Shown in pieces: positions 1-64,000 of a stretch of DNA of 64,000 nt (position 1 is its first letter; every line of letters starts with the position of its first letter). The notes below the pieces were generated by a model. It was not told the origin of the DNA. It was given only the letters and a program-made list of their open reading frames with translations, and did not search any database. The stretch is from Sulfitobacter sp. (GTDB lineage Bacteria; Pseudomonadota; Alphaproteobacteria; Rhodobacterales; Rhodobacteraceae): NCBI GenBank assembly GCA_017854855.1, contig JAFMGZ010000011.1, positions 1 through 64,000 on the forward strand, in the 5' to 3' direction. A program made the position numbers and the translations under genes.

Positions 1-212
1 CGGTTGATCCTGACGGCAACATCATTTCGGCCGATGAATGGCACAAGCGCCAGACGGATTGGCTGCCCACCAAGGCGGATGGTGACTACATCCAGTCGCT
101 GATGGTACCATGCTATGAGCCGGGCAAATATGCCTCATGGATTGCAGCGCCCAAGGTTGGCATCGACAACAAGCCGGGTGATTTTGAATATGTAAAACTC
201 CACATGGCCTGA
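1..212 (+). CDS. boxB: Benzoyl-CoA 2,3-epoxidase component B, C-terminal end (partial)
   Basis: The frame is open from the first bases to a TGA at 210-212 and gives about 69 residues. It matches the C-terminus I know for BoxB: a DGN-I-S segment, EW, WLPT, a Y-I-Q-S-L-M stretch, EPGKYASWIAAP and the closing FEYVKLHM. BoxB is the di-iron oxygenase that epoxidises benzoyl-CoA, receiving electrons from BoxA. The following boxA gene on the same strand fits this. The start lies outside the window. Confidence 0.85.
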   Translation, partial: VDPDGNIISADEWHKRQTDWLPTKADGDYIQSLMVPCYEPGKYASWIAAPKVGIDNKPGDFEYVKLHMA

Positions 213-262
213 TTTTATAGGGCCTGACCTTATAGGTCCTGACTTTACAGGGCCTGAAAATC

Positions 263-294
263 GCGCCCCCGCCCGTTGGAAGGGGTGGGGGCGC
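263..294 (+). terminator. GC-rich hairpin downstream of boxB
   Basis: Arms 263-274 and 283-294 pair over 12 bp with one G-T pair around an 8-base loop. There is no T-run after it, so it may be an mRNA-stabilising intercistronic hairpin rather than a true terminator. Just upstream (216-257) the motif GGCCTGA/GGTCCTGA repeats three times at 15-base intervals. Confidence 0.45.
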
Positions 295-334
295 AAGACC
301 TGAACCTGATCTTTCGTCAAAAGGGACCTTCGCT

Positions 335-505
335 ATGCAGCTCAACCGCACCATTGGTCACGCTCCCCGAACCGAAGCGCTTGTGCGTGATGTGGCAAAC
401 CTGCCAGGCCCCTGCGTGGGCTGTGCCGGATGCCAGGGAATTTGCGAAGCGCTGTTTGACGCGATATTGATCCCTGACATCATATTGAGGGACCGCCACA
501 CATGA
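335..505 (+). CDS. 56-residue four-cysteine protein between boxB and boxA
   Basis: An ATG at 335 opens 56 codons ending in a TGA that overlaps the boxA start by four bases (ATGA at 502-505), a typical translational coupling arrangement. A purine-rich AAGGGA lies 8 bases before the ATG. Residues 27-37 form C-x2-C-x2-C-x3-C, the spacing of a classical [4Fe-4S] half ferredoxin, followed by E rather than P. I do not recognise the family. It could be a small electron carrier or an accessory or maturation factor for the BoxA/BoxB oxygenase. Coding status is inferred from the ribosome binding site, the overlap and the cysteine motif. Confidence 0.55.
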   Translation: MQLNRTIGHAPRTEALVRDVANLPGPCVGCAGCQGICEALFDAILIPDIILRDRHT

Positions 506-1680
506 ACAGCCCCGTAAAGCAGCACCTGATCGACCCCGAAATTTGTATCCGGTGCTACACCTGCGAAATGACCTGCCCAGTGGGCGCGATCGAACATGAT
601 GACAACAATGTCGTGGTGAATGCAGATGCCTGCAACTTTTGCATGGATTGCATTCCCGTCTGCCCTACCGGTTCCATCGACGAATGGCGTGTCGTTGACA
701 CGCCTTACACCTTGGAACAGCAATACGCGTTTGATGAGCTTCCCGAACAGGAAGACATCGAAGTGGCACCAGCCAGCGCAGGGGATGATGCCGCTGATCC
801 TATCGCCGCGCTATTGGCCGAAGCGCATAAAGGTGCAGGCGGCAAGGCCAAGGCCCCCGCGAGCGCGGCCAAACCCGCCATCAACATGTACAACCTTGGC
901 AAACCCGCCAGGATGACGGTGCAGGGCAATTATCCTCTGACCAAGGACCCGTCACATGATGTGCGACACATCATTCTGGACCCGGGCGCATTGCCCTTTC
1001 CCGTGTTGGAGGGGCAGTCGGTCGGCATCATACCACCGGGCAAGGATGCGCAAGGAAATGCCCATCTTCCGCGGCTCTATTCGATCTCAAGCCCACGCGA
1101 TGGGGAGCGGCCCGGCTATCACAACATATCTTTGACCGTGAAGCGCGAGGAAAAGGGGCTTGCCTCAAACTATCTTTGTGATTTGCAGCAAGGTGCCGAG
1201 GTTGAAGTGACTGGGCCGTTCGGCGCGACGTTCTTGATGCCCAGCACGCCTGATGCGCATTTGCTGCTGATCTGTACCGGCACGGGGTCTGCCCCGATGC
1301 GTGCCTTTACCATGCAGCGCCAGCGCAGCGGTGCCACGGGTGGCATGACCATGTTCTTTGGGGCGCGCACACCAGAAAGCCTGCCCTATTTCGGCCCGCT
1401 CAAGAAAGTGCCGAAAAGCCTGTTGAACCAGCATCTGGTGTTCAGCCGTCAACCGGGACAGGAGAAAGAATACGTACAGGACCGTATGGTGGCCGAAGAG
1501 GACGCGATTGCGGAACTGTTGCAGAGCGACAAGACGCATATCTACATCTGCGGTCTGCGCGGCATGGAAGAGGGCGTGGAACGCGCGCTGACCTCCATTG
1601 CGGAAAGCACGGGCCAGCAGTGGACCGCCTTGCGCGATGTGATGCGTGAAGATGGTCGTTATCACGTGGAAACCTATTGA
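502..1680 (+). CDS. boxA: Benzoyl-CoA oxygenase component A (ferredoxin-flavin reductase)
   Basis: This 392-residue protein is the NADPH-dependent reductase that supplies electrons to the BoxB epoxidase. Residues 15-25 and 44-54 are two C-x2-C-x2-C-x3-C-P clusters for two [4Fe-4S] centres. A variable Ala-rich linker (about 90-135) leads to a ferredoxin-NADP reductase module with RLYSISSP (FAD binding) and LLICTGTGSAPMRAF (nucleotide binding). The C-terminus MREDGRYHVETY is typical of BoxA. The start overlaps the preceding four-cysteine ORF, and the next gene begins directly after the stop, so all are probably one transcript induced through BoxR. Confidence 0.93.
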   Translation: MNSPVKQHLIDPEICIRCYTCEMTCPVGAIEHDDNNVVVNADACNFCMDCIPVCPTGSIDEWRVVDTPYTLEQQYAFDELPEQEDIEVAPASAGDDAADPIAALLAEAHKGAGGKAKAPASAAKPAINMYNLGKPARMTVQGNYPLTKDPSHDVRHIILDPGALPFPVLEGQSVGIIPPGKDAQGNAHLPRLYSISSPRDGERPGYHNISLTVKREEKGLASNYLCDLQQGAEVEVTGPFGATFLMPSTPDAHLLLICTGTGSAPMRAFTMQRQRSGATGGMTMFFGARTPESLPYFGPLKKVPKSLLNQHLVFSRQPGQEKEYVQDRMVAEEDAIAELLQSDKTHIYICGLRGMEEGVERALTSIAESTGQQWTALRDVMREDGRYHVETY

Positions 1681-2106
1681 ATGGCCGATCAGGTTTTCGT
1701 TCATCCTGTGAATGTGACATGGGGCGACTGTGATCCCGCCAAGATCGCTTATACAGCGCGGCTGCCCTATTTCGCGTTGGATGCGATCAATGCCTGGTGG
1801 GAGGCGCATCTGGACGGCGACGGTTGGTTCCAGATGGAACTGGACCGCAATGTGGGCACGCCCTTTGTCCGTATGGAAATGGATTTTCGCAGCCCCGTAA
1901 CTCCCCGCCATAAATTGCTATGCGAAACCTACCCGACGCGGCTTGGCTCCAAGTCAATCAGTTTCGCGGTCAAGGGGCGGCAGGCGGATGTTCTATGCTT
2001 TCAGGGGGCATTCACCTGTGTGTTCACCATTGCGGATCAGTTCAAAAGCCAGGTCGTCCCTGACGATTTTCGCGCCGTGATAGAGCCGCATATCCGCCCG
2101 GCATAA
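1681..2106 (+). CDS. 4-hydroxybenzoyl-CoA thioesterase-family hotdog protein
   Basis: A 141-residue single hotdog domain. The N-terminal motif VTWGDCDPAKIAY matches the GDCDPAG signature of Pseudomonas-type 4-hydroxybenzoyl-CoA thioesterase, with Asp18 at the catalytic position. The gene starts on the base after the boxA stop, so it belongs to the box operon. It probably hydrolyses stalled or unwanted aryl-CoA esters and so frees CoA when benzoyl-CoA processing lags. The exact substrate cannot be told from sequence. Confidence 0.85.
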   Translation: MADQVFVHPVNVTWGDCDPAKIAYTARLPYFALDAINAWWEAHLDGDGWFQMELDRNVGTPFVRMEMDFRSPVTPRHKLLCETYPTRLGSKSISFAVKGRQADVLCFQGAFTCVFTIADQFKSQVVPDDFRAVIEPHIRPA

Positions 2107-2172
2107 GGATGACCCCTGTTTGCATGCGGTGAAGTGGATGCCACAAACAGACCACAAGGGAGCGATTTCGCC

Positions 2173-3069
2173 ATGACCAAAGTCGCAGAGACCCCCAAGC
2201 AGGGTGACGCCGGATCAGAGTTGATCGCGCGCCTTGCCGCACGCGTGGCCGAGGCCCGCAAGAAGCGTGGGTTGCCGCGACGTGTCTTGTCAGAGATGTC
2301 TGGCGTATCTCCCCGTTATCTGGCGCAGCTTGAGGCAGGGGCGGGGAATATCTCGATCCTGCTGCTGCAACGCGTGGCAGATGCCCTTGAGATCCGGGTC
2401 GAAGCCTTGCTGGCAGAGGATATCCCGCTTGATCATGATGTCTTGCGCGTGGCGGCATTGTTTCGACAGGCACCTGTGCCGGTACAGCATCAGGTGCGCA
2501 GTTTGCTGGCCCCGCAGAACCCCGCGATGATGCGCGCCGGTCGGATTTGTTTGATTGGCTTGCGGGGGGCAGGAAAGTCTACCCTTGGCAAGATGGCAGG
2601 AGAGGCCTTGGGCATCCCCTTTGTCGAGTTGAACAAATACATTGAGGACAATGCAGATATGCCGCTGGCCGAGGTGATGGCGTTTTACGGCGAAGCAGGC
2701 TATCGCCGGATGGAAGCCGAGGCGTTGGAGCAGGTCAGCGTCCGTCACAATCAGGTCATTCTGGCAGTGGCTGGTGGCATCGTCGCCGAAGAGCAAACCT
2801 ATGCCCGGTTGTTGGAGCGTTTCCATACCGTCTGGATCAGGACAAGTCCCGCAGAGCATATGCAGCGGGTCCGGGCGCAGGGTGACCACCGTCCGATGCG
2901 GGGCAATCCCGGTGCCATGGCGCAGTTGCGCGAGCTGCTACAGGCCCGTACGCCGCTTTATGACAGGGCAGAGGCGCAGGTGAACACGGCGAACCGAACC
3001 CCGCGTTCATCGCTGAATGATTTGCTGGCCGTCATTTCAACGCAACGGTTCCTAGAAACCAGCACATGA
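2173..3069 (+). CDS. boxR: BoxR/BzdR-type regulator: HTH fused to a shikimate-kinase-like domain
   Basis: 298 residues from the preferred ATG at 2173, which follows AAGGGA at a workable distance. An in-frame ATG at 2134 would add 13 residues. Residues about 17-80 form an XRE-type helix-turn-helix. From about 122 onward there is a shikimate-kinase-like domain with P-loop GLRGAGKST (129-137). This fusion is characteristic of BzdR and BoxR, repressors that bind benzoyl-CoA in the kinase-like domain. It should control the surrounding box genes. The stop overlaps the next start by four bases. Confidence 0.9.
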   Translation: MTKVAETPKQGDAGSELIARLAARVAEARKKRGLPRRVLSEMSGVSPRYLAQLEAGAGNISILLLQRVADALEIRVEALLAEDIPLDHDVLRVAALFRQAPVPVQHQVRSLLAPQNPAMMRAGRICLIGLRGAGKSTLGKMAGEALGIPFVELNKYIEDNADMPLAEVMAFYGEAGYRRMEAEALEQVSVRHNQVILAVAGGIVAEEQTYARLLERFHTVWIRTSPAEHMQRVRAQGDHRPMRGNPGAMAQLRELLQARTPLYDRAEAQVNTANRTPRSSLNDLLAVISTQRFLETST

Positions 3070-3581
3070 CGGAAAATGCCGCAGCCATCATATTGGTGCA
3101 GGATGTTTTTTGGCAGATGGGCGAGGCCCTGATGTTTCAGCATACCAACCCATGGGAGTTGGACGAGGCGCTGATGGATTGGGGCTATCTTATGGGCCCT
3201 TGCGAGGCGCAGGATCTGGTCGGACTGGAAAAGGTTCTGGCGCGCAGTCCTGAACGCCCCATTCCCATACTTCACCGAATGGTTTCTGAAGGGCGCATGG
3301 GAAAAGGGGGCGGCGTGGGGTATTACCGTTATCCCGGCGGGGGCGGTGCGGTGATTGACCCACTGATCGAGGATCTGATCCTCGAGGAAGCCTGGTTTGG
3401 CAAGATGACCCGTTCAGAGCTGCCAGATGCTGCATTGGTGCAGCGGATGAACGCCGCGCTGACGCCTGTCTGCGCCAATTTGCTGGATGAAGGCATGACA
3501 CCAGCCGCGTTGCTGGCATTGCTTGGCGTGGCCATTCACTATCCCATGGATCGTGGCCTGGGCAGCATAGGCATGGCATAG
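3066..3581 (+). CDS. 3-hydroxyacyl-CoA dehydrogenase C-terminal-domain protein without NAD domain
   Basis: 171 residues that resemble only the C-terminal half of FadB/Hbd-type 3-hydroxyacyl-CoA dehydrogenases. The first copy of the domain includes MDWGYLMGPCEAQDLVGL, then GRMGKGGGVGYYRYP, and a second partial copy near LLDEGMTPAALLALLG. The N-terminal Rossmann NAD-binding domain is absent, and no broken remnant lies upstream because the gene overlaps boxR by four bases. It may be a structural or CoA-ester-binding accessory in benzoyl-CoA catabolism, or a partner for a dehydrogenase encoded elsewhere. Its function is not known to me. Confidence 0.7.
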   Translation: MTENAAAIILVQDVFWQMGEALMFQHTNPWELDEALMDWGYLMGPCEAQDLVGLEKVLARSPERPIPILHRMVSEGRMGKGGGVGYYRYPGGGGAVIDPLIEDLILEEAWFGKMTRSELPDAALVQRMNAALTPVCANLLDEGMTPAALLALLGVAIHYPMDRGLGSIGMA

Positions 3582-3626
3582 GCCAAAGGCCGCCCGCCTT
3601 TCTGCACCCCCCCCAAGACGCAAAAA

Positions 3627-3647
3627 GGGCCGCGACATGCGCGGCCC
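3627..3647. terminator. Bidirectional terminator between the box operon and the ABC substrate-binding gene
   Basis: A perfect 8-bp stem (3627-3634 with 3640-3647, GGGCCGCG/CGCGGCCC) around a 5-base loop. It is flanked by AAAAA on the left, giving a U-run for the minus-strand transcript, and by a weaker T-rich stretch on the right. It lies between convergent genes. Confidence 0.75.
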
Positions 3648-3670
3648 CCGTTATTTCGATTTGGTCGGTC

Positions 3671-5347
3671 TTATGCAGACCAGGCCATCCGTGCAGGGTG
3701 ATATTCAAACCCGATATGGTGCTCTGCACCCAGCAGACCCTCTTTGGTGTGGTTGTACAAAGAGCGCCAGTAAGGCTGGATCGTGATGCCTTCATCCTGG
3801 ATCATCGCCTCGCCTTTGGCCATCACGGCGCGACGCTTTTCGACGTCGGCGATGGACAGGGCTTCGGCCAGCAGCGCGTCAAACTCCGGGTTCGCCCAGC
3901 CGAATTCGTTCCACGCCTCGCCAGAGCGGTAGGCCAGTGCCCAGATCTGGACGCCCAATGGGCGCGCATTCCAGTTCGTGGAAGAGAACGGATATTTCGA
4001 CCAGTCGTTCCAGAAGGTGGAACCGGGCAGGATTGTCCGCTTGACGTTGATGCCCGCATCGCGCAGCTGCGCTGCCACCGCGTCGGTGGTATCCTTGCGC
4101 CACGCATCGTCAATCGACATCAGCTCATGCTCGAAATCAGCCATGCCTGCCTCTTCCATCAGGGCCTTGGCTGCTGCAGGATCTACCTTGCGTGGGGGCA
4201 GTTCTGCATATTCGGGGTGCATCGGGCCAACGTGGTGGTTTTCAGCCACGATGCCACGGCCCGCATAGCCAAGCTCAAGCAGAACGGCGTTGTCTACGGC
4301 CATGCCGATCGCCTGACGGACGCGTTTGTCGGCATAGGGCATCTTGCCATCAACTTCGGCCAACTGGTTTGGACGAATGACGATTGTCGCCGCTGTCGCG
4401 ATGGTGTTCTCAACCCAGCCATCCAAGGTGGACATGATGTCGATATATTCACCTTCCATGGAGTAGAAAGCGTCAACCTCTTCGGCCTCGGCGGCTGCGA
4501 TCCATGCGGATGGGTCGGTGCCGTAGTCGATGTATTCCAGACGGTCGATGAAGGGACCGCCGGTGATTTCAGTGCCCCACCATGTGTGATCTGGGTTCTT
4601 GACCAGTACACCTTTGACGCCAACTTCCAAGGATTCTGGCAGGTATGGGCCGGTACCGATTGGGTTTTCCAGCATCGTGTCCGCAGAAAAGGAACTGTGG
4701 ACGATTGCGGCGGGATAATCCGCCATGCCCGGGATCAACGTGATGTCAGAGGCCGGCAGCATCAGTTTGACGGTGTGGCTGTCGACGACTTGAATGGCAC
4801 CTTCGATGGCTTTGCCCGTGGCCTCGTCAATGAGCGTGGCAAAACGGCCCGCCATGGAGTTGCCCTCAAGCGACTTGTCGCACCAGCCGGCAATGTTGCG
4901 GGCAACGTCGTCTGCAGTGAAATCCTCGCCGTTGTTCCACTTGACGCCTTTGCGGACGTTCAGTGTGTATTCGGTTGCGTTGTCGTTGATTTCCCAGCTT
5001 TCCAGCAGGGCAGGTGTAAATGTACCGTCGTTCTCCCAGATGGCCAGATACTCAAGCCAGCCGCGTGAATAGTTTGCGATCTGTGACCAGTCATAGGTGC
5101 GTGGATCCTTAAGCGCGCGGACTTCCATCTGCATGCGGACGGTGCCGCCCATCGCCTTGTTGCCATGCGCGGCGGCGTTGGCGGGGGCCGCCATGCCGAT
5201 CATGGAATAGGCGGTCGCGGCGGTCGCGCCAAAGGCGCTTGCGATGGCAAGGAACTCGCGGCGGTTGACTGGATCTTTCTTGGCCGCCTCAGCGGAGTCC
5301 AGAACGGCCTGCGGCAACGGCTTGCCGGTGCGTGTTGTAAAACTCAT
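3671..5347 (-). CDS. ABC transporter substrate-binding protein, peptide/nickel family (SBP_bac_5)
   Basis: 558 residues from an ATG at 5347 preceded by GAGAGGAAG. A longer in-frame start 31 codons upstream lacks this site. The N-terminus carries a twin-arginine signal, N-R-R-E-F-L at about 28-33, a hydrophobic stretch and an Ala-rich cleavage region ending ANAAA. The mature part has the DppA/OppA-type pattern ([45 protein letters not shown]). It binds a solute in the periplasm for an ABC importer. The permease and ATPase genes are not adjacent here. The neighbourhood suggests an aromatic or peptide substrate, but this is inference. Confidence 0.85.
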
Positions 5348-5824
5348 TATTCTTCCTCTCTGTTGTAGATGGCAGTTCGTTGTGCAGCTTATCGATGATG
5401 CATTTTGCCATTCTTGCTTTCGCGCCTCAAAATGAGGCATCCAGTACAGTCAATCACAGTGGCGCTTAAGGTCAAGCGTTTCACGAGAAGTTATACTGTC
5501 GGGAAGGGTTGTATCTGCTTTGCGAAAACTGCTTTAGCGTTATTTTCGCAGGTATCCTGGCGATCGCCGCGCGCGCCATGGCTGCCTGTTCAGACTGGCT
5601 GCTCTGAGAGCGGCATTTGGGTGCGGTTGCGTGTCGGTCTGAAACAATCACCGCTGACCTGATCGACCCGTCCCGCCCCAAAATGTCCGGTCGCCTGTCA
5701 GCGGCCGGCGGGCGGATGTGTCGCGGTGCCGGGAATAATAAAAGCCCCCAAAACCATCTGATGGGGTGAAATCATCCAAGAACCGGTCACGCGCGTGATT
5801 CGATCTGGCGGCTGTCGGGAATAT
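5348..5824. other. Intergenic region upstream of the substrate-binding gene
   Basis: No convincing gene in about 480 bases. It should hold the promoter of the minus-strand substrate-binding gene and the end of the hmgA-DUF2783 transcript. The clearest elements are the palindrome at 5424-5438 and a weak hairpin at 5745-5767 that, read on the minus strand, is followed by CTTTTATTATT and could terminate the upstream operon. Confidence 0.5.
5424..5438. promoter_or_regulatory. Palindrome upstream of the ABC substrate-binding gene
   Basis: Arms GCCTCA (5424-5429) and TGAGGC (5433-5438) are perfect inverted repeats with a 3-base centre. They lie about 80 bases upstream of the start codon at 5347. 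The placement suits a repressor or activator site. The binding protein is unknown. Confidence 0.35.
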
Positions 5825-6025
5825 TCAGTCCTGTTTTTGCGGCGTCGCGGCGGCAATTTCCAGCAAGGACCGCAGAACTTCCAGATCCCCAATCTGGTTC
5901 GCCATCATCAATACAAGCCGGGCGTTCAATGCATGGCTCTCGCTTTCGTCACGGCCTTCATGTGCATCCATCAAGGCATTGTAAAATGCATCTCCGTCAG
6001 GTCCAAGGTTGTCTTTCAAAATCAT
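5825..6025 (-). CDS. DUF2783 small protein, partner of the flavoprotein hydroxylase
   Basis: 66 residues, hydrophilic and helical in appearance, beginning MILKDNLGPDGDAFYNALMD. I recognise it as the DUF2783 type that commonly sits after MhpA-like FAD hydroxylases in Rhodobacteraceae. Its ATG overlaps the stop of the hydroxylase gene by four bases, indicating coupled translation. A plausible role is coupling protein for the hydroxylase, as proposed for the small MhaB subunit of 3-hydroxyphenylacetate 6-hydroxylase in Pseudomonas. This parallel rests on gene order and size, not on demonstrated homology. Confidence 0.75.
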   Translation of the reverse strand: MILKDNLGPDGDAFYNALMDAHEGRDESESHALNARLVLMMANQIGDLEVLRSLLEIAAATPQKQD

Positions 6026-7626
6026 GCGTTTATCCCCCGCGCACGGTCATAGGCAGCTTGTATTTCCTTGGGTTCGGGGCTGCGGAAGGCCGCGCAGATA
6101 TGGCCGTCGGGGCGGATAAGATAGATGTGATCCGCGCCGTAGCGCTGTGCTGCATGTCCTTCGATATCATCAAAGCAGGGATAGTCATGCTGCCCGTTGA
6201 TCCCCAGACGGGCGATGCCTGTGATCTCTGGCAAGGCAGTCTGGCCAAAACCCAATAGTGTAAACTGGCCCTTGGTTTCGGCCACCAGCCATGTTTGGCC
6301 GTTCGGTCCGACCAATGGCGCATCCATCAATGGCCAACCGGGGTGCTGGGGGGCGTCGCCGGGGGTCTGCAGGCTTTTGCCTTCCAGGGAACAGGGGTTG
6401 GACAGGCGACCGGAATTGATCAGCTTGCGCGCAAAGGGATGATCGCTGGCAAGGTTGAGGACCTCGTCGCGAAACAATGCCTCGATGGGGGACTTCGGGG
6501 TCATGAAGTTGGTGGCGCGGGCAGAGTTCAGAATGTTTTCGGCAGAGCCATGGGTGCGCTCTTCGTTGTAGGTTTCGAGCAAGGTTGCGGGCGCATCCCC
6601 TTGTAGGACCGACGCCAGTTTCCAGCCCAGATTATCGACGTCCTGTATCCCGCCATTGCCGCCACGGGCCCCAAAGGGGCTGACCACATGGGCGCTGTCG
6701 CCGACAAATAGCACGCGGTTATGGACAAACCGCTCCAGCTTGGCACAGCGAAATTTGTAGACGCTCATCCAATCCAGCCGGAAAGGTGTGTCGCCCACGA
6801 TGGCCTTGATCCGGGGGATCACCCTTGCCTCTGTCGCTTCTTCCTTTGGATCTGTTTCAGGGCCAAGCTGCAGGTCAATCCGGTAGATGTTGTCGGGCTG
6901 TTTGTGCAGCAGTGCGGACTGCCCGTTGTGAAAAGGAGGCGCAAACCAGAACCACCGTTCCGGCGTATCGTGATCGCCAAAGGGCGAGGTTTCCATTTCC
7001 ACATCCACGATCAGGAAATGCTCTTCGAAGGTTTGGCCCTCGAACGCCAGTTCCATACGCTTGCGTGTGGGGGAGCCGGCCCCTTCGCAGGCAATGTAAT
7101 AGTCGGCTTCCAGCGCATAGGTGCCATCTGGCGTCTCAACCGTCAGCTCGACATATGTGCCATGGTCCGTGTGATCGGTGACCTTGTTGAGGAACCTCAG
7201 GTCGATCAGGCCGGGAAATTCCTGCGCGCGTTCCACCAGATATTGCTCAACGTAATATTGTTGCAGGTTGATGAAGGCGGGATATTTATGTCCCGGCTCT
7301 GGCAGCAGGTCAAAGGAATAGACTTCCTTGGCTCCGTGAAACTGACGCCCCACTTTCCATGTGACGCCTTTTTCAAGCATCCGTTCACCGACACCCAAAC
7401 GGTCGAATATCTCAAGCGTGCGCTTGGCCCAGCAGATCGCCCGAGAACCGACAGAGACGACATTATTGTCATCCAGCACCACGGATTTCACATCATGCTG
7501 GGCAAGGTCGATCGCCATGGCGAGCCCGATCGGGCCTGCGCCCACGATGACCACGGGATGGCGGCCTTCGGGGGCGGTCAGGCCTGTAGGGGGAACATAG
7601 GGGAAGGGGGCGTAATCATAGGCCAT
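6022..7626 (-). CDS. FAD-dependent aromatic-ring hydroxylase (MhpA/PheA-type flavoprotein)
   Basis: 534 residues. The FAD Rossmann motif VVIVGAGPIGLAMAIDLA is near residues 25-43, an NADPH/FAD loop CEGAGSPTRK follows mid-protein, and the second FAD motif VLFVGDSAHVVSPFGARGG lies near 306-324. The C-terminal ~110 residues resemble the thioredoxin-like tail of phenol hydroxylases. It is a class A flavoprotein monooxygenase. Its position in the hmgA-fahA operon suggests it makes homogentisate, for example from 3-hydroxyphenylacetate, but other phenols remain possible. It overlaps the DUF2783 gene. Confidence 0.82.
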   Translation of the reverse strand: MAYDYAPFPYVPPTGLTAPEGRHPVVIVGAGPIGLAMAIDLAQHDVKSVVLDDNNVVSVGSRAICWAKRTLEIFDRLGVGERMLEKGVTWKVGRQFHGAKEVYSFDLLPEPGHKYPAFINLQQYYVEQYLVERAQEFPGLIDLRFLNKVTDHTDHGTYVELTVETPDGTYALEADYYIACEGAGSPTRKRMELAFEGQTFEEHFLIVDVEMETSPFGDHDTPERWFWFAPPFHNGQSALLHKQPDNIYRIDLQLGPETDPKEEATEARVIPRIKAIVGDTPFRLDWMSVYKFRCAKLERFVHNRVLFVGDSAHVVSPFGARGGNGGIQDVDNLGWKLASVLQGDAPATLLETYNEERTHGSAENILNSARATNFMTPKSPIEALFRDEVLNLASDHPFARKLINSGRLSNPCSLEGKSLQTPGDAPQHPGWPLMDAPLVGPNGQTWLVAETKGQFTLLGFGQTALPEITGIARLGINGQHDYPCFDDIEGHAAQRYGADHIYLIRPDGHICAAFRSPEPKEIQAAYDRARGINA

Positions 7627-7637
7627 CAGTCAGGCTC

Positions 7638-7901
7638 CTAGACGGGTCCGGAAAGGGAAAGAGAGAACATGTAGCTGAGCAATAATACCGCGGCTGTCAT
7701 CGCATAGATCTGCCGCCGCTCTTGTTTGAAGGCAGGGTCGCGCAGCCAGTTGCGCCATTCCTGAAGCGTGTCAACCGGCCCGGGCCAGTCCTTGCCGGTG
7801 CGCGCCACGGCGCGGGCGCGCAGGGCAAAGATCAGGCGGAACATTGAAAAGGCCCACATGCCAAACACCACGATTGTCATGACGAGCGAGATCAGATGCA
7901 T
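7638..7901 (-). CDS. 87-residue membrane protein in the homogentisate operon
   Basis: The ATG at 7901 follows GGGAGG at a good distance. A longer reading upstream in this frame would run antiparallel to no signal and overlap the preceding gene, so the short form is preferred. Residues about 4-27 and 66-84 are hydrophobic segments, separated by a basic, Trp-containing loop (WPGPVDTLQEWRNWL). I do not recognise a family. It lies 11 bases before the flavoprotein start and is clearly in the operon. It may anchor the hydroxylase or be a small transporter subunit. Confidence 0.7.
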   Translation of the reverse strand: MHLISLVMTIVVFGMWAFSMFRLIFALRARAVARTGKDWPGPVDTLQEWRNWLRDPAFKQERRQIYAMTAAVLLLSYMFSLSLSGPV

Positions 7902-7923
7902 TTCCCGTGCCTCCCTTTTGCGC

Positions 7924-8874
7924 TTAACCTTGCAGCTCTGCCCACATCTCCAGATCGCGTTTGTCGGTCCAGATACGAGGATGCAGGATGCCGCGGGCCT
8001 CGTCATAGGCGCGGGCGACGTTGAAGGGCAGGCAGTGTTCGTAGATGGCGTAATCCTTGAACTTGGGGTCACAGGAGGCGCGCACCGCGTCCCATGCTTC
8101 CTTGAGAGACCCGCCGCGCGCGGCGACTTTGGCGGCGGGCGCATAGGTGCTTTGTACGAAGTCGCGGGTGCTGTCGATGGCGCGGGCCACGGCGGCCTTG
8201 CCGATCAAAGCGCCGCCCCGGCCGGGCGCGATGGCGTCCACGTCATAGGCCACGATCTTGTCCAGGGTACCGCCCCAGTCGCCGAAATATCCGTCGCCGC
8301 AGTAGCAGGCAGAATGGTCCTCGACGATGTCCCCGGTAAACATGACGTTTTCATCAGGTACATGGATCACCGCATCCCCCGCGGTATGGGCGCGGCCGAT
8401 GTGTTTGATATCCACCCGACGCTTGCCGAGATAGACGGTCATGCTGTCGCTGAAGGTGGTGGTGGGATAGGTCAGGCCGGGGATGCTTTCATGGCCTTCG
8501 AACAGGCGGGGGAAGCGCTGAAATTCGCTGTCCCAATCTTCCTGGCCGCGTTCCTCTACCATGCCACGGGCCACGTCGGACATGATGATCTGATCGGCAC
8601 CGTAAGCAGAGGCGCCCAGCACGCGGACCGCATGGTAATGGGTCAGAACCACATGGGTGATGGGTTTGTCGGTGATCGAGCGCACCTTTTCGATGACCTT
8701 GCCTGCCAGACGCGGGGTCGCCTGGGCCTCGACGATCATGACGCTGTCATCGCCGATGATCACGCCTGAGTTCGGATCACCCTCAGCGGTGAAGGCCCAA
8801 AGGTCGCGGCCCACCTCGTCGAAGGTGATTTTCTTTTCGGTCATATCCCCTTGGGATGCGAATGCTTTGGCCAT
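7924..8874 (-). CDS. Metallo-beta-lactamase-fold hydrolase with a half-lost metal site
   Basis: 316 residues from an ATG at 8874 preceded by GAGAGA. The MBL fold is evident: H79-Y-H81 after VVLT, a third His at 163 in AHTAGD, and D182 in FTGDIV. However, the Asp-His that normally completes HxHxDH is V83-R84, and the usual PGHG is PGRG (R219). Zinc site 1 ligands therefore remain, while site 2 ligands are missing. Between fahA and a membrane peptide in the homogentisate operon, it could be an esterase or glyoxalase-like repair enzyme, or a non-hydrolytic member. Confidence 0.78.
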   Translation of the reverse strand: MAKAFASQGDMTEKKITFDEVGRDLWAFTAEGDPNSGVIIGDDSVMIVEAQATPRLAGKVIEKVRSITDKPITHVVLTHYHAVRVLGASAYGADQIIMSDVARGMVEERGQEDWDSEFQRFPRLFEGHESIPGLTYPTTTFSDSMTVYLGKRRVDIKHIGRAHTAGDAVIHVPDENVMFTGDIVEDHSACYCGDGYFGDWGGTLDKIVAYDVDAIAPGRGGALIGKAAVARAIDSTRDFVQSTYAPAAKVAARGGSLKEAWDAVRASCDPKFKDYAIYEHCLPFNVARAYDEARGILHPRIWTDKRDLEMWAELQG

Positions 8875-8912
8875 GGTGGTCTCTCTCGGCTGATGCGCGT
8901 GATCTGCGGTTT

Positions 8913-8939
8913 GGATTGAGTTTAGGGGCAAGATGAAGC
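8913..8939 (+). repeat. 27-bp dispersed repeat, copy A
   Basis: Matches the other two copies (42647-42673 and 54511-54537) at 26 of 27 positions. It reads GGATTGAGTTTA, then G in place of T, then GGGCAAGATGAAGC. It lies in the gap between fahA and the MBL gene. Confidence 0.8.
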
Positions 8940-8966
8940 CCCCTGTGTGGCTGCGATTGGCTGGCG

Positions 8967-10220
8967 TCAGGGAAAGGCGATGGCAGGCAGGATCTTTCCT
9001 GTGCATTGGCCAAAGCCGATACGATAGCCGTCGCCCTGGGCGTGACCCGTGAGGGTCATTGTATCGCCGTCCTCGATGAAGCTGCGGGTGGAGCCGTCTT
9101 GGAGGGTGATTGGTTCCTTGCCACCCCAGCTGAGTTCCAGCAGGCTGCCGCGTTCGGATTTTTCAGCGCCCGAGATGGTGCCTGAGCCCAGCAGGTCCCC
9201 TGCGTTCATCGCACAACCTGATGAGGCGTGATGAGCCAGTTGCTGGGCGGCTGAGTAATACATCTGATTGTAATTGGTGCGGGCGAGCATTTCTTCGATG
9301 CCGCCTTGGGGCTGGATGAGAATACTCAGGTCGATGTCATAGAGCATCGGGCCGGGTTCTTGCAGGTAGGGGAGCAGGTCAAATTCGCGCTCTGGTGTGG
9401 AGGTGCGGAACGGTTCCAGGGCCGCTTTTGTGACGATCCAGGGCGAGATGGAGGTGGCGAATGCCTTGGCCTGGAACGGGCCGAGTGGCTGGTATTCCCA
9501 GGCCTGGATGTCGCGTGCGGACCAATCGTTCAGGATGACATAGCCAAAGATCATCTCGTCCGCTTCGGCCGTGGTGACAGGCGTGCCCATCTGCGTTGAG
9601 GTGCCGACGATCGCGCCCATCTCCAGTTCGATGTCCAGCCGCTTGCAAGGTCCAAAGGAGGGGACCGTTGCATCGGGTGCTTTCAGCTGTCCATTGGGCC
9701 GGATGATATCGGTGCCGGATACGACTACGGTTGAGGCGCGGCCGTTGTAGCCGATGGGGATGTGCAGCCAGTTGGGCGGCAGGGCGTTTTCCGCACCCCT
9801 GAACATGGTGCCGACATTGGTGGCGTGGTGACGGCCTGCGTAAAAGTCGGTGTATTCGGAGACAACCATTGGCATGTGCAATTCGGCATCCGCCATGGGG
9901 ACCAAAAGGGGGGCGATCTGGTCTTGGTCGGGCGCATCAGCGCCGAGCAGGGCAATCAGGCTTGCGCGCAGGGTTTCCCATGCATCCGGGCCAAGCTCCA
10001 TCACGTCGTTCCAATAGGGCACGTCAAAGACAGGTTCATCTGAAAGGGTGATAAGACCTGCCTCTTCCAGCGCTGCCATGTCCAGGATCTGGTCGCCGAT
10101 GGCCACACCGCAGCGCGCCTCAAGGCTGGCCGTCGAGAAGACGCCGTAAGGCAGGTTGTTGAGGGGAAAATCTGTCTCAGCGGTGTTGGCGCTGGTCACC
10201 CAGGATTGGAGCAGTGTCAT
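8967..10220 (-). CDS. fahA: Fumarylacetoacetase
   Basis: 417 residues from ATG 10220, preceded by AAAGGA. It hydrolyses fumarylacetoacetate to fumarate and acetoacetate, the last step of tyrosine/homogentisate breakdown. Family signatures visible are YTDFYAGRHHATNVGTMFRG, with the active-site His and a metal-binding Asp, and NDWSARDIQAWEYQPLGPF, GDLLGSGTISG and ELSWGG. The length matches the family (about 420). It follows hmgA on the same strand. No maleylacetoacetate isomerase gene is visible here. Confidence 0.95.
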   Translation of the reverse strand: MTLLQSWVTSANTAETDFPLNNLPYGVFSTASLEARCGVAIGDQILDMAALEEAGLITLSDEPVFDVPYWNDVMELGPDAWETLRASLIALLGADAPDQDQIAPLLVPMADAELHMPMVVSEYTDFYAGRHHATNVGTMFRGAENALPPNWLHIPIGYNGRASTVVVSGTDIIRPNGQLKAPDATVPSFGPCKRLDIELEMGAIVGTSTQMGTPVTTAEADEMIFGYVILNDWSARDIQAWEYQPLGPFQAKAFATSISPWIVTKAALEPFRTSTPEREFDLLPYLQEPGPMLYDIDLSILIQPQGGIEEMLARTNYNQMYYSAAQQLAHHASSGCAMNAGDLLGSGTISGAEKSERGSLLELSWGGKEPITLQDGSTRSFIEDGDTMTLTGHAQGDGYRIGFGQCTGKILPAIAFP

Positions 10221-10271
10221 TGAGGGTCCTTTGTTGGAATGTCGGGCAGATCCCGCCCTTTGGGTCAAGAT

Positions 10272-10298
10272 GTAGGGCGGGGCCGGCCCCGCCACTAC
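10272..10298. repeat. GC-rich near-palindrome between hmgA and fahA
   Basis: The core 10276-10293 is a perfect 18-bp palindrome (GGCGGGGCC/GGCCCCGCC), flanked by GTAG and CTAC with one mismatch. It resembles the other GTAGGG-type intergenic palindromes of this window and sits in the 81-base gap of the operon, where it could stabilise or attenuate the mRNA. Confidence 0.65.
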
Positions 10299-10301
10299 CA
10301 T

Positions 10302-11663
10302 TCATTTCTTGCCGGGGGTTCCGTCAAACTTCTTTTCGATACTGTCCCAGCAGTCGATGTAATCGTCCTGCAACGGGGCCTGTTTGGCTGCGAATTCGGT
10401 CAGGTGCTGGGGAAAGCGGGTCTCGAACATGAAACTCATGGTGTTGTCGAGCTTCTGTGCTGTCAGCTCGGCGTTGGAGGCCCCCTCAAAAGCGTTCTTG
10501 TCGGGACCATGGGGCAGCATCATGTTGTGCAGGGACATGCCGCCGGGAATGAACCCTTTGGGCTTGGCGTCATATTGGCCATAAATATTGCCCATCAGTT
10601 CGGACATGACGTTCTTGTGGTACCATGGCGGGCGGAAGGTATCTTCGGCCACCATCCAGCGTTCGCGGAAGAGCACAAAGTCGATATTGGCGGTGCCTTC
10701 AACGCCCGAAGGGGCGGTCAGCACCGTAAAAATCGAAGGGTCGGGGTGGTCAAACAGGATGGAGCCCACGGGGCAATATGTGCGCAGGTCGTATTTCACG
10801 GGGGCGTAATTGCCATGCCATGCGACCACGTCGAGCGGGGAATGGCCGATCCGGGTCTCATGGAACTGGCCGCACCATTTGATGGTCACGGTCGAAGGGA
10901 CCTCGCGGTCTTCAAAGGCTGCGACGGGTGTTTTGAAGTCGCGGCGATTGGCCATGCAATTGGCCCCGATGGGCCCCCGCCCGGGCAGTTCGAATTTCTG
11001 GCCGTAGTTTTCGCAGACAAAGCCGCGCGCAGGCCCTTCAAGGACCTCGACGCGGTAGACAAGGCCGCGGGGCAGGATTGCGATTTCCTTGGGCTCAAGG
11101 TCAATCACACCCAGTTCGGTGCAAAAACGCAATCGGCCCTCTTGGGGGACAACCAGCAATTCGGAATCGGCGGAATAGAAATAGCTGTCCACCATGCTTT
11201 GCGTGACCAGGTAGATATGGCTTGCCATGCCCACTTGTGTGTTAACGTCACCTGCCGATGTCATGGTGCGCATGCCGGTGAGCCAGGTCAGTTCCTCTTT
11301 GCTATGGGGCAGCGGGTCCCAGCGGTATTGGCCCAGGCTGGTTACATCCTGCGGGATATGGGGCGCGGATTTCCAATAGGGCAGTTCAATGCGTGCGTAG
11401 CGGTGGGAATGTTTGACCGAAGGGCGGATGCGGTAACACCATGTGCGTTCGTTCTGGTGGCTGGGTGCGGTAAAGGCTGTCCCGCTGAGCTGTTCGCCAT
11501 AGAGGCCATAGTTGCATTTTTGCGGGCTGTTCATGCCTTGTGGCAGGGCACCGGGCAGGGCTTCGGTTTCAAAGTCATTTCCGAAACCGGGCATGTAGCC
11601 TTCCATCGTGCCCATGGGAGAGGCGGCGCTGATCATATCGCTTGGGGTCAATTGACGGTTCAT
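10302..11663 (-). CDS. hmgA: Homogentisate 1,2-dioxygenase
   Basis: 453 residues from ATG 11663. A longer start would add seven residues. It opens homogentisate to maleylacetoacetate using Fe(II). Signatures include [20 protein letters not shown] at the N-terminus, QNSP-like [22 protein letters not shown], and the iron ligands within [16 protein letters not shown] (His and Glu) and [12 protein letters not shown] (His). It is the first gene of the minus-strand operon, divergent from a MarR regulator across a short intergenic region with a palindrome. Confidence 0.96.
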
Positions 11664-11709
11664 GTTGGGCCCTTCGTTTCGCATTGTGCAGAATCAGTTA
11701 CGTATGTAA

Positions 11710-11727
11710 TAGTTGTTTTTGTAACTA
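11710..11727. promoter_or_regulatory. Palindromic operator in the hmgA-marR intergenic region
   Basis: TAGTT (11710-11714) and AACTA (11723-11727) form an inverted repeat with an 8-base centre. An additional wider pair, AGTTAC (11696-11701) and GTAACT (11721-11726), overlaps it. The size and the location between divergent hmgA and a MarR gene suit a MarR-family operator controlling both directions. Confidence 0.5.
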
Positions 11728-11742
11728 ACAACAGATCTTCCA

Positions 11743-12192
11743 ATGTCTCAGAATAATTTCAACCTGCAAAATTTCCTGCCTTATCTGTTGAATCAGGCGG
11801 CCGAGGTGAGTTCGCTGGAGTTTCAAAACGTCTACAAGCAGCGCTATGGCATGCTGCGTACGGAATGGCGGGTCCTGTTCCACCTGGGCCTTTACGGTCA
11901 GATGACCGCCAGTGACATCGGCAGCCGTGCCAAGATGCATAAGACCAAGATCAGCCGCGCGGTGCAGCGCCTAACGGAACGCCGATTTGTGGAACGCGCC
12001 CGCGATGCGAATGACCGCCGGGTTGAACATCTGACGCTTACGGCGCAGGGCCGTGCGGCCTATCAGGATCTACATGCGGTGGCCGAACGCTATGAACAAA
12101 GCCTGATGGACCAGCTTGACACCGATGAGGCGGCAGCGCTGCGGCGCGCCTTGGGTAAACTGGCAAATGCTGCACCTGCCGGGTTTACTTAG
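11743..12192 (+). CDS. MarR-family transcriptional regulator of the homogentisate operon
   Basis: 149 residues with a winged helix-turn-helix (about 40-110): WRVLFHLGLYGQMTASDIGSRAKMHKTKISRAVQRLTERRFVER, then a wing with DANDRRVEHLTLT. It is divergent from hmgA with only about 80 bases between, so it most likely represses hmgA-fahA and is relieved by an aromatic intermediate, as HmgR-type or MarR-type regulators do. The effector is unknown. Confidence 0.85.
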   Translation: MSQNNFNLQNFLPYLLNQAAEVSSLEFQNVYKQRYGMLRTEWRVLFHLGLYGQMTASDIGSRAKMHKTKISRAVQRLTERRFVERARDANDRRVEHLTLTAQGRAAYQDLHAVAERYEQSLMDQLDTDEAAALRRALGKLANAAPAGFT

Positions 12193-12218
12193 CCCCTGTT
12201 TGCAGTCACCGATGTGCC

Positions 12219-13118
12219 ATGAATGATCAAACCAAAGGTCTGTTGATAACGCTATTCGGTGTCCTGTTCGTGGTGCCGGATTCACTGTTTGTGCGTCTGA
12301 TCGATGCGGATGCGCTGACCATTGCCTTTTGGCGTCTGTTTCTGGCGGGCGGATTGTCGACGCTGTGGATATTGCTGACCAAGGGCGCAGAGCCGTTTCG
12401 CGCGGTGTTTCGCACTGGAAGATATGGCATTGTCTATATGTTGGGGGTGGGGGGCAGTGGTGTCTTGTTCGTTCTGGCCGTCAGCCTGACGTCGGTGGCG
12501 AATGTGGTCTTTATCATCGCTTCCTTGCCGGTTTTCGCCGCAGTATTTAGCCGGATTTTCCTGGCAGAGCCTTTCAGCGCGCGTACCTTCTTGACCATAG
12601 CCGCAGTCGTGCCGGGGCTGGCGATCATTGCCTATGGGTCGGGGGAAACCGAACATGCCAGCCTGGCGGGAGACCTGCTGGCCTTGAGCGTGTCTGCACT
12701 GTTTGCCGCGGCCCTCACGGCGGCGCGGCATGCCCGTGCGACATCTATGGTGCCGGGGGTGGCGATGGGCTATGTCGCGGCGTCCTTGCTGATTGCCCCT
12801 TTTGCCGCACCGCTATCGATGCCGGCAGACCAGATGCCGCTGGTTCTGGGCCATGGGGCGGTCATCCTGCTCAGCTCTGTATTATTGGCCATCGGGCCGC
12901 GCTACATCACCTCGGCCGAGGTTGGGTTACTGGTTTTGCTGGAATCCGTCTTGGCCCCCCTGTTGGTCTGGGGGGTGATCGGCGAAAACCCGGGGCCTTA
13001 TACGTTGACCGGTGGGGCCATCGTGATCGGAGCCTTGTTTGTTTCCAATCTGGTGCTGCTCATGCGCCTGCGCCGGGTGGACAGGGTGTCCACGTTACAG
13101 GGGCGCGCGGGTCCGTAG
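12219..13118 (+). CDS. DMT-superfamily (EamA) transporter
   Basis: 299 residues with about ten hydrophobic segments in two EamA halves. The first begins LLITLFGVLFVVPDSLFVRLID and the second VPGVAMGYVAASLLIAPFA. It is a probable inner-membrane metabolite exporter. It follows the MarR gene by 26 bases and may be cotranscribed. The substrate cannot be inferred. Its last codons lie within one arm of an 18-bp inverted repeat. Confidence 0.85.
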   Translation: MNDQTKGLLITLFGVLFVVPDSLFVRLIDADALTIAFWRLFLAGGLSTLWILLTKGAEPFRAVFRTGRYGIVYMLGVGGSGVLFVLAVSLTSVANVVFIIASLPVFAAVFSRIFLAEPFSARTFLTIAAVVPGLAIIAYGSGETEHASLAGDLLALSVSALFAAALTAARHARATSMVPGVAMGYVAASLLIAPFAAPLSMPADQMPLVLGHGAVILLSSVLLAIGPRYITSAEVGLLVLLESVLAPLLVWGVIGENPGPYTLTGGAIVIGALFVSNLVLLMRLRRVDRVSTLQGRAGP

Positions 13119-13137
13119 GGTGGACACCCTGTCCACC
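13076..13137. repeat. Paired 18-bp inverted repeats, each itself a hairpin
   Basis: Arm 13076-13093 is an exact reverse complement of arm 13120-13137. Each arm is also an internal hairpin, GTGGACA and TGTCCAC around three bases. The left arm is inside the 3' end of the EamA gene. The right arm starts after its TAG stop. The region separates convergent genes and may terminate transcription on both strands or be a REP-like element. Confidence 0.8.
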
Positions 13138-13144
13138 TGACTGA

Positions 13145-13954
13145 TCAGAAATCTGCGGTCACACCCGGCAGGTTCAGGGACTTCATCAGATCACGCAGTT
13201 CTTGGCGTGCCGCGACATTTGAGATGTTCAGCTGTTTGACCCCAATGTCCTTGAGATCAAGTAGGGTCAGACCGCGTGGAAACAGTTCTCTGAAGATGAC
13301 GCGTTCATTGAAGCCTGGTGCAATCCGAAATCCGATCCGCTTGGACAGTTTCTGGATCGCCCGCTCCATCTTGTCCTTGTTGACCATGCGCTGGGCACCC
13401 ATGCGGTTGCGCACCACGACCCAGTCAATCGGCGTCAGCCCGGCCTGGGCGCGCAGCTGCCGGGCCGTCCAGACCATTTCGGAATAGACTGACGGGCCGG
13501 TGATCTTGTCCCCGTTGGCGTCCGTATGGGCCAGCAAATCAAAGTCGATGAAACTGTCATTGAGTGGCGTGATCAGCGTATCGGCCAGGGAATGCGCGAC
13601 CTGGCTGAGCCGCGTGTGGGATCCGGGGCAATCGATCAGGATAAAGTCATTGTTCGGCTCCATCGCAGCGACTGCCGCGCTGAGGCGATGGTCATAGACG
13701 TTTTCGCCGGGCTTCAGGCTGCTGGCCTCGACCTCGGGCAGTTCAAACAAGGTCGGGCTTGGCAGCTCAAGCTTTGTTTGATCCAGAAAGTCCCTTCGAT
13801 TTTCGCAATAGCGGCCCAGGGTGCGCTGTCTGAGGTCGAGGTCAAGCACGCTGACGGCATGGCCCATACGGGCCAAAGCCGTTGACACATGCATGGAAAC
13901 CGTCGACTTCCCTGCACCGCCTTTTTCATTCCCAACGACGATAATATGCGCCAT
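13145..13954 (-). CDS. mipZ: MipZ division-plane positioning ATPase
   Basis: 269 residues of the ParA/MinD P-loop family. The deviant Walker A is NEKGGAGKST near residues 8-17, followed by LDLDLRQRTLGRYCENR and FILIDCPGSHTRLSQVAHSLADTLITPLNDSFIDFDLL, which is the MipZ pattern. MipZ forms a ParB-dependent gradient from the poles and keeps FtsZ at mid-cell in alphaproteobacteria lacking MinCDE. It stands alone, with a 239-base upstream region. Confidence 0.93.
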   Translation of the reverse strand: MAHIIVVGNEKGGAGKSTVSMHVSTALARMGHAVSVLDLDLRQRTLGRYCENRRDFLDQTKLELPSPTLFELPEVEASSLKPGENVYDHRLSAAVAAMEPNNDFILIDCPGSHTRLSQVAHSLADTLITPLNDSFIDFDLLAHTDANGDKITGPSVYSEMVWTARQLRAQAGLTPIDWVVVRNRMGAQRMVNKDKMERAIQKLSKRIGFRIAPGFNERVIFRELFPRGLTLLDLKDIGVKQLNISNVAARQELRDLMKSLNLPGVTADF

Positions 13955-14144
13955 GTTTCCGTTCCCTTGCCCGCCTGCAATTGGTGCAGGATATTGTTGA
14001 AGGACACTATATTTGGGGTTTCACCCTTTGGGAAGTGTTCCAAGGCCCCCATGACCGCGAAACGGCGATCATAATGAAATACAGCCGCGATCCATGCGCA
14101 TATGGCTGGGCAAACCGGTATTTGCGCTGGCACGACATGAAAAA

Positions 14145-14166
14145 GGCGCTGCATTTCTGCAGCGCC
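14145..14166 (-). terminator. Rho-independent terminator of rplS-rpmE
   Basis: A perfect 9-bp stem (GGCGCTGCA/TGCAGCGCC) around a 4-base loop. On the minus strand it is followed by TTTTTC. It lies 28 bases after the rpmE stop. Confidence 0.88.
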
Positions 14167-14193
14167 TCTCCATTTCGACTGTCCAAACCCTGA

Positions 14194-14415
14194 TTACAGG
14201 GACAGGCCGGCGTATTTGCTCTTGAACTTCGACACGCGGCCGCCGGTGTCCATCAAACGGCTGGTGCCGCCGGTCCACGCAGGGTGCACAGATGGGTCGA
14301 TGTCGAGTGACAGCTGGTCGCCCTCTTTGCCCCATGTTGATTTCATTTGCACGATGGTACCGTCAGTCATCTTGACGTTGATCGTGTGATATTCGGGATG
14401 TGTATCCGCTTTCAT
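14194..14415 (-). CDS. rpmE: 50S ribosomal protein L31
   Basis: 73 residues from ATG 14415, beginning [20 protein letters not shown], with [16 protein letters not shown] and [10 protein letters not shown], all typical of L31. It has no CxxC pairs, so it is the non-zinc (C-minus) form. It follows rplS by 13 bases and shares its transcript. Confidence 0.95.
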
Positions 14416-14428
14416 TGGTCCGGCCCCC

Positions 14429-14803
14429 TTACGCTTTTTTCGGCTTGTAGTTGGAATTTTCGACGATACGCGCGGATTTACCACGACGTGACCGCAGATA
14501 ATACAGCTTGGCGCGACGCACGCGGCCACGACGGACCACTGTGATGCTGTCGATGTTCGTGGAGTGCAGTGGGAACACGCGCTCTACACCTTCACCAAAG
14601 CTGATTTTACGCACGGTGAACGAACCGGCAATGCCGTGGCCGTTGTTGCGTGCGATGCAGACGCCTTCGTAGTTCTGCACACGGGTGCGTGTACCTTCGG
14701 TTACTTTAAAGCCGACGCGGATGGTGTCGCCCGCACGGAAATCTGGGATTTCTTTACCCAGCGCGGCGATCTGTTCCGCCTCGATTTGCGCGATCAGGTT
14801 CAT
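14429..14803 (-). CDS. rplS: 50S ribosomal protein L19
   Basis: 124 residues: [37 protein letters not shown], then [46 protein letters not shown], a complete L19. The SD AGGAG is 8-9 bases ahead. In many bacteria rplS follows trmD directly. Here the two are separated by ppk2 and a DUF465 gene on the other strand, so rplS-rpmE must have its own promoter in 14804-15060. A small hairpin (CGTGG/CCACG, 14826-14839) lies in its leader. Confidence 0.96.
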
Positions 14804-15146
14804 CTGACCATTCTCCTATGATGCTCGTGGTGTTCCACGAAGATTGTTTCGCGACCCAAGAGCTTCGGCCTGTGTGTCGGGACTGCACCGAAGTGGCCCG
14901 CCGAAGGTAGCGTCGTCATTCCTTGTCTTGCTGCGCGTCAGTTCTTGTCATGCCCTAACGCAAAGCACCGGAGTCGCGCCAAGCGATTCCGGATGAGCGG
15001 GGTATAGGAGGGATGGTTGCAGGGATCAAGCACTGAAATCCCTGATCGACGCAAGGGACAAATGCTATTGATCCAGGTCAATGCGGCTGCGGCCCTTGCT
15101 GGGCTAGACGATAGGACAACGGCTTGATTGTCAAAAGGAGCTCCCC
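14804..15146. other. Divergent promoter region between rplS and ppk2
   Basis: No gene is visible. The region must carry the rplS promoter (minus strand) and the ppk2 promoter (plus strand). It holds the leader hairpin at 14826-14839 and an FNR-type box at 15068-15081. Confidence 0.6.
15068..15081 (+). promoter_or_regulatory. FNR/FnrL-type binding site upstream of ppk2
   Basis: TTGAT-CCAG-GTCAA matches the FNR-family pattern TTGAT-N4-ATCAA at nine of ten arm positions. The centre is 72 bases upstream of the ppk2 start, leaving room for a promoter whose start would be about 41 bases downstream. This would place ppk2 under oxygen-responsive FnrL or a related Crp/Fnr regulator. Confidence 0.6.
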
Positions 15147-16040
15147 TTGGTGCTGGCCAAAGATACCCCCGCTGCTGCCCCCCCGACCGACACGATCCTT
15201 GGCTTTGAAGAGGGGGAATACCCCTATCCAAGCAGGCTGGACCGCAAGACCTATGAGGCCGAAAAATCGGACCTTCAGGTTGAGTTGCTGAAAGTTCAGC
15301 ATTGGGTCAAGCAAACCGGTCAGAAGTTCGTGCTATTGTTCGAGGGACGCGATGCTGCGGGCAAGGGGGGCACGATCAAGCGGTTCACCGAACACCTCAA
15401 CCCGCGTGAAGCCCGCGTAGTGGCCTTGAACAAACCCAGTGAAGAAGAGCGCGGGCAATGGTTCTTTCAACGCTACATCAAACATTTGCCGACGGCGGGC
15501 GAGATCGTTTTTTATGACCGTTCTTGGTACAACCGCGCCGGGGTGGAACGGGTGATGGATTTTTGCGCGCCGCAAGAATACTTGGAATTCATGCGCCAGA
15601 CACCTGAATTTGAACGGATGCTGGTGCGCAGTGGGATCAGGCTGTTCAAATATTGGTTTTCAGTCACCCAAGCCGAGCAAAAGCGCCGCTTTGAAGCCCG
15701 CGAGACGGACCCGTTAAAGCAATGGAAACTGTCGCCCATTGACCGCGCAAGCCTGGATAAATGGGACGACTACACCGAAGCCAAGGAAGCGATGTTTTTC
15801 TATACGGACACCGCCGATGCGCCCTGGACGGTGATCCGTTCGAATGACAAGAAACGGGCGCGGCTGACCTGCATGCGCCATTTCCTGGCCAGTCTGGACT
15901 ATCCTGACAAGGACACCGAGGTGGCCAAACCACCCGATCCGCTGATCTTTCATCAGGCGGAAAAGCTGTTGCGCGAGACAGATCATATTCTGGCAACCTC
16001 GCTGCATCCGAAGAACCGAAAATCAACGCAGACCAAATAA
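15147..16040 (+). CDS. ppk2: Polyphosphate kinase 2
   Basis: 297 residues from a TTG at 15147. A GTG at 15150 is an equally good start, 9 bases after AAAAGGAG. PPK2 transfers phosphate between polyphosphate and nucleotides, often making GTP/ATP from polyP. Visible motifs are the Walker A FEGRDAAGKGGTIKR (about 65-79), the Walker B YDRSWYNRAGVERVMDF (about 123-139) and the lid-helix Arg/Lys region around RRFEARETDPLKQWKLSP. It is one-domain (class I). It is oriented against the flanking ribosomal genes and preceded by an FNR-type box. Confidence 0.93.
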   Translation: MVLAKDTPAAAPPTDTILGFEEGEYPYPSRLDRKTYEAEKSDLQVELLKVQHWVKQTGQKFVLLFEGRDAAGKGGTIKRFTEHLNPREARVVALNKPSEEERGQWFFQRYIKHLPTAGEIVFYDRSWYNRAGVERVMDFCAPQEYLEFMRQTPEFERMLVRSGIRLFKYWFSVTQAEQKRRFEARETDPLKQWKLSPIDRASLDKWDDYTEAKEAMFFYTDTADAPWTVIRSNDKKRARLTCMRHFLASLDYPDKDTEVAKPPDPLIFHQAEKLLRETDHILATSLHPKNRKSTQTK

Positions 16041-16054
16041 CCTGGAGCCATGCA

Positions 16055-16306
16055 ATGTCCCACGTCCCCCATGAACTCAATCACGAATTTCCGCAGTTCG
16101 CGCCGCTTATCTCTGCGCTGCGGCAGTCCGACAGCCACTTTGCCAGAATGTCGAATACATATCATGACCTGAACCGCGACGTGCACCGGGCAGAGACCGA
16201 TGTAGAGCCGACAAGCGATGCCCATCTGACCGAAATGCGCAAGGCGCGTATGACCCTCAAGGATGAGATATACAGCTATCTCAAGGCGCGGGCCGAAACG
16301 ACCTGA
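16055..16306 (+). CDS. YdcH-family (DUF465) small protein
   Basis: 83 residues: MSHVPHELNHEFPQF, then DSHFARMSNTYHDLNRDVHRAE, LTEMRKARMTLKDEIY, the recognised DUF465 helical-hairpin pattern. The function is unknown; such proteins are small cytosolic helical bundles. It starts 14 bases after ppk2 and is probably cotranscribed, then meets trmD tail to tail. Confidence 0.85.
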   Translation: MSHVPHELNHEFPQFAPLISALRQSDSHFARMSNTYHDLNRDVHRAETDVEPTSDAHLTEMRKARMTLKDEIYSYLKARAETT

Positions 16307-16315
16307 AGCGGGGCG

Positions 16316-17107
16316 CTATTGTGTATCGTCGTCTCGGTCCGGGATCAGATCGGGACGGCGGCGCTTGGTCAGAGCCACAGACATTTCATGGCGCCACTTG
16401 GCGATTTCACCATGGTTGCCTGACATGAGTACCGGTGGAATATCGCGCCCTTCCCAAGTGGCGGGGCGGGTATATTGCGGGTGCTCCAGCAGGCCGTTGG
16501 AATGGCTTTCCTCGACCATGCTTTGTGCATTTCCCAGCACACCGGGCAGCAGCCTGACGGTGGCGTCAATCATCGCCTGTGCAGCCAGTTCCCCCCCCGT
16601 CATCACGAAATCGCCCAAGGACACTTCGGTGATGCCATAGTGTTCGATGACGCGCTCATCTACACCCTCAAACCGGCCGCACAGCATGGTCACGCCAGCG
16701 CAATCGGCCAGATCGCGGGCCATCGCCTGATCAAAGCGCCTGCCCCGTGGGGACATGTACAAGATGGGCCAGCGGCCATGGGCCTGCGCCTGTGCGGCCT
16801 CAATCGCGGGGCCGACCACGTCTGCGCGCATCACCATGCCCGCACCGCCCCCGGCAGGTGTGTCGTCAACATTGCGGTGTTTGCCGATACCAAAGCGGCG
16901 CAGATCATGGGTGTGCAACTGCCACAGCCCGTCCTGCAAGGCCTTGCCGGTCAGGCTGGCCCCCAAAATCCCCGGGAAAAGATCGGGAAACAGCGTCACG
17001 ACCCGCGCTTGCCAGACATCGACATACTCGGGTTTTGGCTTGAGCAGCTCACGCGGCTTGAGCGAGGCGGTGACCGATTGGCGGCCATGGGAGCGTGACG
17101 GTTTCAT
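16316..17107 (-). CDS. trmD: tRNA (guanine-N1)-methyltransferase
   Basis: 263 residues from ATG 17107, which overlaps the stop of the upstream gene by four bases. TrmD methylates G37 of tRNAs using S-adenosylmethionine. The SPOUT-knot signatures are VVTLFPDLFPGILG, RRFGIGKHRNVDDTPAGGGAGMVM, LCGRFEGVDERVIEHY and SLGDFVMTGGELAAQAMIDATVRLLPGVLGN. It is the last gene of the rpsP-rimM-trmD chain. About 25 extra N-terminal residues precede the usual start of the fold. Confidence 0.95.
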   Translation of the reverse strand: MKPSRSHGRQSVTASLKPRELLKPKPEYVDVWQARVVTLFPDLFPGILGASLTGKALQDGLWQLHTHDLRRFGIGKHRNVDDTPAGGGAGMVMRADVVGPAIEAAQAQAHGRWPILYMSPRGRRFDQAMARDLADCAGVTMLCGRFEGVDERVIEHYGITEVSLGDFVMTGGELAAQAMIDATVRLLPGVLGNAQSMVEESHSNGLLEHPQYTRPATWEGRDIPPVLMSGNHGEIAKWRHEMSVALTKRRRPDLIPDRDDDTQ

Positions 17108-17892
17108 GTTTCTTGTGCCTCGGTCAGTATCGCTTGTTTGGCCGCTTTGCGTGCGGCAGGGTCCGATATTTTTCGGTTCACGTCGATCATGGCGTTCAAG
17201 ACATCCGCGCCCAGTCGCTGGTTGGCCGGATGGACCGGCTGTAACGACGCGCGCACATCGGCGGGCAAATCGCATAGGTCAAACAACGGATCAGCAGGCC
17301 CCAGCGCAAGGTCGCGGCACGCCTCAAGGGGGTGGGCGTGTACCGGAACGGGGACCCGGCTGGCGATTTCGCTAACCATGTCGTCCAGCGCGGCGGCCTT
17401 GGGGTAGCGGGCGCAGAATGCATCCAGATCCATCGTCATGCTTGAGGATTTGACATGTTCCCAATGGGCCGAAACCATCCAGTCCCTGGGCGTGCGCGTG
17501 GTCAGGTAAATCATGATGTTGGCCTGTGGAAAGCGGGTCTTGAGGACTTCCCAATAGGCGTACAGAAGAACGGGTGCTGCCGAGTAATCTTGCAGATCGC
17601 CGCGTCCGGGCATGTGACCGCTCAGCTCTTCTGCGGAGATGATCAAGGTGCGACGGGGCATGCCGGGCAGTTCGTTCACCATACTGGCAAAGCGTGTTTG
17701 CGCCTTTATCAGCGTCAAAGGATCACGATCGGTCGAATAGCCGCGAGCAGCAGCGACCACATCCCTGAGGTGCCATCGCAAACGCAGGGCGGCGTGTTTT
17801 TTTAACGCAACCCTGTTTTCGCGCAAGGTCGCCTGCAATGTTGTCGTGCCGGTCTTGTGAAACCCCGGATGGAGGATGATCCGGCGTGGCAT
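17104..17892 (-). CDS. Sulfotransferase-like P-loop protein between rimM and trmD
   Basis: 262 residues. The N-terminus [20 protein letters not shown] carries the PAPS-binding P-loop type G10-F-H-K-T-G-T-T-T18. Further on, RTLIISAEELSG and MIYLTTRTPRDWMVSAHWEHVK resemble the 3'-phosphate-binding segment of sulfotransferases. It shares one base with the rimM stop (TGATG) and four with the trmD start, so it is translated within the ribosome/tRNA-modification operon. The substrate is unknown. It could be a genuine sulfotransferase or a related P-loop protein. Confidence 0.7.
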   Translation of the reverse strand: MPRRIILHPGFHKTGTTTLQATLRENRVALKKHAALRLRWHLRDVVAAARGYSTDRDPLTLIKAQTRFASMVNELPGMPRRTLIISAEELSGHMPGRGDLQDYSAAPVLLYAYWEVLKTRFPQANIMIYLTTRTPRDWMVSAHWEHVKSSSMTMDLDAFCARYPKAAALDDMVSEIASRVPVPVHAHPLEACRDLALGPADPLFDLCDLPADVRASLQPVHPANQRLGADVLNAMIDVNRKISDPAARKAAKQAILTEAQET

Positions 17893-18413
17893 CAGCCCGT
17901 TTCGCCTTCGGGCAGAATGCCCAGCGGCGGATCGGCAATCAGGCGGCGCGCTGACAGGTCAACCGTGGGCACAGCTGCCTTTGTGAAGGGCAGGAATACC
18001 GTCTCAGAGGTGCCCGGCAATTGCATCTCCAGCAGGTCATCGGCCCCGTTGTTCTGCACGGCCTTTACCTTGCCCAGCAGCACACCGCCCGTGTCATATA
18101 CGTCAAGGCCGATCAGATCTGCGTGATAGAATTCATCGTCGGGCAATGATGGCAATTGATCGCGCTCTGCATAGAGCGTTGTGCCGCGCAGCGCGTCTGC
18201 CTCTTCCTTGTTGGTGACATCCGTGATGCGCACGGCAAAGCCGTTCTTGATCGGTCGCAGGATGGCAAGGGTAAACTGCCTCGCCCGGTCCTCTGTCCAC
18301 AAAGGGCTGTAGTTTTCGATGTCTTCGGGAACGGCGCAGAAGCTCTTGATGCGCAATTCGCCACGCACACCATATGCGCCTGCGATGGAACCGACGGGGA
18401 TAAGTTCGCTCAT
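17892..18413 (-). CDS. rimM: Ribosome maturation factor RimM
   Basis: 173 residues from ATG 18413. The N-terminal beta-barrel starts [22 protein letters not shown]. The PRC-barrel half contains [39 protein letters not shown]. RimM binds S19 and assists 30S head assembly. Its start overlaps the stop of the 49-residue membrane peptide by the ATGA arrangement, and its stop overlaps the next start. Confidence 0.95.
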
Positions 18414-18559
18414 TGTAGCAGCTCCGAATTCACACAAATTGTGCCTGTCCAATCACCTTCGCCATTGGCGCATTCAACCGACATTTGAAAGCGGTCGTAC
18501 CACACACCTAGGCTAAAGCCGACCAGCAAGACAAACAACATCGTGACAAGGCGCAGCAT
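18410..18559 (-). CDS. 49-residue single-span membrane peptide between bluB and rimM
   Basis: ATG at 18559 to TGA at 18410. The start shares a base with the bluB stop (TGATG) and the stop overlaps the rimM ATG (ATGA), so it is locked into a translationally coupled chain. Residues 2-20 are strongly hydrophobic ([20 protein letters not shown]). The remainder is short and hydrophilic with two cysteines (about 30 and 42). It is probably a single-pass inner-membrane or exported peptide. No family recognised. Confidence 0.6.
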
Positions 18560-19188
18560 CAGCGGTCCTCAATCTGAAGGGTGGGGGCGCGGGTCTCCCA
18601 GCCTTTGGTTTCCAATTCGGGCGTCAGGGTGTTTTCCTGTGGCCAGCCCAGACACAGATATCCGACCAATGTCCAGCCGTCCGGCACCTTAAGATCGGTA
18701 TTGAGGCGGTCAGGGTCAAGGATAGAAACCCATCCGATGCCCAGGCCAAGCGACCGGGCCGTGAGCCACATGCAGGTGATGGCCCCGACCACCGAATAGC
18801 GTCGCATTTCGGGCATGCTGCCAGCGCCCAGACCAGCCCCTTTTTGAGTGGCGTCATCGCAATAAATGGCCAGATGCTCAGGCGCGTCACGCATCCCGGA
18901 AAGTTTGAGCGACGCGTAAAGCTTGGCTTGGTCGTCGCGATAGCCGTTTAGGGCCTGGGCGTTAGCGTGCTCGAAATTTGTGATTGCCGCGTGTCGTGCG
19001 GCATCTGACCTGACACGCAGAATGCGCCAGGGTTCAGACAGGCCGACAGAGGGGGCAAGGGAAAAGGCGTCAAAGCATTGCCTGAGCAATGCCTCGTCCA
19101 CCGGGTCTGTACGAAAGTGGCGCACATCGCGCCGCCATCGCATCAGATCGTGCAGCCCGGCACGGAATTCTGCTGAAAACTGATCCAT
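18559..19188 (-). CDS. bluB: 5,6-dimethylbenzimidazole synthase
   Basis: 209 residues from ATG 19188, 17 bases after the rpsP stop. BluB is a nitroreductase-fold enzyme that cleaves FMNH2 with oxygen to make the lower ligand of vitamin B12. Signatures are MRWRRDVRHF near the N-terminus, APSVGLSEPWRILRV, and GLGIGWVSILDP toward the C-terminus. Other nitroreductases lack the RRDVRHF and SVGLSEPWR pair. It sits inside the rpsP-rimM operon, away from the cobD-cobC genes at 34640-36492. Confidence 0.88.
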   Translation of the reverse strand: MDQFSAEFRAGLHDLMRWRRDVRHFRTDPVDEALLRQCFDAFSLAPSVGLSEPWRILRVRSDAARHAAITNFEHANAQALNGYRDDQAKLYASLKLSGMRDAPEHLAIYCDDATQKGAGLGAGSMPEMRRYSVVGAITCMWLTARSLGLGIGWVSILDPDRLNTDLKVPDGWTLVGYLCLGWPQENTLTPELETKGWETRAPTLQIEDR

Positions 19189-19205
19189 GCCGGGCTGCGC
19201 GTTGA

Positions 19206-19607
19206 TTATTCGGCTGCCGCTTCTTCTGCGGGTGCTTCTTCTGCAGGTGCGTTGGCGGCCTCTGCGGCTGCTGCTGCCTTGTCCGCTTTCTCTTGTGCGC
19301 GCTCTTGGGCTTTCTTGCCTGGTGCGCCTTTCTTGGGGTTGTTGCGCTCTGTCTTTGGCAATGCGCCGGCTGCTTCCAGCATGCGACGAACACGCTCTGT
19401 CGGCTGTGCGCCCTTGGCCAACCACGCCTGGATTTTCTCAATGTCCATCACAACGCGCTCTTCGCTGTCTTTGGCCAGCAGGGGGTTATATGTGCCCAGC
19501 TTTTCGATAAAACGGCCGTCGCGTGGCATGCGGCTGTCGGCTGCAACGATCCGGTAGAAGGGGCGCTTTTTGGAGCCGCCGCGGGCGAGACGAATTTTCA
19601 TAGCCAT
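19206..19607 (-). CDS. rpsP: 30S ribosomal protein S16 with a long Ala/Glu-rich tail
   Basis: 133 residues. The S16 core (about 1-85) is complete: [41 protein letters not shown] and [21 protein letters not shown]. From about residue 86 there is a low-complexity Lys/Glu then Ala/Glu tail ending in [15 protein letters not shown]16 proteins of many bacteria stop near 80-90 residues, while alphaproteobacterial ones are often extended. The start is ATG 19607 after AAAGGA. MKIRL at 19601 is an alternative. Confidence 0.96.
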
Positions 19608-19653
19608 GGTTTAGTATCCTTTAGTTTTGATGCAGGTGGGGTAGCGTCCCACC

Positions 19654-19950
19654 TTATGATTGATGTTGTTTGTGATGCTGAATGACTTCAGCGATGATGA
19701 AGTTGAGAAACTTCTTGGCGAATTCGGGATCGAGGTCAGCCTCTTTCGCCAAATCTTCGAGCCGTGCAATCTGACCGGCTTCGCGGTTCGGATCGGACGG
19801 GGGAAGGTCGTGTTCGGCTTTGAGTTTCCCCACAGCCTGTGTGTGTTTGAACCGCTCGCCCAGCGTATAGACGAGGATCGCGTCCAGACGGTCGATGGAG
19901 GCGCGATGCTCTTTCAGCACCTGAGCGGCGAGTTTGACGGTATCGGTCAT
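19654..19950 (-). CDS. Chorismate mutase (AroQ class)
   Basis: 98 residues: LKEHRASIDRLDAILVYTLGERFKHTQAVGKLKAEHDLPPSDPNREAGQIARL, then FAKKFLNFIIAEVIQHH. This is the all-helical AroQ fold with the active-site Arg/Lys/Glu pattern. It converts chorismate to prephenate for Phe/Tyr synthesis. The start overlaps the GNAT gene stop by four bases, and rpsP follows after 46 bases. Confidence 0.9.
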   Translation of the reverse strand: MTDTVKLAAQVLKEHRASIDRLDAILVYTLGERFKHTQAVGKLKAEHDLPPSDPNREAGQIARLEDLAKEADLDPEFAKKFLNFIIAEVIQHHKQHQS

Positions 19951-20468
19951 GCGGCCTCCTTTGGGTGACGCCAGATGTGGCATGCTGTGCCCATTACTGT
20001 CCCGTCGCGTTCATAGGTAGCACCCAGACGGGTGGCCAACGCGGCAGAGCGGGTGTTGTCGGCGCGGATATAGCTGATCACGCCATCGAGTTTGAAAGCC
20101 TGCGCGGCAAAGGCTCGTGCAGCGCGCGCGGCTTCAAAGGCAAAGCCTTTGCCTTCGGCGTGGGCGAACAGGGTCCAGCCAAGTTCAGGCTCGTCCCAGC
20201 CCGCAGGGTTGATAATGCCCGCCCAGCCCAGAAAATCACCGTTTTCGCGACTGTCGATGTGCCACAACCCATAGCCATGCAGCGCCCAATGCCCAATGCG
20301 CGAGGCCAGCGAGGAAAAACTGCCTGTCGCATCACGGGGACCGCCGACCATATGGCTGCGCTCCGTCTCATAAAAGGCGGTCAGCGTGCGCAGGTCCGAT
20401 TTTTTCGGCGCGCGCAGCGTCAGCCGCTGGGTGTCGAGCACCGGGATATGATCGGTCATCGCGGTCAT
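19947..20468 (-). CDS. GNAT-family N-acetyltransferase (RimJ/RimL type)
   Basis: 173 residues: LDTQRLTLRAPKKSDLRTLTAFYETERSHMVGGP, then WHIDSRENGDFLGWAGIINPAGWDEPELGWTLF, EGKGFAFEAARAARAFA (acetyl-CoA loop region) and YIRADNTRSAALATRLGATYE. This is the RimL-like branch acting on protein N-termini or small molecules. The ATG at 20468 overlaps the ffh stop by four bases. A second ATG three codons in is possible. Confidence 0.85.
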   Translation of the reverse strand: MTAMTDHIPVLDTQRLTLRAPKKSDLRTLTAFYETERSHMVGGPRDATGSFSSLASRIGHWALHGYGLWHIDSRENGDFLGWAGIINPAGWDEPELGWTLFAHAEGKGFAFEAARAARAFAAQAFKLDGVISYIRADNTRSAALATRLGATYERDGTVMGTACHIWRHPKEAA

Positions 20469-21961
20469 TTCTTCTTGCCGAACCCCGAAAGACCCGAAGG
20501 CAGGCCCATGCCACCGCCCATGCCGGGCAGCTTGCCACCCATCGCCTTGGCCGCGGCTTCCATGGCCTTGGGGTCCATGCCCTGCGCCATCGCTGCAGGG
20601 TCCATGCCGCCTTTGCCCATCATGCCCTTCATGGCTTGCTTGAGCATGCCGCCCTTGCCCATTTTGCCCATCTTTTTCATCATATCGGACATCTGGCGGT
20701 GCATCTTCATCAGCTTGTTAAGGTCAGAGACCTCCATGCCGGCACCTTTGGCGATCCGCTTTTTGCGGCTGGCCTGCAGCAGGGCAGGATTGGCGCGCTC
20801 TTTCTTGGTCATGGATTGGATAAGCGCGATCTGGCGCTTGAGAACCTTGTCGTCCAGACCCGCTTCTTCGACCTGTTTGGCCATTTTGCCCATGCCGGGC
20901 ATCATGCCCATCATGCCTTGCATGCCGCCCATCTTGATCATCTGTTCCAGCTGCGACTTCAGATCGTTCATGTTGAACTGACCCTTGGCCATCCGACGCA
21001 TCATCTTTTCGGCTTGTTCAGCCTCGATGGTTTCCTGCGCCTTCTCGACCAGTGCAACAATGTCGCCCATGCCAAGGATACGGCCCGCGATACGTTCTGG
21101 CTCGAAGGTCTCGAGCGCGTCCATCTTTTCGCCAAGACCCACGAATTTGATCGGCTTGCCGGTCACGGCCCGCATCGACAGCGCGGCACCGCCGCGGCCG
21201 TCACCGTCCATCCGGGTCAGGACAACGCCGGTGATGCCGATGCGCTCATCAAAGTTTTCCGCCGTATTGACCGCATCCTGACCTGTCAGGCCGTCCACAA
21301 CCAGCAGGGTTTCGCGCGGGTTCACCACGTTGCGCACGGCCTCGACCTGCGCCATCAACTCTTCGTCGATCGACAGTCGGCCCGCAGTGTCGAGCATGTA
21401 GACATCATAGCCGCCCATGGCCGCTTGGGTCTTGGCCCGTTTGGTGATGGCAACAGGGTCCTCACCTTTTACGATAGGCAATGTATCCACGCCGATCTGA
21501 TTGCCCAGGATAGCCAACTGCTCCATCGCGGCGGGGCGGTTCACGTCCAATGAGGCCATCAGCACGCGCTTGCCGTCACGTTCCTTGAGGCGCTTTGCCA
21601 GCTTTGCGGTGGTCGTTGTCTTGCCGCCGCCCTGCAGGCCGACCATCAGGATCGGGGCCGGGGGGTTATCGACCTTCAACGCGCCGGGCTCCCCTTCGCC
21701 GCGCAGCACGTCGATCAGGGCGTCATGAACGATCTTGACGACCTGTTGGCCGGGCGTGACCGATTTGGTCACGGCCTGACCTGTGGCCTTGTCTTGCACC
21801 GCTTTGACAAAATCGCGGGCAACGGCCAGCGATACGTCAGCCTCAAGCAATGCCACGCGCACTTCACGAAGGGCGGTTTTCACATCCTCTTCGGACAGTG
21901 CGCCCTGTTTGGTCAGGCGGTCGAAAACACCAGACAGGCGTTCGCTCAGATTTTCAAACAT
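20465..21961 (-). CDS. ffh: Signal recognition particle protein Ffh
   Basis: 498 residues. The NG GTPase domain has P-loop GLQGGGKTTTTAKLAKRL (near 107-124), DTAGRLSIDEELM and TRMDGDGRGGAALSM. The C-terminal M domain is very Met-rich (about 320-480) and binds 4.5S RNA and signal peptides. The G1 loop has GLQGGGKT rather than GLQGSGKT. Its 5' leader on the minus strand contains three consecutive predicted hairpins. Confidence 0.97.
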   Translation of the reverse strand: MFENLSERLSGVFDRLTKQGALSEEDVKTALREVRVALLEADVSLAVARDFVKAVQDKATGQAVTKSVTPGQQVVKIVHDALIDVLRGEGEPGALKVDNPPAPILMVGLQGGGKTTTTAKLAKRLKERDGKRVLMASLDVNRPAAMEQLAILGNQIGVDTLPIVKGEDPVAITKRAKTQAAMGGYDVYMLDTAGRLSIDEELMAQVEAVRNVVNPRETLLVVDGLTGQDAVNTAENFDERIGITGVVLTRMDGDGRGGAALSMRAVTGKPIKFVGLGEKMDALETFEPERIAGRILGMGDIVALVEKAQETIEAEQAEKMMRRMAKGQFNMNDLKSQLEQMIKMGGMQGMMGMMPGMGKMAKQVEEAGLDDKVLKRQIALIQSMTKKERANPALLQASRKKRIAKGAGMEVSDLNKLMKMHRQMSDMMKKMGKMGKGGMLKQAMKGMMGKGGMDPAAMAQGMDPKAMEAAAKAMGGKLPGMGGGMGLPSGLSGFGKKK

Positions 21962-22033
21962 GGGGCAAGCCCCTTTCGTCGGTTCGGTTGCAGGTTGGGT
22001 CCTATGTAGGAACGCCTGCGAAAATGCACAAAT

Positions 22034-22105
22034 GCCCCAGTGGGCGCAACGCGCTGACTGGGGGCGATCCTTGAAACATCAAGGACCGGAAGGCAAAGCT
22101 CCCGG
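22034..22105 (-). ncRNA. Candidate structured RNA leader of ffh
   Basis: Three adjacent helices lie 70-145 bases upstream of the ffh start. The first pairs 22034-22041 with 22057-22065 (8 bp, one bulged G) and is capped by GCGC-AAC-GCGC. The second pairs 22068-22073 with 22080-22085 (6 bp, 6-base loop). The third pairs CCGG at 22086-22089 with 22102-22105. I recall that a structured motif upstream of ffh has been proposed in marine alphaproteobacteria, but cannot confirm this is it. It may be a cis-regulatory leader or a separate small RNA. Confidence 0.45.
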
Positions 22106-22179
22106 AGATTGGAGCGCGTTTAAGCCGAGGAATGGCGCGAGTCAAGTCTGGCAGGCCAGTCCTGCCCGCGCCAGAAGCG

Positions 22180-22764
22180 TTATGCCGCCAATTGCAACTT
22201 GGCAATTGCGTCATGCGCGCGGGCGATGGTGCCCTCTGCGTCTTGTGCCAGGGCATCGGCCGCGACAATGCTGACATCGGTGATGCCAATAAAGCCAAGG
22301 ACGTGGCGCATGTATCCGGTCGCAAAGTCCATCTCGGACCCTGCAGGCACCCCACCGGAGGCCACGGCCAGAATGGCACGCTTGCCTTCGATCAGGCCAA
22401 CGGGACCCGTTTCTGTGTACCGGAATGTCTCTCCGGCGCGGGCGATCAGATCAATCCAGGCCTTCAGCGCTGCGGGAATCGTAAAGTTGTAGATCGGCAC
22501 GCCGATGACAATCGTATCGGCATCTTTGATTTCCTTGATCAGGGCATCCGATTGCACGAGGGCCGCGTGCTGCTCGGGGGTGCGGTCCGCCTGCGGCGTC
22601 TGGCGGGCATCGGCCCAAGCCTGGTTGATCTGGGGCAGCGGATCGGCGGCCAGATCGCGGCTGGTGATGTCCGTGTCGCCGAGATGTGCAATGATGCGGC
22701 TGGTCAGGTCGCGGGTGACCGAAGTTTCGAGGTTTGCTGAACTGTCGATGCGCAGGATGGCCAT
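22180..22764 (-). CDS. azoR: FMN-dependent NADH-azoreductase
   Basis: 194 residues of flavodoxin-like fold: AILRIDSSANLETSVTRDLTSRIIAHL at the N-terminus (phosphate-binding loop), IVIGVPIYNFTIPAALKAWIDLIARAGETFRYTETGPVGLIEGKRAILAVASGG, then YMRHVLGFIGI, a typical AzoR. It reduces quinones and azo compounds using NADH. It is divergent from a LysR regulator that probably controls it. Confidence 0.93.
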   Translation of the reverse strand: MAILRIDSSANLETSVTRDLTSRIIAHLGDTDITSRDLAADPLPQINQAWADARQTPQADRTPEQHAALVQSDALIKEIKDADTIVIGVPIYNFTIPAALKAWIDLIARAGETFRYTETGPVGLIEGKRAILAVASGGVPAGSEMDFATGYMRHVLGFIGITDVSIVAADALAQDAEGTIARAHDAIAKLQLAA

Positions 22765-22869
22765 GGGGTTTCCTTTTGATGCTAGAGACCAGACAGATGT
22801 GTTCTTGCATATCCAAACGCAACGGGCAGAATGGCACAGTCATTGTTCATTCGCGCACAGGATCAGAAG

Positions 22870-23748
22870 ATGGATAACTGGGAAGAGATCAAGACCGCCT
22901 ACCAGGTGGCGCGCATGGGGACGGTCAGCGGTGCCGCCGATGCTCTGGGTGTGCATCATGCGACAGTGATCCGCCACATTGATGCGATTGAAGGGCGGCT
23001 TGGGGTCAAGCTGTTTCAGCGCCATGCGCGCGGGTACACACCTACCGAGGCGGGCCATGATCTACTGCGAGTGGCGCAGGCCACGGATGATCAGTTCGCG
23101 CAATTGGCCGGACGAATCAAAGGGCGCGGTGCGGATGTATCGGGGGAATTGGTTGTGACATCCCTGGGGGTTCTGTCGGTGCAGATTTCGCCGATACTGG
23201 CGGCCTTTCAGCAGGTGCACAAAGATCTGGTGGTGCGCTACCTTACCGGGGATCGGCTGTTTCGGCTTGAATACGGCGAGGCCCATGTGGCGATCCGCGC
23301 CGGTGTGGCACCCGATCAGCCGGATAATGTCGTCCAGCATCTGACAGATCTGCAGATCGGTGCCTATGCCAGCACTGCCTATGTCGCTGAATATGGCAAA
23401 CCCACCATGCCCGAAGAATATGTCAAACACCGGTTCGTTGGTGCAGATGATCAGGACAGCCGCGCGCCCTATTTCAAATGGTTGCGGCAGGTGGCCCCGA
23501 TCACGTCGCTTACCTTTCGCACAACAGATGACAATGCCGCCGCCGCCGCAGTCAAAGCCGGGGCCGGGATCGGATTTTTTACCAAGGCGGCGGCACTGCA
23601 GCATAGCGATCTGGTCGAAATTTTTGAGCCCCGGCCAGAATGGTCGGTGCCGCTTTGGCTGGTGACCCATGTCGATCTGCATCGGACGACCAAGGTGCAG
23701 GCCGCCTTGAAATTCATCAAACAGCATTTTCAGGGCAAGACTGCGTGA
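22870..23748 (+). CDS. LysR-family regulator, divergent to azoR
   Basis: 292 residues from ATG 22870. An upstream in-frame ATG at 22831 would add 13 residues. The N-terminal HTH is NWEEIKTAYQVARMGTVSGAADALGVHHATVIRHIDAIEGRLGVKLFQRHARGYTPTEAG. The rest is a LysR effector-binding domain. Its stop overlaps the next gene start (GTGA). It likely activates or represses azoR and/or the linked transporter in response to an electrophile or quinone. Confidence 0.88.
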   Translation: MDNWEEIKTAYQVARMGTVSGAADALGVHHATVIRHIDAIEGRLGVKLFQRHARGYTPTEAGHDLLRVAQATDDQFAQLAGRIKGRGADVSGELVVTSLGVLSVQISPILAAFQQVHKDLVVRYLTGDRLFRLEYGEAHVAIRAGVAPDQPDNVVQHLTDLQIGAYASTAYVAEYGKPTMPEEYVKHRFVGADDQDSRAPYFKWLRQVAPITSLTFRTTDDNAAAAAVKAGAGIGFFTKAAALQHSDLVEIFEPRPEWSVPLWLVTHVDLHRTTKVQAALKFIKQHFQGKTA

Positions 23749-24644
23749 GCCCCGGCGCACAGGGTCACCTTGCAATGTTGGCGTTCTCCGCATTGGTGGC
23801 GGGGTCATTCTCGCTTGGCGGGATGATGGCCAATGATATTGATCCGGCCGCCTTTACCGCCGTGCGCTTCTGTCTGGCGGCGGTTTTTGTCGGGGCTTTG
23901 GCGCAGATGCGCGGTGGCTTTGCGCAGGGCAGTTTTGCCGCGCCTTGGCGTTATGCTGTGTTGGGCGGTCTGTTCGGCATCTACTTTGTCCTGATGTTCG
24001 AAGGGCTAAAGACAGCGCCGCCGGTCAGTGCCGCAGCTGTTTTCACGCTGGTGCCGCTTTTGGTTGCCGGGTTTGCGTGGCTCTTGCTGCGTCAGGTTCT
24101 TACCTCGCGCATGGCGCTTGCCCTGGCCATCGGTGGGGTTGGCGCGCTTTGGGTGATTTTCCGCGCCGATCTGGGCGCGCTGGTGGCGTTTGATCTGGGA
24201 CGGGGGGAGGCGGTCTATTTTGTGGGATGCGTCAGTCACGCCCTGTATACGCCCATGGTCCGCCGTCTGAACCGTGGCGAAACGGCGGTAACCTTTACCT
24301 TTGGTACGATGGTGGCGGGGGGGATGTTGCTGATCGCCTATGCGTGGTCAGATCTGATGCAGGTTGATTGGGCTGCGCTGTCCGGACTGGTCTGGATTAC
24401 CTTGTTCTATACCGCGTTTTTCGCCACAGCCGTCACGGTCGTTTTGCTTCAGTTCGCCACGCTGCGCCTGCCGTCGGCCAAAGTCATGGCGTATACTTAC
24501 CTGACACCTTCATGGGTGATCATTTGGGAATTTGTTCTGGGAAACGGACTGCCACCTGTGCTGGTGCTGGGGGGCGTGGCCATGACCATGGTCGCGCTCT
24601 TCTTGCTCTTGCGCGATGATGACGCGCGGGTTGTCCAGGCATAG
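23745..24644 (+). CDS. DMT-superfamily (EamA) transporter
   Basis: 299 residues from a GTG at 23745 that overlaps the LysR stop by four bases. About ten transmembrane segments in two EamA repeats (LVAGSFSLGGMMANDIDPAAFTAVRFCLA and, in the second half, YTPMVRRLNRGETAVTFTFG). Inner-membrane exporter, substrate unknown. Coupling with the LysR gene suggests joint regulation, perhaps export of a product handled by AzoR. Confidence 0.85.
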   Translation: MSPGAQGHLAMLAFSALVAGSFSLGGMMANDIDPAAFTAVRFCLAAVFVGALAQMRGGFAQGSFAAPWRYAVLGGLFGIYFVLMFEGLKTAPPVSAAAVFTLVPLLVAGFAWLLLRQVLTSRMALALAIGGVGALWVIFRADLGALVAFDLGRGEAVYFVGCVSHALYTPMVRRLNRGETAVTFTFGTMVAGGMLLIAYAWSDLMQVDWAALSGLVWITLFYTAFFATAVTVVLLQFATLRLPSAKVMAYTYLTPSWVIIWEFVLGNGLPPVLVLGGVAMTMVALFLLLRDDDARVVQA

Positions 24645-24658
24645 GGCGATTGTCCGGC

Positions 24659-25009
24659 TTAGGTATCCTTGGGCGGAACGGGGCACAGCTCCGTCTCGAG
24701 AAACCGCTCGAATGCGTCAAGGTGCACAGGCTCAAACTGGCCAAAGCCCTGCATCCAGATGGAGGCATCGCGCATGGCATCGGGTTCCAGCTTGCACCAC
24801 TTCACCCGTCCGTGTTTCTCTTGGGAAATCAGGCCGGCGATCATCAGGACATTCAGGTGTTTCGAAATCGCGGCCAGAGACATCTCAAACGGCTCCGCCA
24901 CATCCGTTACGGCCATATCGTCCTCCAACAGCATGGCAAGGATCGCCCGGCGTGTCGGATCGGCGAGGGCTGCAAAAACCTGGTCAAGCTTTCCTGTCAT
25001 AACCATCAT
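24659..25009 (-). CDS. ArsR/SmtB-family transcriptional regulator
   Basis: 116 residues from ATG 25009. ATGs at 25006 and 25000 are alternatives. The winged helix is DQVFAALADPTRRAILAMLLEDDMAVTDVAEPFEMSLAAISKHLNVLMIAGLISQEKHGRVKWCKLEPDAM. No CxC metal motif is seen, so it is probably not a metal sensor; such ArsR members often sit with SRPBCC proteins. It converges on the EamA gene. Confidence 0.87.
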   Translation of the reverse strand: MMVMTGKLDQVFAALADPTRRAILAMLLEDDMAVTDVAEPFEMSLAAISKHLNVLMIAGLISQEKHGRVKWCKLEPDAMRDASIWMQGFGQFEPVHLDAFERFLETELCPVPPKDT

Positions 25010-25326
25010 GTAGCCTGCGGGTATCGGCAGGGAAAGGGGACAGCCGCACTGATGATGCAGATGCTGCAGCCTGATGGCGGGTGCCCGGCAATCAATCTGG
25101 GGCGGGTGACCGCGCAGATCACCTGATGCCCTATCCTGTGCTGCCAGGCCGGATTTGCGTGTGTAAAAGCGATAATCAACCAAAGAGTTGAATATCACTT
25201 TTCGATGGATAAGCGCCAATCTGATGCTGTACGGGGCAGTGGCGTGAGAAATGTCCTTTAAATATCAGTGTACTAAGTCGCGTCCCGGTGGAGTTGACTC
25301 TGTTGTCCGGGGCAAGTAGCTAACCG
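25010..25326. other. Intergenic region between arsR and the F0 ATP synthase operon
   Basis: No gene is seen. It should hold the divergent promoters of arsR and atpI. A 16-bp inverted repeat (TCAAC-CAAAGA-GTTGA, 25176-25191) could be an operator. A TTGACT at 25293 is a possible -35 element, but no convincing -10 follows. Confidence 0.4.
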
Positions 25327-25683
25327 ATGAATATGATGATGGGGTATGGGCGTGTGACCGAACCGACTGAGCAGCAGCGCATGCAGCAGCTTGAGGACCG
25401 GATCGCCGCTGCCAAGCAGCGCAAAGCGCCCAAACCACATCAGGAAGAACATTATTCGCAGGCGCAGCTTGCCTGGCGGATGGTGATAGAGTTAGTGGCC
25501 GGTCTTGGGATCGGCTTTGGCATCGGTTACGGGTTGGATGTGCTGTTTGGTACGCTTCCCATTTTCATGGTGCTGTTCGTTATGCTGGGCCTTGCGGCAG
25601 GAGTGAAGACAATGCTCCGCTCTGCGCAAGAAATCCAGGACAAGAAGATGGCCGAAGAGGCCGAGAAAAACAAAGGGGCCTGA
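25327..25683 (+). CDS. atpI: F0F1 ATP synthase assembly protein I (AtpI)
   Basis: 118 residues. A hydrophilic N-terminus rich in Gln/Lys ([18 protein letters not shown]) is followed by two transmembrane helices ([27 protein letters not shown] and [22 protein letters not shown]), the AtpI pattern of Rhodobacteraceae. AtpI assists c-ring assembly. It is the first gene of the F0 operon. The F1 genes are not in the window, as is usual for this group. Confidence 0.9.
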
Positions 25684-25684
25684 G

Positions 25685-26446
25685 ATGGCGACAGAGACAC
25701 ACGGCGGCGAAGAAGGCGGTCTGGTTTTCCACCCGATGGACCAGTTCATCATCAAGCCATTCTTTGGTGATGGTACAGAGGTTGCGTGGTACACTGTGAC
25801 CAACGCGACTGTCTGGATGTTTCTTGCTGTTGTGGCGACCTTCCTGTTGCTGGTGCTGGGTAGTTCCAAGCGCGGTGTGGTCCCGTCGCGGATGCAGTCC
25901 GTGGCCGAACTGGCCTATGGTTTTGTATACAAGATGGTTGAGGATATCTGCGGCAAGGATGGGGTGAAGTATTTCCCCTACATCATGACGCTGTTCATGT
26001 TCATCGTCTGTGCAAACTTCCTTGGCCTGATCCCAACGTCCTTTACGCCCACATCGCATTTCGCCGTAACGGTTGTTTTGGCGATGGCAGTGTTCCTGAC
26101 GGTCACGATCCTGGGCTTTGTCAAAAATGGTACTGCTTTCCTTGGCCTGTTCTGGGTGTCTTCTGCACCTTTGGCCCTGCGCCCCATCTTGGCGATCATC
26201 GAACTGATTTCCTACTTCGTGCGTCCCGTCAGCCACTCCATTCGTCTGGCAGGCAACGTCATGGCCGGCCACGCGGTGATCAAGGTTTTCGCAGGCTTTG
26301 CCGCGCTGACAGCTGTGTCGCCGGTGGCGATCGTCGGCATCACCGCGATGTACGGTCTGGAGGTCCTCGTGTCCTTTATCCAGGCCTATGTTTTCACGAT
26401 CCTGACATGCGTGTACCTCAAGGACGCGCTGCATCCGCATCACTAA
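25685..26446 (+). CDS. atpB: ATP synthase F0 subunit a
   Basis: 253 residues, polytopic. It begins [26 protein letters not shown] and includes [19 protein letters not shown] and the essential arginine segment [14 protein letters not shown]. It forms the proton half-channels next to the c-ring. It starts one base after the atpI stop. Confidence 0.97.
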
Positions 26447-26504
26447 TTCGGGCGACACTATACCCCGTCCTAATACTCAACTTCCAATCGTAAGGAGAAT
26501 TCAC

Positions 26505-26729
26505 ATGGAAGGCGAACTCGCACACATCGGCGCAGGTCTGGCAGCTATTGGTTCCGGCGCAGCCGCAATCGGTGTTGGTAACGTTGCAGGCAACTACCTC
26601 GCAGGCGCTCTGCGCAACCCATCCGCTGCTGCATCGCAGACAGCAACATTGTTCATCGGCATCGCTTTCGCAGAAGCCCTGGGGATCTTCGCGTTCCTCG
26701 TCGCTCTGCTGCTGATGTTCGCTGTATAA
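26505..26729 (+). CDS. atpE: ATP synthase F0 subunit c
   Basis: 74 residues, two transmembrane helices around the polar loop RNPS. The proton-carrying Glu57 is in helix 2 (FAEALGIF). A strong SD (AAGGAGA) precedes the ATG, fitting the high copy number of subunit c. An intercistronic hairpin follows at 26755-26780. Confidence 0.97.
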
Positions 26730-26754
26730 ACCTTAGGTAACGACATCCTTACGA

Positions 26755-26780
26755 GTGGACGGGGCCAACGCCCTGTCCAC
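26755..26780. repeat. Intercistronic hairpin between atpE and the b' gene
   Basis: GTGGAC-GGG pairs with CCC-GTCCAC, with single-base mismatches and a short loop. It lies in the 83-base gap after atpE. It resembles the GTGGACA hairpins at 13076-13137. It may protect the atpI-B-E message and so help overproduce subunit c. Confidence 0.6.
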
Positions 26781-26812
26781 ATGTAGGCCCCCGTTTCCAA
26801 GGAGAAGCCGAT

Positions 26813-27343
26813 ATGGCAACTGAAACAAATAGCGCAGCAGAGGTGGTTTCGGCCCCCGGAATGCCACAGCTGGATTTTTCCACTTGGGGAAACCAGATTT
26901 TCTGGCTCGTGCTTGCGCTGATCGCGATTTACATGATCCTGTCCCGGGTCGCTCTGCCCCGCATCGGTGCGGTGCTGGCGGAACGTGCGGGTACTATTAC
27001 AAATGATCTTTCTGCGGCAGAGGACCTGAAGGCCAAAGCGCTGGAAGCCGAAGACGCATACAACAAGGCGCTTGCCGATGCCCGTGCCGAAGCGCACCGC
27101 ATTGTCGAAGAGGCCAAGTTGGAAATCAAGGCAGACCTCGACATAGCGATTGCAAAAGCCGACACTGAGATTGCAGCGAAATCTGCAGAGTCAGAAAAAG
27201 CGATTGCTGAAATTCGCGCCTCCGCCATGGAAAACGTCAAGGTCGTCGCGAAAGACACCGCCAAGGAAATCGTTGCCGCCATGGGTGGCAAGGCTGACGC
27301 CAAAACGGTCACCGCGGCCGTCACAGCACGGATGAAAGGATAA
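26813..27343 (+). CDS. atpX: ATP synthase F0 subunit b'
   Basis: 176 residues. One transmembrane helix near 30-50 ([21 protein letters not shown]) is followed by a long charged coiled coil (about 60-165). This is the b' form that pairs with b in the peripheral stalk in photosynthetic-lineage alphaproteobacteria. SD AAGGAG is well placed. Confidence 0.93.
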
Positions 27344-27346
27344 GCC

Positions 27347-27907
27347 ATGCGTTTGACCCTTACAGCCGCGCTGACCGCCGGATTCGCGACACCAGCCCTG
27401 GCAGCAAAAGGCCCGTTCTTTTCGCTTGGTAACACTGACTTTGTGGTTTTGCTGGCGTTTATCCTGTTCATCGCAGTCCTGTACTATTTCAAGGTACCGG
27501 GCCTGATTGGCGGGATGTTGGACAAACGTGCCACAGACATCAAAGCCGAGCTGGATGAAGCACGCAAACTGCGCGAAGAAGCACAGACTTTGCTGGCCTC
27601 TTACGAGCGCAAGCAAAAAGAAGTGCAGGAGCAGGCAGACCGTATTGTCGCCGCTGCCAAGGAAGAGGCGGGTGCCGCCGCTGATCAGGCAAAGGTTGAT
27701 CTGGAAAAATCCGTTGCGCGCCGTCTGGCCGCCGCTGAAGATCAGATCGGTTCTGCAGAATCCGCAGCTATCAAAGCCGTGCGTGATGAGGCCGTTACCA
27801 TTGCCATCGCCGCCGCACGTGATGTGATCGCAAAGCAGATGACCGCCGCAGACGGCAACAGCCTGATCGATGATGCGATTTCGCAGGTCGAAACCAAGCT
27901 TCACTAA
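27347..27907 (+). CDS. atpF: ATP synthase F0 subunit b
   Basis: 186 residues. The N-terminus (MRLTLTAALTAGFATPALAA) looks like a short signal or extra hydrophobic stretch, then a membrane helix (DFVVLLAFILFIAVLYYFKVPGLIGGMLDKRATDIKAELDEARKLREEA) leads into a coiled coil. It is the second peripheral-stalk subunit, three bases after the b' stop, and ends the operon before a strong terminator. Confidence 0.93.
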   Translation: MRLTLTAALTAGFATPALAAKGPFFSLGNTDFVVLLAFILFIAVLYYFKVPGLIGGMLDKRATDIKAELDEARKLREEAQTLLASYERKQKEVQEQADRIVAAAKEEAGAAADQAKVDLEKSVARRLAAAEDQIGSAESAAIKAVRDEAVTIAIAAARDVIAKQMTAADGNSLIDDAISQVETKLH

Positions 27908-27933
27908 GCTAGGTGCAGACACAAGTTTTTGAA

Positions 27934-27960
27934 AAAGCCCTGACATCTTGTCGGGGCTTT
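27934..27960 (+). terminator. Rho-independent terminator of the F0 operon
   Basis: An 11-bp stem (AAAGCCCTGAC with GTCGGGGCTTT, one T-G pair) with a 5-base loop and TTTTTTGTTT after it, 27 bases after the atpF stop. Confidence 0.93.
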
Positions 27961-28097
27961 TTTGTTTGATCTACGCGGTGACCATGGCGGGCATCTGGGA
28001 TGCACCGGGCGGTTGCGGAAAACCCTGACACTGCGGGATATCCACGATCTGAACACCTCAGCTTAGACATGATGCCTCAGTTGGTGCGAGAAACGCG

Positions 28098-28865
28098 TTA
28101 TTGTTCGGTCTCATGTTGCAGACGCTGGCGCGCGATGTCTTCGTTCCGCTCTGCCTTGCGCTGATCGGTTAGGGACGATTCCACAAAATTCAGATGTGCC
28201 TCAATGGCTGCGCGGGCCTGATCTGGGTCGCGGGCCTGTAGCGCGTCGTTGATCGCGCGATGCTGGTCCAACAGCGCGGCCCGGCTTGTGCGCTGTTTGA
28301 ACATGATCTGCCGGTTGTAAAACACCCCGCCGCGCAGCAATTCGTACATAGAGCGCATCATATGCAGCATCACGACGTTATGGCTCGCCTCGATGATGGC
28401 CATATGAAACTGCGCGTCCAGCTGCGCCTCTTCTTCGGCGTTCCGCTTGGCATGTGCGGCTTCCATCTTGTCGAAAACGGTCTGAACCACGGCAAGATCG
28501 GTGTCCGAGGCATATTTCGCGGCACGCTCAATCGCCAATGCCTCCATGTCGCGGCGGAAAGACAGATAGTCGAACACGGCTTCGTCATGTCGCGCAAAAA
28601 GCTCCAGCAGTGCAGGGGCAAAAGCACTGCCCAGCACATCTGCCACGTAGACACCTGCGCCGGGTTTCGCGCTCAGCAGCCCCTGTTCCTGCAACAAGGA
28701 GATCGCTTCGCGCAGGGATGGGCGCGACACTTCCAGACGCTCTGCCAGCTCTCGTTCAGAAGGCAGGCGTTCGCCGGGGCGCAGAATGCCGCGCAGGATC
28801 AATTGCTCGATCTGCCGCACGACAGCCATTGACAGTTTTTCCGGTGTGACAGGTTGGAACGGCAT
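28098..28865 (-). CDS. FadR-subfamily GntR transcriptional regulator
   Basis: 255 residues. The N-terminal winged HTH is QIEQLILRGILRPGERLPSERELAERLEVSRPSLREAISLLQEQGLL. The C-terminal FCD all-helical domain has the metal-site pattern (D-x2-FH in DAQFHMAIIEASHN, and later histidines). It resembles PdhR/LldR/GlcC regulators of organic-acid metabolism. No catabolic gene is adjacent, so the target is unknown. A TTGGT-N11-ACCAA repeat (28880-28900) just upstream may be its own operator. Confidence 0.88.
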   Translation of the reverse strand: MPFQPVTPEKLSMAVVRQIEQLILRGILRPGERLPSERELAERLEVSRPSLREAISLLQEQGLLSAKPGAGVYVADVLGSAFAPALLELFARHDEAVFDYLSFRRDMEALAIERAAKYASDTDLAVVQTVFDKMEAAHAKRNAEEEAQLDAQFHMAIIEASHNVVMLHMMRSMYELLRGGVFYNRQIMFKQRTSRAALLDQHRAINDALQARDPDQARAAIEAHLNFVESSLTDQRKAERNEDIARQRLQHETEQ

Positions 28866-28879
28866 CGCTTATCCTCAGA

Positions 28880-28900
28880 TTGGTTAGAACATATGACCAA
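28880..28900. promoter_or_regulatory. Inverted repeat upstream of the GntR gene
   Basis: TTGGT at 28880-28884 and ACCAA at 28896-28900, 15 bases before the start of the GntR gene. The half-sites resemble those of FadR-type regulators, but the 11-base spacing is wider than usual (3 bases), so this is tentative. Confidence 0.25.
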
Positions 28901-29027
28901 AATCGGGCGCAGGCAATGGTTGTAGGGGGCGGCCAAATGCTTTGTAGCCAAAGAGATCTGGCCCTTCGGCCATGGCGATCCTGACGAAATTATCGGTTTC
29001 TTAACCAACCTGTTCAAACGTCACGGG

Positions 29028-29432
29028 ATGAACCGGATCAGCCCCCTTCTGTTTGCCGCACTGGTGTCGGCCTGCAACACGCCGCACCCCGATTTCCGGG
29101 GCCGTCCCGCGACCCATGTCATGGTTGAGGGTTCCGTCTTTGCGGTGCGTATTCGCGGGCTGCGGGCAGAGGCGATACGGATCAATCCGCAATACGCCCC
29201 CCGCTTTGGCCCCATCCGACGGCGCGCCGCCCTTGCAATGCAGCAGGTCAGCGGCTGCAAGGTCGCATCCGTATCTGGCGATCAGGCGCAGGCCTTTGGC
29301 CGTCTGGATTGCGGCTCCGGTCCACCGCCAAAACGGCGAAATGCCATTGATGTTGACTGTGTCCCGATCCGCGGCAGCGAAATCCCCGAGATCGGGCAGC
29401 TGCGGATAGAATTGGATTGTTCGCCAGCGTAA
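29028..29432 (+). CDS. Putative lipoprotein, unknown function
   Basis: 134 residues. The N-terminus MNRISPLLFAALVSACN has a lipobox (VSAC), giving a mature lipoprotein from Cys16. The rest contains several Arg-rich segments and further cysteines (CKVA, LDCGSG, DVDCVPI, LDCSP). No catalytic motif is recognised. It precedes smc by about 130 bases on the same strand and may be a lineage-specific envelope protein. Confidence 0.7.
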   Translation: MNRISPLLFAALVSACNTPHPDFRGRPATHVMVEGSVFAVRIRGLRAEAIRINPQYAPRFGPIRRRAALAMQQVSGCKVASVSGDQAQAFGRLDCGSGPPPKRRNAIDVDCVPIRGSEIPEIGQLRIELDCSPA

Positions 29433-29561
29433 TTCCGCCCGAAACGCAATATCTTGTGGATAACATCCCTCAAAACCACCTCACTTGGGGCCGTTGCTTG
29501 ACAGGATGGGGGGCTGCACGCATTTTCTATCTACGCAGGAATCATAGGAGCGCCTTGTAAG

Positions 29562-32500
29562 GTGCGGTTTTCAAAACTCAGACTGACCGGGTTCAAAAGC
29601 TTTGTTGACCCGACTGACCTGATCATCGCCGATGGTCTGACCGGTGTTGTCGGGCCCAATGGCTGTGGCAAATCGAACCTGCTTGAGGCCTTGCGCTGGG
29701 TGATGGGGGAAAACCGGCCAACCGCCATGCGTGGTGGCGGGATGGAAGATGTGATCTTTGCCGGGGCCGCCACCCGGCCCGCGCGCAACTTTGCCGAAGT
29801 GGCGCTGCATATTGATAACTCAGAACGGCTGGCCCCGGCGGGGTTCAACGACACTGACACGCTAGAGATCGTTCGGCGCATCACCCGCGATGTTGGTAGC
29901 GCCTACAAGGCAGCTGGCAAGGATGTTCGGGCGCGGGATGTGCAGATGCTTTTCGCCGATGCCTCCACTGGGGCGCATAGCCCCGCGCTGGTGCGTCAGG
30001 GCCAGATTTCAGAACTGATCAACGCCAAGCCAAAGAACCGCCGCCGCATCTTGGAAGAAGCGGCAGGCATTTCGGGGCTGTATCAGCGCCGTCATGAGGC
30101 AGAGTTGAAGCTGAACAGCGCCGAAGCCAATCTGGCCCGCGTCGATGACGTGATTGAGCAGCTTGCTGCACAATTGGCACAGTTGGCCCGACAGGCCCGA
30201 CAGGCCGCACGCTACCGCGAGATCGGCGATCAGCTGCGCCGCAGTGAGGGCATGTTGCTGTATCGCCGCTGGCGCGAGGCGGATGACGCCCGCGCTGCAG
30301 CCGATGAAGAGCTGCGCCAGCGGGTGACAGCTGCGGCCAAGGCGCAGAGCATCGTCCAGCAATCGGCAAAACTGCGTCAGGCGGCAGAGGAAGCCTTGCC
30401 GCCCCTGCGCGAGGAAGAGGCGATTGCCGCCGCGGTTCTACAGCGCCTTTCAGTCCAGCGCGATGCGCTGACCGAGCAGGAAGAGCGCGCCCAGCAGATG
30501 ATTGACACCTTGACCAATCGTATCGCCCAGCTGGGACGCGATATCGAACGTGAGGGTGGCCTGAACCGCGATGCGGGCGACACGATCGCGCGGCTGGAGT
30601 GGGAAGCAAAAGAGCTGGCCAAGGCAGGAGAAGGGCACCCCCAGGCGCTTGAAGCGGCGGCAGAGGCCGCCCGCGAAGCCGCAACGGTCCTGCAAAGCCG
30701 CGAGGCCGATCTGTCACAACAGACCGAAGATGTCGCGCGTCTGGCCGCCCGCCACGGTTCAGCCGAGCGGTTGCTGCAAGACAGCCGAAAAACGCAAAGC
30801 AAATCCGAGGCAGAAGCGATCAAGGCCCAGGAAGCCGTCGCCCAAAGCCGCATGGCGCTGCAGAAAGCCGCGCAGGATTTTGAGACTGCCAAGATCGCTG
30901 AGACCCAAGCCGTCACCTTGGCCGCCGAAGCAGATGCAGCCCTGATCGAGGCCGAAGAGATGCGGGCCGAGACGCAAGGCCGCGAGGCGGATGCGCGGGC
31001 AGAACGCTCTGAAGCGGAGGGCGAGATGAACGCGCTGCGTGCAGAGGTGGGTGCGCTGGCCAAGCTGGTGGAACGGGATACGGCAGAGGGCGGCCAGATC
31101 CTGGACCGGCTTCAGGTGGAACATGGATTTGAAAAGGCCCTGGGTGCGGCCTTGGCCGATGACCTGCGCGCGCCCGAGGTAGAGGCAGAAGGCCCCTCTG
31201 GCTGGGCTGTGCTGCCGTCCTATGCGGACGATCAGAAATTGCCGGCGGGGGTAACCCCATTGTCGTTGCATGTGTCGGTTCCAGATGTGCTGTCCCGGCG
31301 CATGGGGCAGATCGGACTGGTGGATGCGGATGAGGGGCCGGCGCTGCAGGCAGCGTTGCTGCCCGGCCAGCGGCTGGTGTCACTGGAAGGCGATCTGTGG
31401 CGCTGGGACGGTTTTCGTGCCTGGGCCGAAGATGCACCATCAGCGGCAGCACTGCGCCTGCAGCAGCTTAACCGTCTTGAGGTGTTGAAACAGGCGTTGG
31501 AGCAAGCCAGCCAGCGCGCTGAAGGTGCGCGCGCGGCGCATGAAACCCTGACCCGGCGTCTGTCAGATCAGACCGAAGTGGACAAGCGCGCCCGCGAAGC
31601 GCGCCGCAACGCCGACCGCGCTGTGGCTGATGCCGGTCGCGCGCTCAGCCGGGTTGAAGCGGACCGGACCCTTGCCGAAGGCCGGCTTGAAAGCCTTGGC
31701 CTTGCCGTGAAACGTCACGAGGATGAGGCGATGGCCGCAAGGGCCAGCGTCTTGGAGGCTGAGCGGGCGTTGGCCGATCTTGGCGATCTGGAAGAAGCCC
31801 GCGCTGGCACAGAAGATCTGCGCATGACCGTTGAGGCCGCCCGGATCACCATGATGTCCCGTCGCTCTGCCCATGATGAATTGCGCCGCGAAGGGGAGGC
31901 GCGCACCAAGCGTTCGCAAGAAGTGACCAAGGAGATCAGCGGCTGGCGTCACCGGCTTGAGACCGCCGAGAAGCGCTGCGCCGAATTGGTTGAGCGCAAG
32001 GCCGCATCCGAAGCGGAGCTGAAAGAGGCAGGGGCCGCGCCTGCGGAAATTGCGGCCAAGCGGGATGAGTTGACCAATGCCATCGACACCGCAGAGGCGC
32101 GCAAGGCCCATGCATCTGACCGTTTGTCCGAAGCCGAAGGCACGCAGCGTCAGGCCACATTGACCGAGCGTGAGGCAGAGCGAGAGGCGTCAGAGGCCCG
32201 CGAGGCCCGCGCCAGATCAGAGGCCCGCGCAGAAGCTGCCAAAGCGACCGTCGCCGCTGCGGCAGAACGGATTGCAGATGACAGTCAGCTCACGCCAAAT
32301 CAATTACTGACGGCACTGGCCGTCAATCCGGACCAGATGCCGGCGGCAGATGTTCTGGACGCCGATGTGAACCGTCTCAAGCGCCAGCGCGACGCATTGG
32401 GCGCTGTCAATCTGCGGGCCGAAGAGGATGCCCGCGAAGTTCAGGAAGAACATGACAATCTCACCTCGGAGAAAGAGGATCTGGCAGAGGCGATCAAAAC

Positions 32501-33017
32501 GCTGCGCTCTGGCATCGCCAGTCTGAACCGCGAGGGCCGCGAGCGGCTGTTGACGGCTTTCGAGCAGGTGAATTCGAATTTCTCAATGCTGTTTCGGCAT
32601 CTGTTTGGCGGCGGCGAAGCCAGCCTTGTGATGGTCGAATCCGATGATCCGCTGGAAGCCGGACTGGAAATCATGTGCCAGCCCCCCGGCAAGAAGCTGA
32701 GCACGCTGAGCCTGTTGTCGGGGGGGGAGCAGACCTTGACCGCGATGGCGCTGATCTTTGCGGTGTTCCTGGCCAATCCTGCGCCGATCTGCGTGTTGGA
32801 CGAGGTGGACGCGCCGCTGGATGATGCCAATGTCACGCGCTTTTGCGATCTGTTGGATGAAATGTGCCGCCAGACGGACACACGTTTTCTGATCATCACG
32901 CACCATGCGGTGACGATGGCCCGAATGGACCGGTTGTTCGGCGTCACCATGGCAGAGCAAGGCGTGAGCCAGTTGGTTTCTGTGGATCTGAAAAAAGCGG
33001 AGACCCTGGTCGCCTGA
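29562..33017 (+). CDS. smc: Chromosome segregation protein SMC
   Basis: 1151 residues from a GTG at 29562. The N-terminus MRFSKLRLTGFKSFVDPTDLIIADGLTGVVGPNGCGKSN has Walker A near 32-40. Long coiled coils flank a hinge near 500-650. The C-terminus holds the ABC signature LSLLSGGEQTLTAMAL and Walker B PICVLDEVDAPLDDAN. SMC compacts and segregates the chromosome with ScpAB. A TTGACA at 29498-29503 may be a -35 element. Confidence 0.97.
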   Translation: MRFSKLRLTGFKSFVDPTDLIIADGLTGVVGPNGCGKSNLLEALRWVMGENRPTAMRGGGMEDVIFAGAATRPARNFAEVALHIDNSERLAPAGFNDTDTLEIVRRITRDVGSAYKAAGKDVRARDVQMLFADASTGAHSPALVRQGQISELINAKPKNRRRILEEAAGISGLYQRRHEAELKLNSAEANLARVDDVIEQLAAQLAQLARQARQAARYREIGDQLRRSEGMLLYRRWREADDARAAADEELRQRVTAAAKAQSIVQQSAKLRQAAEEALPPLREEEAIAAAVLQRLSVQRDALTEQEERAQQMIDTLTNRIAQLGRDIEREGGLNRDAGDTIARLEWEAKELAKAGEGHPQALEAAAEAAREAATVLQSREADLSQQTEDVARLAARHGSAERLLQDSRKTQSKSEAEAIKAQEAVAQSRMALQKAAQDFETAKIAETQAVTLAAEADAALIEAEEMRAETQGREADARAERSEAEGEMNALRAEVGALAKLVERDTAEGGQILDRLQVEHGFEKALGAALADDLRAPEVEAEGPSGWAVLPSYADDQKLPAGVTPLSLHVSVPDVLSRRMGQIGLVDADEGPALQAALLPGQRLVSLEGDLWRWDGFRAWAEDAPSAAALRLQQLNRLEVLKQALEQASQRAEGARAAHETLTRRLSDQTEVDKRAREARRNADRAVADAGRALSRVEADRTLAEGRLESLGLAVKRHEDEAMAARASVLEAERALADLGDLEEARAGTEDLRMTVEAARITMMSRRSAHDELRREGEARTKRSQEVTKEISGWRHRLETAEKRCAELVERKAASEAELKEAGAAPAEIAAKRDELTNAIDTAEARKAHASDRLSEAEGTQRQATLTEREAEREASEAREARARSEARAEAAKATVAAAAERIADDSQLTPNQLLTALAVNPDQMPAADVLDADVNRLKRQRDALGAVNLRAEEDAREVQEEHDNLTSEKEDLAEAIKTLRSGIASLNREGRERLLTAFEQVNSNFSMLFRHLFGGGEASLVMVESDDPLEAGLEIMCQPPGKKLSTLSLLSGGEQTLTAMALIFAVFLANPAPICVLDEVDAPLDDANVTRFCDLLDEMCRQTDTRFLIITHHAVTMARMDRLFGVTMAEQGVSQLVSVDLKKAETLVA

Positions 33018-33047
33018 TCCGGCAGGCCCGCCAGTCCGTGCAAATCA

Positions 33048-33443
33048 CTACTTCTTTTGCGGCTTTTCGATCGGCCCCCCGGCCTTTTCCCAGCTGCCAA
33101 ATCCGTCCTTGAGATGCGCCGCGTCAAACCCCATGTCCTGCAATGTTGCCACGGAAATGGCCGACCGCCAGCCAGAGGCGCAGTGAAAGACGAACTTTTT
33201 GTCCTGGGCAAAGACATCCTTGAAATAGGGGCTATCGGGATCAACCCAGAATTCCAGCATGCCGCGCGGGCAGTGGAAACTGCCGGGGATGAAACCTGTC
33301 CGCTCACGTTCGCGCGGGTCGCGCAGATCAACGATCTGGACAGAGGGATCATTGACCATGGCAATCGCATCTGATGTCTCGATCTCTTCGATCCGCGCGC
33401 GGGCCTCGGTGACCATTTGGGCCGCAGTTTTTCTAAGCGCCAT
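33048..33443 (-). CDS. Rhodanese-domain protein
   Basis: 131 residues, a single rhodanese domain. VQIVDLRDPRERERTGFIPGSFHCPRGMLEFW lies in the N-half, and Cys88 in the active loop HCASGWRS is the likely sulfur carrier. There is no signal peptide, so it is cytosolic. It converges on smc and is followed, on its own strand, by no close gene; the upstream lytic transglycosylase is 14 bases away and may be cotranscribed. Confidence 0.9.
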   Translation of the reverse strand: MALRKTAAQMVTEARARIEEIETSDAIAMVNDPSVQIVDLRDPRERERTGFIPGSFHCPRGMLEFWVDPDSPYFKDVFAQDKKFVFHCASGWRSAISVATLQDMGFDAAHLKDGFGSWEKAGGPIEKPQKK

Positions 33444-33457
33444 GGGATGTCCTTTGG

Positions 33458-34636
33458 TTAAAGTTTCGAAAGAAGGTCGGGCGTGGGCCAGCCGTCGACT
33501 GCCATGCCCAATCGTGATTGTTCCACGCGCACAGCCGCCCGCGTACCTGAGCCCAGAATGCCGTCGATGCCACCCACGTCATGGCCGCGCGACTGCAACT
33601 TGGTTTGCAATGCTTTCATCTGATCACCATCTAGCCCGGTTTCCGGCGTGCCTGCGTCAAATATCTTTGCCCCTTGCAAACGGGTCGCGAAATAGGCTGC
33701 TGTCATCACATAGGTGAAACTTTGGTTCCACTCAAAATAGACCCGAAAATTGGGATAGGCGACAAAGGCTGGCCCCTTGCGACCTTGCGGCAGCAGAACA
33801 GAGGCCTGCAAATCCGCCGTCAACGGCCCGTTGCGGGGCATCACGCCCAGGGCTGCCCATTCTGCTGCGGTCTTCGTGACCTCCAGGCCAGTTTGGGACC
33901 AATCGAATGTCTCCGGCAGGCTGACTTCCTGCAGCCATGGCTCGTTCGGTCTCCAGCCCAGATGTTGCAGCATCTTGGCCCCGGACATCAGCGCATCTGG
34001 GGCTGATGTCTTGAGGGAAACCTTGCCATCCCCGTCACCGTCCACACCGTTTTCCAAGATGTCACGGGGCAGCATCTGGACCATGCCGATCTCACCGGCC
34101 CAGGCACCTGTTGTGCTGCGCGGATCAAACGCGCCCTTGGTGAACAGCGTGACAGCGGCCAGCACCTGGGGGCGAAACAGGTCTGGCCGGCGGCAATCAT
34201 GCGCAAGGGTGACAAGCGCGTTGGCGGTGTTGAAATCACCTTGAAACGTCCCGTAGTCGGTCTCAAACGCCCAAAAAGCCAAAAGCACCGCCCGGTTCAC
34301 GCCAAATTCCTGTTCGATCTGTTCAAAGACCTTGTCATATTTCGTGCCATTGGCGCGGCCCCGGTTGATCCTGTCCTCAGAAATCAGACGGCGGGAAAAT
34401 TCAACAAAGGGCAGTTGGAACACCCCCTGCCTGCGATCAGCGGCAATCACGGTCGGATCCTGTGTTATTCCCGCGAAAAAGCGGTCGGCCACGTCAGGGC
34501 TGTGGCCTTCGGCGATGGCATCAGCTTTCAGTCCTTGCACAAAATCTGAGAACGAACCGCCGCATGCGGCCCAAGCGCTGTTGCCTGCACAGAACAGGGC
34601 CGTTGCCCCGATGATCAATAAGCGTTTCATTTTCAC
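33458..34636 (-). CDS. Lytic murein transglycosylase, MltB family
   Basis: 392 residues. A Sec signal (MKMKRLLIIGATALFCAGNSAWA) is followed by an SLT_2 domain with catalytic Glu125 in LAFWAFETDYGTFQGDF, then GAWAGEIGMVQMLPRDI. A C-terminal peptidoglycan-binding domain is MKALQTKLQSRGHDVGGIDGILGSGTR. It cleaves periplasmic peptidoglycan to 1,6-anhydro muropeptides. It lacks a lipobox, so it is soluble. Confidence 0.93.
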   Translation of the reverse strand: MKMKRLLIIGATALFCAGNSAWAACGGSFSDFVQGLKADAIAEGHSPDVADRFFAGITQDPTVIAADRRQGVFQLPFVEFSRRLISEDRINRGRANGTKYDKVFEQIEQEFGVNRAVLLAFWAFETDYGTFQGDFNTANALVTLAHDCRRPDLFRPQVLAAVTLFTKGAFDPRSTTGAWAGEIGMVQMLPRDILENGVDGDGDGKVSLKTSAPDALMSGAKMLQHLGWRPNEPWLQEVSLPETFDWSQTGLEVTKTAAEWAALGVMPRNGPLTADLQASVLLPQGRKGPAFVAYPNFRVYFEWNQSFTYVMTAAYFATRLQGAKIFDAGTPETGLDGDQMKALQTKLQSRGHDVGGIDGILGSGTRAAVRVEQSRLGMAVDGWPTPDLLSKL

Positions 34637-34639
34637 CTC

Positions 34640-35554
34640 TCAAAGATGGAACAAGCCAAAGAGCAGCACGCCCCCCAGCATCAAGGCCCATGCCCGCCAG
34701 AGGCTGGCAATGGCAGCATCAATGGCGTTTGGGCCAATGCTGCGCGCGCCTGCCGGGTTGACCCAGGCAAATTCCTGCATCACGCCATCATAGGCGCGCG
34801 GCCCGGACAGCGCCACTTTGATGGCTCTTGCCATGGCGGCCTCGGGCCAGCCGGCGTTAGGGGATCGGTGCAGGCCCGCGTCATGGACAATGGCAGGCCA
34901 ATCGCGCATGACCCCGCCGGACAGCGCGATCAGAACCCCCGTCAGCCGCGCGGGCAGCCAGTTCAGCAGATCATCCAGACGGGCGGCTGCCCAACCAAAC
35001 TGCTCATGTCTTGGTGTGCGGTAACCGATCATGCTGTCGGCCGTGTTGATGGCCTTGTAGATGAGCAAACCGGGCAGCCCGCCGATCAGGAACCAAAGGG
35101 CGGGGGCAATCACCCCATCGCTCAGGTTTTCCGCCGCACTTTCGATTGCCGCGCGGGCCACGGCGGGCTCTGACATCTGGGTTGTGTCGCGGCTGACGAT
35201 CATGGAGACGGACCGGCGTCCCTGGGCCAGCGACAGGCGCAGTCCCGCGGCCACCGCCCTGACATGCTGGACCAGGGAACGCTGTGCCAACAGGATTGCC
35301 GCTACCACGATTTCGACGATTGGCCCAAACAGGCTGAGTATTGTGCCGACCGCAGCCCCCAAAAGCACAAGACCTAGCACCAAGGCGCAGCCTTTTGCCT
35401 TGCGCAGGCTGCCCCTGTTCAAGGTCCTGTCGCACCAGCCGATCAACCGCCCCGTCAGCACCGCAGGATGTGGCAGCCTGCGCCACAGCCATTCAGGCTC
35501 TCCCAATGCCGCATCCAACAACAAGGCGGCGGTCAGGATCAGGGCCGTATTCAT
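34640..35554 (-). CDS. cobD: Adenosylcobinamide-phosphate synthase CobD (CbiB)
   Basis: 304 residues from ATG 35554. Polytopic membrane protein: [32 protein letters not shown] at the N-terminus, [35 protein letters not shown], then [29 protein letters not shown]. It attaches the aminopropanol linker to cobyrate. The start overlaps the cobC stop by four bases. Confidence 0.95.
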
Positions 35555-36492
35555 GTAAACGCAGCCCCCAGACGTTGCCAGCCGTCGCCGTGGGGCAGGC
35601 CCAGCCGCAGCCATCGCGCGTTGTAGGGAAACACCCGGCTCCAGATATGGTGGCGGGCCAGATTGTTCTGCCAATCCAGGGCGCTGGGGACCTCATAAAG
35701 ACGAAACAGTGTTGTGCCGCCCAACAGCTTTGCCCCTTGGCCTGTCATCAGCGCATCCAGCCTGTCTGCATCTGTTTGCAGCCGCTGTCTGGTGCGTTCG
35801 GCCCAACCCGTGTCATTCAGCGCGATGGCACCGATGTGCAGCGCGGGACCGGCGACGGACCATGGGCCCAGCATGTCGGCCAGTTTGCCCAGCAATACCT
35901 TATCCCCGATGACAAAGCCCAGCCTGACCCCCGCAAGGCCCCAGAACTTGCCAAAACTCTTGAGCACAAGTGTTCCGGGAACATCGGCCTCAGCGATCAA
36001 AGAACCCTCAGGCATGACATCGCAAAAGCTTTCGTCGATGATCCGAAGGGTGCCGGAAATATCGCCAGCCTGCCAGATCCGGCCATCGGGGTTATTGGGG
36101 TGGACATGGACGCTTGCACTGAAATCGCCGCTGTCGTGGATAACCTCCCAGCCTGCGGCGGCAAAACTGGCAGCATGTTCGTTATAGGTGGGGCCCGGGA
36201 TGGCAACCCGGCCTGGCGTCTGCAACAGCGGAATATGTGCAATCGCGGCAGAGGCACCGGAAACGGCGATGATGCCAAGATGGTCTGGCACATTCCAAAA
36301 GGATCGGGCGGCCAGCAGCAGCCTGTCCAACGCCCCACGATCTGGCAGTGCCGTCCAAGACTGGGCGGGAAGCACGGGCAGCGGGTAGGCCGTGGGGTTT
36401 ATCCCCGTGGACAGATCCAGCCATGTCTCTCGGGCACCTCCAAACTGGGCGATTGCGGCATCCAGATTGCCTCCGTGATCCCTGGCTGACAT
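35551..36492 (-). CDS. cobC: Threonine-phosphate decarboxylase / cobalamin aminotransferase CobC
   Basis: 313 residues from ATG 36492. Class I/II aminotransferase fold: [37 protein letters not shown], and the PLP lysine in [19 protein letters not shown]. It makes (R)-1-amino-2-propanol O-phosphate for CobD. The pair shows that this strain completes cobalamin, together with bluB elsewhere in the window. Confidence 0.92.
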
Positions 36493-36610
36493 GGGGGTAT
36501 TTATCTCTTTCTTGGTCCGCATACTGGCAAGGATGCGCTGATTTCTTAATTCCGACAAAGCGGAAAACCGCCACTTATTCAAGGGAGTGGGTTTGAGTTA
36601 ATACCTTTTT

Positions 36611-36632
36611 GTTAACGTTAACGGTTTATTAA
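36611..36632. promoter_or_regulatory. CtrA-type box and adjoining palindrome
   Basis: TTAA-CGGTTTA-TTAA (36618-36632) is an exact match to the CtrA consensus TTAA-N7-TTAA. It overlaps a perfect 12-bp palindrome, GTTAACGTTAAC (36611-36622). It lies 67 bases before the start of the receiver-domain gene at 36699 and about 120 bases upstream of cobC in the other direction. CtrA control of the receiver gene is the simplest reading. Confidence 0.6.
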
Positions 36633-36698
36633 GGAACTGGGCAGAACAAGGGAGTTATCTGCTGATTTACAATTTCTTAACTGCTGAAGGCCCCGCTG

Positions 36699-37070
36699 AT
36701 GAAAATACTGATTGTTGAAAGTTGTGCTAGACTTGGAGAACTCTGGCAGCGTCATCTACTGCGGCAAGGCGGCGATGTCACATATGTCACCACCCAGGAT
36801 GCAGCCACCGCGCATCTTGCTCAGCATTCGGTTGATATCATCATCCTTGATCTGGTTCTGGCCGAAGGTTCGGCCCTGGCCGTTTCCGATTACGCCAATT
36901 ATCGCCAGCCCGATGCGCGGGTGATTTTTGTGACCAATACGTCGTTTTTTTCTGATGGGTCCATCTTTGCCCATGCCGGGAATGCCCGGGCATTCCTGCC
37001 CTCTGGCACCCCGCCAGAAGACCTGGTCGCGATGGTCGAACACTACGGCGCTGTCCGGACCGCATCCTAA
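36699..37070 (+). CDS. Stand-alone response-regulator receiver, degenerate
   Basis: 123 residues, a receiver fold only. The phosphoacceptor Asp51 is present (IIILDLVLAEG) and Thr81 is in the signalling position (VTNTS). However, the acidic pair that binds Mg2+ is E7-S8, and the usual K-P after strand 5 is P-S (AFLPSGT). It may therefore not be phosphorylated normally. A CtrA box upstream links it to cell cycle, motility or gene-transfer-agent regulation. It has no output domain. Confidence 0.8.
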   Translation: MKILIVESCARLGELWQRHLLRQGGDVTYVTTQDAATAHLAQHSVDIIILDLVLAEGSALAVSDYANYRQPDARVIFVTNTSFFSDGSIFAHAGNARAFLPSGTPPEDLVAMVEHYGAVRTAS

Positions 37071-37114
37071 AGCGTGGCCCGGAAAAAAGTTGGTTCTGGG
37101 TTTTTGTAAACGCC

Positions 37115-38089
37115 CTAGCCTCTGCCGTGGGGCGCTGAGAAATCCAGGACCGGATTGACCGGGATAATCCTGTGCGGATTGATGCTCTCGTGAGAGTAAT
37201 GATAGTGCCGCACGATGTGATCCAGGTTGACGGTCTGGGCGATGCCCGGCCACTGAAACAGTTCGCGGGTATAGGCCCAGAGATTGGGGTAGTCGATGAT
37301 CCGGCTGCGATTGCATTTGAAATGCAAGTGATAGACGGAATCGAACCTGACCAATGTGGGGAACAGCCGCCAGTCGGCCTCGGTGAGCGTATCACCCATC
37401 AGATAGCGGTGCTGTGACAGCCTATCTTCGAGCCAGTCCAGCGTGTCAAACAAGGGGGCAACAGCCTCGTCATAGGCGTTTTGAGTGGTGGCAAAGCCGC
37501 AGCGGTAGACACCGTTGTTAAAGGTATCATAGATGCGGTCATTCACCGGCTCTATGGCGCTGCGCAGGTCCTGTGGCCAAAAATCCTGGGTATCGCCGGT
37601 CAGATCATCGAAAGCCGAATTGAACATCCGGATAATTTCAGAGCTTTCGTTTGAAACGATGGTGTTTTGTTCCTTGTCCCACAGGATGGGTACGGTCACC
37701 CGGCCACTGAACTTTGGATCCGCCTTGGTATAGATGTCACGGGCAAAGGGCAGGCCAAACAACGTATCACCCGTGGCGGAGGGAAAACTATCATCAAAGG
37801 ACCAGCCATCGCCCAGCATATCGGGATGCACGACTGAAATGCTGATATGATCTTCCAGCCCTTTGATCTGGCGAAAGATCAATGTGCGGTGCGCCCAGGG
37901 ACAGGCGAGGCTGACGTAGAGGTGATAGCGGCCGGATTTTGCGGGAAAACCTGCCACACCGGAAGGGCCTGCCGCACCGTCTGCCGTGATCCAGTTGCGG
38001 AACTTTGCCGCGGAACGTTCAAATTTCCCGTCCGAGGATTTGGTATCGTACCATTGATCTTGCCATTTTCCGTCTACCAGCAAACCCAT
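37115..38089 (-). CDS. Glutathionyl-hydroquinone reductase (GST family, Xi class)
   Basis: 324 residues. Cys63 in the CPWAHR motif is the catalytic cysteine that reduces glutathionyl-hydroquinones with GSH. The N-domain SGRYHLYVSLACPWAHRTLIFR and C-domain YLMGDTLTEADWRLFPTLVRFDSVYHLHFKCN follow the EcfG/YqjG family closely. It is a cytosolic enzyme, length as expected. It ends convergent to the receiver gene. Confidence 0.93.
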   Translation of the reverse strand: MGLLVDGKWQDQWYDTKSSDGKFERSAAKFRNWITADGAAGPSGVAGFPAKSGRYHLYVSLACPWAHRTLIFRQIKGLEDHISISVVHPDMLGDGWSFDDSFPSATGDTLFGLPFARDIYTKADPKFSGRVTVPILWDKEQNTIVSNESSEIIRMFNSAFDDLTGDTQDFWPQDLRSAIEPVNDRIYDTFNNGVYRCGFATTQNAYDEAVAPLFDTLDWLEDRLSQHRYLMGDTLTEADWRLFPTLVRFDSVYHLHFKCNRSRIIDYPNLWAYTRELFQWPGIAQTVNLDHIVRHYHYSHESINPHRIIPVNPVLDFSAPHGRG

Positions 38090-38208
38090 CTTATATTCCT
38101 TTTCTGCGCGTTAACCAAACTGTAGCGCTGCTGTCATATTTTTCCCACAAGGATCGGGCGCAATGGCCCTGCATCAATGCACAGGCGAAAATACTTGATA
38201 TTGTTGAC

Positions 38209-38226
38209 ATCTGACCCATGTCAGAT
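38209..38226. promoter_or_regulatory. 18-bp palindrome before an unknown gene
   Basis: ATCTGAC-CCAT-GTCAGAT, perfect 7-bp arms with a 4-base centre, ending 17 bases before the ATG at 38244. It is symmetric like a dimeric regulator site, but could also be a hairpin just ahead of the ribosome binding site (GGGGGAGAAG). Confidence 0.45.
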
Positions 38227-38243
38227 TCGAGTCGGGGGAGAAG

Positions 38244-38609
38244 ATGATGGAAGAGATGTTGTCAAAAGAGATCCAGGCAGGTCTTGACCACGCCCGCGCA
38301 CAGAGTCTTCGCAAGGCATCGCGCCTGCGGCTCGATGTTGAGGGGCGCAAATACGCGGTACTGCGGATGTGGAAAACCGGGTTTTCCGTCGCTGCCGAAG
38401 ATGCACCGCATCTGCGCGGTCTTGTGGATCTCTACGATGGGGCAAACCATCTTTTTCAATGCCTGATCGTGGCCAGTGCCGAAGAAGCCGGTGAAATGCA
38501 GTATGAGTTCAAGCGGGCCACACCAGTGGCCACCTCAGCTGCACTGGATTTTGAACGTGATGAACAGGCACCCGTTGCCCTGATCGAAAAAGATTCCGCG
38601 ATCGCCTGA
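38244..38609 (+). CDS. Conserved-looking hypothetical protein
   Basis: 121 residues with an excellent SD (GGGGGAGAAG) before ATG 38244. A second ATG follows immediately. It is soluble, alpha/beta in appearance: LRLDVEGRKYAVLRMWKTGFSVAAEDAPHLRGLVDLYDGANHLFQCLIVASAEEAGEMQYEFKRAT. The pattern is reminiscent of a PilZ-like beta-barrel (a segment with RxxR and D/N-x-S-x-x-G is not found, so this is weak). The function is unknown. Confidence 0.6.
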   Translation: MMEEMLSKEIQAGLDHARAQSLRKASRLRLDVEGRKYAVLRMWKTGFSVAAEDAPHLRGLVDLYDGANHLFQCLIVASAEEAGEMQYEFKRATPVATSAALDFERDEQAPVALIEKDSAIA

Positions 38610-38647
38610 TCAAAAAACCAAGGAGATCGCGAAAACGTCTTTGAGGG

Positions 38648-39817
38648 TCACTGCAGGTCTTTAAACGCCTCTTTCAGCCGGTTACAGGCCTCTTCGACCC
38701 GTGCACGTGGCGTGGCAATATTAAAGCGCAGGAAACTGTCGCCACCTTTGCCAAAGGTAGGCCCGTGGTTGACCGCAATCTGCGCGTCCTGCTGTACCCG
38801 CCGGGTGAATTCATCCCTTGCCATGCCGGTGCCCGAAAAATCGACCCAAGCCAGATAGGTTGCCTCCAGGTTCATGGAGGCAAGGCCGGGAATGGCGTTG
38901 ACCGCGTCGTCAAACAGCCTTCGGTTGCCGTCAAGATAGGTCACAAGCTCATCCACCCAAGCGGCCCCTTCCGGGGAATAGGCCGCTGTGGCCATAAACA
39001 GGCCAAAAGAATTGGGGGACAGCCCCAGCGCCATCATGCGGCCGCTGAATTTTGCACGCAACTCGGGGTCTTCGATGATCACATTGCCCACATGGCTGCC
39101 TGCGATGTTAAAGGTCTTGGTGGTCGCTGTCATCATGACCAGACGGTCGCTGACGCCCTCAATCCTGGACATCGGAATATGGGTGCTGCCGGGCATCACC
39201 AGATCGTGGTGAATTTCATCTGACACAAGCACCAGATCGTGCCGCTTGGCGAAATTGGCCATGCCCTGCAATTCATCGCGGGTCCAGACCCGGCCGCCGG
39301 GGTTATGCGGCGAACACAGGACAACCATTTTTTCGGCCCCCGTCATCTGTGCATCCCAGGCGTCGAAATCCATCTGATAGCGGCCATCGACATTGGGCAT
39401 TTCGCATTCGACGACCTTGCGGCCAGCGGCGCTGATCACTTTGGCAAAGGCATGATAGACCGGAGTGAACAGAACCACGCCGTCGCCCGGCGCGGTAAAG
39501 GCGTCGATGCACATGGCGGTTCCGTTGACCAGCCCGTGGGTCGTAAAGATCCACTCCGGCTCAACCCGCCAGCCATGGCGGTTTTCCATCCACCACTGAA
39601 TCGCGCCCAGATATGCGCTGTCGTCGCCGAAATACCCGTAAACGCCGTGATCCAACAGCGCCTTGAGCGTATCTTGGACCACCGGGGGCGGCCGAAAATC
39701 CATGTCAGCGACCCACATCGCAATACCGGTATCGCGGGGCACACCATAGAGCGACTCCATCTTGTCCCACTTGGCGCAATGGGTGTCACGGCGGTCGATG
39801 ATCTCGTCAAAATTCAT
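38648..39817 (-). CDS. MalY/PatB-type PLP enzyme (C-S lyase / aminotransferase)
   Basis: 389 residues from ATG 39817. It begins MNFDEIIDRRDTHCAKWDKMESLYGVP and contains WVADMDFRPPPVV, CSPHNPGGRVW and the PLP lysine region TATTKTFNIAGSHVGN. This is the MalY/PatB group, usually cystathionine beta-lyase activity and sometimes a cysteine desulfhydrase. No neighbour clarifies the substrate. Confidence 0.88.
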   Translation of the reverse strand: MNFDEIIDRRDTHCAKWDKMESLYGVPRDTGIAMWVADMDFRPPPVVQDTLKALLDHGVYGYFGDDSAYLGAIQWWMENRHGWRVEPEWIFTTHGLVNGTAMCIDAFTAPGDGVVLFTPVYHAFAKVISAAGRKVVECEMPNVDGRYQMDFDAWDAQMTGAEKMVVLCSPHNPGGRVWTRDELQGMANFAKRHDLVLVSDEIHHDLVMPGSTHIPMSRIEGVSDRLVMMTATTKTFNIAGSHVGNVIIEDPELRAKFSGRMMALGLSPNSFGLFMATAAYSPEGAAWVDELVTYLDGNRRLFDDAVNAIPGLASMNLEATYLAWVDFSGTGMARDEFTRRVQQDAQIAVNHGPTFGKGGDSFLRFNIATPRARVEEACNRLKEAFKDLQ

Positions 39818-39916
39818 GAGGGCGCTCCTAGGTTCTCTGTCGGACAGGCTACTGCTATCCACGTTGGCTGCAACCCCTTGCTTGAAGTGTCGCAGCCCTT
39901 CGCCTAAATGATTGCC

Positions 39917-40435
39917 ATGAAACGCAACATCCTTTTGCACCCCGATCCACGGCTGAAGAAAACGGCCACCGCTGTAAATGACCTGACGGACGACTTGCGT
40001 CTGTTGGCAGATGATATGCTGCGGACCATGTATGAGGCGCCGGGCGTTGGGCTTGCCGCGCCGCAGGTCGGCGTGCTGGACCGGTTGATCGTGCTGGATT
40101 GCGTCAAGGAAGAGGGCGAGAAACCGCGCCCGCTGATCATGTTCAACCCCCGTGTGATTGCAGCGTCCGATGATCTGAACACCTATGAAGAAGGCTGTTT
40201 GTCGATCCCCGATCAATATGCAGATGTGACACGGCCCAAGATCGTGGACGTCGAATGGATCGACCGTGACGGCAAGACACGGTCAGAAACCTTTGACGGG
40301 TTGTGGGCGACCTGCGTCCAGCACGAGATTGACCATCTGGATGGCAAACTGTTCATTGATTACCTCAAGCCTCTCAAACGCCAGATGATCACGCGCAAGA
40401 TGGTCAAGCTCAAGCGCGAGCTGGCGCGCGGATGA
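39917..40435 (+). CDS. def: Peptide deformylase (first of three)
   Basis: 172 residues from ATG 39917. An ATG at 39908 would add three residues, and neither has a strong SD. All three PDF motifs are intact: GVGLAAPQ, EGCLSIP and QHEIDHLDG, giving the Cys/His/His metal site and catalytic Glu. It removes the formyl group from nascent N-termini. It is followed by two more PDF-like genes with four-base overlaps, then fmt. Confidence 0.95.
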   Translation: MKRNILLHPDPRLKKTATAVNDLTDDLRLLADDMLRTMYEAPGVGLAAPQVGVLDRLIVLDCVKEEGEKPRPLIMFNPRVIAASDDLNTYEEGCLSIPDQYADVTRPKIVDVEWIDRDGKTRSETFDGLWATCVQHEIDHLDGKLFIDYLKPLKRQMITRKMVKLKRELARG

Positions 40436-40929
40436 GTGTCTTGCCGATCCTGCGATGGCCCGATCCCCGGCTGGCCGAGATTTGCAGCCCGATTGATGAC
40501 ATCACCCCTGAGATCGAAACACTGGCCGCCGATATGCTTGAGACAATGTATGCCGCACCCGGCAGGGGGCTTGCGGGGCCGCAGGTCGGGGCGATGCGGC
40601 GGATATTCGTCATGGACACGGGCTGGAAAGAGGGCAAATCCGATCCGATTGTCTGCATCAACCCGATGCTGCAAGAGATCAGCGAAGAGCGCGCGACCGC
40701 CGAAGAGGGCTGTTTGAGCATTCCGGGCGTGACAGCCCAGATCAGTCGTCCCGCACAGGTCCAGATGGTCTGGACCGGACTGAACGGGGGGCGCTACGTC
40801 CAAGGCTTTGCCGGATTTGCCGCCGTTTGTGTGCAGCATGAGTTGGATCATCTGGACGGGGTGGTCACATTTGACCACCTTACGACAGCCGACCGCAGCG
40901 ATCTGATTGCAAAGTATCAAGCGCAATGA
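40432..40929 (+). CDS. Peptide deformylase paralogue 2
   Basis: 165 residues. Motifs GRGLAGPQ, EGCLSIP and QHELDHLDG keep the metal ligands and catalytic Glu, with Arg and Gly substitutions in motif 1. It is probably active but perhaps with a different substrate range. The start overlaps def by four bases (ATGA). Confidence 0.9.
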   Translation: MSVLPILRWPDPRLAEICSPIDDITPEIETLAADMLETMYAAPGRGLAGPQVGAMRRIFVMDTGWKEGKSDPIVCINPMLQEISEERATAEEGCLSIPGVTAQISRPAQVQMVWTGLNGGRYVQGFAGFAAVCVQHELDHLDGVVTFDHLTTADRSDLIAKYQAQ

Positions 40930-41423
40930 CAGTTCGTCGGATCTTGCAATGGCCGGACAAACGACTGCGCACCCCCGCAGCCGAAGTTCACGAGATCACC
41001 GATGATATCAGGGCGATCTGGCAGGATATGATCGACACGATGGATGCGATGCCCGGTGTGGGCCTAGGAGCGCCGCAGATTGGCGTGATGCTGCAGCTGG
41101 CGGTGGTTGATGCCTCCTCCGGACGGGACCGGCGCATCCGTATGGCCAACCCGCAGATACTGGATTCCTCGGCCAAGCCAAATGTGCATGAGGAGGCCAG
41201 CCCCTGCCTGCCCGGCGTCTCGGCCCAGATCACAAGACCGCGCGCGGTCTCTGTCCGGTTTCTGGACGAGAACGGCGTGGTGGCGCGGCGTGATTTCGTG
41301 GGACTGGAGGCGACCAGCGTCCAACACCAGATCGACCATCTGGCGGGGCGGATGTATTTCGACAACCTCAGCAAGACCAAGCGCGACATGCTGCTGCGGC
41401 GGGCGCGCAAGTTGAACGGATAG
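40926..41423 (+). CDS. Peptide deformylase-like protein 3, catalytic residues altered
   Basis: 165 residues with an intact motif 1 (GVGLGAPQ, 44-51). Motif 2 is E90-A-S-P-C-L in place of E-G-C-L-S, so the metal-ligand Cys position is Ser92 with a Cys two residues later. Motif 3 is H134-Q135-I-D-H138, where the catalytic Glu is Gln. It is expected to have little or no deformylase activity. The reading frame is complete and overlaps the previous gene by four bases, so it is maintained as a protein, not a decayed pseudogene. Confidence 0.88.
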
Positions 41424-41443
41424 GGTGGAGGAGACCTCCACCT
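41421..41443. repeat. GGTGGAGG palindrome after the third deformylase gene
   Basis: GGTGGAGG (41424-41431) and CCTCCACC (41435-41442) are perfect 8-bp arms around AGA. It begins at the TAG stop of the third deformylase gene, as the right arm at 13116 does for the EamA gene (both read TAGGGTGGA). It may act as a partial terminator before fmt. Confidence 0.65.
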
Positions 41444-41488
41444 TACCAAGGGGACCGACCCCACCCCATCCGGCAAAGGACAGAGCAT

Positions 41489-42403
41489 ATGCGTATCATT
41501 TTCATGGGCACCCCCGAGTTTTCGGTCCCGGTTCTGGATGCCCTGGTGCAGGCCGGCCATGAGATTGCAGCCGTCTATTGCCAGCCGCCCCGCCCCGCAG
41601 GACGCGGCAAGAAGGACCGCCCGAGCCCTGTTCAGGCCCGCGCAGAAGCGCTGGGCCTTGAGGTGCGTCATCCGGTCAGCCTGAAAACCGCACAAGCGCA
41701 GCAGGATTTCGCGGCATTGCAGGCGGATGTTGCCGTGGTGGTGGCCTATGGTCTGTTGCTGCCCCAGGAGATTCTGGATGCGCCGCCGCTGGGTTGTCTG
41801 AACATTCATGCCAGTCTCTTGCCGCGCTGGCGGGGGGCGGCACCGATCCACCGGGCGATCATGGGGGGGGATGAGAAAACAGGCGTGTGCATCATGCAGA
41901 TGGAGGCAGGACTGGATACGGGACCGGTTTTGCTGTGCAAGGAACTGCCGATCGGCGCGACCGAGACGACAGCCGCCCTGCATGACCGTCTGTCCGTGCT
42001 GGGAGCCGCGACGATTGTCGAGGCGCTGGCGCAATTGCCGCAGCTGATCGCCCAGGTTCAACCACAAGAGGGCGTCACCTATGCCGCCAAGATCGACAAG
42101 GCCGAGGCGCGGATCGATTGGCATCGACCTGCGGTTGAGGTTGACCGTCTCATCCGGGGGCTGTCCCCGTTTCCCGGTGCATGGTTCGCGTTGAACGGGG
42201 TGCGCATCAAGGTGTTGGGCTCTTGCCTGGCCCCGGGCGAAGGAACGCCGGGTTGCGTGCTGGATGCGGAGCTGCGGGTGGCTTGCGGCACTGGTGCGGT
42301 GCAGCTGACACGCTTGCAACGGGCCGGCAAGGCGGCGCAGGATGCGGCGGTGTTCCAAAGCGGCGCGCAGATCGCGCCCGGCACCCTATTGAGCGGAGAG
42401 TGA
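41489..42403 (+). CDS. fmt: Methionyl-tRNA formyltransferase
   Basis: 304 residues: [40 protein letters not shown] (formyl-THF binding and catalytic Asn/His region), [17 protein letters not shown] and a C-terminal OB-like domain. It formylates Met-tRNAi and works opposite to the deformylases encoded just upstream. SD AAAGGA precedes the ATG. Spacing to the previous gene is 65 bases. Confidence 0.96.
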
Positions 42404-42407
42404 TGCG

Positions 42408-42644
42408 ATGTTCCTGACCTTATTTGGCACAATTGTGATTGCAGGGATCATTGGCTATGCCTCTGAAAAGACCGGCTGGACGCGCAATGGCATCCTGCAG
42501 TCGATCATCATCTGCGTCGGGGGTGCTTTTGTATTTTATTTCATCCGCATCATGTTTGGGGTCGGATTTGCGTCACCGGGGGTGAATGCCATTGTGTCGT
42601 CGATCGGTGCGCTGATCATCGTGCCGTTCCACTGGCGGCGATGA
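42408..42644 (+). CDS. GlsB/YeaQ/YmgE-like small membrane protein
   Basis: 78 residues, three hydrophobic stretches with glycine-rich turns (FGTIVIAGIIGYASEKTG, SIIICVGGAFVFYFIRIMFG, GVNAIVSSIGALIIVPF). The pattern fits the transglycosylase-associated/GlsB family, but the best-known signature (G-x-G-x2-G) is weak. Located five bases after fmt, so probably cotranscribed. Confidence 0.7.
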   Translation: MFLTLFGTIVIAGIIGYASEKTGWTRNGILQSIIICVGGAFVFYFIRIMFGVGFASPGVNAIVSSIGALIIVPFHWRR

Positions 42645-42673
42645 CGGGATTGAGTTTATGGGCAAGATGAAGC
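42645..42673 (+). repeat. 27-29 bp dispersed repeat, copy B
   Basis: Identical over 29 bases to copy C at 54509-54537 (CGGGATTGAGTTTAT then GGGCAAGATGAAGC) and 26 of 27 to copy A at 8913. It starts at the end of the GlsB-like gene, in the short gap between this gene and the convergent TRIC gene. Confidence 0.85.
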
Positions 42674-42686
42674 CGAGGCGGTGTGG

Positions 42687-43310
42687 TCAGGTTTTGGGTG
42701 GGGTGCTTTTGTAGACTGGCAGGTTCCAGCCGAAATAAAGCGAGCCTGCGCGCAGGATCCAGGTGACGACCGCGCAGGCCAGCAGGGCCAGTGGTGTTTC
42801 GATGAGGTAGAATTTTGCCAGTGTCGCGGTTGCGGCACCGGCAAAGGCGGCTGTGACGTAGAGTTCGCCCTGTTTCAGCACAAGGGGGACTTCGCCGACA
42901 ACCACGTCGCGCATCAACCCGCCCATACAGCCGGTAATCATGCCCATCAGGATCACAATGATGGCTGATTGCCCCAATGCGAGGGCGACGCCTGCGCCAG
43001 CCGCGACGGCGATGGCCAGGGCGAAACTGTCGAGCCAGATCAACACGCGCAGACGGCTTTCCATCAGGTGGGCCGTGAAGAAGATGATCAGTGCTGCGGC
43101 GGCGGCGACTGCCAGATAGGCGGGGTTGGCGATCCAGAAGATCGGGTTGCGGTCCAGCAGCAGATCGCGAATGGTGCCGCCGCCCAAGGCGGTCAGGCAG
43201 GCGATGAAGGCAAAGCCGACCAGGTCAAGCTGGGCCCGACTGGCCACAAGGGCACCGGTAATGGCAAAGATCAGCACCGATCCGTAGTCGAGCACCGCAA
43301 GCAGGGTCAT
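42687..43310 (-). CDS. TRIC-type cation channel family protein (UPF0126/YicG)
   Basis: 207 residues, about seven transmembrane helices in two three-helix repeats: [45 protein letters not shown] and [38 protein letters not shown], both with the GGG/GGL-x2-RD-x3 signature. Monovalent cation channel fold. It overlaps rnhA by four bases. Confidence 0.9.
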
Positions 43311-43759
43311 GGTTTGAAAGGGGCCATGCCCGCGCGGGCCAGTTCATCGGCGCGTTCGTTTTCGGGATGGCCTGCGTGACCTTTGACCCATTCCCATGTG
43401 ACCTTGTGGCGGGCGTTTGCCTCGTCCAGCCGTTGCCACAGTTCGGCGTTCTTGACGGGTTTTTTGGCTGCGTTTTTCCAGCCGTTCTTTTTCCAGCCGA
43501 AAATCCATCCGGTTATGCCGTTCTTGACGTAGTTGCTGTCGGTCACGATCGTGATTTCGGTTTCGCGATCCAAGGCTTCCAGCGCGTTGATTGCAGCGAG
43601 CAGTTCCATCCGGTTATTGGTGGTCAGCGGCTCGCCGCCCTTCAGCTCACGTTCCTTGATCACCTTATCGCCGTCTTTTGCCTGCAGCAACGCGCCCCAG
43701 CCGCCGGGACCGGGATTGCCGGAACAGGCACCGTCTGTATATGCGAATAATTTAGCCAT
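43307..43759 (-). CDS. rnhA: Ribonuclease HI
   Basis: 150 residues: [55 protein letters not shown] and [21 protein letters not shown] carry the Asp-Glu-Asp-Asp site and the catalytic His. It cleaves RNA in RNA-DNA hybrids. It overlaps the methyltransferase gene by eight bases upstream and the TRIC gene downstream. Confidence 0.96.
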
Positions 43760-44345
43760 ATGCGCGCAGGGCTATCCAATCTGCATAGGTGCCGTCCAGC
43801 CCTTTATCACGGCCAAGGGTCTGGGAGGTGACAGAAAATCCTGCCTGCGCCACGAGCCTGCCGAGTTCTTCGGGCGTATAATAAGTATAGCTGCGGCCCA
43901 GGGCGTCACGATGGCAGCCAGTCCCTGCTTTGAGGGCAATGTGGAACAGCCCGCCAGGCTTGATGCAGCGAGACAGGGCTGCGAGGTGACGGGGCATGTC
44001 CGACCGGGTTGCATGCAGCAGGCTGAAATTGGCCCAGATGCCGTCATAGAGGTCAGTGCCGGAAATATCGTCAAAGCGGGCCAGTATGGCGGTGACGCCC
44101 GGGTGTCTTGCGGCGCGGGCGACCATCTGTGCAACTGCATCGGTTGCCGTGACGTTATGCCCGGCGCGGGCGATGGCAGCTGCAAAAAGGCCCGGACCAC
44201 AGCCCAGATCAAGGACATGGGATGCGGCGGGCAGATCCGCGATGAAGCTGGCTAGCAATGGATCGCGGGCCGCAGCCCCTTGGGTCATGCTTTCGTAGTC
44301 AGCGGCCTTTTGTGAATAGACCTTGAGTGTTTCCTCGTCGGTCAC
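43752..44345 (-). CDS. Class I SAM-dependent methyltransferase
   Basis: 197 residues from a GTG at 44345 that overlaps the DUF3429 stop by four bases. A longer open frame upstream is antisense-like. SAM motif [28 protein letters not shown], then ILARFDDI and [11 protein letters not shown]-terminal [18 protein letters not shown] is typical of UbiE/BioC-like enzymes. Substrate unknown. Confidence 0.85.
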
Positions 44346-44794
44346 AGGAACATGGCGATGCACAGACAGGCCAGCACCACTGCGGTCAGCGGCAGGCGCA
44401 GCGCCATCCACCAGGCTGGGGCAAGCTGCCAGCGGTGAAAGGCAAAATCGAGCAGCAGCAGCCCTGCAAATCCGGTGGCAAGATTGCCAAGGGCGGAAAC
44501 AACCCCTGTGCCGGGCATGAAGAACCACCAAAGTGCGGGAAGCACGGACAGACAATAGGCGGCGATGGCCCTGCTGCCCTGGGCCTTTGTCGCGAACCCC
44601 CACAAGACTCCAGCCATGAAGGGCAGAATGATCCCGCCGTAGCGGATCATGATCAGCTGGCCATCGCCCTTCAAGGCCGCAGGCAAGGCGATGGTCATCT
44701 CCGGGCGCAGATCCAGTATCAGCAGGGCGGCCCAGACAAAGGGCAGCAGCCCGGCAAATCCAAGCACGAGTGCGGCCCTGGGAATATGTCTCAT
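44342..44794 (-). CDS. DUF3429 membrane protein
   Basis: 150 residues with five predicted transmembrane segments. It matches the DUF3429 pattern (LPFVWAALLILDLRPE, YGGIILPFMAGVLWGFA, SVLPALWWF). Function unknown. It follows ispH by 27 bases and overlaps the methyltransferase start (GTGA). Confidence 0.83.
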   Translation of the reverse strand: MRHIPRAALVLGFAGLLPFVWAALLILDLRPEMTIALPAALKGDGQLIMIRYGGIILPFMAGVLWGFATKAQGSRAIAAYCLSVLPALWWFFMPGTGVVSALGNLATGFAGLLLLDFAFHRWQLAPAWWMALRLPLTAVVLACLCIAMFL

Positions 44795-44821
44795 CAGATT
44801 GATCCTCTGCGTGATCTGCCT

Positions 44822-45772
44822 CTAGGCCGGTTCTCTGAGGATCCGGGGCACTTTGAATTCAACGTTTTCCTGCGCTGTTTCCACCAATTCCTGGGTCACG
44901 TCAAAGCGCGCGGCAAAGGCTGCTATCACCTCGTTGATCAGCACTTCGGGGGCCGAGGCACCAGCCGTGATGCCCACGCTGGTGATCCCCTCAAGGCTGC
45001 GCCAGTCGATGTCATCGGCGCGCTGTACCAGTTGCGCATAGGCGCAGCCCGCCCTGGCACCCACTTCGACCAGACGTTTTGAATTTGACGAATTTGGCGC
45101 GCCCACGACCAGCATTGCATCGCATTTGGGGGCCATGGCCTTGACCGCTTCCTGACGGTTGGTGGTTGCGTAACAGATGTCTTCCTTGTGTGGGCCCACG
45201 ATGGCGGGGAACCGGGACTGCAGCGCCGCGACAATCTCTGCGGTGTCATCGACGCTGAGCGTGGTTTGGGTCACATAGGCCAGCCGCGCGGGGTCACGGA
45301 CCGCCACCTCTGCCACGTCCTTTGGTGTTTCCACCAGCAGGACATCCCCTTGGGGCAATTGGCCCATGGTGCCAACGGTTTCCGGGTGGCCGGCATGGCC
45401 GATCATGATCATTTGCAGGCCGGCATCCGCATGACGCTGCGCTTCGATATGGACCTTGCTGACCAGCGGGCAGGTGGCATCGACATAGACCATGTTGCGG
45501 GCCTGTGCCGCGGAAGGCACGGATTTCGGCACGCCATGGGCAGAGAAGATCACAGGGCGATCATCTGGGCAGTCACTGAGTTCCTCAACAAACACCACAC
45601 CTTTGTCGCGCAGACCATCAACCACGAATTTATTGTGAACGATCTCATGGCGCACATAGACCGGTGCCCCCCATTTTTCCAAAGCCATCTCAACAATCTT
45701 GATGGCCCGGTCCACGCCCGCGCAGAACCCGCGGGGCGCAGCAAGGTACAGTTTCAAAGGTGACTTTTCCAT
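44822..45772 (-). CDS. ispH: 4-hydroxy-3-methylbut-2-enyl diphosphate reductase
   Basis: 316 residues. [4Fe-4S] ligands Cys17 ([11 protein letters not shown]), Cys101 (DATCPLV) and Cys200 ([11 protein letters not shown]). Other landmarks are [17 protein letters not shown] and [10 protein letters not shown]. It makes IPP and DMAPP in the MEP isoprenoid pathway. It is the first gene of the operon with DUF3429, methyltransferase, rnhA and TRIC. Confidence 0.97.
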
Positions 45773-46146
45773 GCGGCACTCCTTTTCCCAACAGGGGTAA
45801 TCGGTCGCGGCGGTTTGGTCCAGTGCCCGGCATCAAATCAACGGGTTGTGCCGGGGGGAATATGCCGTTCGATCAGCGCTGGTATTCAAGGTGCCTTGCA
45901 GGGTTGGTTGCGATCTTTGGGCGGTTTCGGAAAGTCAGCGCAGGCTTGATGCCGCCTGAAGCCAAAGATTCCAGCGCGTTACGTGAGCTGTCGCATATTC
46001 CGAGATCCGTATGAAAATACCGGCCAATTCAAAAAATGGCGGTTCCAGACGGTATTTTGAAATCATACTTCAAATAGGAAAGCATTTGATGTCATTTGCC
46101 AATTCATCCATCAGGCAAATGGGCCATTTATTGTCTATGGAATGCC
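45773..46146. other. Intergenic region between ispH and the NYN gene
   Basis: About 370 bases: the ispH promoter (minus strand), a possible small plus-strand ORF (45862-46014), an inverted repeat TTTGAA/TTCAAA (46055-46073) and a hairpin CATTTGCC/GGCAAATG (46093-46100 with 46114-46121) just after the NYN stop, which may help end that transcript. Confidence 0.5.
45862..46014 (+). CDS. Candidate 50-residue basic peptide
   Basis: ATG at 45862 after GGGGGAA, 50 codons. The product is cationic with a hydrophobic helix (CLAGLVAIFGRF) and a C-terminal LRELSHIPRSV that faintly recalls DUF1127 peptides, but without the conserved DIGL ending. It has no close neighbour on this strand. Coding status is uncertain. 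Confidence 0.3.
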   Translation: MPFDQRWYSRCLAGLVAIFGRFRKVSAGLMPPEAKDSSALRELSHIPRSV

Positions 46147-46692
46147 TCAGTCCGTATCGCTTTCGCGGGGGGGGCGGCCAATGACATCCCGCAGGTCTTC
46201 CAATTCAATGAAATTGTCGACCTGGCGGCGCAGCTCATCTGAAATCATCGGAGGCTGGCTGCGAATGGTTGAAACCACAGAGACGCGCACGCCTTGACGT
46301 TGCAGGCTTTCCACCAGCGGCCTGAAATCGCCATCGCCAGAGAAAATAACAATGTGATCGACGTGCGGTGCCAGTTCCATGGCATTCACCGCCAACTCGA
46401 TGTCCATATTTCCTTTGACCTTACGGCGGCCCATGCTGTCGGTGTATTCCTTGGCCGGTTTGGTCACCATGGTGAAGCCGTTGTAGTTCAGCCAGTCAAC
46501 CAGGGGGCGTATCGGGGAATATTCATCGTTTTCAAGCAGCGCCGTGTAATAGAAAGCCCGCAGCAATTTGCCACGGCGCATAAACTCATGGCGCAGCAAT
46601 TTGTAATCAATATCAAAGCCCAGCGTCTTGGCTGCGGCGTATAGATTTGATCCATCAATGAACAGGGCGAGGCGTTCGTCTTTGTAAAACAT
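46147..46692 (-). CDS. NYN-domain (LabA/DUF88) putative nuclease
   Basis: 181 residues: ALFIDGSNLYAAAKTLGFDIDY with the first catalytic Asp, KGNMDIELAVNAME, and IVIFSGDGDFRPLVESLQRQGVRVSVVS with the other Asp residues, the PIN-like NYN fold. These proteins probably cleave RNA. Divergent from folK. Confidence 0.88.
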   Translation of the reverse strand: MFYKDERLALFIDGSNLYAAAKTLGFDIDYKLLRHEFMRRGKLLRAFYYTALLENDEYSPIRPLVDWLNYNGFTMVTKPAKEYTDSMGRRKVKGNMDIELAVNAMELAPHVDHIVIFSGDGDFRPLVESLQRQGVRVSVVSTIRSQPPMISDELRRQVDNFIELEDLRDVIGRPPRESDTD

Positions 46693-46814
46693 AAACTATC
46701 CTTTCGGCGCGACAGCCGATACTCTTTCTTAACAACTGTGGTGCTGACCATTACGGACTTGGTTAAATAGTTCTGGCCCACTCATTCTGAAGGGCTCTTT
46801 AAGGATTTTTCCAA

Positions 46815-47426
46815 ATGCTGCAAGCCCAGGCTATTAGTGAACGTGGCGAAGACAACCTGAAAATGCAAGATGATATATTATTCGCGTTGGGGGCCAACCT
46901 TGAGTCCTCTGTCGGGGCACCAGAAGACACAGTGAAGGCAGCGCTGCAGGAAATGGTAAAAAAAGGCGCATTGATTCGAAACTTGAGCCCCCTTTATAGC
47001 ACGCCTGCCTTCCCTGCGGGAAATGGTCCTGACTATGTAAATGCTGCGGTCAGGATTCGCGCGCCCTGGTCCCCCGACCAAGCGCTTGCCATCTGTCATG
47101 AGATTGAAGCGTTGATGGGCCGCGAAAGGGTCACGCGTTGGGGGCAGCGTACGCTGGATATTGACCTTATCGCTATGGGCCAAATCGTGCTGCCCGATGC
47201 ACAAACCCACGCCGAATGGCGCAATTTACCGCTGGATGCCCAGCAACAGCGCACCCCCGACCAACTGATTCTTCCGCATCCGCGTCTTCAGGACCGTGCC
47301 TTTGTCCTCGTCCCGCTTGCCGATGTTGCCCCGGACTGGGTGCATCCCCTGCTGGGATGTTGCGTCAGCCAAATGCGCGATGCCCTTGATCCGCTGGATC
47401 TGGCTGCTGTCAAAGCATTGGAATAA
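46815..47426 (+). CDS. folK: 2-amino-4-hydroxy-6-hydroxymethyldihydropteridine diphosphokinase
   Basis: 203 residues from ATG 46815 (AAGGA nine bases ahead). MQDDILFALGAN at 46863 would be the conventional fold start, so the first 16 residues may be an extension. FolK motifs: LFALGANLESSVG, SPLYSTPAFPAGNGPDYVNAAV, ERVTRWGQRTLDIDLI and LILPHPRLQDRAFVLVPLADVAP. Folate biosynthesis. Confidence 0.93.
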   Translation: MLQAQAISERGEDNLKMQDDILFALGANLESSVGAPEDTVKAALQEMVKKGALIRNLSPLYSTPAFPAGNGPDYVNAAVRIRAPWSPDQALAICHEIEALMGRERVTRWGQRTLDIDLIAMGQIVLPDAQTHAEWRNLPLDAQQQRTPDQLILPHPRLQDRAFVLVPLADVAPDWVHPLLGCCVSQMRDALDPLDLAAVKALE

Positions 47427-47498
47427 CGGGTTGTAAATTGGCAAGAACCGACCTAAGTAACGCTCTTCTGACCGCCTTTTGCGATATTGGAGAATTCA

Positions 47499-47852
47499 AT
47501 GGCACGCGTCACCGTCGAAGATTGTGTAGACAAGGTTCCTAACCGTTTTGAGCTTGTCATGCTTGCGGCCCATCGGGCACGCGAAATCTCTGCTGGTTCT
47601 GCTGTGACAGTGGACCGCGACAATGACAAAAACCCGGTGGTTTCCCTGCGTGAAATCGCGGATGAGACACAATCCGCTGATGATCTGCGCGAGCGCCTGA
47701 TCGAAAGCAACCAGAACCAGATCGAGGTTGATGAGCCAGAAGAAGACGCAATGGCGCTTCTGATGGGTGCAGAGCAGGATAAGCCAGAAGAAGACAGCAT
47801 GTCCGAAGAAATGCTGCTGCGTCAACTGATGGCGGCACAGGGCCAGGGCTAA
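47499..47852 (+). CDS. rpoZ: RNA polymerase omega subunit
   Basis: 117 residues from ATG 47499 (GGAG ahead): [43 protein letters not shown], with a long acidic C-terminal tail ([23 protein letters not shown]). It stabilises RNA polymerase and links to ppGpp. rsh follows 34 bases later, the usual arrangement. Confidence 0.97.
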
Positions 47853-47886
47853 CCTGGTGCCCCGACAGGGGTCATGAGGCAGATGG

Positions 47887-50028
47887 ATGGACAACACTGA
47901 AATCACTGCCGACGACCTTGTCGAGCTTGTCAGGGTGTACAACCCAAAGACAAACGAAAAGCAGATACGTGCGGCCTATGAATTCGGCCGCGCGATGCAC
48001 GAGGGGCAGTACCGCCACTCTGGAGAGCCGTATTTTTCTCACCCTGTTGCCGTTGCGGCCATTCTGACCGAACAGCAATTGGATGATGGGACCATTATCA
48101 CAGCCTTGCTGCATGATACGGTCGAAGATACCCGCGCGTCCTATAAGGATATCGAAACGCTGTTTGGCCGGGATGTGGCGGAACTGGTGGATGGTGTCAC
48201 CAAACTGACCAATCTGCAGCTGAACTCCACAGAGACCAAACAGGCTGAAAACTTTCGCAAACTGTTCATGGCGATGTCCAAGGATCTGCGCGTGATCCTG
48301 GTCAAACTGGCGGACCGGTTGCACAACATGCGCACGATCAAGGCGATGCGCGCGGAAAAACAGGCGCAAAAGGCCCGCGAGACGATGGATATCTTTGCGC
48401 CTCTGGCGGGGCGGATGGGCATGCAATGGATGCGCGAAGAGCTGGAAGATCTGTCTTTTCGCGTGCTCAACCCCGAAGGCCGCGCCAGTATCATCCGCCG
48501 CTTTATCACGTTGCAGCGTGAAACTGGTGATGTCATCCAGCGGATCACCGGCGATATGCGGCTTGAACTGGATCAGGCCGGGGTAGAGGCGCAGGTTTTT
48601 GGCAGGGCCAAGAAACCCTATTCCATCTGGCGCAAGATGGAGGAAAAATCTCAGAGTTTTTCCCGTCTGTCCGATATCTACGGGTTTCGTGTCATCACCC
48701 AGAGCGACGAAGACTGCTATCGCGCATTGGGGGCGATCCACGGGCGTTGGCGTGCTGTGCCGGGGCGCTTCAAGGACTATATCAGTCAGCCAAAATCAAA
48801 CGGCTACCGCTCCATTCACACCACTGTGTCGGGGCGCGACGGCAAACGCGTCGAAGTGCAGATCAGAACCCAGCAGATGCATGATGTGGCCGAAACCGGT
48901 GTGGCCGCGCATTGGTCCTACCGGGATGGCGTGCGGTCCAACAACCCGTTTGCCGTCGATCCGGCCAAATGGATTGCGCAGCTGACCGAACAGTTTGACG
49001 CCGAAGAAGACCACGAGGATTTCCTCGAGGCGGTCAAGCTTGAGATGTACGCAGATCAGGTCTTTTGTTTCACGCCAAAGGGCGATGTGGTCAAACTGCC
49101 GCGCGGGGCCACGCCGATTGACTTTGCCTATGCCATCCACACGCGGATCGGCAACGCCTGCGTCGGGGCCAAGATTGACGGGATGCGCGTGCCGCTCTGG
49201 ACCCGGATCAAGAACGGGCAGTCGATTGAGATCATTCGCGCACAGGGCCAGACGCCACAGGTCACATGGCTGGATATCGCGACGACCGGCAAGGCCAAGA
49301 CCGCCATCCGCCGTTCCCTGCGCGAGGAAGACAGGGCGCGCTTTGTCAAACTGGGTCAGGAATTGGCGCGCTCGGCCTTTGCGCAGGTCGGCAAACGGGC
49401 GACAGACAAGGTGCTGCGCACAGCGGCCAAGAATATGCGGCTGAACGGGATCGAAGACCTGTTGGCCCAGATTGGCAGCTCTGAGATTACGGGCCGGCAA
49501 GTCGTGCAATCCGTCTATGCCGACCTTGTCCCCAACAAGGGCGATCACATCGATGCCAAAAGCGCCGTTGTGGGCCTTGAGCCGGGGCAATCCTTCAAAC
49601 GCGCACCTTGCTGCAATCCACTGCCGGGCGAACGGATCGTCGGGATCACCTTCAGGGGCGAAGGCGTGACGGTGCATGCGATTGATTGTGAAAAACTGTC
49701 CTCCTACGAGGAACAGCCAGAGCGCTGGATCGACCTGCGCTGGCATGACGGCAACCACCCTGCGGTCTATGATGCTGTCCTTGATCTGACGATCGGGAAT
49801 GGCGCGGGGGTTCTGGGCCGGATCTGCACGCTGATCGGTGATGCCTCTGCCAATATCTCCGATCTGGAGTTCATTGAGCGCAAGCCAGATTTTTACCGTG
49901 TGCTGATGAGTGTGGCCTTAAGGGATGTTGCGCATTTGCATTCCCTGATGTTGACGCTAGAGGCAGAAAGTGACGTTGCGGCGATTTCACGGTTTCGTAA
50001 AATTGACGGGCAAAAGCCGACAACATGA
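47887..50028 (+). CDS. rsh: Bifunctional (p)ppGpp synthetase/hydrolase (RelA/SpoT)
   Basis: 713 residues. HD hydrolase domain (about 40-190) with HDTVED at 76-81. Synthetase domain: AKKPYSIWRKMEEKSQSFSRLSDIYGFRVI and YISQPKSNGYRSIHTTVSG. TGS near residues 395-455 (DQVFCFTPKGDVVKLPRGATPIDFAYAIHT), then a C-terminal ACT (ILGRICTLIGDASANISDLEF). The intact HD indicates the bifunctional SpoT-like single Rsh of alphaproteobacteria. Confidence 0.97.
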   Translation: MDNTEITADDLVELVRVYNPKTNEKQIRAAYEFGRAMHEGQYRHSGEPYFSHPVAVAAILTEQQLDDGTIITALLHDTVEDTRASYKDIETLFGRDVAELVDGVTKLTNLQLNSTETKQAENFRKLFMAMSKDLRVILVKLADRLHNMRTIKAMRAEKQAQKARETMDIFAPLAGRMGMQWMREELEDLSFRVLNPEGRASIIRRFITLQRETGDVIQRITGDMRLELDQAGVEAQVFGRAKKPYSIWRKMEEKSQSFSRLSDIYGFRVITQSDEDCYRALGAIHGRWRAVPGRFKDYISQPKSNGYRSIHTTVSGRDGKRVEVQIRTQQMHDVAETGVAAHWSYRDGVRSNNPFAVDPAKWIAQLTEQFDAEEDHEDFLEAVKLEMYADQVFCFTPKGDVVKLPRGATPIDFAYAIHTRIGNACVGAKIDGMRVPLWTRIKNGQSIEIIRAQGQTPQVTWLDIATTGKAKTAIRRSLREEDRARFVKLGQELARSAFAQVGKRATDKVLRTAAKNMRLNGIEDLLAQIGSSEITGRQVVQSVYADLVPNKGDHIDAKSAVVGLEPGQSFKRAPCCNPLPGERIVGITFRGEGVTVHAIDCEKLSSYEEQPERWIDLRWHDGNHPAVYDAVLDLTIGNGAGVLGRICTLIGDASANISDLEFIERKPDFYRVLMSVALRDVAHLHSLMLTLEAESDVAAISRFRKIDGQKPTT

Positions 50029-50085
50029 CCTACATACCACCTATGCCCCAGACCGTAACAGCAAGACCCATAGTGGAAGCCTGAG

Positions 50086-50751
50086 TTGATCTTCAAACGC
50101 CGTGACCCGAAACCAACTTTGCGCGCGATGGCCGAATTTTTGTGGCCTCGCGGGGGATGGGCGCGTGCGTTCCATTATGTAAGGCACCGGATGAAACGCC
50201 TGCCCGACAGTCCCGAACGCATCGCGCGCGGTGTGTGGGCCGGTGTCTTTGTCACCTTTACGCCCCTGTTCGGGATGCATTTCATTGTCGCGGCGTTATT
50301 GGCAAAGCTGATGAAGGGAAACATCCTTGCGGCGCTGATGGCGACATTCGTGGGCAATCCGCTGACCTTTGTCTTTATTGCGCTGTCGTCGCTCAAGACC
50401 GGGCATCTGATCCTTGGCACCGAATTGGCCGAGGGCGAATTGCGCGCCCTGAGCCGTAAGTTCGCGGATGCGGGCAGTGACCTTTGGCATAATTTCGTCG
50501 CTGTATTTACCAACTCCCAGATGGATTGGTCGGGCCTTGCGATCTTTTCCAAAGAGGTCTTTTATCCCTATCTGATCGGCGGCATCATTCCCGGCGTGAT
50601 CTGCGCGACGATCGCCTATTATCTGGCCGTTCCCCTGCTGCAGGCCTATCAAAAGCGCCGCCGGGGCCTGATCAAGGCCAAGTTCGAAGCCCTCAAGAAA
50701 AAGACCGCCGCCAAGGTAGAAGCCAAACGCAAGGCCGATAGCGTCAAATAG
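50086..50751 (+). CDS. DUF2062 membrane protein
   Basis: 221 residues from a TTG at 50086 after GGAAG. Two to three transmembrane regions (GVFVTFTPLFGMHFIVAALLAKLMKGNILAALMATFVGNPLTF and YLIGGIIPGVICATIAYYLAV), and a basic Lys-rich C-terminus (KAKFEALKKKTAAKVEAKRKADSVK). DUF2062 pattern with the PLFGMHF motif. Function unknown. Regularly found between rsh and pdxJ in this group. Confidence 0.9.
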   Translation: MIFKRRDPKPTLRAMAEFLWPRGGWARAFHYVRHRMKRLPDSPERIARGVWAGVFVTFTPLFGMHFIVAALLAKLMKGNILAALMATFVGNPLTFVFIALSSLKTGHLILGTELAEGELRALSRKFADAGSDLWHNFVAVFTNSQMDWSGLAIFSKEVFYPYLIGGIIPGVICATIAYYLAVPLLQAYQKRRRGLIKAKFEALKKKTAAKVEAKRKADSVK

Positions 50752-50763
50752 GAAGGACAGCAT

Positions 50764-51513
50764 ATGTCAGGATCACAAAAACTGCGCTTGGGTGTGAACA
50801 TCGACCATGTGGCGACAGTGCGCAATGCACGGGGCGGGGCCTATCCTGATCCCCTGCGCGCCGCCAAGATCGCAGAGGCCGCAGGTGCCGACGGGATCAC
50901 TGCGCATCTGCGCGAAGATCGCAGGCATATATCAGATGCAGACATCGAGGGGCTGATGGATATCCTATCGGTCCCGCTCAACTTTGAGATGGCAGCGACG
51001 GAAGAGATGCAGAAAATTGCCCTGCGTCACAAACCACACGCCGTCTGCATCGTCCCGGAAAAGCGCGAAGAACGGACCACCGAAGGTGGGCTGGAAGTGG
51101 CGCGCGAAGAAAACAAGCTTGCCCATTTCATCGCACCGCTGCGCGAGGCCGGCAGCCGCGTCTCCATCTTTATCGCAGCAGATCAGCGCCAGATCGAGGC
51201 GGCCAACCGGATCGGCGCGCAGGTCATTGAATTGCACAGCGGTGCCTATTGCGATGCCTTCAGCGAGGGCCGTTTTGACGAGGCCGATGCCGAACTTGAG
51301 AAAATGCGTGAAATGTCCAGCTTTGCCCATTCGCTGGGACTGGAAGTGCACGTGGGTCATGGCATCACCTATGATACCGTGTCCCCCATCGCGGCATTTC
51401 CAGAAGTCAAAGAACTGAACATCGGGCACTTCTTGATTGGCGAGGCGATCTTCTTGGGGCTTGGGCCCGCGATTGCGGAAATGCGCCGCTTGATGGACGA
51501 CGCGCGCGCGTGA
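50764..51513 (+). CDS. pdxJ: Pyridoxine 5'-phosphate synthase
   Basis: 249 residues, TIM barrel: [50 protein letters not shown] at the N-terminus, [44 protein letters not shown] and [16 protein letters not shown]. Condenses DXP with aminoacetone phosphate in vitamin B6 synthesis. Confidence 0.97.
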
Positions 51514-51559
51514 AGGGCTGTGGGCCAGTGCAGACCGGCCTGCGGCAGGTGGGCTGCTT

Positions 51560-51991
51560 ATGATACTTGGCATTGGCACGGACCTTGCGAATATAGACCG
51601 TATTCAGGGCACACTTGATCGTTTTGGTGATCGGTTTCGCGACCGCGTCTTTACGCCCACAGAACAGCGCAAGGCAGAGCGGCGCAAGGATGTTGCGGGG
51701 ACCTATGCCAAACGCTGGGCCGCAAAGGAGGCCTGTTCCAAGGCCTTGGGCACGGGGCTGCGCATGGGCATCAGCTGGCGCGATATGGCGGTCAGCAATC
51801 TACCTACTGGCCAGCCCGTCATGGAAGTGACCGGCTGGGCCGCCGAACGGCTGGCCCGCATGACCCCGCCGGGCCATGAGGCGATCATTCACGTGACCCT
51901 GACCGACGACCACCCATGGGCGCAGGCCTTTGTCCTGATCGAGGCCCGACCTGTGGCAGACCCGCCGCCGGCAAAGGTGCCTTCGTCTTGA
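51560..51991 (+). CDS. acpS: Holo-[acyl-carrier-protein] synthase
   Basis: 143 residues: [16 protein letters not shown] with the Mg-binding Asp, [25 protein letters not shown] with Glu. Transfers phosphopantetheine to ACP. It follows pdxJ, as in many proteobacteria. Confidence 0.95.
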
Positions 51992-52045
51992 CAGTCACGC
52001 CCCCCAGACGCATGTACGCTTAAATTTCTACGAAAGGGACGCCGC

Positions 52046-52882
52046 ATGGCCGCCAAGGAAAAATCAGGCAACGCATTTGTCGAAACGGTCAAGACGATCG
52101 TCTATGCGCTGCTGATCGCGGGTATTTTCCGCACGCTGTTTTTCCAGCCGTTCTGGATTCCTTCGGGCTCCATGAAAGAGACATTGCTGATCGGCGATTT
52201 TCTGTTCGTGAACAAGATGGCCTATGGGTATTCCTACGCCTCCTGCCCCAGCCTGATGTTGCCGAACCTGGGCATCGAGGTGGACGCAGAAGACATTTGT
52301 GGTGCCCTTGACGGTGACAACACGCGCCTTTGGGGCGGGGAACCCCAGCGCGGCGATGTCGTCGTGTTTCGCCACCCGGTGTCGGGCCGTGACTATATCA
52401 AACGCCTGATCGGCCTGCCGGGCGACACGGTTCAGGTCACAAACGGTGTCGTCAGCCTGAATGGCGAGGCTGTCAAACTTGAGGATGCGGGCAATTTCGA
52501 AGAAGTGATGCAGGCCCAAGGCCCACAGCGTCTGCGCCCGCGCTGCGAAAACGGCCCCGTGGGTGAGGGCGGTCTGTGCATCAAGTCGCGCCAGATTGAA
52601 ACACTGCCCAATGGTGTGTCCCATGCGATCTTGAACATTGGCAATCAGCAGTCCGACAACACAGGTGTCTATACCGTCCCCGAAGGCCATTACTTTTTCA
52701 TGGGTGACAACCGCGACAATTCCGCTGACAGCCGTTTGGCGCAGCAGGTCGGCGGCGTTGGTTTTGTGCCTTATGAAAATCTGATCGGGCGCGCGGACCG
52801 GATCGTGTTCAGCTCTGCGGGCAGCTCCATGCTGTTCTTCTGGACATGGCGGTCTGACCGCTTTTTCAAAGGGGTTGAATGA
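52046..52882 (+). CDS. lepB: Signal peptidase I
   Basis: 278 residues. One N-terminal transmembrane helix ([25 protein letters not shown]), catalytic Ser42 in [10 protein letters not shown] and Lys119 in [14 protein letters not shown], and box [18 protein letters not shown]. Cleaves signal peptides at the inner membrane. Overlaps rnc by four bases. Confidence 0.96.
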
Positions 52883-53562
52883 AGCTGAGCGGCGATCTTC
52901 GAGCCTTTGAAGGGCGTATCGGACATGAGTTTTCCGATCCCGCGCTTCTGAGCCGTGCGGTCACCCACGCCTCCATGTCTTCGGCCAACCGTGATGACAA
53001 TCAGCGTCTCGAATTTCTGGGCGACCGGGTGCTGGGCCTGGTGATGGCAGAAGCCCTGCTGGAACTTGACCCCGGTGCCAGCGAAGGTCTGCTTGCGCCC
53101 CGGTTCAACGCCTTGGTCCGCAAGGAAACCTGCGCTGATGTGGCCCGTGAGATTGATCTGGGCAAGGTCCTGAAACTGGGCCGATCCGAGATGATTTCAG
53201 GGGGGCGGCGCAAACAGGCCCTCTTGGGGGATGCGATAGAGGCGGTGATCGCGGCAGTTTATCTGGACGGAGGGTTTGATGCGGCAAAGGCATTGATCCT
53301 GCGGCTATGGGGCAATCGCATCGAAACAGTTGAGCAAGACGCACGTGATGCGAAAACGGCCTTGCAGGAATGGGCGCAGGCGCGCAAGCTGCAGCCGCCC
53401 CGATACATACAGACAAGCCGCAGCGGCCCCGACCACGCACCCGTGTTTACCATAGCCGCACGACTGGAAAACGGGGCAGAGGCCATGGCGACCGCCCCGT
53501 CCAAACGGGCTGCAGAACAGGCAGCCGCAACAACGCTTTTGGCGCAACTGGAGAAAGACTGA
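52879..53562 (+). CDS. rnc: Ribonuclease III
   Basis: 227 residues: [32 protein letters not shown] (signature), [37 protein letters not shown], and a C-terminal dsRNA-binding domain ([33 protein letters not shown]). Processes rRNA precursors and dsRNA. Shares one base with era. Confidence 0.97.
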
Positions 53563-54470
53563 TGAGCACCCGCGCCGGATTCGTGGCCCTGATTGGAGAG
53601 CCTAACGCAGGCAAATCCACCCTATTGAACCGCATGGTGGGGGCCAAAGTGTCCATCGTGACGCATAAGGTCCAGACGACCCGCGCACGCATCCGCGGCG
53701 TCGCCATGGAAGGCGAGGCGCAGATCGTGTTCGTGGACACGCCGGGCCTTTTCCAGCCGCGCCGCCGGCTGGACCGTGCCATGGTCGCCGCGGCCTGGGG
53801 CGGCGCGGCCGACGCGGATGTGGTGGTCTTGTTGATCGAGGCCAACCGCGGCGTGACCGAGGGTGTCGAACGTATCCTTGAGGGGCTGGCAGAAATTGGC
53901 GGACATCGTCGCGTCGCCCTCGCCATCAACAAGATTGACCGGGTAGAGGCCCCCGTGCTGCTGGGTCTGTCGCAAAAGATGAACGAGCGTTATCCCTTTG
54001 CCGAGACTTTCATGATCTCGGCGGAGCGCGGGCATGGCGTGGATACGCTGCGTCAATGGCTGGCGGGAGAACTGCCCGAGGGTCCGTGGCTCTATCCCGA
54101 AGATCAAATTGCCGATCTGCCCATGCGCATGATCGCTGCTGAGATGACCCGCGAAAAACTGACCCTGCGTCTGCATCAGGAACTGCCCTACCAGTTGACG
54201 GTCGAGACCGAGAATTGGGAAGAGCGGCCAGACGGCTCTGCGCGGATCGACCAGTTGATCTATGTGATCCGCGACGGGCACAAGGGTATCGTGCTGGGCC
54301 ATAAGGGCGAGACGATCAAACAGGTGAGCAAAGCCTCGCGGGAGGAGTTGGAAGAATTCCTGGGCCGCCGGGTGCATTTGTTCCTGCAGGTCAAGGTGCG
54401 GCCAAACTGGCTGGACGAGGCGGAGCGCTATTCTGAAATGGGTCTTGATTTCAAAGACGGGAATGGGTGA
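53562..54470 (+). CDS. era: GTPase Era
   Basis: 302 residues from ATG 53562 (TGATG overlap with rnc). GTPase motifs GEPNAGKSTLLN (G1), DTPGL (G3), NKIDRV (G4), then a C-terminal KH domain with VIRDGHKGIVLGHKGETIKQVSKASREELEEFLGRRVHLFLQVKV. Binds 16S rRNA 3' end in 30S maturation. Confidence 0.97.
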   Translation: MSTRAGFVALIGEPNAGKSTLLNRMVGAKVSIVTHKVQTTRARIRGVAMEGEAQIVFVDTPGLFQPRRRLDRAMVAAAWGGAADADVVVLLIEANRGVTEGVERILEGLAEIGGHRRVALAINKIDRVEAPVLLGLSQKMNERYPFAETFMISAERGHGVDTLRQWLAGELPEGPWLYPEDQIADLPMRMIAAEMTREKLTLRLHQELPYQLTVETENWEERPDGSARIDQLIYVIRDGHKGIVLGHKGETIKQVSKASREELEEFLGRRVHLFLQVKVRPNWLDEAERYSEMGLDFKDGNG

Positions 54471-54508
54471 GGTTTCGCGCAACGGCGCTGATGCGTTCGC
54501 GGTGGGTG

Positions 54509-54537
54509 CGGGATTGAGTTTATGGGCAAGATGAAGC
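54509..54537 (+). repeat. 27-29 bp dispersed repeat, copy C
   Basis: Identical over 29 bases to copy B at 42645-42673. It lies 39 bases after era and 10 bases before the GTG of the DUF1491 gene, which it may therefore influence. Confidence 0.85.
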
Positions 54538-54547
54538 GGGTGGTGTC

Positions 54548-54877
54548 GTGCCAAAGCTGACCGCACGGTTCTGGATTGATGCCTATCTGGCGCGGCTGCG
54601 GATCTTTGACATCCCGGCATTTGTTGTCGCCCATGGGGATGACACAGGTGGGGCGGTTCTGGTGAAACTGGCCACGCTGGATGGGCAGGCTGTGCTTTTT
54701 CAACGTTCATTTGATCTGATGACCGGCGACCGGCGCTGGGTCGAGCTGTCTTCGGGTGCGGAGCGTGATGTGGATGAAGCCGTCACGCGCCAGCGCGGCT
54801 TTGATCCGGATTTATGGGTGATTGAGGTTGAGGACCGTCAGGGCCGGCATCTGTTGGACCAAGAGGGTCTGGCCTGA
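54548..54877 (+). CDS. DUF1491 family protein
   Basis: 109 residues from a GTG at 54548: [53 protein letters not shown] and [20 protein letters not shown], the recognised DUF1491 pattern of alphaproteobacteria. Function unknown. Its TGA overlaps the recO ATG by one base. Confidence 0.87.
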
Positions 54878-55602
54878 TGGAATGGCGCGATCAGGGGATA
54901 TTGCTGAACACGCGCCGCCATGGGGAAACTTCTGTCATTATCGAAGTATTCACGCCCGGTCAGGGGCGGCATGCGGGCGTGGTGCGGGGCGGGACCAGTC
55001 GCAAGATTGCACCGATTCTGCAACCGGGGGCACAGCTGGACCTCGCATGGCGGGCAAGGCTTGAGGATCATATCGGCAGTTTCACGGTCGAGCCGGTGCG
55101 CAGCAGGGCAGCCGTGGCTATGGGCGACCGGTTGACGCTGGCGGGGTTGAATGCGGTGACAGCCCTGCTGGCATTCTGTTTGCCGGAGCGGGAGCCGCAT
55201 CCCGCGCTATATGCGCGGTCAGAGGCTTTGTTGGACTTGTTGGGGCAGGATGCGCTGTGGCCACTGGCCTATCTGCAGTGGGAATTGGGGCTGCTTGAGG
55301 ACATGGGCTATGGGCTTGATCTGAGTGTCTGTGCCGTCACCGGTGCGACGGAGGGTCTGGCCTATGTTTCGCCCAAGTCAGGGCGGGCTGTGTCGGCTGC
55401 CGGGGCTGGGGAATGGGTGGACCGGTTGTTACCTTTGCCGGGTGTTCTGCGGGGGCAGGGTGCGGCAACCGATCGGGAAATTGCGCAAGGCTTTATCACG
55501 ACGGGGTATTTCCTGCATCAGCATCTTGCCAGGGATCTGGGCGGCAAGCCGCTGCCAGAGGCCAGGGCACGCTATGTGGAGGCATTCAGCCGTCAGATCT
55601 GA
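54877..55602 (+). CDS. recO: DNA repair protein RecO
   Basis: 241 residues. N-terminal OB fold ([38 protein letters not shown]), then a helical domain. The zinc-finger region has only one clear cysteine ([24 protein letters not shown]). Loads RecA with RecFR. It ends 17 bases inside the convergent META gene. Confidence 0.94.
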
Positions 55603-55993
55603 ATACCAGAAGGACGCCGTCGTCGTTTGACAGGATCAGCGTGTTGCCCAGAACTTCGGAAAGGGTCGCCTCTGACAGGGCAGTGAAAAAGGCTGTTTCG
55701 GCGGCCATGTCAGGACAGGCCATGCGGGTCGATGCGATCGGGCCTGCGCGGAACCATGGATAGGGTACGTCCTGGCTGGCGGTGAAGCTGTTGCAGGGGC
55801 CCTGGCCGCTGATCTGACCGGGGGCCGGAAAGCTGAGCGTGGCTTGGGGATTGAAGGGCGCATTGCCCAGCTCTGTCAGCTGCCAGGTTTTGTCGGCGGC
55901 CCCATATGCGCTGATGGTTTCATCGCCTTGGCAGCCCGCCACAATACCGATTGCCACAGCCAAGGGTAGACATCGCATCAGGGGTGCCATCAC
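55586..55993 (-). CDS. META-domain lipoprotein (HslJ-like)
   Basis: 135 residues. Signal with lipobox VAGC (Cys about 21), then a META/HslJ domain: [38 protein letters not shown], then [19 protein letters not shown]. Probably an envelope lipoprotein. Start overlaps the TetR stop by four bases. Confidence 0.85.
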
Positions 55994-56505
55994 GACAGCG
56001 CCAGCACGGTATCGACCAGGGTATCGAACGCCTGCGGCTTGGCCCCCGAAAGCTGCGGCAGGCCCACAAGGGCCGCCTGCAGTGCGATTGCAAAATTCTG
56101 GTTGCCCAGACCCATTTCCCGCAGCAGCAAAGAAATATAGGTCAGGCGTTCATGATCCAGTGCCTGCAATACCTGGACCAGTTCAGAATGGGACGGTGCC
56201 CAGAGGCGCAAGGCTGCCTCTGTCTGGTCCGCCAGGATGTCATGGCCAAACTGGCGCAGCCGGGTATCTGGTCTGCCCTCAGCGCCAACGGCGCGGCCCA
56301 GGTTGGCCAGTGCCTGTTTGCGCCATGTTTCGATCAAGGCGGACTGAAAGGTGGGCACATCCTTGAAATGCCAGTAGAACGACCCTTTGGTCGTTCCCAA
56401 GGCGCGTGCCAAGGGTTCAGCAGCCAGTGCGGATGGCCCGGATGCAATCAGGGCATCGACGCCGGCAGCCAGCCATTTTTCAGGAGAGAGTCGCGTACGT
56501 GACAT
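55990..56505 (-). CDS. TetR-family transcriptional regulator
   Basis: 171 residues from ATG 56505. N-terminal HTH: RTRLSPEKWLAAGVDALIASGPSALAAEPLARALGTTKGSFYWHFKDVPTFQSALIETW. The remainder is a ligand-binding helical domain. It lies 63 bases after mcd on the same strand and may regulate it or the acyl-CoA metabolism around it. Confidence 0.86.
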   Translation of the reverse strand: MSRTRLSPEKWLAAGVDALIASGPSALAAEPLARALGTTKGSFYWHFKDVPTFQSALIETWRKQALANLGRAVGAEGRPDTRLRQFGHDILADQTEAALRLWAPSHSELVQVLQALDHERLTYISLLLREMGLGNQNFAIALQAALVGLPQLSGAKPQAFDTLVDTVLALS

Positions 56506-56568
56506 TCTCTTTGTTACCGCTTTGCGTAGTGGAGAGGCAAGCAATGCCTCTCCCGATTGTGCATAAGA

Positions 56569-58257
56569 CTAGCCCAGCAGGCGGCGGGCGATCACCTGTG
56601 CCTGAATTTCAGCCGCTCCTTCAAATATATTGAGGATGCGCGCGTCGCATAGAACGCGGCTGATCTTGTATTCCAGCGCAAAGCCGTTGCCGCCGTGGAT
56701 TTGCAGACCGTTGTCTGCCGCCGCCCATGCGACCCGTGCGCCCAGCAACTTGGCCATGCCCGCCTCCACATCGCAGCGGCGGCCCTCGTCCTTCTCAAAG
56801 GCAGAGAAATAGGTCAGCTGACGGGCGATCATGATCTCAACCGCCATCATCGCGAGTTTGGACGAGACGCGTGGGAAGTTGATCAGCGCCTTGCCAAACT
56901 GTTTGCGGTCCTGGGCATATTGCATGGAAATATCCATGGCCGATTGGGCCACGCCAATGGCGCGGGCGGCGGTCTGGATGCGGGCGGATTCAAAGGTTTC
57001 CATCAGCTGTTTAAAGCCTTTACCCTCTTCGCCCCCCAGCAGGTTCTCACCCTTCACGGCAAAACCGTCAAAGGCCAGTTCGTATTCCTTCATGCCGCGG
57101 TAACCCAGCACTTCGATTTCGCCGCCAGTCATTCCTTCGGTGGGGAATGGGTTTGCATCATCTCCGGGGGTCTTTTCGGCCAGGAACATCGACAGGCCCT
57201 TGTAGTCGGATGTGGCCGGATCGGTGCGTGCCAGCAGGGTCATCACATGGGTGCGTGCCGCATGGGTGATCCAGGTCTTGTTGCCTGTGATCTTGTAATC
57301 ATCGCCGTCTTTGACGGCGCGCGTGCGCAACGACCCAAGGTCCGAGCCTGTATTCGGCTCTGTAAAGACCGCCGTGGGCAGGGTTTCGGCGCTGGCGATG
57401 CGGGGCAGCCATTTTTCCTTTTGCTCTTGCGTGCCGCCCGCGATGATCAGCTCTGCGGCGATCTCGGACCGGGTACCAAGCGAGCCTACGCCGATATAGC
57501 CGCGCGACAGCTCTTCTGAAACGACGCACATCGACGCCTTGGACAGGCCAAAGCCGCCAAACTCTTCGGGGATGGTCAGGCCAAAAACGCCCATCTCTGC
57601 CAGATCCTCGATGATCTCCATCGGGATCAGCTCATCCTTGAGGTGCCATTCGTGGGCAAAGGGTTCGACCTTGTCGACGGCATAGCGGCGGAATTGCTCG
57701 CGGATCATCTCCAGTTCATCATCAAGGCCGGTGGCCCCGACGGTGATATTGGCCGATTGCTCTTGCATCAGTTCAACCAGACGGGTGCGGGCGGCCTGTG
57801 TGTTGCCGCCCATGGTCAGGGTCTGGATTGCGGGTTCTTGCATGCCGCGCATGTCATCGCGGGTCAGGCCCATATCCTGAAGGCGCAGGATTTCGCCCTG
57901 GTTCATCTGGATGCCGCCGCTGATCTGCCACAGATATTCGCCAAAGGCGATCTGGTGGATCAGCTGTTCGGTCTCACCAAATTTGCCTTGCGCGTCCAGG
58001 GCCAATGCCCATTTCTGCATCTCGCGCAGGGACTGCGCATAGGTGGCAAGCCAGGCCAGGCCGTGGGCCGCTGTCTGGTGCGCTTCGATCAGGGTGGCCG
58101 ATACGCGGCCATCCACACTGACCATGTCCCGGACGGATGTCTTGGCCGCGTCCAGAACAGCCTCTACAGGCGGAACGGCTTTTGCGGTGAGTTCCAGCAG
58201 ATCATCCAAGATGACCGAAGCCTGGGTGAGTGTCATATCCTGACCGTCATGTGCCAT
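56569..58257 (-). CDS. mcd: (2S)-methylsuccinyl-CoA dehydrogenase (acyl-CoA dehydrogenase with N-extension)
   Basis: 562 residues from ATG 58257 (AAGGAAAAG ahead). Residues about 1-165 form a helical extension not found in ordinary acyl-CoA dehydrogenases. The ACAD fold follows with EPNTGSDLGSLRTRA, WITHAARTHVM, GYRGMKEYELAFDG and ILNIFEGAAEIQAQVIARRLLG. This layout matches Mcd of the ethylmalonyl-CoA pathway in Rhodobacter. I have not confirmed specificity by alignment. It implies growth on C2 compounds or acetyl-CoA precursors. Confidence 0.78.
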   Translation of the reverse strand: MAHDGQDMTLTQASVILDDLLELTAKAVPPVEAVLDAAKTSVRDMVSVDGRVSATLIEAHQTAAHGLAWLATYAQSLREMQKWALALDAQGKFGETEQLIHQIAFGEYLWQISGGIQMNQGEILRLQDMGLTRDDMRGMQEPAIQTLTMGGNTQAARTRLVELMQEQSANITVGATGLDDELEMIREQFRRYAVDKVEPFAHEWHLKDELIPMEIIEDLAEMGVFGLTIPEEFGGFGLSKASMCVVSEELSRGYIGVGSLGTRSEIAAELIIAGGTQEQKEKWLPRIASAETLPTAVFTEPNTGSDLGSLRTRAVKDGDDYKITGNKTWITHAARTHVMTLLARTDPATSDYKGLSMFLAEKTPGDDANPFPTEGMTGGEIEVLGYRGMKEYELAFDGFAVKGENLLGGEEGKGFKQLMETFESARIQTAARAIGVAQSAMDISMQYAQDRKQFGKALINFPRVSSKLAMMAVEIMIARQLTYFSAFEKDEGRRCDVEAGMAKLLGARVAWAAADNGLQIHGGNGFALEYKISRVLCDARILNIFEGAAEIQAQVIARRLLG

Positions 58258-58399
58258 ATGTCTTTTCCTTTTTGCTGCCACGCAGATAGCGCCTTCGCAG
58301 TTGCAGCACAACAAAGATACGTTTTACTGCGTCAATTTGTTCGAAAGTTGCGCGGCGAATTTGGCCGTGCAGTCGATTCTCAAGCTGCTATGTAGAGCC

Positions 58400-59164
58400 A
58401 TGAGCAGTTTTTTCCCGTTTCTTGACCCGACTTTCTTGGTCCTTGCACTAAGCATCGCCTTTTGCGCGGGATTCGTCAAAGGCGTGGTGGGCTTTGCCAT
58501 GCCCCTGATTCTCATTTCGGGCCTTACCTTCTTTCTGTCGCCAGAGCTGGCGCTGGCCGGATTGATCCTGCCGACGCTGGCGACAAACCTGGTTCAATCC
58601 CTGCGCCAGGGGCCGCAGGCGGCCTGGGCGTCGATGAAGGAATTTCGGTATTTTCTGATCCCTGCGGGCGTTACATTGGTGATTGCGGCGCAGATGGTCC
58701 GGCTGGTGCCTGACGCGGTTTTGCAATTCGCGATTGGTTTGCCTGCCTTTGCCTATGCTGCGCTGCAGCTTGGCGGCGTGCGGTTCAGGTTGGCGCGGCG
58801 GCACCCCGCCGTTGAAGGGGCGGTCGGGATGCTTGCCGGGGTCATGGGCGGCTTTGCCGGTGTATGGGGGCCGCCGACAGTTATGTATCTGACGGCGCTG
58901 GACACCCCCAAACATGAACAGATGCGTGTGCAGGGCGTGATCTATGGTGCCGGTGCGGTTGCGCTTTTGGGGGCCCATGTCGGATCTGGCGTCTTGCGGC
59001 CGGAAACCGCGCCTTTTTCAGCGCTTTTGATCATTCCCGCGCTTTTTGGCATGTGGGCCGGCGGCAAGGTTGTGAACCATATCGACCAGGCGATGTTCAG
59101 GCGCGCAACGCTGATCGTATTGCTGGTCGCCGGGGCAAACCTGATCCGGCGGGCAGTTTTTTAG
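58400..59164 (+). CDS. TSUP-family (TauE/SafE) membrane permease
   Basis: 254 residues from ATG 58400. About eight transmembrane helices in two repeats: CAGFVKGVVGFAMPLILISGLTFFLSPELALAGLILPTLATNL and AGVMGGFAGVWGPPTVMYLTALD, the TSUP signature. Likely exports or imports small organosulfonates or acids. Divergent from mcd. Ends three bases into the XRE gene on the other strand. Confidence 0.88.
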   Translation: MSSFFPFLDPTFLVLALSIAFCAGFVKGVVGFAMPLILISGLTFFLSPELALAGLILPTLATNLVQSLRQGPQAAWASMKEFRYFLIPAGVTLVIAAQMVRLVPDAVLQFAIGLPAFAYAALQLGGVRFRLARRHPAVEGAVGMLAGVMGGFAGVWGPPTVMYLTALDTPKHEQMRVQGVIYGAGAVALLGAHVGSGVLRPETAPFSALLIIPALFGMWAGGKVVNHIDQAMFRRATLIVLLVAGANLIRRAVF

Positions 59165-59526
59165 GCTGACCCGCGACGGGCGACCGTCATGCCTGATACA
59201 TCCTCGATAAAGGTCATGATGCGGGATTTGACCGCTTCGTCCTCAATCTGGGCAAGGGCATTCACAATCTGCAACCCTGCATCATTCTTGGGCGCGGCGT
59301 TTTCGTTTTCCGCCAGCCCCTCAAAGAAGAACGACGTTTCAACCTCAAGGATCTGCGCCAGTTCGAACAAGCGGCTTGCGGCAATCCGATTCGATCCGAT
59401 TTCGTATTTCTGGATCTGTTGGAACGACAGGTTGAGTTTGCGCGCAACATCAGTCTGAGAAAGCTTTCTCAATGTGCGCAGCTGCTTCAGCTTGCGACCA
59501 ACATGCAGATCGACGGGATGAGACAT
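59161..59526 (-). CDS. XRE-family HTH regulator
   Basis: 121 residues from ATG 59526. HTH: VGRKLKQLRTLRKLSQTDVARKLNLSFQQIQKYEIGSNRIAASRLFELAQILEVETSFFFEG, then a C-terminal helix (LAQIEDEAVKSRIMTFIEDVSG). It is the cytosolic DNA-binding type common in Rhodobacteraceae. Divergent from the next gene. Confidence 0.87.
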   Translation of the reverse strand: MSHPVDLHVGRKLKQLRTLRKLSQTDVARKLNLSFQQIQKYEIGSNRIAASRLFELAQILEVETSFFFEGLAENENAAPKNDAGLQIVNALAQIEDEAVKSRIMTFIEDVSGMTVARRGSA

Positions 59527-59676
59527 AAGAGAACCTCTGGTTGATAATTCCCTCTTGTTCGCCCGATTGCCCAAGCCAATCAATTGCATAGATGTGAGAC
59601 CAAGAAGTTCACGAATAAGTAGTGAATGGATGATTTATGTTGCAATGATGGGTTATTTGTGTACCGTCTCGATCCA

Positions 59677-60618
59677 ATGAATGAGACGAGTAGTATCAGA
59701 CAGGGTCTCGCGGTGGGGGCGGCGGATGTGTCGCCACCCCTGCTGTTTGAAATGATCCGGTCCTTCGTGGCGCTTGCCTCCACGTTGAACCTTAGCCATG
59801 CGGTATTGGAATTGGGCAGTACCCGCCAGACATTACGCCGCCATATCGCAAATATTGAATCCGCCATGGGCGGGGTGCTCTTTGTGGTTGAGGACCGGCG
59901 CTATCAATTGAGTGAGCTGGGCGAAAGCGTTCTGCCAGAGGCCAAGGAAATTCTGGCGCGGGGCAATGTATGGCTGCGCGGGCAATCGAAATCGGCGGCA
60001 GGTCTGCAACATCTCCATGCCATGGATGGCGATTGGTGCTTTTATCAGCAGCAGCAACCGCTGGGCCAAATCTGGACCGATCCATCATTGTTGATGCGCG
60101 AGACGTTCAGGGCCTGGACGATGGCAGGCTGTGAGATCGAAAGCCCCATGCTGGCGCATGTCCGGCCCTACCTGATTGTCTACCGCAAGTCCGACGTCGG
60201 TTGGATTTGCGTCGAATTCGGTGCCAAATCCGTCTATGTGAACTGGTTCGGGCAGGATTATGCCCGGTCAAGCATCGGCCGCCCGATCAAGCAGCTGCCC
60301 GCAGGCGAGCAATTCTCGCAATTGATAGATCAAGCATTCGACGAGGTGCAGACCGCCCAGATCGCGCGGCTGGATCACGTCTTTACCTGGATGCCAAAAG
60401 CGGGGGGCGATGGATTATCTCCTGTCGCCTATCAACGTCTAATCCTAAGCGGGTTTTTTCCTGACAGGTCGCCGGCATTGATGTCCCTGATCGTGCCGCT
60501 GGACCAGCCGAACATCAGTGATCTGGATGCTGCAAATCTGGGTCAATTGGACCCGGTTGAGCCCTTGGAATTCAGCGATGAAGACGCCTATTTCGAAAAG
60601 CTAATTCGTGGACAATAA
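59677..60618 (+). CDS. LysR-like HTH regulator with an unrecognised C-terminal domain
   Basis: 313 residues from ATG 59677 (an ATG at 59626 would add 17). The N-terminal HTH (FVALASTLNLSHAVLELGSTRQTLRRHIANIESAMGGVLFVVEDRRYQLSELGESVL) is LysR-like. The C-terminal ~220 residues do not show the usual LysR substrate-binding pattern; they contain WCFYQQQQPLGQIWTDPSLLMRETFRAW and YLIVYRKSDVGWICVEFGAKSVYVNWFG, suggesting a different sensory domain. Just upstream of an unknown gene it may control. The preferred start sits in a hairpin loop (59665-59688). Confidence 0.75.
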   Translation: MNETSSIRQGLAVGAADVSPPLLFEMIRSFVALASTLNLSHAVLELGSTRQTLRRHIANIESAMGGVLFVVEDRRYQLSELGESVLPEAKEILARGNVWLRGQSKSAAGLQHLHAMDGDWCFYQQQQPLGQIWTDPSLLMRETFRAWTMAGCEIESPMLAHVRPYLIVYRKSDVGWICVEFGAKSVYVNWFGQDYARSSIGRPIKQLPAGEQFSQLIDQAFDEVQTAQIARLDHVFTWMPKAGGDGLSPVAYQRLILSGFFPDRSPALMSLIVPLDQPNISDLDAANLGQLDPVEPLEFSDEDAYFEKLIRGQ

Positions 60619-60683
60619 GGTCCAATTATAAAAATTGGTCTAATCTCGTCAAAAGTAGGGTATTTTTTTGGCAACTGTATTAA

Positions 60684-60707
60684 CCTTTTGTGAGTACTTA
60701 CAAAAGG
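60684..60707. promoter_or_regulatory. 24-bp near-palindrome overlapping the SD of the next gene
   Basis: CCTTTTGT-G-AGTACT-T-ACAAAAGG: the 8-bp arms and the AGTACT core are fully symmetric, and only one pair (G/T) breaks it. The right arm contains the AAAAGGA ribosome binding site 8 bases before ATG 60716. As DNA it suits a dimeric operator; as RNA it would hide the ribosome binding site. Confidence 0.6.
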
Positions 60708-60715
60708 ATCTGCCA

Positions 60716-61432
60716 ATGACTATTCAATTTCCACGCGATGCGGCACCATTCATTGCAACCAGCCGCGATATATTGCGTCAGTACGGGATTGAGATAACCA
60801 TAGGTAGTAATTTTGAGGATTACAGCCAGATCATCAAGTCAGAGCGCAAGGTACAGAATCTTGGGGCCCCGTTCGATTACGAACAGTATGATTTGAACAA
60901 GAACGACGCCTTTTGGTTGATCGGCCGCAACGAAAAAGGCGATCTGATCCACACACAAGCGGCAAAAAAGGTACACTTGAACACCAAGACTTTGGCCGAG
61001 CACCTGCTGACCAAGTTCCGCGATTTTCCGCCCCCCATTCCCGGTGTTGACCTTGACAGGTCGCGGTTTCGTGCAACGCCGGGTGCCCATCGAATTTCAG
61101 GCAGCGTGGTCTATCACGGCGAAGTCTGGATGGCCCCCGAAGAGGGCATCTATCGCGGGACCGGTCTGTCCACCGTGATGGCCCGCAGTGGCCTGCTTGA
61201 GGTGATGCGCCGATGGGACCCCGATTTCGTCTACGGCTTCATGCTGCGGCAGGTTGCGTTCAAGGGTTTCGCGGAACGGATGGGCTATATGCACAATGAA
61301 CCGGGTGCCTTGATGTGGCAGATCGCGGGCCGTGACCAGCCGCTTGAGGCGTTCCTGACCTATCTCAGCCAGGAAGACGCAAGGTTCATGCTGGATATCC
61401 CGGTGGAAGAACTGGTCATCCGCGCGGCCTGA
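60716..61432 (+). CDS. Unknown acyltransferase-like protein
   Basis: 238 residues from ATG 60716. An upstream ATG at 60668 would add 16 residues but puts the palindrome inside the gene. It is a mixed alpha/beta protein (IEITIGSNFEDYSQIIKSERKVQNLGAPFDYEQYDLNKNDAFWLIGRNEKGDLIHTQAAKKVHL; PGAHRISGSVVYHGEVWMAPEEGIYRGTG; FMLRQVAFKGFAERMGYMHNEPGALMWQIAGRDQP). The overall order faintly suggests a GNAT fold, but I see no clear acetyl-CoA loop. No family is recognised. Confidence 0.65.
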   Translation: MTIQFPRDAAPFIATSRDILRQYGIEITIGSNFEDYSQIIKSERKVQNLGAPFDYEQYDLNKNDAFWLIGRNEKGDLIHTQAAKKVHLNTKTLAEHLLTKFRDFPPPIPGVDLDRSRFRATPGAHRISGSVVYHGEVWMAPEEGIYRGTGLSTVMARSGLLEVMRRWDPDFVYGFMLRQVAFKGFAERMGYMHNEPGALMWQIAGRDQPLEAFLTYLSQEDARFMLDIPVEELVIRAA

Positions 61433-61451
61433 CATCATCTTTGACCAAACA

Positions 61452-61481
61452 AAAGGGGCCGCAGAATGCTGCGGCCCCTTT
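61452..61481. terminator. Bidirectional terminator between the unknown gene and pckA
   Basis: A perfect 13-bp stem (AAAGGGGCCGCAG/CTGCGGCCCCTTT) around AATG, with T-rich flanks on both strands (TCTTTT on plus). Lies between convergent genes. Confidence 0.9.
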
Positions 61482-61510
61482 CTTTTGATCTGCTTAGATT
61501 GAAATGCGGC

Positions 61511-63109
61511 TCAGCCGATGGCGGCTGACTTCACATCATCATCAATGAAGGGCAGGTATTTCTCAAAGTTGTCCGCGAACATCTTGACCAGCTTTTGGGC
61601 CTGACGGTCATAGGCCTCTGGGCTGTCCCATGTGCGGCGCGGGTCCAGCAGGATGTCTGGCACGCCGTCCACCGACACAGGCACTTCAAAGCCAAAGTTG
61701 GCGTCCTTGCGGTAGACAACATCTGCCAGCGTCCCTTCCAATGCCGCTGTCAGCAAGGCGCGGGTCGCTTTGATCGGCATGCGGCTGCCGGTGCCATAGG
61801 CACCACCGGTCCAGCCGGTGTTCACCAGCCAGCATGTCGCACCGTGCTGTGCAATCTTGTCGCGCAGCAGGTTGCCATAGACCTCGGGACGGCGCGGCAT
61901 GAACGGCGCACCAAAACAGGTTGAGAATGTCGGCTCCGGCTCTGTCACACCCCGTTCTGTCCCGGCGACCTTTGAGGTAAAGCCGGACAGGAAGTGGTAC
62001 ATCGCCTGCGCCGGTGTCAGCCGCGAGATGGGGGGCAAAACGCCAAAAGCATCGCAGGTCAGCATGATGATGTTCTTTGGATGCCCGCCGACGGCCTTTT
62101 TTGACGCATTCGAAATATAGTGCAGCGGATAGGCACAACGCATGTTGGCCGTCAGGCTGTCGTCATCGAAATCCAACTCCTTGGTCTCTTCGTCATAGAC
62201 CATGTTTTCGATGACAGTCCCAAACTTGGCGGTCGTGTCATAGATCTCCGGCTCGGCTTCGCGGCTCAGGTTGATCGTCTTGGCATAGCAGCCGCCTTCA
62301 AAGTTAAAGGTGCCGTGGTCGGACCAGCCATGTTCGTCATCGCCAATCAATGTGCGCTGAGGGTCGGCCGACAGGGTCGTCTTGCCGGTGCCGGACAGGC
62401 CAAAGAAGACGGCCGTGTCCACAGGATTGCCCGTCGCGTGGTTGGCAGAGCAATGCATCGGCATGATGCCCTTTTCGGGCAGAAGATAGTTCAGCAGGGT
62501 GAACACGGATTTCTTGTTCTCGCCTGCATATTCAGTGCCACCGATCAGGATCATCTTGCGGTCAAAGTTCATCGCGATGACGGTTTCGGAGCGGCAGTCA
62601 TGTTTTTTGGGATCCGCCAAAAAGCTGGGGCAGTTGATCACGGTGAAATCCGCGATGAAATCATCCAGATCGGCGCGGTCGGGACGGCGCAGCATGTGGC
62701 GGATGAACAGGCCGTGCCATGCCAGCTCTGTCACCATGCGCACGTTGATTGAATGACGCGGGTCCGCGCCGCCAACCAGATCCTGCACGAAATATTCCTT
62801 GCCCTGCATATGGGCAACCATGTCCTCGTAAAGCGCGTCAAAGCCTTCGGGCGACATCTCGGCGTTGTTTTCCCACCAAATGGTATCTGCCACGCTGGCT
62901 GTTTTCACGACATGTTTGTCCTTGGGCGACCGACCCGTGAATTTCCCCGTCGTGACCAGAAACGCGCCGCCGTTGCCCAGACGGCCTTCGCCGCGCTTCA
63001 GCGCCGTCTCGATCAATGCGGGCTCCATCAGGTTATAATAGACATTTCCCAGCCCGTTGATCTGTTGATCCTCAAGGCGGAATTGCGGGTTTACCCGTCC
63101 AAATGTCAT
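61511..63109 (-). CDS. pckA: Phosphoenolpyruvate carboxykinase (ATP)
   Basis: 532 residues from ATG 63109. Converts oxaloacetate to PEP for gluconeogenesis. Motifs: [26 protein letters not shown]-loop GLSGTGKTT (237-245), [17 protein letters not shown] and [17 protein letters not shown]. Divergent from chvI, the typical alphaproteobacterial arrangement. Confidence 0.97.
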
Positions 63110-63467
63110 GTGGCTTCTCCTGTAAGCGCGCATTTTGAGGCGCAAAGCTGACGTCAGTGGCCGAACTGGCCGCAACCCCAAAGGGTCTGATTGGCCTCTT
63201 AGCACGAGGGTCTGAGAAAAGAACAGATGGCCATGCCCTAGTTAGCGCCATCATGGCAAACTTTGGCTTGATCGAACGCAATCGTCGAAAATCTTTGGCT
63301 CAAAGCAACGGTAAAGTGCGGCAATTTAGCCATTACTAACCAAATTATGGCGAGATTGCGGCCAAAGGATGCGGTGATTCGCACTTAACGATTGATTCGA
63401 GTGCGGAAAATGGTGATCACTATGGGAAAACAAAAAACGTAAATTGAGCAGTACAAGGAAACAGGCA
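63110..63467. other. Divergent promoter region pckA-chvI
   Basis: No gene is evident. It must carry promoters for both pckA (minus) and chvI (plus). An inverted repeat CGCACT/AGTGCG (63380-63385 with 63400-63405) is present about 75 bases before chvI, together with an AAGGAAACAGG ribosome binding region. Confidence 0.5.
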
Positions 63468-64000
63468 ATGTCAAAAATTGCATTGGTGGACGACGACAGG
63501 AACATCCTGACGTCGGTCTCGATGACTCTTGAAGCCGAAGGTTTCGAGGTGGAAACATACAATGACGGTCAGGCCGCATTGGATGCGTTTAACAAAAAGC
63601 TTCCCGATATGGCTGTCTTGGACATCAAGATGCCGCGCATGGACGGGATGGATTTGTTGCAGCGTCTGCGCCAGAAAACCGCGATGCCGGTGATTTTCCT
63701 CACCTCCAAGGATGATGAGATCGACGAGGTTCTGGGCCTGCGTATGGGCGCTGATGATTACGTCAAAAAACCCTTTAGCCAAAGACTGTTGGTCGAACGC
63801 ATCCGCGCTTTGCTGCGCCGTCAGGATGCCGTCGACACCGGCGAAGTTGGCGACACCGAAGAGACCAAGGTGATGGAACGCGGTGATCTGCGGATGGATC
63901 CGCTGCGCCACGCTGTTGCCTGGAAGGGCAAGGACGTGTCACTGACCGTGACAGAATTCCTGTTGCTGCAGGCGCTGGCCCAACGTCCCGGTTTCGTGAA
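63468..64000 (+). CDS. chvI: ChvI-type response regulator (partial at the window end)
   Basis: 177 codons are visible, running off the end. Receiver with acidic Asp8-Asp9, phosphoacceptor Asp52 ([18 protein letters not shown]) and Lys100 (YVKKPF), followed by the beginning of an OmpR-type winged helix ([27 protein letters not shown]). Position beside pckA and the sequence fit ChvI of the ChvG-ChvI acid/envelope-stress system; chvG should follow outside the window. Confidence 0.93.

Follow-up and report, generated by a model that had tools for sequence, protein, structure and literature searches.

Does the gap between boxB and boxA hold a gene of its own and, if so, is its product a dedicated partner of the benzoyl-CoA epoxidase? 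This question was raised by a first-pass annotation, made from the letters alone, of the window analysed here, that is, the whole stretch of 64,000 nucleotides from a Sulfitobacter sp. contig (GCA_017854855.1, JAFMGZ010000011.1). The window begins at contig base 1, and boxB is truncated by the contig start. The features concerned are collected in Table 1. The first-pass annotation was right in every coordinate of the short frame (335-505, 56 aa, four-base overlap with boxA), and the C-x2-C-x2-C-x3-C motif that it read there is confirmed as Cys 27, 30, 33 and 37. It also described an ATG with a good ribosome binding site; both the ATG and the site are present, but the Shine-Dalgarno-like site (AAAAGGG, 9 nt before the ATG) is graded moderate, not strong.

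Table 1. Features around the small ORF, in window coordinates.
Feature	Position	Strand	Basis or remark
boxB 3' end, last 69 codons	1..212	+	TIGR03225 tail, E 7.7e-28
Spacer between boxB and small gene, 122 nt	213..334	+	15-bp tandem repeat 206-257, GC-rich hairpin 263-294
AAAAGGG, Shine-Dalgarno-like site of small ORF	319..325	+	9 nt 5' of ATG
Small ORF, 56 aa, conserved four-Cys family member	335..505	+	ATG 335, TGA 503-505; family comparison
Motif codons C27-x2-C30-x2-C33-x3-C37	413..445	+	window sequence, translation
ATGA overlap, small ORF stop / boxA start	502..505	+	4 nt, sequence
boxA, benzoyl-CoA 2,3-epoxidase subunit BoxA	502..1680	+	TIGR03224, 510 bits
4HBT_2 thioesterase-like gene, box cluster	1681..2106	+	homologue also 3' of 9/20 box-less small-gene copies

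Some other elements of the locus and its relatives are as follows. The tandem repeat comprises 3.5 copies and straddles the boxB stop, and the hairpin in the spacer 5' of the small ORF is 12 bp long. In the same genus, a genome without the small gene (G1187) has a long inverted repeat in the boxB-boxA gap, seen by eye, and another (L255) has a 444-nt gap with a different ORF of ~130 aa, at about 1045-1488, which replaces the small gene and is SnoaL-like by eye. Further downstream in the window, positions 3066-3581 (+) encode a 171-aa protein after boxR, whose sole domain match is C-terminal 3HCDH (PF00725, 1.2e-7); its relatives follow boxR in many of the named loci described below (70 in all). 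The sole Rfam match in the window at gathering thresholds is the ffh sRNA (RF01793, 22027-22078, minus strand).

Based on a search with the BoxA profile (TIGR03224), 74 of 394 Rhodobacteraceae genomes, about one per genus, were found to contain BoxA, and 54 of these carry a CX2CX2CX3C frame between boxB and boxA. Among the other 20, there is no room in 15 (gaps of -4 to 116 nt) and the frame is shifted in one (L033), while the rest comprise an empty 208-nt gap (L068), two loci without boxB beside boxA (L039, L067) and one locus cut by the contig end (L082). In two unlinked genomes (G138, G271), the small gene directly follows boxB on another contig. The start is usually an ATG with a Shine-Dalgarno site, about 26 codons before the first motif cysteine. 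The hidden gene with conserved cysteines proposed in the first-pass annotation is thus borne out in 54/74 sampled box clusters of the family, and the check that it had suggested, translating the boxB-boxA gaps of relatives, finds frame and cysteines conserved in 54 of the 56 Rhodobacteraceae gaps longer than 150 nt, against 0.02/56 in dinucleotide shuffles and 0/56 on the reverse strand.

Selection was assessed on seven copies from the window's genus. For 16 of the 21 pairs dN/dS is 0.06-0.28, the other five being not computable and dS often saturated. The coding frame has a mean pN/pS of 0.228/0.654, and the two shifted frames have 0.353/0.282 and 0.375/0.227, so that the synonymous bias is confined to the coding frame. 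A chance ORF is ruled out by the shuffles, the reverse strand and this frame-specific bias, and 335-505 is a genuine conserved small-protein gene of Rhodobacteraceae.

Across the family loci the protein is 50-67 aa long (median 56), and C27, C30, C33, G35, C37, P47 and L51 are invariant or nearly so. Over 112 distinct proteins, G35 and P47 are each kept in 111, G29 in 107, L51 in 106 and L40 in 104, and position 42 is acidic (D or E) in 111. The four motif cysteines occur in 112/112, largely through the choice of loci: 62 loci were picked by a cysteine regular expression, and the presence of Cys in them is therefore by construction, whereas the others were picked by GLCx[AE]LI[DE][AT][LM], which fixes the last Cys only. 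Note that alignment A1 contains 61 sequences, L044 being excluded; the frameshifted L238 was left out of both A3 and the 112 proteins, and L218 was left out of A3 and kept among the 112.

How, then, is the gene related to boxA? In the 54 loci, 39 copies overlap boxA by 4 nt, five are spaced at -1 to +1 and the remaining ten stop 61-333 nt short of boxA. The frequent ATGA overlap, together with the GC-rich hairpin and the repeat in the window's spacer, might point to a leader or coupling ORF, whose translation rather than product controls boxA. However, the amino-acid constraint is strong, ten of the 54 box copies end well short of boxA, and the copies in genomes without box genes are intact with no boxA downstream, which makes such a leader the least probable of the readings weighed here.

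The overlap would also suit the role proposed in the first-pass annotation, that of a dedicated iron-sulfur partner of the epoxidase; such a small protein might pass electrons from BoxA to BoxB or help to insert the clusters of BoxA. In addition to the position between boxB and boxA, co-occurrence speaks for this role: profile A1 matches at least 68 of the 394 genomes, with at least 56 of the 74 BoxA-positive and at least 12 of the 320 BoxA-negative ones, and the gene still adjoins boxB in G138 and G271, where boxA is on another contig. These counts are lower bounds, since a divergent copy in G076 (L044) was missed by the profile; at most 16 candidates were scored per genome. One of the 56 BoxA-positive matches is frameshifted (G068), and the 12 BoxA-negative ones include two weak partial matches (G060, G151), one frameshifted copy (G201) and two genomes that have boxB (G278, G448). 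In the last two the order is boxB, small gene and a BoxR-like gene (L154, L159), with no BoxA match in the assembly; boxA may be missing, replaced or unassembled there.

However, many box clusters lack the gene. In the window's genus BoxA occurs in 30 of 58 genomes, and the small gene is present in 8 of these 30 and absent from 22; outside the family, none of the 27 examined boxA loci has it within 500 nt upstream. The gene is therefore far from being found in nearly all box clusters of its clade (54/74 in the family, 8/30 in the genus, 0/27 outside the family). A class-wide profile search in 190 genomes, with at most 34 candidates each, gave the window as the only match. One named locus labelled Rhizobiaceae (L233) comes from a MAG. 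Plasmid records gave no match to the small protein, and 13 BoxA-bearing plasmid records exist. On a quick BoxA tree of 106 rows, from which duplicate loci and partial BoxA were dropped, the presence of the gene changes 16 times, at least 6 of them forced by starred branches, which are less certain in quick trees. Considering its absence from 22/30 clusters in the genus and 27/27 loci outside the family and its patchiness on the BoxA tree, box clusters are evidently maintained without the small gene.

The second line of evidence comes from copies beyond the box clusters. Named genomes were scanned with a pattern that spans the last Cys; 92 stretches matched and 70 loci were confirmed: 44 with the order boxB, small gene, boxA, two box loci at contig ends, four beside a BoxR-like gene (Mameliella) and 20 without box genes. 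Shine-Dalgarno-like sites precede 43/44 copies of the first kind and 16/20 box-less copies; no match was seen 5' of the four Mameliella copies and the other four box-less ones. Nineteen of the 20 box-less loci are intact and one (L238) is frameshifted. The BoxB search was positive in 5 of 33 genomes and the BoxA search in 3 of 23, each with none of the 20 box-less genomes among the positives. Several box-less genomes are MAGs or drafts, and a missing BoxA or BoxB could therefore reflect an assembly gap; since Leisingera and its kin dominate these loci, they do not represent 20 independent cases. BoxR was matched in 0 of 24 genomes that have the small gene and no BoxB match (at most 60 candidates per genome; positive control 3/3), and BoxR as the partner is ruled out on this basis.

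The neighbourhood of the box-less copies tells something about their history. Upstream there is a TRAP dctPQM system in 14 of the 20 loci and an FAH gene in 12, and downstream a thioesterase gene in nine; an opposite-strand gene, which we take to be YcaQ-like, followed by a LacI-type gene, is present in 18. The usual box cluster has the order benzoate-CoA ligase-like, DUF309-like (again a presumed name, like YcaQ, without model match), boxB, small gene, boxA, thioesterase, boxR, YcaQ-like and LacI, and the same YcaQ-like neighbour lies beyond the cluster in 18 of the 44 boxB-small gene-boxA loci. With this neighbour common to both, the small gene in the 18 box-less loci keeps its syntenic spot, the enzymes being gone. 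A quick tree of the YcaQ-like neighbour from 36 loci (18 box, 18 box-less) gives five changes, all five forced by starred branches, the less certain ones, and we infer that loss of the box genes is likelier than an acquisition in which boxB and boxA came to flank one small gene. Four more box-less genomes (G275, G297, G324, G390) show other neighbours or parts of the layout. No constant partner gene emerged from the neighbour comparison of the 20 loci.

The box-less copies are also constrained, with a median dN/dS of 0.12 over the computable pairs (55 pairs, 11 Leisingera-clade loci). Since the copies of this clade are intact and under selection, the protein has a function that needs neither BoxA, BoxB nor BoxR, at least in the Leisingera clade. 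The gene also stays where BoxA and BoxB are not matched, being intact in 19 such genomes; genomes that had lost the small gene along with them would escape this count. It might be argued that the gene is a hitch-hiking remnant conserved by neutral inertia, as two frameshifted copies (L033, L238) and the 16 presence changes on the BoxA tree would fit, of which the less certain starred branches force at least 6; yet dN/dS is about 0.1 in box and box-less copies alike, so we regard a remnant as very unlikely.

A further group of loci deserves description. In G441, a further copy lies in a TRAP / CoA-ligase / BoxR-like cluster with boxA and boxB not adjacent, and the four Mameliella loci are alike. 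These five loci (L213, L215, L216, L237, L163) contain TRAP genes, an SDR, a PRK12582-like acyl-CoA synthetase, the four-Cys gene, a BoxR-like regulator and an HCDH-type gene, and the clusters lie away from the genome's BoxA/BoxB in the searched genomes (the genome of L216 being outside the search).

Taken against the dedicated partner, then, are its absence from 22/30 box clusters of the genus and from 27/27 examined boxA loci outside the family, the intact copies in 19 genomes where neither BoxA nor BoxB is matched, with selection in the 11 loci tested, and the five Mameliella and G441 copies in BoxR-like clusters without adjacent boxA/boxB. Because the gene is absent from many box clusters, with 15/74 gaps of 116 nt or less, and persists without box genes, the product is not a dedicated subunit of the benzoyl-CoA epoxidase. 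The first-pass proposal of a dedicated partner is accordingly not supported, and we consider a role of this kind unlikely. The small gene is strongly tied to box clusters, yet it is not dedicated to the box pathway.

What kind of protein is it? The window protein has no significant Pfam or NCBIfam match, with no Pfam family at E<=1 and no match to a curated Fer4 model. Other members match Fer4-type families weakly (among 61, Fer4_2 in 11, best E 0.0095, and Fer4_21 in four, best 5.4e-4), and membership of a known family was therefore rejected. Among PDB profiles, the top matches are to the Cys motifs of PsaC (columns 22-38) and cover 15-17 motif columns. With Fer4-type bacterial ferredoxins and PsaC the family shares the local C-x-G-C-x-x-C-x-x-x-C pattern; in contrast to them, it aligns over these 15-17 columns only, has no second motif, exactly four cysteines being present in 106/112 proteins, and shows no strands in low-confidence models. 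The adjoining boxA gene encodes an N-terminal 2[4Fe-4S] ferredoxin domain with the same Cys spacing, but that domain has two motifs and Pro after the fourth Cys, which is so followed in 2/112 small proteins, and the profile similarity is limited to the motif (hhalign probability 6%, E 0.006, 15 columns). Consequently, an origin from the BoxA ferredoxin domain was rejected.

The copies of the window and of R. pomeroyi were modelled with AF2; both models, of low confidence (mean pLDDT 65, pTM 0.27-0.28), consist of a helix at 11-21, the cysteine loop and a helix from residue 38, with no strands. At the same low confidence, the conserved segment P-[DE]-x-[IV]-L is predicted to close the second helix. 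Foldseek with the low-confidence window-copy model (mean pLDDT 65) gave no PDB match. In 2[4Fe-4S] ferredoxins, each motif gives its first three cysteines to one cluster and its fourth to the other. A single-motif chain would therefore need all four cysteines on one cluster, or a homodimer. The statement in the first-pass annotation that this spacing binds [4Fe-4S] was thus too strong for a protein with a single motif, Pro after the fourth Cys in 2/112 members and no ferredoxin fold in low-confidence models. Fe-S binding by the four-Cys protein is plausible, and the Cys pattern, with four cysteines only in 106/112 proteins, favours a metal site, most likely Fe-S.

The same features would be compatible with a protein whose four cysteines bind zinc or act as thiols, in a structural, regulatory or thiol-redox role, in place of an Fe-S protein. 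Exactly four cysteines in 106/112 members, the rarity of Pro after the fourth, the strandless low-confidence models and the lack of a significant family match for the window protein would all suit it. However, C-[VIL]-G-C-x-x-C-x-G-x-C has the spacing and local pattern of ferredoxins, and CX2CX2CX3C inside 11 residues is unusual for a single zinc site. We therefore hold this alternative to be possible, though less probable than the Fe-S protein described below.

Is anything similar known? In the literature, among the matches listed, nothing concerned a small protein between boxB and boxA, and in the R. pomeroyi proteogenomics paper (PMC3305630) the word benzoyl is absent from the main text. 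The closest published concept found is the semidoxin. According to PMC12648291 (JACS Au 2025), semidoxins and protodoxin PD1, which are half-ferredoxins, are likewise free-standing small proteins whose chains each carry a single Cys motif of the [4Fe-4S] type. Semidoxins have a length of about 30 aa and are modelled as beta-alpha-beta homodimers; the paper finds very short ferredoxins almost only in anaerobes, and the semidoxins reported so far all come from thermophilic ones. The present family shares the single CX2CX2CX3C motif, but not the length of about 30 residues, with its 50-67 aa (median 56); it is predicted to be helix-loop-helix (low-confidence models), and its hosts mostly (56/68 profile matches, lower bounds) encode an O2-dependent epoxidase. 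The resemblance, as far as models can tell, is in motif and not in length, predicted fold or host.

Based on all of the above, the reading that we favour, with a probability of roughly one half, is a small single-motif Cys protein, probably Fe-S, which serves as a redox protein or sensor and is encoded with the box pathway but outlives it. In the predicted architecture, two helices flank a cysteine loop that carries the single CX2CX2CX3C site. The four cysteines would hold an Fe-S cluster, with each chain binding its own [4Fe-4S] or with clusters shared between the two chains of a homodimer, and the protein may act as a small redox carrier or as a sensor of redox state or oxygen. Within box clusters, the stop/start overlap probably couples its translation to that of boxA; it would then be produced during benzoyl-CoA oxidation, in which it may assist. 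The essential partner would lie elsewhere than among the box enzymes, since box clusters can do without the gene and the gene persists after their loss. A more specific version is tentative: an aerobic, 'half-ferredoxin-like' family of Rhodobacteraceae, with a helical frame and oxygen-tolerant clusters (perhaps across a homodimer), which would serve as a general small redox carrier and be translated within the box operon yet be selected independently.

With this finding, a well-studied aromatic pathway gains a conserved family of small proteins that has no significant match in Pfam or NCBIfam; it is also a case in which operon position misleads about the partner of a small protein. Should the protein bear a cluster, aerobes would have a minimal Fe-S protein with a single motif, a kind that PMC12648291 reports almost exclusively from anaerobes.
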